This document shows, piece after piece, positions 1-64,000 of a DNA stretch of 64,000 nt (position 1 is the stretch's first letter; each line of letters opens with the position of its first letter). The notes under the pieces were generated by a model that saw only the letters and a program-made list of their open reading frames with translations, was not told the origin of the DNA and did no database searches. Both the position numbers and the translations under genes were made by a program. The DNA is from Gigantopelta aegis (Eukaryota; Mollusca; Gastropoda; Neomphalida; Peltospiridae): NCBI RefSeq assembly GCF_016097555.1, contig NC_054704.1, forward strand, positions 32,283,054 to 32,347,053. Direction: 5' to 3'.

Positions 1-96
1 TTAAACTAAAATTGTAAAGTGACAGATAAGTGTTGTATTTTCTCACACTAAGAGCAAAACAACAACATTATTTTGTCAAAGAACAAAATTACTGAC

Positions 97-3000
97 CTTG
101 AGCTTGTAGGTGGAAAACTTAACAAGTCTGGAGCTCCCTTAATGAAAGAGGAAATACTCTTCTCATCCTACAAAACATATATATATATATATAATATGAA
201 GATAAATAACTCACTTTGTTACAATGTAGAAACTTGGATTATTTTCTCTTTTCATTTGTACTTAACCTGACCTAACCAATATCATTTCCCCCTATTCCAT
301 TAGAGAGGGGCGGGATGCAGCCCAGTGGTAAAGTGCTCGCTTGATGCATGATCGATCCTTGTCGGTGGGCCCATTGGGTTATTTCTCGTTCCAGCCAGTG
401 CACCACGACTGGTATATCAAAGGCCATAGTATGTACAATCCTGTCTGTGGGATGGTGCATATAAAAGATCCCTTGCTGCTAATCGAAAAGAGTAGGCCAC
501 GAAGTGGTGACAGCAGGTTTCCTCTCTCAATATCCGTGTGGTCCTTAACCATATGTCTGACACCATATATAATTCCCCTTATTCCATTAGACATCCCAAG
601 AGCCAGTGAAATAAAATCTGCAATTGGGAAAAATGTCACTGGATGGAGGTCAGATTAACTTGAAAAGGAAGCACTGATTGATCAATTGTTCAGTTCTCCC
701 CAAGACCTAAAGCATACACCACCACCACCACCCCAAAAAACAACATAATAACCATTTTGTTTGGTATACTGCAATCACATTAGTATGGTGTCGATAAATA
801 TGATACATAATAGGCTTTGCACTATGTAGGGCCTTTGATATACTAGAAATGGAGATGGCTAAGTACTCTCAGTAGTCACCAATCCTAGCAGTAGTCAAAC
901 ACAATGCTTAGAAACATTGCTTCAACAATATATAGTCTTTGATCAATAGACTTCTCCCATCCCGAGTCAGGCCACCGATCTTATCGGAGGTCAGACTCTG
1001 GATGGGCGTGTTCGAAACCCTAGTGGTATATGAGCATGTTAAAGTAGTTATCCATCTATTTTTTGAGAGAGAGAGAGTACCATTAACATGCCCATGTATC
1101 GCTACGGTGTCAGGCATGTCTGTCACGGGCCACGTCTCTGGATAGCCAGTGGCCTGGTCTGGGACAGCATCCTTTTTTTGAGGCTACAATATTTCCAAGA
1201 ACCTCCACACAAAAGCTATTACCTCATCTAACTCCAAGAGATCCAGTGGGAGATTGAGTGACTCATCAGCGTACATCTCTTCTTGGTCAGGACCACAGAG
1301 AGGTTCTGGGTACAGGTCTTCAAAGTACTCATGCTTGTCTGAAAAAAGAGGAAAAAAATCATCAAGCAGTTCCAGTTAATATTATAAAATCATCAAGCAG
1401 TTCCAGTTAATATTATAATAAACTGAAATTTTAGAATTGCATTTTATTTTATACAAAACCAGAAGAATAACTAGTAGTAAACCCTTTGTTAAACCAATAC
1501 AATGCCAATGACATTCTTATTTCACACTGTTAATTCATATTTGTATGTTTCACTAGCAATGAATATTTTTGTGATGTAGAACTAGCTCATTCATATGTTT
1601 GAGACACCTGTGTTACATATTCCAAGTCATGTAAGTAAAACATACAACAATTTAACAAGTGTAACACAAACCTTCAATTACAGGATTGGAAGATGATTCT
1701 GGCCAAATCCTATCCAACTCAGGACCTGTAATCTGTTGCTTAGCAACCTTTTCTGAACGCCCATTTAAAAACACTCCTGAATTGAAAGAAATTTATCATA
1801 TCATATTTGTCATATAAATTTCATATTAAGTATATTATTAATTTTTTTACATCATTATAAATATTATGAAGTTTTTATTTTAAGTCTTAACATCATTGAT
1901 TTCTTTTTGGTGCCTCATCTGCAACACAATTCCACAGTTAACTTTTCAATTCTGTACTGCTTAACTTATGAGCACATAACTTAACAAATATTCAATACAT
2001 CCATTGTCTATAGTGAACCAACATCATGTTTGAACATCTTGTATCTACAGTAATGAAAGTAGGTCAAATAAATTATACATGCATGTTATAACAGTAAAAT
2101 TCACATCTTTAAGTTCAATGTTGTTAGAAGTAAATTAGTAATCAACACAATATAATGCATTTTTTCTTATAATATTTTGCATATATAATGTCCATCTTTC
2201 TTCAAGTTAGTTTTGGATATTTAAATGTTTTAAATATATTATTATGTAAGAAAGTTGCCACATATATAGGAGAGGGCCTCATAAGTTAGTGGACTTTTCC
2301 CAATCATTTTATTCTTTGTACAATAAAATATGTTTTCAATCAATCAATCAACTGACCCATAACAAACATTTTAAGAAGCATTCTCCTTTTCATTGGTGAC
2401 ACAAGAATGAGGTCATAGTCTCGCTGAGCCATTCGTCGAGAGAACATGGGCATCATCTTCATCAGATCAGCAGAGGTACTGCGGATGGAATCTTTCACAC
2501 TTTCTGCAAAAATTAACGACATATTACACATATTTACATATGAAGGTACATTTTTACAGTAAATGATTAAATTTATTGAAGTATTATGTTCAAGGATATA
2601 ACACATGAGGGCCACACAGTTTTATTTTTGTGATACATGAAAACAAGGTTAGTGGGACCAGATTTTAAAACATGGTATGTATAAAGTATTACTATACCAT
2701 GTTTGTTGTACTAAGAATATAACAAATATTACAGTGACCCAAACCATACTGAAAACAGTATATGAACAACATCAGAATTTTTTATCCAGTATTTTAACTG
2801 AATGTGAAACACAAGTCAGACAAAGTTTTTCTGTGATTATTTGATCCATAAAAAGTAGGTCACAGTGGTAAACTTCTGCATTTAACAAGTCTCCAGAATG
2901 TATTATGCTTGCCACTGGTTACACTATAGGGCTATGAGACATGGAGTGAAAACAAAAGTCGAATGTGTGGAATGCAATACAATGGCATGATTTGTCATCC

Positions 3001-5164
3001 ATGTTCAGCGCTGGAATTAAGATGCATAATGCTATTTCACTTTATTCCTTAGTCCGATTATCATCTAGTAAGTGTCGGGTACTTGGGTATGGGTCGAGTT
3101 TGACCCTCGAGTACTTGAGTCCAATGTACTCATGGAGGCTCTAGTACGTACCACCAAACAGAGACTTAGGTTCAAGTTTCTCATAGGCCAAGATCATTTC
3201 ATCTAGCAGATCCCACAGAGTCCCATGAAGAGCGTCGGACAGCAGTTCCGCTTCCCTCAGATAGGCATTAATCACCTGAATCTGTTGTGACAGCTCGTGC
3301 ACTGGTGCAAACATTGGATGCACACTGCGACACTTTTCTGTGAAGTAAAATGATTTTGGAGTTGAAAAATATCAATGAAAGTTTCACATATTTCTGGTTT
3401 GATTATAATGTACTTGATCATTATTACTAAACAAAATGTACAATATTTAAAGTTCTATTATATAAATTAAAAGGAAAAAAATCTATTTCACAAATCCGGT
3501 AATTGAAATAAAAGTCAGTTTTAAAAAAGAAAAAGAAAAAAAAGAAGAGATCATTAGTATACACATGTATATAAAAATCACAGTTGAAACATAAATAATG
3601 TTAAGTTATACAAGATTATTGTATAGAGTCATCTTTTCGGTCATCTTTTTAACTTCTAATAATTCAGTTTTAATAGTACTATATTTATTAAATTACGTTT
3701 TAATAGTACTATATTTATTAAATTCAGTTTTAATAGCTTTATATGATTTATTAATGTGGTGTTTTAAAAACAATATTAACAAGAGATAATAGAAAATACA
3801 AAAAAGTGAAACATTCAGCTAAATATATTACCAAGAATTGTTCTTCCTCTAAGCACTGCATTCATAAACTTGTTTGTTTCAAAGCTCAGCTGGTCAGCTC
3901 CTTGGTAATTCATCGCTGGCCAAATTGGAGGTTTACCACGTCTTCCACCACAGCATGAGTGAGCTATGATGAGATACACCAGAAACGCAAAGATCACAAT
4001 AGCCATGAAAACATTCAACGTGACCATCACCCATGATGCGTACGGCTCAACAAGCCATGGTGATGACACGTCTGATGGACGGACATTGGCAATACTGGCT
4101 CCAAACACAGCATCCCCAATGAGGCACAGGAAACAGATGATGAAAAGTAGGTTGAAGCTTAAGATCCTGAAAGGAAGGATGATGACAAAAAGAAGCCACA
4201 TCAAGATCAGCAGCACGGCTGTGGTTACTGCTTGTGGTAAAATGTATTCATACAGGGAAGCATACGCAATGAGAAGCAGCAGCTTGAAGATGTGCATGGC
4301 CGACCGGTAGTGAACACCATTCAGTCTGAAAGATGAAAATATGTGGAAGCCCTTCACCAACCAGATGACATCCAGTCCAGACATGTATTCCATTTCCTTC
4401 AACTGCAGGTAGCTCTCGTGGTGTTTGGACGTTGAACCCACAACCTCGTGTCTCGTTCGGTATATCATCCATGCTGGGAGGACAATGAACAGTGCCACAA
4501 TGATGACAAGTCCAAACAGTAAGTATGCCCAATGAATAGCACTGAAGCAGGTTAAATCATTCAAGACATCCACCGTGCCTGTACTTGTACAATGGAACAG
4601 TTTGAAAAAAACTGTTCCAATGGGTAGGGCAAGAATCTGACAAATAATTATGATTCCTCGTTCCATTTTAGCAGTATGGACCAAGAGATACGGCCGTCTT
4701 CTGTATCGCAGGATACAGTATACCACAATAAATGCTGTAAAAAGCAAGAAAATAAGAACACCCCAACCGAGAACCATGTAGTTGAATGAATAAGGTAACA
4801 CTGAACTGGGTATGTCATAGTTCTGAACACCTTTGAAGACTCCACTGCTAACCTTCACAAAGTCCCACACATCCAGGTTGAAAATTAAGATAAAGTTGGC
4901 ATAAGTTAACCACGCTGTTGGCCACACCCACTTCAAAGACATTGACTGCAATACGGCCAGTATCTGAAGTAGCTCCAAAACAAGAATCAGTGCATCTGAT
5001 CCAATGAGGGATGTTCTTCGTTTCCCCTTCATTTTGTAGAGTGGTCCATCTTCAATGTCCAGATGAGAAGGACCAGGTTTGTGATTCAGGTAAAGACGTG
5101 CTGATTTAACCCGACCAGTGGGCAGCAAAGGCTTGGCAACCTTATGTCGGTGAGCTTTATCCAT
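97..5164 (-). CDS. Polytopic membrane protein, unrecognised family (5' end complete, 3' end beyond left edge)
   Basis: Six exons join in phase on the minus strand: 5164-3832, 3337-3152, 2503-2357, 1776-1672, 1338-1223 and 167-97, each with GT/AG borders. They give 652 codons, and the last donor shows that the gene continues beyond position 1. Residues 1-55 are basic and cytosol-like. Residues about 56-403 hold eight or nine hydrophobic segments (near 56-76, 82-100, 127-152, 170-190, 211-235, 290-308, 310-332, 336-356 and 377-403). A polar tail follows with helical stretches, then an acidic part rich in Asp and Glu. An acceptor AG lies about 22 nt before the ATG, so a non-coding first exon probably sits near 5.65-5.83 kb, facing HYI. 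I do not recognise the family; the membrane block loosely recalls large TRP-like or EGF/TM proteins, which is only an impression. The exon structure is convincing, the function unknown. Confidence 0.8.
306..571 (+). repeat. tRNA-derived SINE, head 1 with tail 1, 3'-truncated
   Basis: The copy begins GGGGCGGGATGCAGCCCAGT with A-box-like CAGTGGTAAAGTGC and a weak B box. The shared body runs from CGTTCCAGCCAGTGCACCAC through AAAAGATCCCTTGCTGCTAA, and tail 1 (GTCCTTAACCATATGTCTGA) is cut short. Flanking near-identical repeats of about 19 bp ending TATTCCATTAGA (285-304 and 572-591) are the target-site duplication. Confidence 0.85.
940..1172 (+). repeat. tRNA-derived SINE of a third type, with GA-repeat and conserved 3' body
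   Basis: The head contains GGGCGTGTTCGAAACCC, a good tRNA B box. It is followed by GAGAGAGAGAGTACCATTAA and a body ending CTCTGGATAGCCAGTGGCCT. The body recurs at 61047-61146. The copy lies in intron 5 of the membrane-protein gene. Confidence 0.65.
1345..1411. repeat. Local tandem duplication, about 31 bp x 2
   Basis: The unit AAATCATCAAGCAGTTCCAG plus following bases is repeated directly, just upstream of exon 5 of the membrane-protein gene in transcription order. Confidence 0.8.
3650..3745. repeat. Local tandem repeat, about 33 bp, nearly three copies
   Basis: TTTTAATAGTACTATATTTA is repeated with slight changes in the first intron of the membrane-protein gene. It also creates a spurious hydrophobic reading frame. 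Confidence 0.7.
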
Positions 5165-5429
5165 GTTTTTATTTATGCTTTTAGTTCTGAAATTAAAAAG
5201 AAAGTATGTTATTAGTGATTAATATCTGGATTTTTTTCATCACGGAACTCGAAAATGATTGATGTAAATGTATTTGATGTCAAAATAGGATTGTTGTTGT
5301 ATTATAGCGGGAATCTTTGACTACTCTTTGGTGGGCAGCGATCGAAAGAAAATGACATAACTTGGTCTCGGACTGTAATGAGAGTGTATAACTGTCCAAA
5401 TGTCCGTCTAGCTCTCTTACAGTCAGAGT

Positions 5430-5634
5430 AGGCCATTAGTAACAAGGGATGTTTTATATGCACCATCCCACAGACTGGATAGCACATACCACAGTATTTG
5501 ATATACCAGTCGTGATGCACTGGCTGTGACAAGAAATAGCCCAATGGGCCCACCGACGGGGATCGACCCCTGACTGACCGCGCATCAAGCGAGCGCTTTA
5601 AGTTTAACACTGGACTACAGTACATCCCGCCCCT
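5430..5634 (-). repeat. SINE head 1 with body, tail missing
   Basis: On the minus strand it reads GGGGCGGGATGTA, then the head, the body CAGTGCATCACGACTGGTAT and CATATAAAACATCCCTTGTT. It lies between the divergent membrane-protein and HYI genes. Confidence 0.8.
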
Positions 5635-5639
5635 GCACT

Positions 5640-5911
5640 ACTCTTGATTACTCCACTATTAACAAGAAAACACTTGTATTATACTATTCAAAATCATCGT
5701 ATCATAATGTAATAACTATTTATAATTATTTCACATCATAATCTGCTATGTCTCTAATATTAGATCGATTAGAAAAACGTTTGTAAACATTTGACATAAA
5801 CAAGCACCTGCATGTATTCCTCCATCTTGTTTGATTACGTCACCTCGACAACAGCAAACCTCGCGAGAAGTCGTGCTAAAAGTAACCTTGACCTCTTGAC
5901 CTGTCACCCAT
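5640..5911. promoter_or_regulatory. Candidate bidirectional promoter between the membrane-protein gene and HYI
   Basis: The two genes diverge here with about 750 bp between their start codons. The segment has no clear TATA box. It contains CCATCTTG at 5822-5829 (YY1-like), TTACGTCAC at about 5836-5843 (CRE-like) and CTCGCGAGA at 5860-5868. The last is the core of the TCTCGCGAGA palindrome known from TATA-less and bidirectional animal promoters. A SINE occupies 5430-5634 just outside. The sites are seen in the sequence; promoter activity is inferred. Confidence 0.5.
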
Positions 5912-8900
5912 ATGTATTCTCGTGGAAGGCTTTCGTGGCGGTTTTGCAGAAAAATATCTCGAAATTATTTATCTGACATGTCTTTAAAATTTGCTGCCAA
6001 CTTGTCGTTTATGTTCCAAGAGGAACAAAATTTGTCAAAGCGATATAGAGCCGCTAAAGATGCAGGTTTTAAGTTCGTAGAAGTTGGTTTTCCTTATGAT
6101 TGCGGTGAATCGCTGGAAAGTATTGTCAATGCAAAAAAGGAGGCTGGCATTGAACAAGTGCTTGTCAATGCTTACCCGGGTAACGTTTTTCATTGAGATT
6201 TGATCTTAGTACCAAAATAAATAAAAAAATGCACTAACTGAATCGAATGATCAATGTCATGAATGTGACAAAAGACTGCGTCTCTGCTGGCGCGAACTAT
6301 AGATCTATAGGGACCGCGTAAATATGACAAGAATGATATTGATTGTTCGTTATACTGAAGAAATACATTTAAAAGAATAATAAAAAAAAAAAAAAAAAAA
6401 AAAAATCGGCCCTGACCCCCAAAATAAATATTTTGTAATTAGGGTAGGTAACTCCGTTTTGCAAAAAAAAAAAACCAAAAAAAAAAAAACGAAGTTTGGC
6501 ACACTCAAAATTGTAGGAATGTATTCATTATTTTCAAATAAAATACCTTCAATACCATTAATATAATCAGTATAATCGACTAATTGGTCATTATAATACC
6601 CATCCACCTCCAAGGGTTCAACATAAGAGAACGGCCATTTGTGTCGCATAAGCATATTATCATACAACATGTGGAATGTAATAAAACTCATTTGTGCATT
6701 ACAAATGAACAATACCATCATCGTCATGTGCCACATAGAGTAATCAGTAAAGTTCTCCTCATTTGTTACCTTCATTATCACAGCATTCAATTGTACTGAG
6801 TAAAGAGCATCAGTCGGCCATGGAAAAAGTGATGCACAGGTCAATGGTCAATATGTAAGAGGACAAAATGTGTACCATTAATGTTGTATGTCTGTCAAAA
6901 TGTCAACTTATGTGTGTGTTATATGAGAGATGGAGAGAAGAGAGAAGTAAGACGGGGGGGGGGGGAGAGGAAAAGAAGGACAGAGCAAGAGAGATAACAG
7001 ATGTATGTGTTAGGTTTTTGGAAATTTAGTTTCTTCATAATTACAAAATTTGGAATAATTAGACAATGCTTCATTGTTGGTTGTATGGCTTATTAGCCAG
7101 CCTGTCTTTGATTTTAAAAAACATAAGTTAGTGGCATTAAAAAACAAAATTACATCACCTTTGCTGTGTTACTGAGAATTATATACACATTTAGTGCTGT
7201 CATTGTCAAAGCATGGGCGTCAATCCGGCTTTAAAAGTGATGGGGACGTGTTAGTGTGTGTGTGTGTATGTGTGTGTGATAAAGGAATGTCAATGAAAAT
7301 AAAGCTACACATTAGTGGTTAAAACTTTTTTTGTTGTTGTTGTTGTTGTTGGTGGTGGTGGTGTTGCTTTTGCTATACGAAAAAGTGGGGGGGGGGGGGG
7401 ACATTTATATAGATTGTCCCCCTGCGTTGAAAACTGAGGGGGGCGTGTCCACTCTGTCCCCCACCGATCGACACCCATGTGTCAAAGGTGTGCAAACAGT
7501 GGTTTAATTGGTGAAACAAAGTAGTAGAATACATGTAGTTAGGATTTTAAAAAGTTTTTTTTACACATTAAGTATAATGTCAAAGTTGACATTTTTACCT
7601 GGGTCCCACTTTAGAATAGATTATAAGGCTGTGGTGTGTACTATCCTGTCTGTGGGATGGTGCATATAAAAGATCCCTTGATGCTAAATGAAAAGAGTAG
7701 AGTAAAGTGACAAATAACATAAGTTCTATATTTGTTATAAAGTAAAGTGACAAATAACATAAGTTCTATATTTGTTATAAAGTTTTATTAATGTATTTTA
7801 TACCTGTTACAAGTACTGGTATTCTTCCAATATTAAACAAATGTTTTATAGACGTTAACTTACATGTGCTTTTCAAACTTTGCATTCGGCAATGGTGTAC
7901 CGGAAACTTTAAAAAGGTGTAAATTTAATTCTACGACTAGCACTTGCATCTGCTGTAGAATTTATGTTTACACGCAAGAAGCACCTTATTCTCAAAGACT
8001 CTCGTAAATGTAAACGTAACTTAGTTGGACATAAATCTACGATTTAACACTCACCGGAGAAATGATGGCTACCGGGTAGATAACAAATGTGCAAAACGCA
8101 ATTTCGTTTGTCGTCTGCTAACAATAGCATCGCAAACGGCAAACCAGGACATTTTGGTATTGGTGAGGATCCACATTTTGGTACGAACTTCAGGACATTT
8201 CTTAAAAAGGAAAAGATAACTCAGGAGAAATTGGCCTAGTCGAAAACATCCGTTCAATCACCAACAAAAATATGTTAAATCCTTTGGCATTTGCCATCCC
8301 AAACTGCTTCAGTTATTGGAAATACTGCCAGTTTCTGTAAATAATAGTAACTAACGGCGATCGTGCTTGATTTATTATATATACACGACTTACGTGCAGC
8401 ATTGGTTGCAACCGGAGGCACTGTTATATTTACGTCCAACTTAACATGTAACTTGCGTTTTCGTTGTTTCGTGAATAGCTCTTCAGTCGTAGATTTAAGT
8501 TTACGTGTAAATCTAGGCTTACGATGTTTTGTGAATATGGGTCCTGGCTGGAGATGATATTATTGAACATGTTCTATATTTTGACAGTGCCGGATTGACC
8601 AGACTACGTCTTTGCTGCTACGATTTTGGTCTGGGGCTGTAAACAAATATAGCTCAAAATGTTGTAGACACTTTATATATATATATTTTTTTTGAAGTAT
8701 GGATTACTCTATATTAGCACAAATACATTATATATAGGCCTACTGTTAATTATTTAACTCAACACAAGTTACATAAAAAGGTATCACTGATAAAAAAAAA
8801 TATATATAAGCAGGCACAAGTACATAATATATAATAGTGAATTATTTTTCAACTAGTTATTATTATTTTATATTTTTTGCTCATACTGAAAGTGAAAAAA

Positions 8901-11900
8901 AAAATCTGCAAAGATTTATTTAAAAAAAAAAAGAAAAAAGTGTAAAGTAGTTTGCGTACATTGTAGATCTGGAACTGCAGACGATTTCGTCCTTTACATG
9001 TTGTTGACCAGTGTCACATGGGCACACACTTTGCTCTGTGTCACCACAAGAAAGTACAGCGCATGTGTCAAGTTTCTTTGTGTAGCGTTGGTACTAGTTA
9101 ACAACATATAAGTTTAATGTTCAGGGGTAGGAATTCTCCTCGTATCAGCTGTTTTCCTCTCATGGAACATTGCATTTCCTTGCATTTTAATCGTCCTTTC
9201 CTCCAAAAATGTCAGATGGCACAGATTTTAACCTAGGATTTCAAGAATTTCTGGGACCCCTCTAGACCCACCTCTGAATGTTAGATTAGCAATCTGAATA
9301 GTTGGCAGATTGAAAGTGATGTTGAGAGCTGTGGATACAGGTTTTCTGCTAGAGGAGGGTAAAATTACGTACATTAAAATCTTGGTAATTAATGTATACA
9401 TTTCTATAAGTTTTAGAAACATAGCAATTCATAAACAAAATTAAAATTCATCAAAGTACATAAAATGCAGTGTCCAATTTGAAAATCTGAATAAAGCTCA
9501 TAACCACCTAGTAGAGGCACTTATGATATATGTTTTATTTGTTCAGAACCACTTGGTTGGGATGGGAAAAAAGGAAAGGCATATTTGTCATGGTTGAACT
9601 GTAAACTGGTCAGATAAAATGTTAGCATTTTGGCAACAAATTTTAATTCATTAAGTTTCTAGAAATAACATTGGCAGATTTATAATTTTATTAGTTGTTC
9701 TCTGGCTCCCCAAAAGACAAAAAGTGTCTTTTTTAATTTAAAAATGTAATTTTAGTATAGCAATAGAAGATTCTATATATTAATTAGAGTGCTAGGATTT
9801 ACAAAATTATTTTTTATCTATTTTTTATTCTCTCCCACATATTATTTTTAGGTTAATTAAGGCGTTGTTATTTGCCAATTTGACATTATCTCTCCCCCCC
9901 CCCCCCCATAGACCTTGTGTCTTATTAGATGGCAATTAATTTTTAGGTGACCTCAAGAATGGTGAAATGGGTATAGCTGCTCTGCCACATAAACGAAAAG
10001 AATTCCAGGACAAGCTCGAGCTGTCTATACAGTATGCCAGAGCTCTAGACTGTAAACGGTATGACCAAATTTGTTTATTGTTAACAACTGAATTGATCAT
10101 TTATAAAAATGTTTGGGTTTATTATAAGCACCTTTTAAACATTTAATGACAGAACTTATGATTTGTTTATTCACAAAAGTTAATATATCCATAATTTAAA
10201 CACTATTTCAAATGTTTCTTAGAATATATATGTGTATGTGCACGCATGTGGATTATAAATGACTAAATACTTGTTTGTGTAGTGTAGTGGTTCACATCCC
10301 AGTATTTGCTGCCATTCAGTATAATTTAATTGATCAATGGGGACCTCTCTTACTACCCATTAACAACTGGGCGGAAATGGGGGTGGGGGGTATTTTTAAA
10401 AAAAAAAATTTTAATTTAACGACACACTCAACACATTTTATATATGGTTATATGGTGTCAGACATATGGTTAAGGACCACACAGATATAGAGAGAGGAAA
10501 CTCACTGTCGTCACTTAATGGGCTACTCTTTTCGATTAGCAGCAAGGGATCTTTTATGTGCACCATCCCACAGTCAGGATAGTACATACCACAGCCTTTG
10601 TTACACCAGTTCAACTGGGTGGATAAACCAGATGTAGCCGAGGCGTGTGCTTGGGACTGATTTATGATGTAATTGCTTCTGCAGTGGATTGAGGAAAATG
10701 TGTTGGGCAGTAAAATTGCTATTTCTGGCATCCCAAGTTAACACAAAAAAAGTTAGTTTATTAACGACACCACTAGATTTATTGGATATCAAAATGCTTG
10801 ATGCTTTTGACTTCATCTGTGCATTCATCTATTACACTATGTAATTCATGTATTGATGTGTTATTTATTGGTGGCTCTTTGACAATTGTAGAGCATGAAC
10901 ATGAAATGTATTTGATATTAAATTTGAAAACAAACTGTTTTATTGAATTTTTAATGATTTTGACTTCATTTGTGTATTCCTCTATTATACAAGAAACCCT
11001 TAACAATCTGTAATGCAAGACTAAATGTAATGAGAATATTTGAGCATTTCTATGAATATAACACTTTTTTTTTTTAGGGAAAAAAATATAAAAATTTGGC
11101 ATATGCATATTGGAATTTGTGAAAGAATTTGCAGATTGCCAATTTTTGGGTGAACATAAATTGTAACCCAGGTCCCACAGACTGGAATCATTCCTAGACT
11201 GACAACGCATAAAGCTTTACCACTGGGCTACATCCTGCCTCTCCCAAGTTAATATCATTTTCATTTATAATCATTTAATTTCAGTTTTTGATAACAAACC
11301 TTGTCATGCTTAATGTCTTTAAGTTAATGAATCTAAAATGTAATAATGGCTCTTAATTAAGATTACCATAGTCGGCTTTCTATTCCTGAGGTATATTTTA
11401 TTTATATGTAGTCTATTGTAACTAAATTTTATATTTTATGTTTATTTATTTATTCTACTAGAATGCATATACTGGCAGGACTCCAGCCTGTGTATGATGA
11501 CAAAACTATGGAAGAAGAATATCTAAACAACATAGAGTATGCAGCCACTAGGTTACAAAAGGTTTGTGTTCAAATGCAGGGCAAAGAGTGTGGCAAGTAA
11601 AATAACAAACAAAAGGGAGCAGGATTTAGCTCAGTTGGTTGAGTGCTCGCCTGAGGTGTTTGCGTCACAGTATCAAACCACCTCAGTGGATCCGTTCAAC
11701 TGATTGGATATTTTCTCGTTCCAGCCAGTGCACCACAACTGGACAAAAGCTGTGGTGTGTGCTTTCTAGTCTGTTGGAAAGTGCATATAAAAGATCCCTT
11801 ACTGCATTAGGAAAAATGTGGAGTTTCCTCCGATGACTACATGACAAAATTACCAAATGTTTGACATCCAATAGCTGATGATTAATTAATCAATTTGCTC

Positions 11901-14900
11901 CAGTGGTATCGTTAAACAAAACATTTCATTTCAACTTATTTTCGTGTTTATATCCAATTAAGTTTGAAGCACGTTGTCCTGAGTACACACCTCTGCTATC
12001 TGGGCTGTCTGTCCAGGATAGTGGGTTAGTTGTTAGTGGTTACAAACAAAACAAACTTTAACAAACACACACTAGTTACTACCCTTATATACTCAAAGGC
12101 AAAAGTTATTGTGACATGGATTGTTTGGAGTAATAAATTTGTGAATGGATTTATGGATGTAAACCAGAGAAAATGTGCATGAAACAGCTCAAAGAAATAC
12201 AACCAAGCAGTTGTTGCAGCGATTGCATGCTTTGTGCAAGAAACATGGAATATTCGGGAGAAATGCTGTCCAGTGTTTACCATAAAAGGCCACACATTCA
12301 GTCACAAATCATTGCCACTCTGTGCAGCCTTCGGAAGTCCAGACATCAGAAAAACACCATTAGTGAACTGTTTGATGCAATGTCTTCATGCCACACCTCG
12401 GTGAAAATGACAGATGGCGAGTCTTGGGGATGCTTGAATTTGGGACTCGCAGCGTGACATTGCACATCAATTCAACATCCACAGAAACACCATGTGGCAC
12501 TTATGGCGACTATATCAACAAAACAACCAGGTCAGGGACCGTCCCCATAGCGGCCAACCACCCATGACAACCCCTCGCCAAGACACATGGATCCGAACCA
12601 CGCATCTGTGAAACAGGTTCCAGCCAGCAACCCTCACAGCCTGTACGATCCCTTTCTCCAGCATTTAGTTACCTCAATGAGCCGACGGTGCCAGGCCTGT
12701 ATCAATGCTCAAGGTGGACACACTCGCTACTGACTGTGTGAACTTCGCTCTGGACCCCCTCTAGTATGTGGCTCATTTGCATATGGCAGATGCGCCCTTT
12801 TGATGCACTATTGCTTGTTTCCATACATTTGTATCTTCGGACATTTGTCTTTCCATGTTATAACATTTCATACACAGCAGTGAAAACTTATCATCAATTA
12901 TCTTTGTCTTTTGTGTGTCACAATAACTTTTGCCCTTTAGTATATAAAGAAAAATAAAAACTTTTTTTTTAATGAATGTCATCCGTTTCTGTCCTTTGCA
13001 ATAGTAATTTTGAACAGGGTGTCTGAATTTTGACCAAATACTGCCTTGGGTCAAGATTTTGAATATGTTAAACGTATTTGGATGTTATTTTACAGAACTA
13101 TTACTGCATTAAATATTATCATGTTTCAGGAAGGTATCTTAGCACTGATTGAGCCTATTAACTCGAGGGTTTCGTTCCCAAAATACTTCTTATCACAACC
13201 AGAAAAAGGTGAGTTGTACAGCCAGTAAATCCAGTGATCATTATTGGCTTACCTCGTATGTCGGGTGTTTTCTAACTCTACATGTTTGAAACATTATAAC
13301 ACAAGAAATACAGTAATTATTAATCAATAATTCAAGAGAATAAATGGCAGTTGTGATCAAAAGACCAGACTGCCTGCTCCTGGTGAGTGAAAAACCTGGC
13401 ATTTACAGGGACCATTTGGTTCAGTATCACGTCGTGATTCGTTACACAAATTTTTAAGATTGCTACACAATTTTAGAAAATTAAATCTTGGTGAAAATTG
13501 ATTAGAAATATCTCTAATCAAGATTTTGAAAACAAAATGTTCCCTGATTTAATATAAACAAGGAAGGAAATGGTTTATTTAACGTTGCACTCAACACATT
13601 TTATTTATGGTTATATGGCGTCTGACATGGTTGAGGTCTACACAGGTATTGAGGGAGGAAACCCGCTGTCACCACTTCATGGGCTACTCTTTTCGATTAG
13701 CAGCAAGAGATCTTTTATATGCACCATCCCACAGACAGGATAACACATACCACGTACCAGTCGTGGTGTACTGGCTGGAGCGAGAAATGGCCCATTGGGC
13801 CCAGTGACAGGGATTGATCCCAAACCGACCGAGCATCAAGCGAGCACTTTACCACTGGGCTACGTCTCGCCCCCTAATATAAAAAAAGTGATTCCTATCC
13901 AACAGTTGATTTAAAATTCAGACCGAATTAGTTGCATTTTATTTAGGTATCAGACAGGCAATCAAGTTGACTTTTTTGTTTTTGATTTGATTACCCCTAA
14001 AGAAGTACACTTTTCAAATATGTATGATTTATTCCTACTTACTTGAAGTTTTTGCATTAAGATCATGCTGAAATATGATTATGATTATGACCCCTAAAGA
14101 AGTATACTTTTCAAATATGTATGATTTATTCCTACTTACTTGAAGTTTTTGTATTAAGATCATGTTGAAATATGATTATGTGATTGTAGTTCTTTCGTTG
14201 TTTTTGTTTTTTGCAGCTTTGAAATATGTAAAGAAAGTGAATCATCCAAACCTGAAAATGCAGTTTGTAAGTCTTTGCATGCATGTTATAACACATGGCC
14301 AGTTTCTTATGGATGGAAATATATACACAAATAGACTGTAACATGAATAACAAAAATTATGATTACTCTGAGATTATTGCATATGAATTTCTCAAATGAG
14401 TTTCACAAATTTTGTATGGCATTCCATAATTTATTTATTATTCACAAACTGTGATTTATAACAAACATTAAATATGAGTGTAATCGCTTCACAATTGATG
14501 TTGATAACATTCTGCGATGTCAGTTACAATGACATTGAATAATGTCAATTTCAGAAACCGCGACTGCTGCAAGCTTACAGCTTAACTTAATAGTGATGTT
14601 AGAAGTGTGCTATAACAGTTTTCAATGTATTATTATGACCCATGCCATAAAGATAGGACGGGAAAATATGGTATTTATGAAACTGTTTATTGTAGGCTAA
14701 TGGCCCATGTAGGTAATAAATTCACATATCCTGCATCCATTGATCCTTCACAGTTTACCCAGAATTACAATGGCTGACATCACATCTGTTTCCAGTTCTA
14801 GATTTAGTTTTTATTGTTTTCACTGTTTATTGACTATTGTCATATTTTTAAGTATTGCAGTTCATATATTTTTTTACATTTTACATTATTTCATTTCAGG

Positions 14901-17900
14901 ACTTTTTTCATGTGCAAATCATGGATGGTAATCTTACAAGTAAATTAAAAGAATATTTACCACACATCGGTAAGTATAATCCCCCAAAACACTCTATGGT
15001 CTAAATACTGTCTTCTTTGCTTGGGCCAGTAGCCGATGTATTTTTCTTGCTGGGTTATTGCAGTGTGCAACAAATGTTGAGAAAGTCTCTAGTCTTCACA
15101 GAAGCTTTGGTTAGTGTCCTGTACATTATAGTTATACAGTTGATTATTTGCAGTAGCCCAGGTAAACAATTCAGTTGTTAGTGGATTTGTTGAACCCTGG
15201 TTATTGTTAAATAATTTTTCAAATTTATTCCTTGGATTTGGTGAGTTGAGTAGTTTCTGGTTCAGATGTCATCTGTGTAACCAGTTTAACTTGTTTGTCC
15301 AACAGATATCTTTTAATCATTTAAATTTTTGACCGGCCTCGGTGGCGTCGTGGCAGGCCATCGGTCTACAGGCTGGTAGGTACTGGGTTCGGATCCCAGT
15401 CGAGGCATGGGATTTTTAATTCAGATTCCGACTCCAAACCCTGAGTGAGTGCTCCGCAAGGCTCAGTGGGTAGGTGTAAACCACTTGCACTGACCAGTGA
15501 TCCATAACTGGTTCAACAAAGGCCATGGTTTGTGCTATCCTGCCTGTGGGAAGCGCAAATAAAAGATCCCTTGCTGCCTGTCGTAAAAGAGTAGCCTATG
15601 TGGCGACAGCGGGTTTCCTCTCCAAATCTGTGTGGTCCTTAACCATATGTCTGACGCCATATAACCGTAAATAAAATGTGTTGAGTGCGTCGTTAAATAA
15701 AACACTTCTTTCTTTCATTTAAAATTTACACACATGAGTGTAATAATTTCTTTATTATCCATATTATTAGTTATTTTTTTATGAATAACTAGGATCGTCT
15801 CAAAATGTTTCAACCACAATAGTCTTATTCAACTTACTGTGCTAGCACAACAAATATGCTATTCAACCTGAGTCATACCTACACACTGCAGAATTCTCTC
15901 CCTTGCCGGATATGCGCAATGCTATCCTTGCACGGGTTACCTGTAACTACATTCTCAATTCTGCAGTCCACCTGTTAACACCTGTTTAAGCTTTGGCAAA
16001 AAGTTTTCTTTTGGTCCTGACGGTACGCGTAGGATCCAGACAGTCATTGCGGCTCAACACGTCGTGTCTGTGCGCAGGGCAGCGGAAAGGGGTCGACCTC
16101 TTTTTCCGTCCGACTGCCATCGTTTCACACTTTGGACATGTTTAACACTCCACCCTTTTCTGAGGCATGGGTTTTTTTGTAGTGTTGTCTACCATTTCCT
16201 CTCCCTGGGGAGATGTTTTTCCTCCCTTTCATGGGGATGAGTTTTTGTTTTGGGAAGCCCCTTTTTATTCCCAAAAGTTTTGTTTTTGACGCCTTGTTAC
16301 TGTATGTCGTGGTTCGTCCTATCTCCATGTCATTACTTCAAAGGAGCTTTTTGGGTACGGGTAAGTCCTCTATTTTCTTACCTCTTCCCATTAATGTTGA
16401 ATTCACGTGCTCTAACGGTGTCATTGCACGTCCGTTATAGCATATTTGTTGTGCTAGCACAGTAAGTTGAATAAGACTATTAGAAAATTTGTTTCTAATT
16501 TTCATTATTTTTCATACTTACCTAGTGCTAGGACAACAAACTATACCTCCCACCCACCCCTATGAGGCTTTCCCTTGGTGGGTTTGGGTTGATTTTGAAC
16601 CGAGAATAAAGTTACAGGTAGCCCGTGCAAGAATAGCATTGCGCATATCCGGCAAGGGAGAGAATTCTGCAGTGTGTAGGTATGACTCAGGTTGAATAGC
16701 ATATTTGTGGTGCTAGCACTAGGTAAGTATGAATAATAATGAAAATTAAAAACAAATTTTCTAATTATAAAGAGACTATGAGTAAAGACTGGTGAAGCAA
16801 CATCATGATATGATGCCGCTTGCCAAAATGATTTCATTACACTTGTTATTACACATGTGCTTCATATGATTTTTGACCGGCCTCGGTGGCGTCGTGGCAG
16901 GCCATCGGTCTACAGGCTGGTAGGTACTGGGTTCGGATCCCAGTCGAGGCATGGGATTTTTAATCGAGATACCGACTCCAAACCCTGAGTGAGTGCTCCG
17001 CAAGGCTCAATGGGTAGGTGTAAACCACTTGCACCGACCAGTGATCCATAACTGGTTCAACAAAGGCCATGGTTTGTGCTATCCTGCCTGTGGGAAGCGC
17101 AAATAAAAGATCCCTTGCTGCCTGTCGTAAAAAGAGTAGCCTATGTGGCGACAGCGGGTTTCCTCTAAAAAAAAACAGTGTCAGAATGACCATATGTTTG
17201 ACGTCCAATAGCCGATGATAAGATAAAAAATCAATGTGCTCTAGTGGCGTCGTTAAATAAAACAAACTTTACTCATATGATTTTTGTTAACTCCGTTATG
17301 TTGAACCATGTGGATAATAATGTAGTAAATTTCGCACTTTGACATGCTATTTTTACAACTTTGACATTTCTAGGCAAATCCCTTTGTACTAGTTCCAGTT
17401 AGAAAAGAAAACATATTCTGGTTAATTGACATAGTTTTGTTTATTGCAGGACACATTCAGATTTCCCAGGTTCCCGACAGAGGGGAGCCTGATGATGGGG
17501 GAGAGATTAACTACCGCTACATCTTCAAATTGCTGGAAGACTTGCACTATGATGGCTACATTGGCCTTGAGTACAAACCTAGAGGTTTGTCGGTTATACA
17601 AAAATAGTCATTTTATTATTTTTATTTATTTAAAAAAAGAAGGTTTTTGCTTCTTTATTGTCCTTACTTGGTCGAAACAATAAACCCTCTAATTTAATGA
17701 AGTTATTGTATTGCTCTTGGCTATAGTGGCAGAGTCTGGCTAAATGCCATCTATTAAACATGATCTCACCCTTGTCAAGTAAATCTGATGTGAGAGCATA
17801 TAATTGTAGTAGTTGTAATACAGTCAAATCCACTTAATTGGATGTCGGATTATTGAATATTTCGGATATTTGAATATGTTTGTCCTGCACGGAACCATTT

Positions 17901-19793
17901 GCCATTATGACAATACAAAATCCAACGGTTAATTGGATGTGTTTTTTAACGTGTTTTCGGATATTTGAATATAAAATTATCCTTGCCGAATGGCAATTGC
18001 ACGTAAAACATAGGAAAGTTTGTGTTACTTGATGTGTTTTTTTTTAATTTATGATCGTACGTAATACCATACTATCGTACATGCAAAAATTAATACTTTT
18101 AATTTTATTTAAAATGACTCGTTATTAATCAATACATTTCAACAAATTGTTTTCTTGTTTCTTAAATTATTTCGGATGACTCGTTATTAATCAATACAAT
18201 ACATCGTAATTAATCCAACTCTGAGATTCATCTCAAATGTGACCCAATGGCCGAGACAATGCAGGACAATCAAGGATCAAAGTCGGTCATTCCCACCTTG
18301 TTGGCGGCCATGTGCGTTTCGTAAGCAGGCATCCCTTAATCTCATGTCGGCCACTTTTGAAGCAGTGTATGTTTAATCCATAAATAAACACTTGTCAGAT
18401 ATTTTTCTCTATGAATTGTCGGTGACAGTAACAAACAAAAGCCGTTTGCTACTAGTGTTATTTTTAGCGGGATCTTTTGATCACGTGATTTTTCCTCTGC
18501 AGCTCACAATGTGAGGCCCCATTTGGGGTGACCGATTATGGTGATTATTGTTTAAATTGTTAAATGCCGACAAAAGGTAAGTTGTAGGAGATTTTCTTAG
18601 CAAGTTGGATTAATCATCTTTTGGCTATAAATATTGACAAGAACTCTTTTTTTTTCACAATGTCAACATGGCAAATAAACGGAAAGGAAACGATTTATCT
18701 TTGGCTCAGAAATACGACGAGATATGTGCCCAGTATCTAGCCAATGCTAACCCAGAACGAAAAAGACAGAGAACAGGAAAAGCAGCCAATGTGGAGAAGG
18801 CCTTATCAGAATGGTTTTCCGTCGCCAGACAAAAAGACATTCCAATATCGGGCCCAATATTAGCGTTTGTGTTTGTGTTTTTCCTTCTGTTACATTGAAT
18901 AACGGCCTTTCACTTATTTGACTTTGGCCAGTCTAGTTTACCTGTCAAATCAGTTACAAATGCACACAGATAATAGTCAGATAGACGTCCTGGTAAAATA
19001 CAGAACATGGAAATGACTACTTATTCAAGATTATATTGGGTGGTTGGGGTGGGGTCTTGTTGCACTTGATTTACAAATGTACAAAGAAGTTAATAATGGC
19101 CATTTAATTATCAAGAAGTTAATAACGGCCTTTTAATTATTTGACTGTGGCCAGTCTAATTGAGCTTCCGGTGGTTTTATCTGGTCATTAGATGTTTAGT
19201 CACTTCTGCTTCTAGGCGTACAAACGGCATTAACTGTTGTCTCTTGTATTTATCAAGTTTATAGACAAACTTGATAATGGCAACAGAGTCACAATATGGA
19301 ACTTGGAATCGGTATTTTATTAACACAAAATACTTACCGGTTTTTGACGAAAATTCCACATGTCATGAGGCCCAAATTGGGAGAATCGTAATTAGGGTTT
19401 GCATAAATCAACGAGGTCTTAATTGGGTATATCGTATGTCGAAACTGTACCTTCGGTTTATTGAATATGCCGCTTATTTGAATATATTTTTGTTGCACGA
19501 GGCACATCCAAATAAGCGGATTTGACTGTATTACCTAATTTTACCAAGTGATCCAGACAGAACCAGCAAAAGGAAGAGTATTTTAGTAGTGAAATGATTC
19601 TACTAGCCATACAATTTCTCATTCACCAGTCTGTAAAAAACTGGATTCTTGGGTAAAAAGCCACTGGTTTAATTCATTCAGAGTAGGTAGATTTGTTTCA
19701 TAATAACGCATTCTTACACTTGATCTTACATTTTTTTCAGGTGACACTGTGGAGGGACTGAAATGGGTAAAAGAGATGGGTTATAGCTTGTAG
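5912..19793 (+). CDS. HYI: Hydroxypyruvate isomerase (complete, 8 exons)
   Basis: Exons 5912-6179, 9947-10058, 11462-11561, 13130-13208, 14217-14266, 14900-14969, 17450-17584 and 19741-19793 join in phase to 288 codons plus stop. The product is a TIM-barrel isomerase of the Hyi/AP-endonuclease-2-like superfamily that interconverts hydroxypyruvate and tartronate semialdehyde. Family landmarks are present: FAANLSFMF near the N terminus, ALIEPIN (Glu168), MQFDFFH (Asp204), GHIQIS (Gln230) with RGEP, and LEYKPRG (Glu267). These match the four metal- or substrate-binding residues of bacterial Hyi. The human protein is about 277 residues, so length fits. Two starts are possible: Met1 adds an Arg-rich, acid-poor 22-residue leader resembling a mitochondrial presequence, while Met23 begins right before the conserved domain. 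Introns carry MITEs, SINEs, a Tc1 remnant, a DIRS-like element and a Tigger derivative, but no exon is disrupted. Confidence 0.95.
7212..7479. mobile_element. hAT-type MITE with 8-bp target duplication
   Basis: Inverted ends CATGGGCGTCAATCC and GATCGACACCCATG enclose a GT- and G-rich centre. Perfect 8-bp duplications TGTCAAAG flank it at 7204-7211 and 7480-7487, as expected for the hAT superfamily. There is no coding capacity. Confidence 0.8.
7628..7700 (+). repeat. SINE body fragment
   Basis: Only the body segment GGCTGTGGTGTGTACTATCC to GATCCCTTGATGCTAAATGA remains. Confidence 0.75.
10411..10611 (-). repeat. SINE body with tail 1, head lost
   Basis: Reading minus, the body (CAAAGGCTGTGGTATGTACT) runs into tail 1 (CCTTAACCATATGTCTGACA, then AAAATGTGTTGAGTGTGTCG). 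It lies in HYI intron 2. Confidence 0.8.
10745..11250 (-). repeat. SINE head 1 and tail 2 fragments separated by ~370 bp
   Basis: Tail 2 remains at about 10749-10796 and a head with GCAGGATGTAGCCCAGTGGT at about 11165-11248. The body is replaced by unrelated AT-rich DNA that itself carries a diverged internal duplication (about 10798-10845 and 10948-10990). Confidence 0.5.
11612..11935 (+). repeat. SINE head 1 with tail 2, full length
   Basis: The head has TAGCTCAGTTGGTTGAGTGC (A box). The shared body follows, then tail 2 (TTTGACATCCAATAGCTGAT, ending in TCGTTAAACAAAACA). It lies in HYI intron 3. Confidence 0.85.
12170..12740 (+). mobile_element. Tc1-like transposon remnant, internally deleted
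   Basis: The first part encodes an N-terminal helix-turn-helix-like segment in shifting frames, with recognisable [20 protein letters not shown]-like and PRQDTWI pieces. It then jumps to a C-terminal piece resembling the family ending [17 protein letters not shown]. The catalytic DDE part is absent. Possible end-like sequence CCTTGGGTCAAGATTTTGAA lies near 13042-13061. Stops and frameshifts show it is dead. It lies in HYI intron 3. Confidence 0.65.
13567..13874 (-). repeat. SINE head 1 with tail 1, full length
   Basis: On the minus strand, GGGGGCGAGACGTAGCCCAG starts the head. The body and tail 1 follow, ending near ACGTTAAATAAACCATTTCC. A short TAATATAAA motif flanks both sides. It lies in HYI intron 4. 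Confidence 0.85.
13993..14186. repeat. 97-bp direct duplication before HYI exon 5
   Basis: Two nearly identical 97-bp units, each starting ACCCCTAAAGAAGTA, lie head to tail and end about 30 bp before the acceptor of exon 5 (14217). They may include branch-point-region sequence. Confidence 0.85.
15331..15714 (+). repeat. SINE head 2 with tail 1, full length
   Basis: Head 2 begins GACCGGCCTCGGTGGCGTCG and carries the B box GGGTTCGGATCCC. The body is shared with head-1 copies, and tail 1 ends TGAGTGCGTCGTTAAATAAA. Flanking repeats of about 13 bp (TCATTTAAATTT-like, 15317-15330 and from 15715) are the target duplication. It lies in HYI intron 6. Confidence 0.9.
15819..16764. mobile_element. DIRS-type non-autonomous retroelement with ICR-like junction
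   Basis: Inverted arms of about 130-150 bp (15820-15950 and 16614-16763) differ at only 3 sites over a 107-bp core. An internal block at 16437-16536 is complementary to the outer end of the left arm (42 bp identical) directly followed by the complement of the outer end of the right arm (2 differences in about 51 bp). This is the internal complementary region layout known from DIRS-1. No target duplication is visible, as expected for tyrosine-recombinase retroelements. No coding region is visible; the element looks structurally whole but non-autonomous and fairly young. Confidence 0.65.
16875..17272 (+). repeat. SINE head 2 with tail 2, full length
   Basis: Head and body are nearly identical to the copy at 15331, but after GCGGGTTTCCTCT the element switches to tail 2 (TTTGACGTCCAATAGCCGAT, ending TCGTTAAATAAAACAAACTT). 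Perfect 13-bp target duplications TCATATGATTTTT lie at 16862-16874 and 17273-17285. Confidence 0.92.
17821..19528 (+). mobile_element. pogo/Tigger transposon, internally deleted
   Basis: Ends CAGTCAAATCCACTTAATTGG and its inverted partner (CCAAATAAGCGGATTTGACTG read forward) match over about 21 bp with two differences. They are flanked by TA, and a further inner repeat resembles TTGAATAT at both ends. A frame at 18668-18898 encodes 76 residues. It covers an N-terminal CENP-B-type helix-turn-helix ([16 protein letters not shown]) and the start of the second one ([22 protein letters not shown]), after which the transposase is deleted. The DDE domain is missing, so it could only be mobilised in trans. 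It lies in HYI intron 7. Confidence 0.85.
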
Positions 19794-20260
19794 AAGTGGA
19801 TTACGGTTTGACTGGAAAACATCCTTGTGGAAAACAAGCAAGTGTTTGTATAGATGAAACAAATTGGTTGTTGATGTTAGATGACAGAAAATTCAGCTTT
19901 GGTAATGGAAGATGAATAATTGTGAAAAGGACTCTTCATGCTCATATATGATATATGCCAAATGTGTATTGATTGGAATTGGTTTAAAGGTGTATTGTAA
20001 ATATGTACCATATAATGGGGAACATGCCTGACATAAATTATGTAATTTTAGTTGTGTATAACTGATCATAAGCAAATCTTGTGCTATGAGTAGTACATTA
20101 AACTGTCACCAGTTTATGTAGCTTTTAAATATGTGCCAAATGTGTATTGATTGGAATAATTGATTTAAAAGTGTGTTCTATATATGAAGAGCTCTTTTCC
20201 AAAACGCTATAATATCCATTTTCATTGTTTTGAGGAAAATTACAATTTGTGCCCGGAGAG

Positions 20261-20266
20261 AATAAA
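20261..20266 (+). promoter_or_regulatory. Probable HYI polyadenylation signal AATAAA
   Basis: AATAAA lies 468 nt after the HYI stop codon and is the first canonical hexamer in that 3' region. It would give a 3' UTR of about 0.5 kb ending before the convergent transposase-like gene, whose stop codon is at 20533. Confidence 0.6.
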
Positions 20267-20532
20267 GTTAACAAACTTCTTTTTTCTGTTATAATGTTTT
20301 ACTTTGGAACTAATAAAACTTGTCTAATAATAACATTCAAATGTAACAGATGATTTTGGATTTTTAAAATTGTTATAATATTAAAAAAATTTCAGATCGC
20401 TATATATCCAAAAACAATTCTCTTCAAAATGCTATATCTCAGAAAATGCAATCGATTGTAAAGAAACATATTTTAAATGAACACACAACAAGTCTGTCCC
20501 ACTTCTGAAATGTATAGATCTAAATGTCGGAC

Positions 20533-23329
20533 TCATTCTTCACCACTACTCTCTGTTTTATCCTCATTTATGTGGGACAGTGCGCCATCATAAAATGCAT
20601 GGACTTCTTCAGATGCACCTATTTCTTTAAGAAGTGCCAGTACATCTCGTTTCTTGGCTGCCGTAACTGTTGACTCCATCGGAAGTGAGGCCGGTTTGAA
20701 GTCTGCCCATTTTTTGCCCCTTTTCAGTACGCTGTGATAGCAGTACTCACCACTGTATGATGGTTTGAAACCAACTTTGTCATTGTTTAGTTGGAGCATG
20801 CGGGCCTCACTTATTTTGAAAGTTTTTTGCACTTTCAAGCATGCTTGAGTAGCAGAGCGGTAATCAAAAGACTGCCAGTCTTCTCCATAAACATAGACAT
20901 TCCCAAATGTCTTCAGGATACAGTAATACTGATCTGGTAGTAAGATAGTATCTAATTTGCGAACACTCTGTTCGATTCTCCCAAAGACACGGTCCGCAGG
21001 CAAGAAGCTGTGCCCCCTGATGGGGAATGTGAATTCAATGTTTAGACCAGGAAAAGCTATTCGAAGTGCCAAGAGCATGGACACTATATTCATGTTTTTA
21101 TTTTGTCCAAAACAAGAATCGCTATAAAGGCGAAGTTGCTTCCGTGTATTAAGTGTTTCACGTATTGGACCATTGAGTTGGTGTCGGAAACAGTGGTTCA
21201 GGGCAGATGCTATCATATTACTATCCTTTTTATTGTGATGTTCTAACCAAGCATAAAGATGAACATCATCTTTATTCTGTCTACTATCCTTTCCATGGTG
21301 CACGACAACTCCGAATAGGTATAGGTAGAGTTGCCTGGAGTAGTAGGCCTGTCCTATTGGTGTTTTGGGCAATACTAGATTTTGCATCATGTCAAAACAA
21401 ACTGTTACTGTGCCTTCATCAACTCTCCCTAGTAGGTCATAAAATACACGAGCTCGTCGCCGGTGCAAAATGAAAGCAGCCGTCTCATTCTGCTTTTCAA
21501 TTTCAGTCATGTTGGGATCTGTAATCTTCATCTTGTACTTGGTACATATTGAACAGGCATCCGTGGCTGGATGTCCAAAACCCAGATTGAATTTGGCAGA
21601 GAAGATAGAGTAATAAAGTGAATAACTAACTTGGGCATGGTTTTGAGCCTCAAAGAGTTGATGCATTTTATTCACACTTAAGTCACTCGGTAGATATTTC
21701 TGCCCAGGGGCTCCCCTGCGTCCATAATGGCTGGCTCTGCATGTAAAAGTTCTTATATGCTGAACTATTAGTTCCCTCCTCCTGTCATTTTCTGCTACAT
21801 TTCGGGCACCACCTCTTCTCTCGGGACGTGCATCAGCTGTCCTAGCATAGTAACGAGCCACTCGTGAAACTCGGTCCTTGCTGATTCCTGAAATGACAAG
21901 AACCATAAAGGGTCAGAATCTTGTTCATTGGTTAAAGCGTCCAGCCAAAGGTGCGTGGGGTTGTAGGATCTGTGCTTTTTAGTGGACCTGCTAGAACTGT
22001 TGGGCCTTTTCAGTTCCAACCAGTGGTCCACGACTGGTACACCAAAGGCTGTGGTATGTGCTATCCTGTTTGCATATAAACGATCCCTTACTGCTAATCG
22101 AAAAACAGTAGCCTGTATGGCGGACCATGTGTCGAAATAACCAGATGTTTGACATTCAATAGCCGACGATTAATTAATCGATGTGTTTCAGTGGTGTCGT
22201 TAAACAAATCAACTTTAATAAAATGTTTACACCTTAATTATAATTCGAGTCAGCCATTACTCGATATTAAAATGACGCAAGAATAGGCGACGTGGGATAT
22301 TTCTGGATGAAAATGACCTCATATTTCAACAACATCATTTGCGATGCCTATACACTACATGACACTAGTTCTAACGCGTTTATTTTCAGAATGTTGAACA
22401 ACTTACAATCTAAAATTGCTATTGAAATGTTTTTGTTTTATAACTATGAATGCATCCGTAAATTCTAGAATGTTGCTGATAGAATTAAACGGGCGTGTTT
22501 ATTTCTTTACCACTACGTTTTGTTGTGTCAATAATCATAGGCTGTTATGTGATAAATTATGATACCATCTAAAGTATTTTATTCAGCATTCTAACAGTGG
22601 CGTAACTGAGTTTATTTTTGGGGGGGCCAAAGGGGGGCAAGACCTTCGTCGGGGGGGGGGGGGGGGGGGGGGGGGCTGCTATATGCTACTGCAGTTTTTC
22701 CGTCATATTTATTGTGTACAATCAAATGTCAAATGGGGGGCCATGTGTGGGGGGGCCCCCAGGCCCCCCCCCAGTTACGTCACTGCATTCTAACAAACTA
22801 ATGTTACTTGGGGTCATGAAAAATGTAACGCTGGAAAGTTACGTGTGATAGGAATGTGACCATTAGAGATTAAACGAGGGTCGTGCAAGGGTTGAAGGAA
22901 AATAGTTTTGAAATAAAGACAATAATACTCACCTAGTACTTTGATAAAAGTATCTTTACAAACAGGCAGTTTCTCTGGGTGGCTCTCAGTCAGCAGACTA
23001 TATTTTACTGTGACATTCTGGTCTTTTCTGCGGTCTTCCGCATCGACCGTTTTGCGTCTCCGTTTCGCCTTGGTTATTGTCATCAATTGCACCAACGTCC
23101 TGTCCTGATCAGTTTTGTTTGGTGTTTCGTAAAATTTGTTAAAGTTCAACGCAAGATCGCTGTTTGTTAGCTTATTAGCATGGCAAAAGTGAGAGTTCAG
23201 TTCAGCAGTGTGTTTACACTCAAAATTAGGGAACGTTCCCCCACCAGAATGTCGCATTTTCTTCTTTTTCTCACGAAAATGTCCATCCTTATTTAACTTA
23301 CATTTTCTACCTCCTGCAGAAACCATCAC
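20533..23329 (-). CDS. DDE-type transposase-derived protein (DUF7869-like family), two exons, intact frame
   Basis: Exon 1 (23329-22933) ends at a GTGAGT donor and exon 2 (21887-20533) starts after a CAG acceptor. They join in phase to 583 codons without interruption. The N-terminal third is basic (KKKKMRHSGG, then AKRRRKT). It is followed by CKDTFIKVLGISKDRV and ERRGGARN, a short helical region typical of this family, and a zinc-binding-like CSIC near residues 244-247. The C-terminal half looks like an RNase-H-fold integrase core: FD at ~298, YSDSCFGQNKN with Asp at ~389, and GHSFLPADRVFGRIE with Asp ~431 and Glu ~438. Such proteins are common, multi-copy and mostly undescribed in invertebrates. 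The open frame suggests recent activity or domestication. The family name is from memory of its motifs; the DDE assignment is inference. The intron holds a SINE and an hAT-type MITE. Confidence 0.75.
21925..22215 (+). repeat. Diverged SINE with tail 2
   Basis: A degraded head (TTGGTTAAAGCGTCCAGCCA), the body (CAGTGGTCCACGACTGGTAC) and tail 2 (TTTGACATTCAATAGCCGAC) lie in the intron of the transposase-derived gene. Confidence 0.7.
22595..22785. mobile_element. hAT-type MITE with long G runs
   Basis: Inverted ends CAGTGGCGTAACTGAG and CCAGTTACGTCACTG, with 8-bp duplications CATTCTAA at 22587-22594 and 22786-22793. The centre contains a G run of about 25 and other G tracts. It lies in the intron of the transposase-derived gene. 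Confidence 0.85.
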
Positions 23330-23399
23330 AGATTCGTCTGAACCATCAAAATTGTTAATTTTTGGTGAACAATGATTAGCGAAATAACGCTAACACGCT

Positions 23400-23500
23400 A
23401 AATCATGGGCGCGGCCATGTCGAATAAATTACCGGCGCCGATTGGTCAAGATGATATATCGCGTTTTGCTATAAACGTTTTGTGGCGTTTATCGCATTTT
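23400..23500 (-). promoter_or_regulatory. Candidate promoter of the transposase-derived gene
   Basis: Read on the minus strand, a CCAAT box within TGACCAATCGGCG lies near 23437-23449, about 110 bp upstream of the start codon, beside short GC-rich stretches. Activity is inferred only. Confidence 0.3.
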
Positions 23501-23504
23501 ACAT

Positions 23505-24185
23505 CCATGCCACATGCATTCATTAAATTCGTGTTCATCTTGGTGCAGTACCCATAGAGCTGAAAGTTGGTATCTGCTGCCGCTCAATGTGCGTGGGTGT
23601 TTCTGTTGGATCCACTCCAGACATTGTATGGACGATCGACTGAAGTGGTCCCTCTGTACATATCCAGAACTCGGCACTTGGGCGATCAGGCTTGGAAACT
23701 TCTTGTCTTTGAACTCGGCCATCTTTTCGGAACATGTTCAAGTGACTTTCATACGTGAACAGCACCTTTTCCCAATCACGCCACTGCCACCAACGTACAG
23801 TTCGTGCCCATTGTAATCTGCGTTGACAGTGTAGAGGGGTCAAGGCCATTCTACGGAAGGGGCGGAAAGCTCTGATACCAGCCCTGCGTAGTCTTCGTAA
23901 GACTGTTCGTCTGCTGATGGGGTGTCCCAGTGCCGTTGATATCGCCGTCACGAATCGGTTCCGCAGGTGGATTGTCCAGATGTAGGGGTCTTCAGCTGGC
24001 ATTGTGACCCTTGGTCTTCCTGATCTTGCACGGTCTTGTGCCTGGCCTGTCTGCTGATAACAGCTCAACAAGTTACTGATGGCGGCTTGACTGCAGTTGA
24101 AGGTTCTTGCAATCTATCATTGAGAGGGCCCCATATCGGCCATACCGATAGCTCTGTTGCGTTCTGCTTGGGTAAGTCTCGGCAT
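23505..24185 (-). pseudogene. Tc1-like transposase remnant
   Basis: Minus-strand reading starts MPRLTQAERNRAIGMADMG at 24185. It meets two adjacent in-frame stops near 24110-24120, then continues with IARTFNCSQAAISNLL, a helix-turn-helix, and the GRPRV linker. The second helix-turn-helix is recognisable by HPISRRTVLRRLRRAGIRA. The first part of the catalytic core follows, with KVLFTYESHLNMFRKDGRV where the family has FTDES, so the first catalytic Asp appears to be Tyr. Downstream the frame breaks and the C-terminal half is missing. It is a dead plain DNA transposon, just upstream of the transposase-derived gene. Confidence 0.8.
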
Positions 24186-24599
24186 CTCTCTGATGTTCTT
24201 TTTGATACTGCTCTTGCTTTGTCCCACACCGGTATTTATGCAACAATCATGCATGAGCATTTTTAACAAATTCAAATTATGCTGTTTTTCACATTTTTCA
24301 TGACTGCACGAAATTCACTAAATCCAGAAACAGTGACTTTTCGGAAACACAGTGTTTTGGCGAATGTTTTCTCATTACTTTCAAACTTATTGCAGTATCT
24401 TTAATTCAGATAAACTTATTTTAAAAGTTTCTTTTGCCTGTTAGTTTATGTAAGAAATATTTATTATTTTTTGTCAGTTTACAGGTATATAAACTGTTCC
24501 ATAATAATATAATAAAACAAAATTATAATGGTACAATAATAACTACATGAATAATATTCTTAAGTAAATTTATAGCATATACAAAATATATAGGAATTT

Positions 24600-25950
24600 A
24601 CCTCTTTCTCAGGAGAGACATGGCTGGTCTGGGTCCTTGTATTCTTGGCAGAAGTACTACAGGAAGCAGTGCTGGTCTTCCCCTTCCTCTTCTGGGTGTT
24701 GTGCACTTCTGGGGGCGACGGCGACCTGCTGTCCTCGGCGGCCTCATCATTGATTTAAGCAGCAGCTGGGCTGTTCTTTCTTCCCCTTGGCATGGTGACC
24801 TCTAGCAGAAGGTAGATGTAGCTTCGATGGAATCCCGGCAAGTTATGAAAAACCCTGCCAAAATGCCCACTGACATTGACATTGATCCTTGAATAGAATA
24901 TTGAGGCAGTCGGGTATGATCGGATAGAATTTGTGTATGTTCGAGTAGAGATTGGGTGCGGTCTACAAATTATCAAGTTGATCGAGTAAATGCTTGATGA
25001 GTCCACACTTTTCCTCAATATAGTGCTGCACTAAACCTGTCTAGACCGATCAACCATTTTGTCTGGTTTCTTGTGGCCTTGACTGGATATTCCTCCCTAT
25101 CCGTTCATTGCACCGTTGCACCTAGTCGGTTGATGTACTATTATTAAATTTTAAATTTTCTACCGTTTTTTTAATAAATTTCAATATATTGAATATAAAT
25201 TATATTATATTTAAAAAAATAAAATTAATTATTAAAATTTATTTATTTATTTTATTATTATTATTATTATTATTTTTTAAGTCCTAAGGTGATGGGTTGT
25301 TGTCTACGTTCATTGCTGGACCAGCACCGCCAAACTGGTTGATGGATCTTTGTTTTTTGGTTGGGGGTTCTATTGACATTGAAGGTTTGTCCGTTTGTGA
25401 TTTTTTTGCAGGTGGGGTGTCGTCTTTGTCGGGTCTTCTTCGACTGCACATCGTTCTGTGCTGTCTGAGGTGCGAAAGACACCGATATGTGTTGTAAAAA
25501 AGGCATGGCAGGCCATTGCCCTTTCCTGAAAAGTTGCCATCCTGGAGACACAGGTGGTCAACTTGTTAATTTCTTCTTCTCTGTCTGTTTTTGTTGTTTT
25601 CTGTACTCCAGGGAACAACAAGCTTGTCCAGAAATTACGTGTCCATGTCTTTTTCTTCTCCTGGGTGCTCAGTAGGTGGAATGTCGTTTTGATAGGCCCT
25701 CAAAAGATTGCCTAGTTCGTCCATTTCGAGGTCTTTGTACAGATCTTCCTTTTCTTCAGAAGTTTCTGCTTGAATATTTTTGAAATTGCTCATCATAAAC
25801 TTTCCATCGAAGCAAACCGGTACACGAAGCCACCAGCCTGATGTCATGAAAGTATTTCAAGAGCTCTTGAATTTTGCTTTGATGCACTGCCACATAAATG
25901 CTAATAGAGATTAAAAATGAATTTGTCCAGGTCTCCATGTTGGTAATTTT
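24600..25950 (-). mobile_element. Broken retroelement remnant with gag-like coding pieces
   Basis: Minus-strand pieces between about 25270 and 25940 resemble the gag-like region of invertebrate tyrosine-recombinase or LTR-type retroelements. The most recognisable is a stretch with SKIQELLKYFHDIRL and KVYDEQF. A basic N-terminal piece starting MPRGRKNSP lies at about 24790. The element is broken, old and partial, with several breaks. The family cannot be fixed from this sequence, and no reverse transcriptase is visible in the window. Confidence 0.4.
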
Positions 25951-26439
25951 AGTATTGCTTTTTTCTTTTGTGATCAGCTGACACCCTTTCCCGATAACAA
26001 AATTCTAAATTCTAAATTTGCATTCCCAAATAAGGTCGCCAAACCTACATACTCTCCTTTAATTATTTTTCTTTTGTTTCTGCGGCCATGTGCAAACCAA
26101 GCATAGTTAGGATGCTCTCAATTGGCAAAATAATTTTATCAACGTCATTACCTTCAAATAAGCTTGGCTGTACATCTGTCGGTAAGTCGGCCATTAGTGG
26201 AAGCCCAAACTATCCCCCGACCCTAAAAATTATGTTGCATGTTTCCTGTAACATGCCAAAAATAATTAGGTAGGGTAGGTTGCCTATTATTTTTATTTTT
26301 AGTTTTTACTATATACTTTCACTCTTTTCACGTACATATTATTAAAAAAAACTATGGTCAGGCTTTTATTTAAGGTATGACCGGGTTACCAGATTTTTTT
26401 TTTTAAAAGGCCTTACATACCTTATTTTGTGAAGTCTTT

Positions 26440-26870
26440 ATTCCTGCAAGTTTTAGGGTGTGAAGAGTGCCTGCCAGTCGTACTGTTTAACGAAAGCCGG
26501 GCCTCCCTCATTATCAACTAGCTGGGGTCTGTTCACGCCTATCAGGGTTGTAGCTTGTACCACCTTGCTGATGTCGTCAAGAGTGTTGACAAGGGTCCTC
26601 CTGAATGTCTGTTTAAATAAGCCAAAACCCCAATCTGGTGCAAATTTTGGATGTCCAGTAATCTAAGGTTATTGACCTGTGAAGTTGATGGAGTACTCTC
26701 CAGCAGAGGTACCAAATCATGTACTTACTTTTGTTCTATCCTGAACAATTGTCACAGTGGAGGTCCAAATCAGTCTCTTCAAGACACTGGTTTCAGAGAA
26801 AGTGAAATAACAGCATTTGACCCCTTTGATGATGACATCCCCTCATCTATCAGGTAATTAATTTACTGTG
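26440..26870 (-). pseudogene. Remnant of a second transposase related to the DUF7869-like family
   Basis: The minus strand at 26666-26460 encodes a piece with DWGFGLFKQTFRRT and NTLDDISKVV, then VDNEGGPAFVKRYDWQ. This pattern is usual in the C-terminal region of DUF7869-like proteins. Flanking frames are interrupted, so it is dead. It is not a close copy of the intact gene at 20.5 kb. Confidence 0.45.
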
Positions 26871-27004
26871 GCAAGGCTTCGCAGCAAATTCCAAAAATGG
26901 CACATTTCCTTGGGATGAGGAAGTAAATGGGGCCTGGCTGGTAGGGGTCTGATGGGAAGTTTATTATTTATTATTAGTTAATTAATCCTACTATATCACG
27001 TACC

Positions 27005-27345
27005 TTATTTATTGTTAATCCCTTGTTTTTCGGCACTCTACCTTGCCTGTCTAGATAGAACAGCCATTTTGTCTGGCTTTTATGGCCTTATTTTTTTGTA
27101 AATACCTTGTTTTTCGGCACTCTACCTTGCCTGTCTAGACAGAACAGCCATTTTGTCTGGCGTTTATGGCCTTATTTATTATTAATCTCTTGTTTTTCGG
27201 CACTCTACCTTGCCTGTCTAGACAGAACAGCCATTCTGTCTGGCTTTTATGGCCTTATTTATTGTTAATACCTTGTTTTTCGGTGCTGTACCTTTCTTGT
27301 CTAGACAGAACAGCCATTTTGTCTGGCTATAACGGCCTTGACAGG
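27005..27345. repeat. Tandem repeat, about 84 bp x 4, related to 25028-25085
   Basis: Each unit contains TTGTTTTTCGGCACTCTACC, CTTGCCTGTCTAGACAGAAC and AGCCATTTTGTCTGGCTTTT. A related sequence, with matching downstream context ending GTTGATGTA(C/T)(T/A)ATTATTAA, lies at about 25028-25150. The two may be direct flanking repeats of one old element. Confidence 0.75.
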
Positions 27346-27439
27346 CTGTTCCTTTTAACCCATTTGGTATATCGCCGCGCCTGGCCAGTTGATGTATAAT
27401 TATTAATTTTAAAAACTTTCTACCAGACTTATTATTGAT

Positions 27440-30310
27440 TATTAAAGTAATGTGTACATACATTATATTTTATATTTTTATTATATATAAAATTAATTAA
27501 ATATTCTTCTACATAAGATTTTATTTTTTGTATTTTATTTGTGTTGTTTGAATGTGTGTGAATTTATTTAGGGTGGGGGGGAGGAATATTACCTGGCAGT
27601 GATACACTCCCCGCTTTCTGGCTTAACCATTTTTATTTAATTTTTAATTTGGTGTTATTGTTTTTAAAATTATCATATTTCTTATTCTGTTTTTACCACA
27701 TACTTGCTTTAAAAAAACAAAACAAAAAAACATTAATTATGGCGGTATACTATCTTATGCCGATGAGGGAGGCTTGGTTTTTACCTTGTTCCCCCCCCCC
27801 CCCCCCCCACCCCCTGCTCGGTTTTTAAACATTATAATGACGTCAGCATCGACTGAATGACATAACGTTTTTGTTCTCTTGGTCAACAGAGAGGCGCCTC
27901 TTTTTCTTCAGGATCTACAAAATGCGTTTCACTCCTCACGGCTCACCAGACGCAAAACTTTCCTAAAACCTTTCCTCTTCTCTACAATACCAGCATTGGA
28001 TTTGCACCACTCTACTAGTGGTGCCAACGTTGGACTCTTTACATAATTTTAAGGAGCGCCATGACTGGAGGGCACAACGGTTGGACTCACTGGGGGGGGG
28101 AGTGTTGTTCCACTGGAAAGTTAGGGGTAGGGTGTGTAGGCAGTTTCGGCCATAGGGTGAGCTAGGTTTGTCTGGTTCCCCCGGCTGGTCACACTGACAC
28201 TCCCAATACGAATGGTGCTCTTCCGACCTCCTAAGGGCTAATATTACATTAAATTTGAATATATTATTTTAGTTTGGGAAGCCTGCTCTAAATTGAGCCA
28301 AAATCATCAATGAGTTTTATATTTTTATTTTTTTGTTTATTTTTTTCCTTTTGGCTATAATAATCTAAATTGCCCCCTTAAATTTTCTGTCCCGGGACAG
28401 ACATGCTTGAAACCGTAGCAAGTTAAACCAATTCAGATCAGATCAGATCCATTCACCAAAAGAATGAATTGGCTTTTTAAACCTAACATGACTACCTTAA
28501 AGAGTCAGGCCACCTTGTTATCCTCAACTGACTTACTTATAACTCAAACATAGTACTTCTCATAGTTTGCTTGTGGTTAGCCCTGCTTCCCCGAGTTGTT
28601 GCAATTTTAACTCCATTCCACTCCATACAGTGCCTCTCTTGATCTAGTGATCTGTGAAAAACCTTTATTGATGAAAAGGCACCACATGCAAACATCTGTG
28701 AGCTGTTGATGAGGTTTTGCCATTAAATGTGTCTTCAAATTGGTCTTTTTGGAGAACATATCAGTAAATCTATCAATACCACATGTTTAACAGGAAGAAA
28801 CCATAGTTTAGTACTCCTGCAGAACAAATCTATATTTTGTAATAGCAAGAGACAGTTTTTAAATTTTTTAAATATTACATTGGCTGTTGTATAATTTAAG
28901 AAATACACAGAATTGTATTTTAAGTAAAACTGCTGATTATAACAAGAAAAGAAGAATTAAAAAAAAAAAAATTGGTCTTTGATCCTTGTTTTATACAAAA
29001 TGTAGATCATTGATCCCTGTTTTATACAAAAACATAGTTATTGCTTGGCTACTGGGCATCCACTCCCCCAGTGTGATCCACCACATCAGTTTAATATGTG
29101 TCTACCGTTTTCTTTGTTGGGACAAACCTTTGTTTGACACCCAATAGCCAATGTATTTTTCATGTAATCAGCATACTGTTCATTCATGAAATGAATGCCT
29201 ATATAAACCAGCACTGATTGTTAGTGGGTTTTAAAAAAAAATTCTGGTTATGGTTATTGACACATCAGCTTTAAGAACCCTTGCAGCACCTACCTGAAAT
29301 GGGGTGGGACGTAACCCAGTGGTAAAGCATTCACTTGACAGTTAACAGCCATGATAACGACAACAGAAATAGCAACAGACAGACATTTAATAGGCTTCAG
29401 CGTTCTTGTACTTTACATAATTTTCTATAAACTAATAAAACATTAAAAGTTATAAACTGACGATAATCTAATAACATTATTAAAGGCATGGTGTCATGGC
29501 ATTGGTATGACATCAAACGTAAATAAAGACCAATGCAAGAAATATATATCCATAAAAACAGCTATGTAGAGTTTGGCCTTAACACATATCTGATCATACT
29601 AGATCTACTCAGAACATGTGTTTATATTTGTTTTCAGGAAAGTTGAACACAATTCTTGGTTAAGAATCCCAAATTAAATTCTTTCATTGCATAGGTTTTT
29701 TTTATATTATATTTTATAGCATTCAGGTTGCACATAAATGAAAATCTAGGACTGAAGAGATATTTTTTTTAAATATGGAAATGTATAATTGAATGTAAAT
29801 TTACGAGTGTCCTCAATCACAGCTATTGTGAAATCCTTTATTTTTGTGAGATTATATTTTGATAGTTTTGCTAGAAAATACATTTCGTTTGGTACTTAAA
29901 TTTGTGAATCGAAAAGGTACCGGTAATATCATAAATTTGTATTACACATGTATTGTTTTTGTTCTTAAAATTTGTTGACTGCACTTATTCACGAATTGCA
30001 CACAAATTAGATCACCACGAAAAAAGTTATTTCACAGTAATGGCATACATCTGATAAATTGGTTGAATATTTGTCTTTCAGAATGAATACAACCACAAAT
30101 GTGTTAATTTTGAAGAAATATTGCAAAAAACAACAACAACCCACATGATAAATTTGTTTAACTTGTAATTTTTGGGGTTGATTAATTTGTCAAGTAAATC
30201 ATTATATCTAGAGTATCCCATGATTTTCAGGTTGAAATAACCTTAACTTAATATTCCAGTACTAATCATACTCAATTGGATGATAAACATGTTTATATTC
30301 TTTTGTAACA
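27440..30310. other. No gene recognised; degraded repeat DNA
   Basis: The stretch contains a C run at 27791-27808, a TSD-less GC-richer patch at 27.83-28.26 kb that may be old retroelement DNA, and a SINE head fragment at 29296-29345. I see no exon with consistent splice sites. Confidence 0.5.
29296..29345 (+). repeat. SINE head 1 fragment
   Basis: GGGGTGGGACGTAACCCAGT followed by GGTAAAGCATTCACTTGA. Only the head remains. A tail-2-like piece (TTTGACACCCAATAGCCAAT) lies 170 bp upstream. Confidence 0.65.
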
Positions 30311-30316
30311 TACTTA

Positions 30317-30658
30317 GCAGGGCTTCTAGATTATGGTAGCCCCACTCCCATGGCTAGTGATATTCAGTGTTGGGCTAGTAAATAATTACTATAACTAGCC
30401 CGATGGCTTGTGAAATACCCATTGTCAAATGCTGCATTTACATATTTTGTAAATATGAATATCCTGCTCCCTCTTTCCACCCCAATCTAAGGATTTTTAA
30501 GCTCAATCTCCCTCTTTAGGTGACATATCTGATTATTACTACTAGTAAAATTGTATTTTTTTAAAGTAGGGCTAGTGAATTTTTAATCATGGCTAGTACA
30601 TTTTTAAAATCACTGATCCCATGGCTAGTGGATTTTTATAGAATTCTAGAAGCCCTGC
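30317..30658. mobile_element. MITE, CAGGGCTTCTAGA family, with TTA target duplication
   Basis: Perfect inverted ends GCAGGGCTTCTAGA and TCTAGAAGCCCTGC enclose 342 bp and are flanked by TTA on both sides, as in PIF/Harbinger elements. Subterminal CCATGGCTAGTG motifs occur repeatedly in both orientations. Other copies lie at about 35811-36082 (inverted, ends eroded), 46444-46776 (inverted) and as a stub at 34268-34300. Confidence 0.8.
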
Positions 30659-31672
30659 TTAGATTAAAGAGATTTGCTGTAGGCAAATTACTGTTGCAAA
30701 TGAAAAATTATTCTAGTCACAATAACATGTACTCTATTGTTATATGGAATTTGAATGTAATAATAATTTGTAAAATATACATGTATATTTATTTTTGGAA
30801 TAAAAAAAATGTACTCCCATTAAATAATGCAACCAATAGGCAGGTGGTCCTGCATATTTTGATATAGACATACAGGGCCTTATGTGCATGGTTTGTGTGC
30901 ATTTATCACTAAATAAGAAATGACCGTAAATGTTAAATCTTAAAGAAACTATATTCTAGTTCAATCAACCTGTAGAAAGGTGCCAGAAAGCCGTGCTAGA
31001 AAGATCATCTAGCGCATGTCCCCTAGATGAAAAGGCTCCCTTTTCATTGGTTAATTGGTTTCTAATCGTTTAGGAGGTAGATGACCATTGCCACCTGTTC
31101 ATTAAGGTCAGACCAAACCCTAGAGGGCTAAAATGCTTAATAATGAAGATAATAACTTCAAATTTTCAGGATAATGTTATTATTTATAGTATTAAACAAA
31201 CGTTACATTTAAGCCTCATTTTGAAATTTAGTAATGAAATCCAAGATGGCCGAACACGAAATTATGTGTGTATATAATAAAACTTTAAAACTCCAAAAAT
31301 AATAGCACAAATTTTATAAAATTTGGCAGAAATGATTAACAGTATGTCTTCTTGCAAATGAACTAAAATCATGGCTTTGCAATGATGTTAAAAAAAAAAT
31401 TATTTCGAAAATGCTGACGATCAAGAAATATTATGTGTTATCACTGGTATTTGCCACATAACAAAACTAATAATTATTACATCTATTCAGCTGATTGTAG
31501 TTCAGTTTTAAGACTTGCATGTCATGATTATGTCCTCCAAATTGTAGCTTGATATCTATAAAACTTTTGGAGTATCAGTATTTTTACATGATAAAACATG
31601 GTGAAAATGAGAAAACGTCCTTTAAAGTTTATACCAATGCAAAATGGGCATACCTTACATATAAGTTACGTG

Positions 31673-32088
31673 TTAATGTCCACCAGGTATATAGTCATCA
31701 ACAGTGTCAATTTCTTTGTTTTTCCCTTGTGTTTTCTTTCTTTTAAGTATGACATTTTCATTTATGGAGATGTTGGCAGCTGCGATTCGACCAGTGTCAC
31801 GATCCTTCATAATGCTGAAATAGTACTGTCCTGGCTCTATTCCAAGTTGTCTGAGAAAGGCAGCGCTGGCACATTCCCCATCATTAAACAGTACAGTAGC
31901 TGTAAAGCTATCTCCAACCTCCTCCTTCCAACAAAAACTTCTTTTGAGAACAGGTTCCAGATATTCTGTGTACCGCCATGAAGACATTTTAACAATAGTT
32001 TGTCACTGCCAAGAAATTCGAAAACTGGCTTAATTTCATTTAACACGTTTTTCTTAGCCGTAGTCCCCTTTAGTTGCAGGACACCCAA
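31673..32088 (-). pseudogene. MULE-like transposase C-terminal remnant
   Basis: Two overlapping minus-strand frames carry consecutive parts of a transposase C-terminal region. The first includes GTTAKKNVLNEIKPVFEFL, LLLKCLHGGTQN and FVGRRRLEIALQLL. The second includes FNDGECASAAFLRQLGIEPG, YFSIMKDRDTGRI and KRKKTQGKNKEID. The change of frame occurs near 31880-31890, so the copy is dead. The CLxGxTQN, F(N/Y)DG and KRRK patterns recall the Mutator-like transposase domain proteins common in invertebrates. Confidence 0.55.
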
Positions 32089-32555
32089 GAGTCACAGGTC
32101 TTATGACAATCTTTACAGTGGTGCCATATCGCCCACACTGCCTTTTTCATTGCAGCCAAGTTTCCGGAGTTATTCTTTATGGCCGCCCCATAACGTCCCT
32201 GCCTTTTTTGTTAGCTTGCCAATTCCCCCTATTCATTTATATGTTTTTTCCGTTATGTGTATAGGTTTTATTCTTGCACTGACTGATTTTGTCCGTCAGG
32301 CGTTGACCCATTATTTTTTGGACATGTCCACAACACTAGTTTTTGAATCGTCTTTCCTGGATAGACCAGGGGGTCCGATGCCACTAACCGGAAATAGCTT
32401 TTGGAATCACCATGACCCATGTAGCCTGTGTATTGCAAATTATGTGTTACTTCTGATCTTGCATAGATATTCTGCACATATGTAGGTTCCATTGCCCCGG
32501 CAGATCCATGGTGATTTTTAGAACATGTATCTTTATGTGTGGCATACCACTGATC

Positions 32556-32561
<6 letters not shown>

Positions 32562-32597
<36 letters not shown>
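32562..32597. repeat. AT dinucleotide microsatellite
   Basis: Uninterrupted AT repeat of about 18 units. Confidence 0.9.
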
Positions 32598-32599
<2 letters not shown>

Positions 32600-32655
32600 C
32601 TGTGAGCAGTGAATTTTATAATAATTATACTAAAATTATAAGTATGATTGAACTA

Positions 32656-32814
32656 GAAAATATTTTTGGCACTCGTCCTTTTGTAATGTTTTTTCTGACA
32701 TGAGTCAAGAAAATCAATCCTTGGAGCTCGCTAAAGTTTGCTCCAACGATTGATTTTCTTGAGACGAGTGTCAGAAAAACCATCTACAAAAGGACGAGTG
32801 CCAGAAACTATTGC
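32656..32814. mobile_element. Foldback element with ~70-bp arms
   Basis: Two arms, each containing GGCACTCGTCCTTTTGTA and CAAGAAAATCAATC, face each other across a short GC-richer loop (GGAGCTCGCTAAAGTTTGCTCC). Almost the whole segment would fold into one hairpin. No coding capacity. Confidence 0.75.
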
Positions 32815-33183
32815 CTTTTTTTTTTTTAATCTGTTCATACCACGATGAACATACTTATTTCTTTCTTTTTAATATAACATGATGTCATCAGATATGTTCC
32901 CTGATGACATTTTCATATTTAACAAAATTGTGTTGCTATGACTAGTCCAATGGGATGCTTTTAAATTTCTATTTTTATCACAGGCATTGAATACTTTTAC
33001 CGTTACAGGTCTGTTTATTTTATCAAGATCTTTTGTTAACTTACAGTGTAATAAACATAAACTCATCTAATGTTGTTGTTTGTTTTAGCTATATTATTAT
33101 AGTAGCCTAAATGGTGCATCACAACAAATTATATATTTTTCCACTTGTGTGCAGCATGTAATATAAAAGTATCAAATAGAAAT

Positions 33184-34240
33184 GTTTATTTAAAGAATAT
33201 TAAGTTATTAAACAGGTTAGTTATGACATATAGACAGAAAATATCTATTTAAAGAATATTAAGTGTCAAACAGGTTAGTTATGACATATAGACAGAAAAT
33301 ATCTATTTAAAGAATATTAAGTTATTAAACAGGTTAGTTATGACATATAGACAGAAAATATCTATTTAAAGAATATTAAGTTATTAAACAGGTTAGTTAT
33401 GACATATAGACAGAAAATATCTATTTAAAGAATATTAAGTGTCAAACAGGTTAGTTATGACATATAGACAGAAAATATCTATTTAAAGAATATTAAGTTA
33501 TGAAACAGGTTAGTTATGACATATAGACAGAAAATATCTATTTAAAGAATATTAAGTGTCAAACAGGTTAGTTATGACATATAGACAGAAAATATCTATT
33601 TAAAGAATATTAAGTGTCAAACAGGTTAGTTATGACATATAGACAGAAAATATCTATTTAAAGAATATTAAGTTATTAAACAGGTTAGTTATGACATATA
33701 GACAGAAAATATCTATTTAAAGAATATTAAGTGTCAAACAGGTTAGTTATGACATATAGACAGAAAATATCTATTTAAAGAATATTAAGTTATTAAACAG
33801 GTTAGTTATGACATAGACAGAAAATATCTATTTAAAGAATATTAAGTTATTAAACAGGTTAGTTATGACATATAGACAGAAAATATCTATTTAAAGAATA
33901 TTAAGTTATTAAACAGGTTAGTTATTACATATAGACAGAAAATATCTATTTAAAGAATATTAAGTGTCAAACAGGTTAGTTATGACATATAGACAGAAAA
34001 TATCTATTTAAAGAATATTAAGTGTCAAACAGGTTAGTTATGACATATAGACAGAAAATATCTATTTAAAGAATATTAAGTTATGAAACAGGTTAGTTAT
34101 GACATATAGACAGAAAATATCTATTTAAAGAATATTAAGTGTCAAACAGGTTAGTTATGACATATAGACAGAAAATATCTATTTAAAGAATATTAAGTAT
34201 CAAACAGGTTAGTTATGACATATAGACAGAAAATATCTGC
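33184..34240. repeat. Minisatellite, 57-59 bp unit, about 18 copies
   Basis: The unit contains AAACAGGTTAGTTATGACAT, ATAGACAGAAAATATCTATT and TAAAGAATATTAAGT. Two unit variants, ending GTTATT or GTGTC, are interspersed in an irregular order. It lies in the intergenic region between the transposon graveyard and PPIE. Confidence 0.95.
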
Positions 34241-35810
34241 TTTTATTACATAGTCAATACTTTTTGCAGGGCTTCTAGAATTTTTATAAAATCACTTTCA
34301 TTTAAAAAAAAAAAACGTGAGTGCTAAAAATTGCACTCCTCAAAATGCTTACGAGGGGGGGTGGAAATCGCACCCCTCAAAATAATCAGAATTAGAAGCA
34401 AGAGACGAAGGAATTGCACCCATGAACATGATTAAGTTTGAGGAGTAATAGTTTCTAAATTGAATATCTTAAGGGTTAATGTTTTGTGTTTTCAAAATAA
34501 ATATCTTAATTTAACTAATATATATGATGGTTGTTTTCAAAGATGGAAGGAATGGGTCATTGCAGTCTTACACAAGAAAAAGAAACACCATGTAGTGATT
34601 TCCCTTGAAATTTGGCAAGGCATGGTAGACCAAACACTTTTGGGGCATTTTCACCATTTTCGGGGCATTTGTATTTAAATTAAAAATACACAAAAATTAA
34701 TTGAAATAAACATTAATGTAATTTATGTGCTTGCTTTAATAAATGAATGGCAAAAGATATAAAAGGAATATTTTATTAACTAATAATACCTTTTTGGGTG
34801 TTTTATAAAGGCAATTTTAGAATTAATTTCTAAAAAAAGGCTTGTTTAATCTCGTGGCAACATGGTGCTGATTAAGGCAAGATGGTGCTAGACTACTGAG
34901 GCATGGTGCTGCACCATGCTAAAACAAGCTAGGGAAAACACTACCATGAACACAACATTTGTCGATTTCTTATGTATTATGTGCATATGTTGCATTAAAA
35001 TTCTGAATCATGATAATCTGTTGACTATTTATGAATAAGGAATTGAAACTGATTTGTTTGTACTTATTCTGTTTTATTTAAACAAGTACAATAATTTTAG
35101 TTTTCATTACAGAATCATATTTCTCCATGGACACAAACCTGTGAACTGAATGTAAAAGTGTAACAACCACATGGCACAGGGTTATCACATATATCATATC
35201 ATAATATACATGTTATGTACCTGCAAATTCTCTATTTAAAAAAATAATGATGTCATAACAGAGAAAATGTCAACAGCTATTGTTTTCTACCCAAATACAT
35301 CTTTTATAAATATATATTTTTACAAACAGGATTAACTTTATCGGTGTACTGTACGCGTAGTTAACATGTCATTTATTATACTATTAACATGAATTATAGC
35401 AACTTAAGAAAAGAAAAAAACTATTGGACAACACACCTACCATATTATGTTTTCTGTACGTGATCAAAACAACGACAATGTAAAATATATTTTGCGATGT
35501 TACCTGCATTGTACGAAATTAAACAACAAAACTGACGAGATCTGATTGGCTCAGTGTAAAGATAACCAACCAATCTTGTTTCAATTTATAAAAGGTATTC
35601 TAGGAAGTTCATTGTGAACAGAATGGAAAGGTTTGTGGCATTGTGGATTGGATTCAATAAACAATTAAAATGGCAAATGGAGTTCAAAAATAAATAAAAA
35701 TACAAGCGTGATTTGTTCAATTTAGGGGCACGTTATTTCACGCCTGTCGGATTGAGTTGACGGGGGTTCACGGGCGTGATAGCGCTTGGGCCTGTCAAAA
35801 ACGAAAGTCT

Positions 35811-36082
35811 GTAAAATCCATTAGCCATGGGATCAGTGATTTTTAAAATTCTCTAGCCCTAATTTACTTTAAGTTGATACAATTTTACTAAATAAAAGTA
35901 AAAATTGTATGGATGTCACCTGAAGAGAGAGAGAGCTTAAAAACACTAACATTTGGGCAGAGGGCAGGATATTCATATCCACAAAATTTCACTAGCCATC
36001 TGGCATAGCAATAATAGTTATTTACAAACCCAACAGTGAATTTCACTAGCCATGGGAGTGAAGCTACCATAATCTACAAAAT
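35811..36082. mobile_element. MITE of the CAGGGCTTCTAGA family, ends eroded
   Basis: It shares the interior AGCCATGGGATCAGTGATTT, CACTAGCCATCTGGCATAGC and AGCCATGGGAGTGAAGCTAC with the copy at 46444, but lacks the terminal CAGGGCTTCTAGA. Confidence 0.7.
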
Positions 36083-36464
36083 AACATGTCCTTAAATATA
36101 CTAGTTGAGGACCATTGATTGTTTTCCACACACTAATAAATTATCTCCTTGTGGACCAGCGACAGAAATGGCCATTTAACCTGCAGATCATTGTTCAGCC
36201 AGAGCTACATATAATCCACACGTTGGTATAACGTAAAATACAACACAAATTGCAGACTTCACTCACTGAATCAAAACATATTCAACAAAAAGCTTCACAA
36301 TATCTCATCTGTAATGCACACATGTTTAAATGAAGGAAAGAAATGAATATTTCTTTATTAACATAAACTCTGGCTATTTGGTGTCTAACATACACTTGGG
36401 GGGGGGGGGGGGGGGGAGAGAGAGGGAGATGCCACTTAGGTTAATCCTACCACAAAAGCAGCTA

Positions 36465-36630
36465 GGGCTATTTTATATGCACTTCCCTATATCGATGTAC
36501 CAGTTGTGGATCATTGGTTGGGCTGGGGGGGGGGGGGGGGTGAACAGTCCATTGTGAATGATTGATCCTATGATCCATCAAACCTTCAGCAAGTGCTCTG
36601 CCAGTGACCTACCGGTATATCCTACTCCAT
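36465..36630 (-). repeat. Degraded SINE
   Basis: GCACTTCCCTATATCGATGT, then ACCAGTTGTGGATCATTGGT and GCTCTGCCAGTGACCTACCG correspond loosely to body and head 1 on the minus strand. A G run is inserted. Confidence 0.45.
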
Positions 36631-36818
36631 TATAATGAATTGAACATCATATATGTCTTGCCTATAACAGCTAGAAAGTATGATTTCCAAGTTGAATTGT
36701 GGGACAGAACGTAATAATGATACTTGGTACAATAAAACATTTGATGATCCATTAAGCTTCATATACTTAATTTAATGATACCACTAGTATCAAACTATAC
36801 ATGTAGATCATGTATTAA

Positions 36819-37637
36819 AGCCGCACACCCTAGTTCCATCCAGCGAAAATAAAGTATAATTTGGTTAATCTACAAACCTGTAACACACTTAGATCACGTT
36901 TTTATCAAATGGAGTGAAAAAGCAGGTTTTATATCGATAAATACCATGGGAATCCCCATGTCCCAGTTGCTTGAAATAATTTTGAAAGTTAGTATTCTGA
37001 TATCACCGGTAGATGTTGCTCAAGCACAACAATGCCTACGTCACGACAAATTTCACAGAGTTCGCACAGACTTGGGGTGCGTTCTTTTCACCTCTCCTGG
37101 ACATGTTCCAACTGTTCTGTCCTGGTTGTATCCCCTCTCCAGATATCGTAAGACGTAGCAAAATTATTGGTTTTAAGGGTTTGTAACGTTTTGTATTGAG
37201 ACACTTACTTGTCTGAACTTTATTGTTACTGAAAATGTTCACGAACTGTGAAGAAAAATCTCACAAATGAACAACAAATCGGATGTTGATTGCGCGAACC
37301 GTGCACGAGAAAACAAACCAAACCAAAATGATAATGATCACGTGGTATACCAACGTCTGTGACATTGAAATGGAAATATCCCATCTAAAAATAGATTAGA
37401 CCTTGTCTGCTCAAAGTTTTTTTCTCAAATGTGCGTCCGTTTTTAAGAAATACGAAAAATGCATTTTGTGGTATTACAAAAACCAGGATTACCAAAAAAC
37501 ACTTCAGGTGAATGGAAATGTATATTCTAAATAATAAACGGTAAATAAAGTGCAATTTTATTTGTGAAAAAATGGGTTTAATAGCGAAAAAAAACGCCGT
37601 AATGGTTAACAACTAACCGTAACTAGGGTGTGTCCCT
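36819..37637. mobile_element. piggyBac-type MITE with TTAA duplication, 819 bp
   Basis: Inverted ends AGCCGCACACCCTAGTT and AACTAGGGTGTGTCCCT are flanked by TTAA at 36815-36818 and 37638-37641. No transposase frame is present. Confidence 0.8.
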
Positions 37638-38154
37638 TTAAAAAATTAAAAAAAAAAATTGAAACATGATGTTAAGTGTACTAAACATCAAAAGAAATGC
37701 ATTTCTTGTTTGGTATACGTTTTTTTTTAATTAAAAGTTTCACAATTACACAACACATATGTAAACAGACTTTTTCAAAGAAGTTTGAGCAGAATACTCT
37801 TCAGCAGTTTGGTATAACATCTGTTTTTATGTTATATTTTTGTTCACACAATTAACTGCTGCTCCAGAAATGAAGATGGGGAAAACACTAAAAGAAATTT
37901 TCCCTTTATCACTGATTAAAATGTTTCCGTTAATCGCTGTTCCATTTGTAAATGAAGAAACACTTTAGCTGCTACCCACTGCAACTACTTACTACAGCAG
38001 ACGGCTAGTCGTGTCGTGTTTGTGACGTCCACTCAAACTGTTGACCAACATTACTTTTGTAAGGTACAACTAGTATTTCCTTCAGGAAGAATAATGACCG
38101 AGTCACCACCACTTCTAAAGGAAGAACCATCCATCCATCCATTAAAAATGAACT

Positions 38155-38160
38155 TTTATT
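38155..38160 (-). promoter_or_regulatory. Probable PPIE polyadenylation signal AATAAA
   Basis: TTTATT on the plus strand reads AATAAA on the minus strand, about 200 nt after the PPIE stop codon, giving a compact 3' UTR. Confidence 0.6.
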
Positions 38161-38361
38161 CTTACCCTAAAGTAATTTGGTAAAAACTGTTGGCATTTTA
38201 CTTTATGTAAAGTAGCACAAGCCATTCTGTCCTCTTGACAGTTATTAATGTCTTTGACGACAAACTGAATTATGTTGACCACAATGCTACATGTCATTTA
38301 GTGTGCTTACGTTGATTCCATTCATAATGTATTTGTACACATTCCACACCTGAAGTCACTG

Positions 38362-40101
38362 CTAAACAAACTCTCCACAATTAGCTATGGCGACTTTATT
38401 GGTTGGTTCTCCACCCTTACTTCCACAAGTCTGCAAAGAAGTAAATAATAAAAAAAAATTAATATGTAAATTTTAACACGGTGATTATTGTTGCTAGTAT
38501 AATAAAAATATGGCTCTACCTTTATTTTAATTTCTTACACACCTGTTGGTGAAAACATCACTTGTTATTTTTGATAACACATGGTTGTTAACACATATAT
38601 ATGCAATAACGTCATCAATGTCATACCATCCAATGAAAAAAATAATGATTGAATCGGGTCACTCTGTGACGTACAAGTTGATCTGAAATTGTCTTGTCTG
38701 TTATGTACAAGTTAACTATAAGCACAAGGGCCATAAATAGGTTTGCGTTAGAAAAGGCATTTAAATTTATTTTAAAATCGGTTTTTGGGGATATGTAAAA
38801 AATAGAATACAACATTTATGTCCGTTAGATACCACTTATCTTACAACTAGTTTAAAAACGTATCCAACTCACTTTTGCTTGTTAGATACGTTTTAAAACA
38901 ACTCGTATCTAACTGGTATATAACAGCCACTCATGTAGTATTCTCTATATAATCGGGTACTACTGGACAAAAACCGAACAAATGTAAAATTTTACTTCAT
39001 GCAGTAATGAATATTGCAAAGTAATAAATACATTTTTAATTAAATTGATAATAAAAGTCATTGTTTTATTTATAACATGTCTGTCATAAGTTTACAAAGC
39101 GAAAACAGGTACCAACCTCCATTTTCCTCACCACATCCATCCCTTCTGTGACACGGCCAAAAACAACATGCTTGCCATCTAACCTGAAATCGAAGCATTT
39201 GGAAATTAAGTGTTGTAATTAAAATTAGCTTGTGCATGGTGTTACTGTCATAAATTTCTCATCTTGCTGGCTAAAATTATATGAATTTGTGTGTTTATAT
39301 CAACAAAAACACACATAGGGTGTTCTGTAATTGATGTATCAAAAGCCATGGTATGTCCAGCGATTGCAAAACAAGGCGTCGCATGCGACGTTTACTACCC
39401 TCATTTCCAACGTCTATTTTCACCACAGTTGCTCAGACTCCAGTTCATATTTTCTTGAACACATACTATCGTACGAAAACAAAAGAAACACCTAAAAGCC
39501 ACTTTTTTCGATTTGCTGTCACATGCAATATTTTACTGACAAATAGTTGATCACCAGTAATCTTTGACTCATCCACGACATCAATATACCTACCGATGTA
39601 ACTTTATTCAAGTTATAAAATGTAAACATTGAAAAAAACAAAAGTTCATCGTATCGCTGCCATTTTGTTGTTTTTCTTGCACTGGAATCCAAATAGTTGT
39701 TCCTTTGATACTAATATTAATAGAGTGCCAAACGGTAACCAGTATTTTATTAGTTTAAAGGTTGCAAGCCACCATTTACGTTTGCAAAACTTTAAAAGTA
39801 GAAATTATTAATTTAATTTATAAAATATCAAATAAATTGCAAAAAAAATAAATAATATATATATATATATATATATAAAATTAAATACACAATATCATGG
39901 AATAGATAAATTTAACAAAGTATCTACATTGAAAAATTACTAATTTGATGTGTGGGGTAGAATTGTATGTCTTAACCTATAACACATGTACAGTTTATGC
40001 TAATAAAGGTTCTTGTTTCTTTTTGAGTTTTTTATTTATTTATTATTATTATTATTTATTTTTTTGGGGTGGGTGGGGGAGGAATTGCCATTTATAAGTA
40101 A

Positions 40102-40145
<44 letters not shown>

Positions 40146-43100
40146 TTATAAGTGATAAAATATTAATTTGTTTTTAATGCTATTAATTGTTCTAATAGGT
40201 AACATGGATAGTTTTTTTAACTTAGGTGGTATTATTGGAAACAAATATTTTTAAATATTAATAAGTAACTTTATTCTAAACTGATGACAATTGTTTGCAT
40301 GTTTTTCTAAACATACCATAAAATATGCACAATGAGCATGTTGTGTTATGTGTAAATTGACAAATTGATTTAACATAATCTTAGTATGCAAAATGTATAT
40401 TAAAAAGTTAGTTATTTCAATTTAATGGGGTTTTGTGTTTTATAAACAGTTAAAATTGGGCAAGTGAATTTTTCACCATGACCAGTAAATTTTCAAATCC
40501 ACTGGTCCTATGGCAAGTGAATTAAAAAAAAAAAAAAAAATCTAGAACACCATGTACATGGAACGCTTGTAACAGTTGGATATCGCTTATTCCTGCACTG
40601 ACCAATCACATTCAAGGATAGAAATGTGAGTCATACTTGTTCCAATCTTGGGCCAACAATTTCACCAACTATATGCATTACTAGTGGACTACATTGCACA
40701 CTTGTGGGGTAACCGACTCCGGCCCATAGAGCCCCCTCTCCCCCCCCCCCCCCCCCCCCCCCGTTACTGAGTGTCTGTAGCTCTTGATAGCCCCCCTCCC
40801 CCAACTCCTACTCCGACAGTTCCAACGCCTTCTAGTACTTCATTTTGCAACCACTGATGTCCTGTTTAAACAAATATTTTAGTTAAAAGACACCTTTACT
40901 GCTTATGCGGCTATAGATTATTTTTACATTTAAGGCCAGGCAAACCAGTATTCGCTTTTGGTTAAGCTCGCTAAGATCACTGGTTGAATGGGGAGACTAT
41001 CCAAATAGAAATATATCAAAACACTTTAGGGTTAGATTAGATATGAAGTGACAATGTCTCTGGTCAGATTGCAATAACATTGTCAAGATGAAAGTCAACA
41101 CGGACACACACAATAATTACCAGTTTAATTAAAGGTTACCAACATACCAGTCTGTTTTCTCTGTAGTAAACATGGACACACACAATAATTACCAGTTTAA
41201 TTAAAGATTACCAACATACCAGTCTGTTTTCTCTGTAGTAAGGAAAAACTGTGATCCATTCGTGTTGGGCCCTGAATTTGCCATGGATAAAGTACCTGAA
41301 AAACAACAACATGAAAGACTTAAACTTCTAACAAAAATCCCCAAAAAGGAAAAAAAAGGAAATCACAATGTTCATTTTCTATATCATAATGGATGTAATT
41401 CCAAGTCTTTCGTATATGTAAGAACTTTATATTTTAATGCATTTAATGTCGATAAATAATTACATCACCTCAAAGTTTTAAAAATCTAATAATCACTATG
41501 ACTGAAAGTAGTTTATTGAATTTCTGAGACTAATTAATGCTTTGAAATCATTCTTGATACTTTTCGGCATAAAGTCAATTACACATTTAATGAAGAAAAA
41601 AAATAATAATTACCTGGTGATGTATGTTTCAGGACAAAGTTTTCATCTTCAAACTTTTTTCCATATATGGATTTTCCTCCAGTACCATTATGATTTGTAA
41701 AATCTCCTCCTTGACACATCTATGCACTGTTAAGGTTTACAAGGAATCAAATAGACATATATTATGAACATTAAACAGTTGTGGTGCTTTGCCAGAACTG
41801 TACACTGCAATAAATGTATTGCCTACATCAACAAGGATGAGCATAAACTTATGTACTACACATAAAAGATATAAAAATTAGTTCAATACATTTTCGTGAA
41901 TAAAATAGTAATATTAAAAAATATTGTCCCTCAAATTTGTGTTAAAAGATTACGATTAGTTAAAACATCCAGAAAGAAACTAGTCACCCTAAGGTATGAC
42001 TTTAGTTGAAAGAGTTACCATTAAAGAAACTAGTCACCCTAAGGTATGACTTTAGTTGAAAGAGTTACCATTAAAAAAAGTCAAAATTTCATAAATGACT
42101 TTTACAAGTATAATGTTACTATCTTCTTTTATATCTTGTATAAGCATATTAAACAATGTTTGGACTGGTAGTAGTAACATGGTACACTAGATTAAAGGAT
42201 ACAAAAGAGGGAATAATTCTGTGGAATGTGCTGCCCTTGTAGCCAAAGCCTTTCTCGTGAGTACACAAACATCGGAAATTTTCTAAGGAAAAAAGAAACA
42301 TATTTGAAGTATTACATCAGATACTCTTGTAATATATTTGTCAAGATACATATCTTTTGTAAAACACAGACAATTATGAATTATTATATGGACAACCATT
42401 GCTTGTGATATCTCTTTACAGTGACCAAATGACGAAAAAGATAAATATTTTTTAAAACCCACTTGAAGGAAAGAATGTTTTATTTAACAACACACACACA
42501 ACACATTTTAATTACGGTTATATGTCATCAGAACCACATAAATATAAGAAACTGTTCATAATACTATCTACTAAAATTTGCATACATTTAAATAAAGTAT
42601 ATTTAATGGGATCATTATAAAAGCATCGCTGACTTCATAGTCAATTGTTTTTAAGAGGACAAGCAAGACTGATAGATATTTCATCAAAAACTTATTTCTC
42701 TAACTAACCAATTTTGTTCTGTGCCCTTATTAGTAATGACACAAAGATAATTATCAATCTGAGTAAAGAAGCACTTATGTAAATTGCTTTAACAATATCA
42801 AAAGTACTTCTACAACAATAATTAACAACCAGCTGTAGTACTGAAAACATGCATTATAAATAGAGATAACAAATGTAGTAAAAGAATGCAGCAAACAATA
42901 TAACAATAATATGATGTTAATTTAAACCTGCAGTTTTCGGTACGACGTCTGCCTTCAGTTCAATGACTATTCTCCCTGTCTGACGACCACCAATCGTAAT
43001 ATCAAAATACACCTGAGGATTTTCACGTGATTTCTTTACTACAGGCTGTGATGACTGAAATAAATAAAACAGACTGATCATAAACAGGCCATCTTTGAGC

Positions 43101-46100
43101 TAAAGTTCAAATTTCTACATCTTTTGTATGACAAAAACAAGCAAACTCGTAATATTTTAACAAATTTTATAAAATAAAAAGAAACTATTTTCTAAACTGG
43201 CATCTCTGAGGATTAAATTTGTAATAACAAATTGGTAGTTAGTAAATAAAAAATAATTAAATATAGTATTGTGTAAACTGACACATTCTTTGGTCCCCAC
43301 ATTTCCAGTTCTTTATGATGCTAAAAGAAAACCATGATATCTATAGAGGCAGTGTATGGATTTATATGTATTTCCATATCTAAAGTCATTGTTTCACTCT
43401 TACTATAAATCAAAGTAACAAGAAATGCAGGACTAGCTCTGGCACTTGCCAAATTCGCAAATATTGTAAATTTTAAACACAATTGGCAAATTTTATTTTA
43501 ATTTGGTGAAAACATTTCATGTAATAATTGATATTTTGTTCAAAATAATGGTGGGTTTGTTCAATTTTTAGCATTTAATAGATAATTAGGCAAATTGTTT
43601 TACACACCCAGAGCTAGCCCTGAAATGAGTTTTTTGTACAGAGTCTGATATAAAACCAACATGGAGTGAACCACATTTCACCTCATCTGTTTCTTCAGCT
43701 GATCTTTTAGTGCCTTGTTCCCCATCCCCATCTCCTCCTTCTTCTTCTTCTTCTGTGTCCTTGTTGTTGAGTGTTTCACCGGCATGCTTCTGTAACCACG
43801 AGTCCTCAGCCCACACTGTTCAATACAGAAAAAATCCCACACTGATCAATACAGAAAAAACCCCACACTGATCAATACAGAATAAAACCACACTGATCAA
43901 TACAGAAAAAATCCCACACTGATCAATACAGAAAAAAACCCACACTGATCAATACAGAAAAAAACCCACACTGATCAATACAGAATAAAACCACACTGAT
44001 CAATACAGAAAAAAACCACACTGATCAATACAGAAAAAAACACACTGATCAATACAGAATAAAACCACACTGATCAATACAGAAAAAACCACAATGATCA
44101 ATACAGAATAAAACCACACTGATCAATACAGAAAAAAACCCACACTGATCAATACAGAATAAAACCACACTGATCAATACAGAATAAAACCAAACTGATC
44201 AATACAGAATATAACCACATTGATCAATACAGAAAAAAAAACACTGATCAATACAGAATAAAACCACACTGATCAATACAGAAAACCCCCCACACTGATC
44301 AATACAGAAAACCCCCCACACTGATCAATACAGAATAAAACCACACTGATCAATACAGAAAAAACCACACTGATCAATACAGAATAAAACCACACTGATC
44401 AATACAGAATAAAACCAAACTGATCAATACAGAATATAACCACACTGATCAATACAGAAAAAAAACACTGATCAATACAGAATAAAACCACACTGATCAA
44501 TACAGAAAACCCCCCACACTGATCAATACAGAATAAAACCACTCTGATCAACGTAGAATAAAACCACACAGATCAACGTAGAATAAAACCACACTGATCA
44601 ATCCAGAATAAAACCATATTGTTCAATACAGAATAAAACCACACTGATCAACACAAAATAAAACCACATTGATCAATACAGAATAAAACCACACTGATCA
44701 ATGTAGAATAAAACCACACTGATCAATACAGAATGAAACCACACTGATCAATACAGAGTAAAACCATACTGTTCAAAACAGAATAAAACCACACTGATCA
44801 ATACAGAATAAAACCACACTGATCAATACAGAATAAAACCATATTGTTCAGTACAGAATAAAACCACACTGATCAATACAGAATAAAACCACATTGATCA
44901 ATACAGAATAAAACCACACTGATCAATACAGAATAAAACCACATTGATCAATACAGAATAAAAACACACTGATCAACACATAATAAAACCACATTGATCA
45001 ATACAGAATAAAACCACACTGATCAACACAGAATAAAACCACACTGATCAACACAGAATAAAACCAAACTGATCAATCCTGAATAAAACCACACTGATCA
45101 ACGTAGAATAAAACCACACTGATCAACACAGAATAAAACCACATTGATCAATACAGAATAAAACCATATTGATCAATACAGAATAAAACCACACTGATCA
45201 ATACAGAATAAAACCACACTGATCAATACAGAATAAAACCATATTGATCAATACAGAATAAAACCACACTGTTCAACACAGAATAAAACCAGACTGATCA
45301 ACACAGAATAAAACCATACTGATCAATACAAAATAAAACTACCACTACAGTACATGACATAACAATTATTTGTTTGTGTTTAACAACACCACTAGAGCAC
45401 ATTGATTAATTAATCATCGGCTATTGGATGTCAAACATTTGGTAATTTTGACAAATAATTAAAGAGGAAACCTGCTACAGTTTCCCATTAGTAGCAAGGG
45501 ATATTTTACATGCACCATCCCACAGACAGGATAGCACATATCATGGCTGACACAACAATGAAGGAGGAGGAAATGTTTTATTTACTGATGCAATCAACAC
45601 ATTTTATTTACGGTTATATGGGATCGAATATATGGTAAAGGACCACACAGATACTGCGAGAGGAAATCTGCTGTCACTACTTCATGGGCTACTCTTTTCG
45701 ATTAGCAGCAAGGGATCTTTTATATGCACCATTCCACAGACAGGATAGTACATACCACGGCCTTTGTTACACCAGTTGTAGAGCACTGGCTGGAACGAGA
45801 AATAGCCCAATGGGTCCATCTACTGGGATTGATCCTAGACTGACTGTGCATCAAGCAAACGCTTTACAAGTTGCCTATGTCCCACCCTGACACAACAATG
45901 AAGTCATCCAACAATCTTTTTCTGAAGCAAAATGTGTGCCGCTCTATGACATATGTAATTACCCTGGCTGAACCCACCAGTACAAGGTTATGGACCCAGC
46001 TACTTACGGGCCTAAATAACCGATTCAACAAACTACTCTTAAACTTTACTTTGGTTACCCAGGCGATATGTGAAACATGCTATAAATCTTGTAGCTTGCC

Positions 46101-49100
46101 ATCTATGCCTAGGTGACTATACTGAAGGTTTGCACTCTGTAAATCCACCTTTAAATACAAGACCTTTGAGTTCATTATGACTTTAAACAGAACACAGGGC
46201 TCATTTTGCCACTTTAAGTTTAAATAACTTTAAGAAAAAATTTGACAAATGTTATTTTAATTTGGAGGAAAAAAATTATATATTGATTGATATTTTGTTG
46301 GAAAATAACTATAGGTTTTAAATTTTTTATACAATTTGGTGAAATATTCTGATCACCCAAAGCTAGCCTTGGAATATATATGGTCCTGTCGTGTAACAAT
46401 TGTAACATGTCTAATACAAATCTTTTTCAACCTGTAATAATATGCAGGGCTTCTAGAATTTTGTTTAAATCCACTAGCCATGGGATCAGTGATTTTAAAA
46501 ATTTACTAGCCCTACTCTAAGTTAATACAATTTTACTAAATAATAGTTACTGTAATAATCAGATATGTCACCTAAAGAGGGAGATAGAGCTTAAAAACAC
46601 TAACATTGGGGGTTTGGGGAGAGGGAAGGATATTCAGATTTACAAAATAGACTTAACTGCAACATTTGACAAATGGTTTTCACTAGCCATCAGGCATAGC
46701 AATAGTAGTTATTTACTAGCTCAACATTGAATATCACTAGCCATGGGAGTGGGGCTACCATAATCTAGAAGCTCTGAATATGCATAAATCATTACACAAA
46801 AGTCAATATAAGAATGTCCCACATATCACTAAACAAAGCGATCACAAAGTTTTACAAAGGTAACAAGATATTATTGTTAATGCTTATCGAACCTGCTCTT
46901 GATGCTCCTTCCTTCATTTTCATGGGTTTAGCTAAATTCACACGAATAGTCCTTCCAAAAAGTTCAGAGTCATTCTGAAATAATTAAAAGGAAAAATGTG
47001 AACCAATAAATGAATGAATGTTTAACGACAGATCAGCCAAACAAAGGTAAGTATATCAATATGATTATTTAGGAAAAATGTCTACCTTTGAATAAAAAAG
47101 TTTTAAATCTTAGAAAATTATACAGCTGGTTTGTATCTCATAAAAAGAACAATAAATCCAATAAAAATCCAAGGCAGAATGAGCTATCTGAACCTAACTC
47201 TGTGTTAGTTATAGGTAACACTATAAAGGTTCCTACCATATTGTCAATAGCTGCAGCTGCATCCTGTAAAAAAACAAAAGAAAGTGTTTGAAAAATATCA
47301 CATTGAAACAAATTTAAGCAGGATCAGTTACAGGGCTGACACTGGGTCAAATATCGGTTTATCCAATTTTCAGATATGTAGAGTATTTCCTTAAAGGGAC
47401 ATTCCTGAGTTTGCTGCAATTTTAAAGATGTTATTGACTAACGGAGACTTTTTAACGATTATAATTACGTATCAAATATATTTTTCTGCATAAATATTAG
47501 TAGCTGTATATTAAACGTGTTTCTGATCGTTCTAATATTAAACGTGTTTCTGATTGTTCTAATATTTGTACTAGGTTAAATTTCATTTTATTTCCTAAAA
47601 TATTATTTTTTCGTATGTACGAAATTATTTGAAGACAAAATCCAGTTTGGGCTTCTTTCAAATATTAAGACGACCAGAAACATATTGAATATACAGACAC
47701 TGATATTCTAAACAAGAAAATATATTTAATATGTAAGTTTAATCGTAGAACTATTTTATTAGTCGGAAACATCTTACAATGCAGCAAACTCAGGAATGTC
47801 CCTTTAAAAGTTAATAAAATGTGGTTAATTTATGAAGTATTTTAACCAAAGACTGAATATTATAGCTACTTTATATAAAAAATAGCAACTGGCTAATTTG
47901 GCAATGGACAGGGTGAGCTAAAAGTTTTTTTTTAACAATTTGTAATGCCAACCTAAATAAAATAATAAAAAGTTTGTACATCTAAAAAAAAAATCCAATA
48001 CTATAAGTTAGCACAAAAATTTATCTTACCTCAGCCAATTCAAACTCAATAAATGCAAAGCCTCTGTGTTTTTCTGTAAAACATCAGATACAAATATTTC
48101 ACTATAATCACCATATAATAATTAATTACTCATCATAATTATTAGTAGCTTAATTTTATAACTCAAATAAAATACCCAAAGTAATGAATCCAGTTATGTA
48201 AAGTATAGACAAGCTTAGAATGAAACAGGAGCCTAACTACATGATATACATATCTAACACAATTCTTATTCAGTTCATTCCATTACAAAATAGAATAAGG
48301 CTCGTTACATGCTTTAGAAGCATCCCGAAGAAACTAGTAACATGCACTATCAATTATATATAGTGCAGTAGAAAGATTACATTTATTGTTACTAGTCTTA
48401 ATCTCATAGTTTAAACAATTTACTGCACCGTACACTTCACATTTTACAACAGGCATAGCCTATGTGAAGGCTTCTCTGTACAATATATAGTATTTTAAAA
48501 TAGATTTTATAATATGTTTAAACAAAAAGGAAGATTTTCTGCATCCACCCCTGATTTGCCATCTCTAATACCTGTTTCATAATCCAGTGGAATGTTTATA
48601 TCAACCAATTCTCCAAATGGGATAAAAGCTTCTTGAATAATCTTGTCATCAACTTCCTCAGCTAGGCCACCTGAAAAAAAAAGTAAATGACATAATAAAA
48701 TTTATATTTCTTGTTTTAATGGTGTATTACCAAACAGTGTTCATCCTGGATCAAAAATACATGTAGCCAAAACATTAGCCAAATGAGATTTTTATTAGTC
48801 ATAACAAAAATGTTTTAGCCAACGAGATCGCTATTATGCTAATTGAATATTTTGTATTATTACTATTATGTCTGTGGTGTCGCATAGTAATCTATCCGAC
48901 ACCCGCTTGTTCACATCAGAAGACAGAAAATGGCGTAGCAAAACTTTTAGAAATGACTTCACCGATCCTTTTCCTCATACAAGACTAATCAAAGTTTTAT
49001 TTTCCTCCAATACGGGCAGATAACAATAACCATGTGTTTTAAAAAACCCCACACAGTCAGACTTTTTTTCTTTAATTCAAAGTGAAGATCGTTTCAAAGT

Positions 49101-49653
49101 AAGTATTTCTTGGTCTCCATAAGCTCGAAAAATAGATCACAATACACAATTAGGGTGGGAAAACGTGATGGTAGTCGCTATTCTGACCGCAATTCCACTC
49201 CGAGCAAAATTGCTCTGAACCGTTCAGAGCTCGCTACAGGCATAATGATAATCGTCCAATGATAATCATAATGCGTTGCAAAGAGTTTGAACAGCACTCC
49301 TCTATAACAAAGCTCTAAAGACTAACCCTAACACTAACCTTAACCACTGAAAGGGTCGAACTCATGCCAATGCGTTACTCCAAATAACCTTGGCTTGTGC
49401 TTGCACTTGCATTCGAGGTTAATCTTGATGAACTAACAGTAACACTAACGTGACTACGGTCGAGCCCAACTTGAAACTTTACCGTGCCATTTACAGTAGT
49501 TAGTCTAATTAATACCTTTATCAACTTACTTCGTCTGATACACAATATATAAAATATTTTTACAACATAAATACACAATAATTAATAAAGAAGTGACCGA
49601 TAAAACAGCTACAAACCAACGTAAACAACACGTTTGCTCGTTGTTGACGCCAT
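38362..49653 (-). CDS. PPIE: Peptidyl-prolyl cis-trans isomerase E, RRM plus cyclophilin (complete, 12 exons)
   Basis: Twelve exons join in phase to 315 codons: 49653-49617, 48670-48572, 48073-48030, 47263-47237, 46974-46893, 43815-43682, 43054-42928, 42282-42203, 41719-41614, 41295-41220, 39183-39117 and 38430-38362. Residues about 8-85 form an RRM, with RNP2 VVYVGGL and RNP1 [11 protein letters not shown] linker contains DDSWL-like AEDSWLQKH and a run of Glu. Residues 155-315 are a cyclophilin domain with FHRIIP (Arg205, equal to CypA Arg55), MCQGGDF, and [12 protein letters not shown] (Trp271, equal to CypA Trp121 that binds cyclosporin). The protein ends in NCGEFV. Human PPIE (Cyp33) has 301 residues; it is a nuclear spliceosome-associated prolyl isomerase that also acts on the MLL PHD finger. 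The gene looks functional. Introns hold minisatellites, SINEs and MITEs, and the exon 6 acceptor abuts a tandem array derived from itself. Confidence 0.96.
39840..40142. repeat. Two AT microsatellites in PPIE intron 10-11 region
   Basis: AT repeats near 39856-39878 and 40108-40140 flank simple T-rich and G-rich DNA within the PPIE intron between exons 10 and 11 (39184-41219). That intron shows no other gene; a C run lies at about 40741-40762. Confidence 0.8.
41101..41242. repeat. 72-bp tandem duplication spanning the end of PPIE exon 10
   Basis: The sequence from GGACACACACAATAATTACC to TCTCTGTAGTAA occurs twice, 72 bp apart. It includes the last about 22 nt of exon 10 and its donor, so a second, slightly different copy of the exon end plus GT donor lies 72 bp downstream in transcription direction. 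Confidence 0.9.
41975..42078. repeat. 52-bp direct duplication in PPIE intron 8
   Basis: AAAGAAACTAGTCACCCTAA and the following GGTATGACTTTAGTTGAAAG occur twice in tandem. Confidence 0.85.
42478..42560 (-). repeat. SINE tail 1 fragment
   Basis: On the minus strand, CATATAACCGTAATTAAAAT followed by GTGTTGTGTGTGTGTTG and TTAAATAAAAC. Only the tail remains, in PPIE intron 7. Confidence 0.6.
43428..43622. mobile_element. MITE, CAGG(A/G)CTAGCTCTGG family, 195 bp
   Basis: Inverted ends CAGGACTAGCTCTGG and CCAGAGCTAGCCCTG are flanked by AAATG on both sides. A related copy lies at about 46195-46371 with shared interior TTATTTTAATTTGG and TTGATATTTTGTT. The right end lies only about 60 bp from PPIE exon 6 (43682). 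Confidence 0.7.
43810..45345. repeat. Minisatellite, ~25-bp unit, about 60 copies, derived from the PPIE exon 6 acceptor
   Basis: The typical plus-strand unit is ACTGATCAATACAGAATAAA plus ACCAC. On the transcribed (minus) strand this reads TTTTATTCTGTATTGATCAG followed by TGTGG. The authentic acceptor of exon 6 is TTTTTTCTGTATTGAACAG|TGTGGG, so the first unit of the array is the functional splice site plus the first six exon bases. Units nearest the exon have longer pyrimidine runs and more C runs. Distal units are more uniform. Confidence 0.95.
45371..45545 (-). repeat. SINE body with tail 2
   Basis: On the minus strand, body (CTATCCTGTCTGTGGGATGG) then tail 2 (TTTGACATCCAATAGCCGAT, ending TGTTGTTAAACACAAACAAA). 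It lies in PPIE intron 5 next to the minisatellite. Confidence 0.8.
45564..45887 (-). repeat. SINE head 1 with tail 1, full length
   Basis: Perfect 16-bp target duplications TGACACAACAATGAAG lie at 45548-45563 and 45888-45903. The element has head, body and tail 1 on the minus strand. Confidence 0.92.
46195..46371. mobile_element. Second copy of the CAGGGCTAGC MITE family
   Basis: It starts CAGGGCTCATTTTGCCAC, ends CACCCAAAGCTAGCCTTG, and shares the interior with 43428-43622. It lies in PPIE intron 5. Confidence 0.6.
46444..46776. mobile_element. MITE of the CAGGGCTTCTAGA family, inverted relative to 30317
   Basis: It starts GCAGGGCTTCTAGAATTTTG and ends ACCATAATCTAGAAGCTCTG. The interior is strongly similar to the copy at 30317-30658 read in reverse complement. 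It lies about 115 bp from PPIE exon 5. Confidence 0.8.
47395..47803. mobile_element. piggyBac-type MITE with TTAA duplication, 409 bp
   Basis: Inverted ends AGGGACATTCCTGAGTTTGC and GCAAACTCAGGAATGTCCCT match over at least 20 bp and are flanked by TTAA at 47391-47394 and 47804-47807. No coding frame. It lies in PPIE intron 3. Confidence 0.88.
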
Positions 49654-49699
49654 GCTGAATGTTGTTTTGTAATTTCCTCCATTTGGTAGAGCCTCGGCT

Positions 49700-50121
49700 T
49701 TTATTCCCTCGATGTTTTTCCACCTCCACCATCATCAACAGCATTTAAAATTTAACATATTTTATTATGCAGGTACTTATAGATCCCACAGTGGAGGGAT
49801 GGGTAGTCATGGTATGCCTCACCTGGGACATTTTTGTTTTGAAATGCTATACTTGGAGATGCACTTTCCTGACATTTGGGTTGTAATAAAAATGTATGTT
49901 AGAAAAGTAAAAATGTGAAGGGTAATACGATCATAGCGGGATAAGTATGGTAGGTGTGCTTTTAAAAATTATGAAGATAGTGCTAAATCACAATAGCCCT
50001 AGCATTACATCAACATAGTTATGTTGTGATGTTGCAGAAAATAATTCACAACAAATATATGTTTTTTTTAATATATTACTACATATCAGTTCTCAGGAGA
50101 GAGAGAGACAGAGTTGAGTGT

Positions 50122-50198
<77 letters not shown>

Positions 50199-50990
50199 GG
50201 ATGGAGGGAGAGAGAGATGAAAGAGAGACAGACAGATAGATAGAGACAGACATACTGATAGAGACAGACAGACTGATATAGACAGACTGAGAGATAGAGA
50301 CATACAGACTGATAGAGACAGACAAACAGAGAGATAGAGACAGACAGACTGAGAGACAGAGGGATGCCAGCCTATGTAAAAAGCTCATCCAACATAGTAC
50401 ATGGCAGAATCATTTTTTCACAAGACAAATGTTTTATATAGGCTAAGCATGAACCAACCTCAATCTCTTGATTAATCACTAATTAAAATATGTTCATCGC
50501 CTTCCAACAAATTTTCCAACTGTTGACAAAGACAAAATATTTTTATCTGTGAATATTTTGGGAAATCAATGAAGGTTTGCTCATTGATGATAATTGTCTC
50601 AGATCCAAGTCAAACATAATAAAGCACAAGAATACAATATAATATGCTATAATTAAACTAACCAAATATTGATGTGCTGCACTGATGCTGTGGACTACAC
50701 ATTACTAAGATTGGTATTATTAAAACCTGTTACCATTTTGTATATGTTTTGACTTCACAAGATTATGGTTTTCACTCTCTCAAAAAAACAACGTCTGACT
50801 GGGACAGAAGTGTTGGCTCTAGGAGGGGTGTTAAAGACAGTGATCTGCCCCCATTTGCCCACCTGTTTCAATACAGAAAAGCTAAATTCAAAATATACCA
50901 CAATGCTCTACTAGTAATATCTATTATTCAAAAGCTTGACATTACTCCATGTATAAACTTGTACATTGCACCATTAATTTTTTCAGGTGG
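49700..50990. other. Intergenic, upstream of PPIE; no gene recognised
   Basis: The stretch contains the PPIE upstream region and a (GA)n/(GACA)n microsatellite at about 50094-50370. Nothing else could be assigned. Confidence 0.6.
50094..50370. repeat. GA and GACAGA microsatellite
   Basis: A long GA run passes into imperfect GACAGACAGA/GATAGA repeats. It gives purely artefactual Ser/Leu-rich frames on the minus strand. Confidence 0.9.
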
Positions 50991-50994
50991 AACA

Positions 50995-51130
50995 TAGCTC
51001 AGTTGAGTACTTGCCAGAGGTGCATGAAGTCAAGCCCTCAATGGACTCTGGTTCTTTTCCCCATCCACAAAGACAATGGTATGTACTGTTCTGTCTATGA
51101 GAAAGTACATATAAAAGATCTTGTTGCTTT
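50995..51130 (+). repeat. SINE head 1 and body, continuous with the following minisatellite
   Basis: The head contains GGAACATAGCTCAGTTGAGT and the body AATGGTATGTACTGTTCTGT, then GTACATATAAAAGATCTTGT. At this point the copy merges into the 52-bp tandem array and has no ordinary tail. Confidence 0.75.
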
Positions 51131-52925
51131 ACCCCAAGGAGTAGCCTGTGATGGCAGGAGGTAACCATGTTCTTGATGCTTCACCCCAAGGAGTAGCCTG
51201 TCATGGCAGGAGGTAACCATGTTCTTGTTGCTTTACCCCAAGGAGTAGCCTGTGATGGCAGGAGGTAACCATGTTCTTGATGCTTCACCCCAAGGAGTAG
51301 CATGTGATGGCAGCAGGTAACCATGTTCTTGTTGCTTTACCCCAAGGAGTAGCCTGTGATGGCAGCAGGTAACCATGTTCTTGTTGCTTTACTCCAAGGA
51401 GTAGCCTGTGATGGCAGCAGGTAACCATGTTCTTGTTGCTTTACCCCAAGGAGTAGCCTGTGATGGCAGTAGGTAACCATGTTCTTGTTGCTTTACCCCA
51501 AGGAGTAGCCTGTGATGGCAGGAGGTAACCATGTTCTTGTTGCTTTACCCCAGGGAGTAGCCTGTGATGGCAGGAGGTAACCATGTTCTTGTTGCTTTAG
51601 CCCAGGGAGTAGCCTGTGATGGCAGCAGGTAACCATGTTCTTGTTGCTTTACCCCAAGGAGTAGCCTGTCATGGCAGGAGGTAACCATGTTCTTGTTGCT
51701 TTACCCCAAGGAGTAGCCTGTGATGGCAGGAGGTAACCATGTTCTTGTTGCTTTACCCCAAGGAGTAGCCTGTGATGGCAGCAGGTAACCATGTTCTTGT
51801 TGCTTTACCCCAAGGAGTAGCCTGTGATGGCAGCAGGTAACCATGTTCTTGTTGCTTTACCCCAAGGAGTAGCCTGTGATGGCAGCAGGTAACCATGTTC
51901 TTGTTGCTTTACCCCAAGGAGTAGCCTGTGATGGCAGCAGGTAACCATGTTCTTGTTGCTTTACCCCAAGGAGTAGCCTGTGATGGCAGTAGGTAACCAT
52001 GTTCTTGTTGCTTTACCCCAAGGAGTAGCCTGTGATGGCAGCAGGTAACCATGTTCTTGTTGCTTTACCCCAAGGAGTAGCCTGTGATGGCAGCAGGTAA
52101 CCATGTTCTTGTTGCTTTACCCAAGGAGTAGCCTGTGATGGCAGCAGGTAACCATGTTCTTGTTGCTTTACCCCAAGGAGTAGCCTGTGATGGCAGCAGG
52201 TAACCATGTTCTTGTTGCTTTACCCCAAGGAGTAGCCTGTGATGGCAGCAGGTAACCATGTTCTTGCTTTACCCCAAGGAGTAGCTGTGATGGCAGCAGG
52301 TAACCATGTTCTTGTTGCTTTAAGGAGTAGCCTGTGATGGCAGCAGGTAACCATGTTCTTGTTGCTTTACCCCAAGGAGTAGCCTGTGATGGCAGCAGGT
52401 AACCATGTTCTTGTTGCTTTACCCCAAGGAGTAGCCTGTGATGGCAGCAGGTAACCATGTTCTTGTTGCTTTACCCCAAGGAGTAGCCTGTGATGGCAGC
52501 AGGTAACCCTTGTTGCTTTACCCCAAGGAGTAGCCTGTGATGGCAGCAGGTAACCATGTTCTTGATGCTTCACCCCAAGGAGTAGCATGTGATGGCAGCA
52601 GGTAACCATGATCTTGTTGCTTTACCCCAAGGAGTAGCCTGTGATGGCAGCAGGTAACCATGATCTTGTTGCTTTACCCCAAGGAGTAGCCTGTGATGGC
52701 AGCAGGTAACCATGTTCTTGTTGCTTTACCCCAAGGAGTAGCCTGTGATGGCAGGAGGTAACCATGTTCTTGTTGCTTTACCCCAAGGAGTAGCCTGTGA
52801 TGGCAGCAGGTAACCATGATCTTGTTGCTTTACCCCAAGGAGTAGCCTGTGATGGCAGCAGGTGACCATGTTCTTGTTGCTTTACCCCAAGGAGTAGCCT
52901 ATGATGGCAGCAGGTAACCATGTTA
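51106..52925. repeat. Minisatellite, 52-bp unit, about 35 copies, derived from a SINE body
   Basis: The unit is TTGTTGCTTTACCCCAAGGA, GTAGCCTGTGATGGCAGCAG and GTAACCATGTTC. It corresponds to the SINE segment CCTTGCTGCTAATCGAAAAG, AGTAGCCTATGTGGCGACAG and CGGGTTTCC. Most units are nearly identical. A few lack 3-5 bp, and first-position variants (GGAGG, GTAGG, GCAGG) alternate. Confidence 0.93.
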
Positions 52926-53084
52926 GACCCCAAATAGTTATGATTTAAATTGTTCACATGTTGTTAAACAGACATACCTTCCTGGCCATTTTCATTATTA
53001 TTCATATTAATACTACTCCTGGCATTTCTAAGGCAGGCCTGCTAGATCACCATACATACTTTAATAATGGAGCACTCACTCAGG

Positions 53085-53182
53085 GTTTGGAGTTGGTATC
53101 TGGATTAAAAATCCCATGCCTCGACTGGGATCCGAACCCAGTACCTACCAGCCTGTAGACCGATGGCCTACCACGACGCCGG
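53085..53182 (-). repeat. SINE head 2 fragment
   Basis: On the minus strand: ACCGGCGTCGTGGTAGGCCA, GTACTGGGTTCGGATCCCAG, CGAGGCATGGGATTTTTAAT and ACTCCAAACCCTGAGTGAGT. The body is missing. Confidence 0.85.
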
Positions 53183-53892
53183 TTTGACATTGAGAGGAAG
53201 GGATCAATAGTGTAACATGTTTATTAACCACTATTTATTTTTCACACGCATCCACAACCTCCACCCCACACAGACACAGACACAGACAGACACACACACA
53301 CACACACATGAAAATATCACAGTATAAACCAGTGATTAATAAACTGGGAAAAAAATTTGATGCTGGGAAAGGAGAGGGACTCAATAGTGTGTTTGGTTTC
53401 AACTGCGATTCTTATTATTAACAGTAATTAAAACCAAAACTTCACTTGAAAATGACACTTTATTTACGTAATGATTGCAGCAATAATAAAGTAAAATATG
53501 TCATACATAAAAAAGAACATAAATATATCACATAAGTGAGGTATTGAAAGATATGTGGTATTTTTATTTTGTACAATCTTAGCAGTGTGAACCATATACA
53601 TCATAATATCGGATTCCTGGAAACCAAGCAGTATGGACATCTAAAACTACAATGCACATATAGGCCTACCTACTTTGATACTGAAATAAATACCAACAAT
53701 TTGCACAGAATTGTATATTATACCTTTTTATGACTTAAGTTTTATTCAATTAGAAGTATCTATTGCTTTTTCTTTTGAAATCACCATTTTAAAGATCTGT
53801 TTATGAAATATTGTTCACTAATAAACCAAATTATCAACTACTTTATAAAGGTCACATCATTCACAATTTTAAGTTGAAGGTAATCACAAATG

Positions 53893-53895
<3 letters not shown>

Positions 53896-53950
<55 letters not shown>
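53896..53950. repeat. AT dinucleotide microsatellite
   Basis: About 27 uninterrupted AT units followed by ACATGTATATATAT. Confidence 0.9.
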
Positions 53951-53956
<6 letters not shown>

Positions 53957-56435
53957 ATATATCCATATTCAAATATGTTTACAATGGCCACCCTAGGGAC
54001 CTATAAAAGTGAACTTTATGAGAAGATGGCATTTTAACAATGTAAGTGTTTTTTATAGTAACATTAACTAGTAGTACTAATACATGTTTTACCATGTAAT
54101 GCCACACAATATTGCAGAGAAGACAAAACCAGTTTTATACAGTTTAGTACATTATGTAGCCTGATCTAAATGACTACATGTACCTTTTATTTAGCAGCTG
54201 ACTAAAAATCTCATTTAATATTCTCCTAAAGTTTCAAACATATTATTCTTACAAAAAATGACCTTGGAAAAAATCTCAAAAACTTTGCAAGGTTTTGAAA
54301 GCAGGAGTACTAAAGTCCAGAATTCCAAAAAACTCAAATGGTCTCTTATCCCTACTGTGTACTGAATAATTTGTTGGAGATTATTTTTTGTCACCCCCTT
54401 AGATGGCTATTTAATACCTTTGGGATTCACTTTATGTGGATATTTATATGAAGTTAAAAATACCTTTTCTTTTTGAGTATTTTTTTTGGTGTAAATTTTG
54501 TGTAAAAATAAAAAAGGTTTTGACAATTCTATTGAAAATACTAACACAAATAGCATGTGTAATAAGATGAAAAACACACATGCCTTTAAAAAAGAAAACT
54601 AAAACAATAATTTACAAAATTTGGTAACTAGCTGTAACACAACATAATTATGCATTAAGAGAGGATGAAACTACAATTCAGGAACTGTTCTGAATAATTA
54701 GACACTCTTACAACATAAAATAATCTGATTTGCTTTACCTAGATATTGTTTCACAAAATATTTTTGGAAATTTATACCGGGTACATGTATTTGAATGTAT
54801 TTATATATTTTCTTTATTAAAATATTATTATCTGCAACTTTAAAACTACATCATAAAATAATAATTATATTAAACAAAATAACTAAAGTCCACTTTATAA
54901 AGATATTTTTAGAGCGATGTGCGATTAAAGTACATTTTAATATTAACAGTGAACTGCAAGATATTCATCAAGTAATTAAGTAGGTTGTTCATAACCTACT
55001 GTACAATAAAGAATGTCATTAAGTTGGATTTATAATAGTACATAAATTTTAAGTATATATATCTAATATACATGTATATATATGAGAACATATGTTGTAG
55101 TACACTGTAGGTTGTTAATTTGTATATAAATAATAATATTGATGCAAAAAGAAACAAATTCTAAAATCGAACAAATTTCATTCATATGACTTCACTGATT
55201 AATAAAGAATGCTTCTAAATACAAACTAGTAAACAGAAACTATGAATGGTCAGGTTTTTATTTCATTATGTCTAAGTATCCATGCTTGTGTTATTAATTC
55301 AAGTAATACCAAAGATAACTTAACAGTAAATATTTGGAAAATGTCATGTACAAATGGTATGAACATCTATATTGTATTTTGGTTATGCATAAAATATTAA
55401 AAATAGTGGTTTTCAATGATGTCCATTGCAAAATGTAATGATGTAACATACTAACATTCTAAAGCAAACTGCAAGAACTGTGAAGTGGATGTAACATGTC
55501 GTAACTGTGTACATAAAACTGTTACTGAATGTGTGTTTCATACAATTTTAATTATTCTACATACGATATAGAAAATACTAAATAAGTTCCCTTGAGAGAC
55601 CAGTTATATTACAAATATGTTTTCAATTAAAAAAGAGTGATGGATACCCAAGTTGTAATATAAATGGTCCTTTACAGGAACGAGTATAGTATTCTATTCA
55701 TTACAAAGCACATTGAACACAAATCTGATGATTACTTCCAACATAACTGAAAGTGGCATGGGAATGCAGAGATTAGACCAGGGAAGATTACATCTCTTAC
55801 TGAAATGCTGTCATTTAGCAAAATGACATCATGTTGTGGTCACACGATTTCAGTATTTATCAATGAAGCCACATATTTCTCAATGAATCCACAAATAAAA
55901 GTGTTTTTTTTCAGTTTATGAATTGAAAGGACTATGTGCACACTTTTTTAATAAAACCCTAACATAGTAACAAGAGTCATACAGATTGACACCATTAATC
56001 AGCTGATTTGAAGTCATAACCTCTCCCTGAAGGTGTACTTAACATTATTGTACAGTGAAACACCCTAAACTGGACACCAAGTAAAATGGAGTATCTGGTT
56101 TAGAGAGGTTCTCTTTTGCACTGATATTTGAAAGGGGACTGTGAAAAACATCTGGTGTTGACAAAATTGTGGTTAATTGAGGGTCCAGTTTTGAGAGGTT
56201 TCACTGGATATCTCTTTCATCATGGTTTAATAAACTACTGTACTAATCTATGCTGATCAAAATCCATATTTAGGAAATACACTGAAAAGTATTTATAAAT
56301 TGAAGAACACACTAATCAATGAGTGGGTAGCCTATTAGTAATAACAAGTTTTCGATCTTGCAATATTACTGGTATTTTACTGGTATATTAATTAATTTTT
56401 GCCAAGAAAAACTCCAATTTCATATTTCATCACAT

Positions 56436-56580
56436 CACATTTTATAAGGCTGATATCACGTTTCAGATCTCATTTTGTTAGCACAATATCACATTTTATA
56501 AGGCTGATATCACGTTTCATTCAGATCTCATTTTGTTAGCACAATATCACATTTTATAAGGCTGATATCACATTTTATCT
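56436..56580. repeat. Tandem repeat, about 66 bp, 2-2.5 copies
   Basis: ATATCACATTTTATAAGGCT and TCAGATCTCATTTTGTTAGC repeat in tandem. The wider region to 57.0 kb is rich in loosely similar ATATCAT/TTTGTCAT motifs, suggesting an older decayed array. Confidence 0.75.
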
Positions 56581-57355
56581 TGTTTTCATTTCATCAGAAT
56601 GACATCACATATTCTGGTTGGATGATATGATACTTTGTTACTATAATATATTTTATCATGGTGGTGCTACATTATAATAATATTTCACTTTGTCTCGTTA
56701 TTGTCTTATGTCAAGATGAGGTAACAGTTTGTGAACATATCATGTTTTTCAGGATTTTATCACATGTTGTCATAATATTATTTGGTCATGTCATATTTTG
56801 ATATGATTATACGATTTTGTCATAATAGTATACTTTGTCATGGCAATATCAGTTTGTCGTGATTGTCAGTTTTCTATTCATAATAATGTTTTATTAGGAT
56901 GGTTTTATTTATTTTAATTTATATTAGGTTTATTTCATTTTGGAATGATAATATATCATTTTGTGATATCCTATCATTATATAATTTTATTTTGTCTTGA
57001 TATTATATTTAATATATTCAGAATGACAGAAAAACTTGGGAGCACAAGATATGATTTTATCATACCCAAATCTCTATAAAAACTGATGCACATCCAAACT
57101 TATATTTAAAAAGGTTACCCAAGTGACCTACGAAAATTGACCTTTATGAGTCGGGGAATTTAATAAAAGGGTAAAAATATGTATTATTAACATGAGGTAC
57201 ATAATGTACATTCATATGTATTATAACATAAAAATTAATAATACATAAAATCTTCACATGAGACATGTTTGAATAAAATAAGAGACAAACAAGAAGGCAG
57301 TGGCACAGAGAATACACATTATACTGACAGATCACAGAATGAGCTTTGACAAGTA

Positions 57356-57445
57356 AATGTTTAATTTATATACACCAGATATAAATGTTTAATTTATATA
57401 CACCATATATAAATGTTTAATTTATATACACCAGATATATACACC
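57356..57445. repeat. Tandem repeat, about 30 bp x 3
   Basis: AAATGTTTAATTTATATACA followed by CCAGATAT occurs three times in a row, 400 bp downstream of the TIR gene stop codon. Confidence 0.8.
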
Positions 57446-57837
57446 ATACATACTTAATTATATCTCATTTACTGGACTACACATGCCAGAAAAAAAGCAA
57501 GGCTTAGAAATTAATTAGTACATGGTTAGATTCTTTATCTATCTAGACTTTCTGTAAATCATTCCTCCCTTTACACATGGTTAAATGTTTCTTTCATCTA
57601 AACTTTCCATGAGTCGCAGTTCCACAAGCAAAGGATTAAATGGTTTTTTATGGCTACACATTTCCCCAAGGCACTGCTCCATATGCACACACTGAATATG
57701 CATTTTTCACTATACTTGCTTTTAGAATATTAATTTTTTGTATATACATGATTAAATGCATGTATCCAAAAATACTTTTTCTTAGTCCTCAACTCCATCT
57801 GATTATGAATATACTGTTTCTCGAGCATCACTTGTCC

Positions 57838-60800
57838 CTAGTCAATGCTGAATCTGGGAGTCACAATCCGCTTGACTTTTTCAAGCAAAATATGCATGTT
57901 CTGCTTATAGAGCCTCTCGTTGCTGAGATCCACGTAGCTCTGTCGCGTGAGGATTCGCCGGACCTGACTTGGGGCACTCTCAATTGGCACGAATCTCAGC
58001 AGCAGAGGGATGATAGGTTTGTTCAGAGCATCTGCCAGTGTCAGGTCCTTGACACAGTTGTCACTTTGGAGGTACTTGGGAGTGATGCAGCACAAGACGA
58101 CCGCCGATAACTTCATGTGTCGCTGTATCTGGCCTTGAAGAGTTTCGGAACCGTTGTCGAGATTGCTGAACGTTCCGCTGGAACGGGTAGATCGGGAGCT
58201 GTGACCGCGGGGAGCTTGACTCATGGAAATATCGGCCCAGCATACCAAGCCGGTGGCTTCTAGGACTAGTCGGATTTCCTCCACTTTGGACTGCATGTCC
58301 CACTGATAGCTGATGAATACTTGTGGGTCTTCTTCCGACGTCTCCAGTCCGCCTTAAATAATTAACAAGTCAAAATATAGAAGTTAGAGTTAAATGGTTC
58401 ACTGTAAAAGTTATGAGAGTATGGTTCACAAATGGATGGATTTAACGAACAACGACTATTAAATGATAATAAAGGTTTTTATATACTCCTAGAGAATGTT
58501 TAAAAAAAAAAAAAAATGGCATATTTACTGTCTGGTTAAAGGTCATCTGAACAAATACATTTTGTATTTTTGAATTTTTTTCACCAATGTTAGATTCTAC
58601 CCATTCCAGACTTGCAACCAAGGTACACTCCACCTCAACCATGACACTATACTAACAGTGGCAAGAGCATGAAGTGCAATGTTTTAGAAGTACGGGTAGC
58701 AAGTTTCTTCTTTAATATTCTAAAACAATTACAAAATATTTGACACCTGAAAAATGCCAAGTAAACAATGTTCTGAGGTGCCATCAAAGAATTTCTTTTA
58801 TTTGCTGCTAATAACACAATGTTCAATGCAAAATAGACTTCAGATAAGCACAAAAGTATTTACCGGTAGCCGTTTTATTTCCCAATAATATACCGTATTT
58901 ACTATTTCATCTGTGAAACTATGTAACATCAACAAAAACAAATACAAAAGAAATAAAACAAAGTCAATCTTTAAATGTTTTTATAATATAGCAAACTAAT
59001 TAATATTGTTTAAAAACACTTAGTCATAACTTAATGACTAAAATGCATCTATTTGTGTTTAGTTTTAAACAAAACTATATAATGAAAAGCAAATACATAT
59101 AAAAATGTAACACTATGGTAGAGCAAAATATATTTTGCTGGCAAATTCCACGCAAGCAACATATATTCTATCTGTTGACAAAGAAAAAGACATTTTAAAA
59201 ATGAATCAAATGATAACAAAATGTTTAATTTATACAAGAATTCCCTACCCCAACAAACAAAACAAAACAATTTGTTAATAACCATCAACACAATAATGAT
59301 AAGACGTGTTGGTAAAAAATACATGTATAAGCATTTTCTAACCCACCTGTGTCATCCATGTATGAAAATGTGAGCAGAAACAATTAAATAGTTTTGATAA
59401 GAATATGGAATAAATTAAAAAAATTAATAACTATACTTATATCACTGATAATCAAAGTTCCCAGTATTAGACTGCTTTAATAATATACAAGTCTGTATAG
59501 AGCACTATTATTTGCATTATAAGAAGGTGAAGTATTTAGCCTTGGCATAGCATCTGGCCCTAAGGTACAAAAACATTTAAATCTGTAACTTTACAACTAC
59601 TACATTAAAAACCATGGTATGTGCTGTCCAGTCTTGGCACTAATTAAAAAATAATATCTTATGTAGTGTTATGTTTGGACTCTGGACTAAGTGTCACAAA
59701 ATTTACAGTCAATGACTGAGCAATATGTGTTCAATAAAAGTTCAATTAATTTCTAAGGATTTTTAAATGCCACTTAATGCTACACTGAAATTTAAATGCT
59801 TAAAATGTACGTCAAATAGAAGGATTTAAAATAACACAATAATATCTTTATACTGTTGTACAGTACAAAATGTTAAATTAGAAATAAAAATGTAGAAATG
59901 TTAAATTAATATGGTGAACATGCTTATTAAGGGTGCACCAGTAAAATGGATGGATATAAAATCATCTTTCTTTTACATCTCATTAATGGAATGTACTGCA
60001 TGCAAGCTGAAACCAGATTTTCTGCTTGTTTACTGACAGCATACAAACAGTAACATGCAAAGCAGGTATTTCTTATTTGTAAATATTATTATATATTCTA
60101 ATATAGTGAAACAAAGGTACATGCACATGCATACGGTATTTGACATATACAACTCTTGGTGGCAACATGCATATTTATATTAAGCAGACAGAATTATCTT
60201 GGATTAACAACTTACGAGTGCACAAACAGCTCCAGTACATGAAACTTAAAATTGCCTTTTTTTTCCACCATGATTTGTTTTTCAAAGCTAAGATGATCCA
60301 CTATAATATAAATCTATAAATCACCAAGTTGTGTACTAGAGCTATACTCCAAACCACATATTCCAGTTCTGTGAGACTTAATAACAATATGGGGCAGGGC
60401 GTAGCTCAGTGGTAAAGTGCCTGTTTGATGCATGGTTGGTTTGGGATGGATGCCCGTCGATAGGCCCATTAGACTATTTCTCATTCCAGCTAGTGTACAG
60501 TACCACGACTGGTATACCAAAGGCTGTGATATGTGCTATCCTGTCTGTGAGATGGTGCATATAAAATATTCCTTGCTACTAATAGAAAAATGTAGCAGGT
60601 TTCCTCTCTAAGACTATATGTTAAAATTACCAAATGCTTGACATCCAATAGCCAATGATTAATTAAGCAATGTGCTCCAGTGGTGTCATTAAACAAAACA
60701 AACTTTTTTAATAGCAATATGTGCTGGAGATATAATTAAACAAATATTCCTTTCATTTCCACCACCAAAGTTACTTCAGTTCTACCTCTTCACATGAACT

Positions 60801-63800
60801 GCTCACCAATGACCAGTAGTTAGTATGACATTAGTATGACATGGTCAGTTTAAAAATTACAGGTATGTGGCATAATTTCATTTACATTATTATATTCAAA
60901 TAACATTAAATACTCTTCTGTTATTCTGTTTCAATGGAACACTCCATCTTAATACATTTGGGATATTAGTATGATTTCTTTCTTCCAGTGAACAAAAAAT
61001 TAAATCATATATATATTTTTGACAAAGCAGCACTTTTTGACCAGATTAGTAGAGAGAGAGAGTACCCTTTTAACATGCCACTAAAGTTTGGGCATGTCCA
61101 TCCCGGACCCGACCTCTGGATAGCCAGTGGTCTGGTCCAGGACAAAATAAAGATGGACATTTTTGAATTATTAAACCAAAATTGGAAATGGGACTTCAAC
61201 ACTATAAAAATTATTTTAGAAAGTGCAGGCCAAAAATAATTTTATTTAAATTTTTTTTTAAAATACTAATTTTTAAATATTATTTATTTTTGACGCTAAT
61301 AATTTCAGTCAGACAATTCAAAAATAAATAAATATAATAATATTTGATAAAAATTTTTTTTTAGCCCTAGGGAGGTAAAGTGGGAGGTTAGTAGAAGCAT
61401 TGATAATAAAATACTGACACCAAATATACTCACTAACCATTTTATATTATATTAAAAGACATAGTAACTACAACTTTAATAATAACATTCACCATTTCAG
61501 TATGAAAAATCCCAGAAACCAATATAGGAAGCAACCTAATTAATACCTAATTAAAAACAAAGTAATTAATTATTTTTAAATTTTATAACTTTTACTATTT
61601 TTGCATGCATTAATTTTTTTTCTTGTACTTGTGTATACTTGTATTTATTTACAAATTAATAATAAAACTATATAAATTCATTTATACAGTAATGTATACT
61701 ATCACAGTGCTGTTATTAGTTTTTGGGTTGATATTTATTAAAATTATATTGAAGAATATGAGTGAATAATGAATAGAATTCCTAGATGACCAAAGTAGAT
61801 TTTTTTTACAAATAATAAAACTGATTTCATTCCAGTGGTTTTTAATGAAAGGTATGGAGTTCATGAGAAAGGATCCTACAGTTTCTAAGAGGCCTGGATT
61901 TCAAAAGGACAACACAAATGGAAGACATCTAATACATTGAAATCACACTAGTTTTATTTAGAATTTCTAACAGTACACAAGCTATATTATTTGGCTATTC
62001 CTTCTACAAACATAATTTATCTATTAACATTGTAATGAATGTTATTTTATCAAATGAAGTTGCAACCAATAAATTGAAAGAAAAATGCATTTACCTAGAT
62101 TACATTACAACAAAATTACAAAAAGCTTTAATATGACAGGAAATTTTAAAATGAGATTTTATTAAACAGAAACTGAAATAAACAAAAATCTTAATAACTT
62201 TCATTACCTCCTACCTTTGTGTTTTAATGTCTGAAATAAAGAAATAAACTTAAAATATATGACATTATGTTAGTAATTTTATGGACAAGTTAGAGTGTAC
62301 ATTGTGTGTCTTGTGATAATACCATAAAATTAGTTTCACTCAAATCCACTCAGTTATTAAGCTTCAAAAAAGCATACATTGTCTGATGTGTTAAACATTA
62401 TATCAGTATAACATTACTTTAAAAGCTACAATTCAGCCACAAAAAGATACTATCTATGCAAAGAAAAAAAAAAAGGTAAGAAGAATTTTATTAAGTCTAA
62501 ATGTAAACTTAGTAGATCAAAATGAATAACTGTAAAATTTAGGTTAGACACTAAGAAATGTAACAAAACACCTAAATTAAGCTACTTTGATAAAACACCC
62601 AATAAATGTAAAGTTTAAATTAAACATAACATAAATTTTAGATTAAAAACTAGGTACATGTAACTTATAAAACTTAATTACTTTTAAACAAAAGTAGTCT
62701 AATACAAGAGAACAAAATAAAAACAATGATAATTATGATACTGAAAATATTACTAGTATGTACAATATGTATACTATTAACATTCCTATATTGTATATTA
62801 TACTGAACTGATGAAATTCAAAACTGAAACTACATCACTTTACTACAGGTTTCTGTAATGTGAATGTACCGTACTATATATTTACATTTTCATGAACCTG
62901 TTCCAATACTGTACAGTGTACTAAACTGAAAAAAAATGTATTAAACATTACATATAGATTTTCCTTTCTAGGCTGAATATATAGCTCTAGATTGCTTTAG
63001 CAAACAAATAACAATAACAAGCTTGAAATCAATTAATTAATTATTATTACATGTAATCAGGACTATATAACTTTATTAATTACATATTTTATACAACACC
63101 ACCACCACCATTAGTAAATTTAACTACTGTAATCAACAAGAAAAGCTTGGTCAGCTTGCTGCCCTGTTTGTGGATATTTTAATTCTGATGACTCACAATC
63201 AATGATATATTACCAAATATACATTGCTGTAAATATAATGATTAAGTTATATGCAGAGTTACTCCCCCCCCAAAAAAACCCAAACAAAAACAAACCCCCC
63301 CCCAAAAAAAAAAAAAAAACCCAACCTGGTGATGAAAAAAAAAGGAATGAGCACCATATTTAGGTTTTTTTCTTTTTCTATAAATCATATTTTTTTGAGT
63401 GAAAATGTTTAACAAACAAACAATGTAGTTTAAAACAACAAAATAAATGTCAGTATGTGCAGTAAACATAATTTTTAACACACCAGAAAATCTCATCAAA
63501 AGTTTATTAAATTCAGAAATCCAAACTGCAAAAAGTGTTAAAAACTTTGCCTGCCATTATCAGTGCTTGTCTATGGCACAATTTAGTTACTTTTTAAGTA
63601 TAAGTTTTATTAGTAATTTTAAATATATTTCAGTTAAAAAATATCACTTGCTGAATGTAAGATTAAAACACAATGACCACTGTGTTACGTATATACATAC
63701 TTCGAGTGGTAGCCAGCAGTTCCAGTGGTTTCAGGCCGTCAGCCATCTTGTTTAAGTAGGCCTGCTCCAGAACGACACCTGGAACACGGCGGAGCGGTTT

Positions 63801-63871
63801 GATGTGGTGTTCCAGGACATCAAGACTTTCGGTGTACATCTTTGTCTCAAAATCTATGGCTGGACAATCTC
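57838..63871 (-). CDS. TIR-domain protein, last two exons (5' part beyond right edge)
   Basis: The final exon (58352-57838, TAG stop) encodes a TIR domain starting at QVFISYQWDMQ, which is the beta-A box. It continues through CWADIS and VVLCCITPKYLQSDNC, then KPIIPLLL and a C-terminal helix ending RFSID. The preceding exon (about 63871-63701, donor A|GTATGT) encodes a helical, Ank/ARM-like linker containing YLNKMADGLKPLELL. The phases match and create a Ser codon at the junction. Animal TIR proteins act in innate-immune signalling or as NAD-cleaving enzymes like SARM1. At the position where SARM1 has its catalytic Glu, this protein appears to have Asp (NCVKDLTLA), so enzymatic activity is uncertain. 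The start of the upstream exon is provisional because its acceptor lies inside a tandem repeat. The intron is about 5.3 kb and holds one SINE. Confidence 0.82.
60392..60707 (+). repeat. SINE head 1 with tail 2, full length
   Basis: The head starts GGGCAGGGCGTAGCTCAGTG with a good A box. Body and tail 2 (TTGACATCCAATAGCCAATG, ending TCATTAAACAAAACAAACTT) follow. Target duplications TTAATARCAATATG lie at 60378-60391 and 60708-60721. Confidence 0.9.
61047..61146 (+). repeat. Body of the third-type SINE
   Basis: GTAGAGAGAGAGAGTACCCT, GGGCATGTCCATCCCGGACC and CGACCTCTGGATAGCCAGTG match the 3' half of the copy at 940-1172. The tRNA-like head is missing. Confidence 0.7.
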
Positions 63872-64000
63872 CTACAACAGTATCACAACATGTCTCAAAA
63901 TTTATATCTGGACAATCTCTTACAACAGTATCACAACGTGACAATATCCTACAACAGTATCACAACATGTCTCAAAATCTATATCTGGACAATCTCCTAC
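63844..64000. repeat. Tandem repeat, 48-bp unit, overlapping the start of a TIR-gene exon
   Basis: Units of 48 bp contain GTCTCAAAATCTATATCTGG, ACAATCTCCTACAACAGTAT and CACAACAT. There are two full copies, one of about 29 bp, and one cut by the window end. On the minus strand each full unit contains CTGTTGTAG|GAGATTGTCC, the likely acceptor of the exon ending at 63701. Confidence 0.85.

Follow-up and report, generated by a model that had tools for sequence, protein, structure and literature searches.

The minus strand of the 64-kb stretch of DNA analyzed here (the window) carries a gene for PPIE (cyclophilin E; RRM plus PPIase) at positions 48670-38360, and intron 5 of this gene ends in a minisatellite whose last unit is the acceptor of exon 6. 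The array poses a testable question, namely how splicing still locates the right copy.

The PPIE gene and the array at the end of intron 5

We located the exons by tblastn, using a human PPIE sequence as query. Joined together, exons 2-12 formed one open frame, and all ten introns between them were GT-AG. The 303-aa product was homologous over its full length to known PPIE, aligning from residue 1 to 303 with residues 11-301 of the PDB chain 5mqf_o, which is named PPIE (E = 2.3e-149). Exon 1 was not found in the window with a simple pattern, and the exon numbers used here presuppose a single unseen exon 1. Intron 5 was 3077 nt long and the array made up about half of it (Table 1). Elsewhere in the gene, intron 8 (41720-42202) had the look of a U12-type (minor spliceosome) intron when set against the U12-type consensus, starting with GTATCCTTT and ending with CCTTAACAGTGCATAG. 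Rfam gave no matches within the 64-kb window.

Table 1. Positions in the window of the PPIE features and repeats discussed in the text
Feature	Position	Strand	Remarks
PPIE exon 5	46893..46974	-	donor CAG/GTTCGA (slash, exon border), intron from 46892
Interspersed repeat (SINE-like)	45369..45887	-	oriented like PPIE and lying close upstream of the array; relatives across the window; limits approximate
25-bp minisatellite, 61 units	43810..45345	-	sense consensus TTTTATTCTGTATTGATCAGTGTGG; 3′ end of intron 5
Unit ends 1-32, distal	44544..45319	-	more diverged; every spacing 25 nt; AG lost in 10 units (12 in all)
Unit ends 33-60, exon-proximal	43842..44519	-	core more uniform; unit ends 23-26 nt apart
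Branch-point-like TTGAT of unit 60	43845..43849	-	putative branch A at 43846, 30 nt ahead of the intron's final base; motif match only
Terminal unit, functional exon 6 acceptor	43810..43835	-	intron part 43816-43835, exon TGTGGG 43810-43815
PPIE exon 6	43682..43815	-	134 nt; first base is the second base of the Val codon in a conserved Val-Trp
Purine-rich (GAA)n tract in exon 6	43732..43753	-	enhancer-like; putative enhancer role
Tandem duplication, 72 bp x 2.1	41093..41241	-	70/72 identical; includes the exon 10 donor and 22 nt of that exon

TRF reported a repeat of period 25 at 43811-45339, with 61 copies and 89% matches. Parsing of the transcribed strand likewise yielded 61 unit ends, each CAG or a variant of it, the final one being the exon 6 acceptor. 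The first-pass annotation had described a minisatellite of about 60 copies that adjoins exon 6 and has the functional acceptor as its terminal unit, and both descriptions were borne out by the unit parsing. A search of the window with the 20-bp core, allowing up to 3 mismatches, gave 58 matches between 43811 and 45333, each of them on the minus strand, and none in 100 shuffles. Unit-like sequence elsewhere in the 64-kb window did not rise above chance, the best score outside the array being 13.0 against a mean best score of 13.1 for 60 shuffled units.

The exon 6 acceptor reads TTTTTTCTGTATTGAACAG followed by exonic TGTGGGCTGAGG, with its AG at 43816-43817. Each unit comprises about 20 intron and 5-6 exon bases and thus spans the exon-intron boundary, as do the units of the "mirages" discussed below. 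Similarity to the unit reaches six bases (TGTGGG) into exon 6 and then ends. The first five of these (TGTGG, exon +1 to +5) recur in 45 of the 60 extra units, and all six in 9 of the 28 proximal but 0 of the 32 distal units, which mostly have TTTTATTCTG and not TTTTTTCTG. TGTGGG completes a Val codon, encodes Trp and opens the next codon. The Val-Trp pair, which fixes 4 of the 6 copied exon bases, recurs in both of the best-matching PDB entries, as RPVW in 5mqf and KPVW in 8ro0 (which we take to be human and worm, respectively).

Most units carry the signals of an acceptor

The earlier description of the unit as pyrimidine tract, AG and first exon bases holds for the 5-6 copied exon bases, but the AG was lost in 12 of the 60 extra units and kept in 48. 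TTGAT, which agrees with the branch-point motif yUnAy, was present in 56 of the 60 and lies 27-30 nt ahead of the next unit's end, so the units keep splice signals, a further feature of mirages. The AG four bases past TTGAT would be too near for use as an acceptor. The replacement of GAACAG by GATCAG noted in the first pass was accordingly the rule rather than universal, since four units (3, 20, 23 and 29) have GAACA. The native unit itself has TTGAA and lacks the branch-point-like motif, and the likeliest branch point for the native AG therefore lies in unit 60. Counting the motif in the preceding unit, 44 of the 48 AG decoys, as well as the native AG, are preceded by TTGAT. The dozens of acceptor-like sites claimed at first sight are thus real as motifs: 48 AG decoys, of which 44 follow a unit that holds a branch-point-like motif.

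All acceptor scores given here were computed with one 3′ splice-site matrix. The native exon 6 acceptor scored 4.4, the lowest of the 10 U2-type PPIE acceptors; the U12-like exon 9 acceptor (-1.6, below the native site) was left out of this ranking. At least the native score was reached by 38 of the 48 AG decoys, that is, by 38 of the 60 extra units when each was scored as the first-pass annotation had proposed, and by 8% of 442 further AGs across the gene, those in exons among them. Because the native site is the lowest-scoring one, strength does not account for its preference. The predicted products of all 48 AG decoys were unproductive, through a frameshift or a stop, and for 47 of them a stop is predicted inside the insert or exon 6. 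Use of the unit 60 decoy would add 26 nt and shift the frame, with a predicted stop 443 nt before the last junction.

Origin of the array

The array is probably an acceptor-type mirage, made by tandem amplification of a junction-straddling segment of 25-26 bp. The sequence itself shows the adjacency of array and exon, the exon register, the unit structure, the lower divergence near the exon and the unproductive product predicted for each AG decoy. We propose that a 25-26-bp segment across the intron 5/exon 6 junction (about 20 plus 6 bases) was tandemly duplicated, and that the duplicated segment was then amplified to about 60 copies, the original acceptor staying in place as the terminal unit. 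Under this origin the acceptor would have read TTCTGTATTGA(A/T)CAG before exonic TGTGG prior to the formation of the array, and the branch point serving the native AG would now be in unit 60. No regulatory role is needed to explain the array.

Since Val-Trp coding is conserved, at least 4 of the six exon bases probably predate the array, and copying is likelier to have run from exon to array, as judged from protein conservation. The view of the first-pass annotation, that the real acceptor was tandemly amplified, is consequently favored by Val-Trp coding and exon register, while its direction stays a probable one. Against this stands the shortness of the copied exon part, as 5-6 bases would by simple arithmetic fall into register by chance about once in 1000 cases. 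Moreover, when a 1.5-kb segment is placed at random, one of its ends comes to lie no more than 10 bp from a PPIE exon border 8% of the time.

Likeness to the terminal unit increases toward the exon (Spearman rho 0.56, 60 units). A core mismatch of any kind was found in 24 of 32 distal units versus 6 of 28 proximal ones (Fisher p = 7e-5), although such proximal/distal p-values are a rough guide, because we set the boundary after unit 32 post hoc and the units share descent. The simplest reading of this gradient is that the amplification near the exon is newer. There was no sign that decoy AGs close to exon 6 had been selected against: the AG is missing from 10 of the 32 distal units but from 2 of the 28 proximal ones, the opposite trend. 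A DNA hairpin as the cause of expansion was set aside: each strand folded somewhat better than its shuffles (z = -2.6, 1/100), but both gave short stems only.

Tandem arrays are often misassembled, and the array could be real with a misassembled copy number. One amphioxus mirage was indeed wrongly assembled in the genome draft (PMC3087553). We regard this as unlikely here, as many units are individually distinct and the divergence shifts along the array. Somewhat less likely still is that an unrelated intronic minisatellite expanded as far as exon 6, where a unit of it took the place of the ancestral acceptor. The flank upstream of the array is repeat-rich, and any edge unit could have served, because adjacent units jointly hold a branch-point-like motif, a pyrimidine tract and an AG; however, capture of this kind is at odds with a register that runs 6 bases into protein-constrained exon sequence and with the chance-level similarity of the rest of the 64-kb window to the unit.

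The array is not the only duplication across a PPIE splice junction. We scanned 22 exon borders, one of which is the end of the coding sequence, and scored duplication at the exon 6 acceptor (77) and the exon 10 donor (68); the others scored at most 6. Of 300 positions drawn at random from the gene, with the array excluded, 10 scored at least 20, 9 of them in the exon 10 donor duplication and 1 in an intron 8 duplication. From the decoy donor in the exon 10 duplication, read-through into a stop is predicted. Placed at random, a segment as long as this duplication takes in an exon border 22% of the time, so that the exon 10 duplication alone is unremarkable; it shows that a junction-spanning duplication process occurs in PPIE.

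Comparison with known splice-site minisatellites

The array has the anatomy that defines the "mirage" minisatellites and hence belongs among them. In amphioxus, mirages are tandem duplications of exon-intron boundaries in globin genes, Adh3 and other loci, with splice signals in many of their units, length instability and undisturbed splicing, the Adh3 units being 10-72 bp long (PMC3087553). PGBD5 adds a further amphioxus mirage, and troponin C is cited as another (PMC3902484). Like the PPIE array, these have minisatellite-like units across the boundary, on the acceptor (BflGb6) or donor (BflGb9) side. Unlike them, as far as described, the PPIE array takes only 5-6 exon bases into each unit and sits in a spliceosomal gene, in a host that is probably not a cephalochordate. 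Its 61 units of 25 bp compare with units of 150-160 bp in BflGb6, of which one haplotype has 6 and the other 3. The edge units of BflGb6 escape homogenization, whereas in PPIE the near-exon units most resemble the edge unit. The PPIE array is a notable mirage for its copy number, its short unit and its complete acceptor modules.

A minisatellite supplying multiple splice donors was reportedly found in a human interferon-induced gene (6-16/IFI6) by Turri et al. in 1995. It would share with the PPIE array the repetition of splice sites, but on the donor side. The VNTR in intron 18 of human ABCA7 has a 25-bp unit that begins at the splice site and is present 23.7 times in the reference; retaining a single unit breaks the reading frame, and the length of the VNTR is polymorphic and affects splicing (PMC5954066). 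Unit length, location at a splice site and out-of-frame retention of one unit are as in PPIE, but the ABCA7 array is on the donor side, the first two bases of its unit being the donor GT, and repeated exon bases, present in PPIE, go unmentioned in the accessible text (PMC5954066). In human segmental duplications, internal tandem repeats at exon-intron boundaries alter splicing, an effect described there as novel intron formation; compared with PPIE, the variable ones average 4 units of 30 bp and belong to recent paralogs (PMC2812944). CeRep25B of C. elegans, a 24-bp (nearly) palindromic intronic minisatellite tied to alternative splicing, differs in being a dispersed family that is not described, in the accessible text, as holding a splice site (PMC4039745). 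Two further reports, as far as accessible, were judged not to be precedents (PMC8912139, PMC7536079).

None of the literature matches listed described a splice-site minisatellite in PPIE, subscription journals being mostly outside the coverage, and PPIE was absent from the 10 of 118 matches listed for a query that included it. Together with the exon 10 duplication, the array suggests that junction-spanning duplications may be more frequent than the few amphioxus and human cases in these sources.

Proposed choice of the terminal unit in splicing

The array is a natural experiment on acceptor choice: it strings together dozens of nearly identical modules of branch-point motif, tract and AG, and many of these score at least as high as the acceptor required for full-length PPIE. 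It could gauge to what extent an acceptor is selected by nearness and exon definition alone. We suggest that splicing would mostly pick the terminal unit through exon definition, that is, through nearness to exon 6, the purine-rich tract and the donor, and that the products of decoy use would be removed by nonsense-mediated decay. Exon 6 contains 6 GARGAR motifs and the array 0.

Folding offers another explanation, which we think improbable: paired adjacent units might hide the decoy branch points and AGs, the terminal unit, with its GAACAG and without a downstream neighbor to pair with, staying more open. Two neighboring units can pair over 14 bp, G-U pairs included, in a hairpin that has the pyrimidine tract in its loop (UUUUAUU). 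Several tests were tried; in one of them the last 12 or 30 units were folded under 20 settings that are not independent. In 18 of the 20, the terminal AG was predicted to be more open than every AG decoy in the folded stretch, although its pyrimidine tract was less open than those of the decoys in all 20. Changing the native A to T lowered the predicted openness of the terminal AG in 15 of 15 settings that included the exon; without the exon the effect was reversed in 4 of 5 and mixed in the fifth. Within the 18-nt core, all 7 distinct transitions (37 of 37 instances) preserve pairing, with a chance of 0.10 for the 7, but all 12 distinct transversions disrupt it.

As controls for the fold we regard shuffled units and exon-included runs as fair, since single-base shuffles overstate significance because tandem copies multiply any unit effect. 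Six units folded better than 482 of 500 dinucleotide-shuffled units (18 were equal or better); with exon 6 included, however, the fold was not unusual (z = -1.45, 7 of 100 shuffles equally good), and the minimum-energy structure was not a plain ladder. Nor is the hairpin between units 60 and 61 other than ordinary, 17 of 59 other pairs being equally weak or weaker, and the internal GAACAG units 3 and 23 were predicted to be closed.

Alternatively, the length of the array might set the share of PPIE pre-mRNA that is lost to decoys, as a tunable dampener of PPIE or as a feedback on it, the latter raised as speculation in the first-pass annotation. The number of decoys that match or exceed the native site (38 of 48) and the predicted failure of every decoy product would suit such a role, and in ABCA7 skipping of the next exon grows with VNTR length (PMC5954066). 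The same source states that use of decoy donors (about 2%, one-unit retention) is independent of VNTR length, and published mirages are reported as leaving splicing undisturbed (PMC3087553, PMC3902484); we hold a regulatory role to be distinctly unlikely. Very improbable is the combination of both, in which array length and folding would together set the productive fraction of PPIE mRNA through 44 hairpin-masked decoy modules, a ladder that, if true, would tune the mRNA of a gene whose own product is spliceosomal.

Other repeats in the window

The SINE-like repeat upstream of the array does not include it: among the matches listed, the similarity of its relatives stops 25-30 bp before the array, and unit-like sequence above chance is absent from the rest of the window. 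The 3′ end of intron 6 (43063-43087) resembles one array unit (CTGTTTATGATCAGTCTGTTTTATT), with 22 matches in 26 alignment columns. This is the joint best similarity outside the array, yet at chance level window-wide; shuffled units matched its score in 61 of 3000 cases at any of 10 acceptors and in 22 of 3000 at the intron 6 acceptor.

Two further minisatellites were noted, one of 58 bp x 18 at 33180-34238 (95% matches) and one of 52 bp x 35 at 51119-52924, upstream of PPIE exon 2. The plus-strand unit of the latter contains a donor-like CAGCAG/GTAACC, antisense to PPIE. tRNA-like sequences at 15336-15407 and 16880-16951 closely precede copies of the interspersed repeat (15494-15719 and 17038-17266) and are probably SINE heads. 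The interspersed repeats tentatively suggest a mollusc as host. On the minus strand, a reading frame at 57841-58353 has a TIR_2 domain (E = 1.2e-14), and the frames at 20536-21912, with DUF7869 (E = 1.3e-10), and 23538-24113, with a piece of a Tc3-type transposase (E = 4.7e-11), are possibly remnants of mobile elements.
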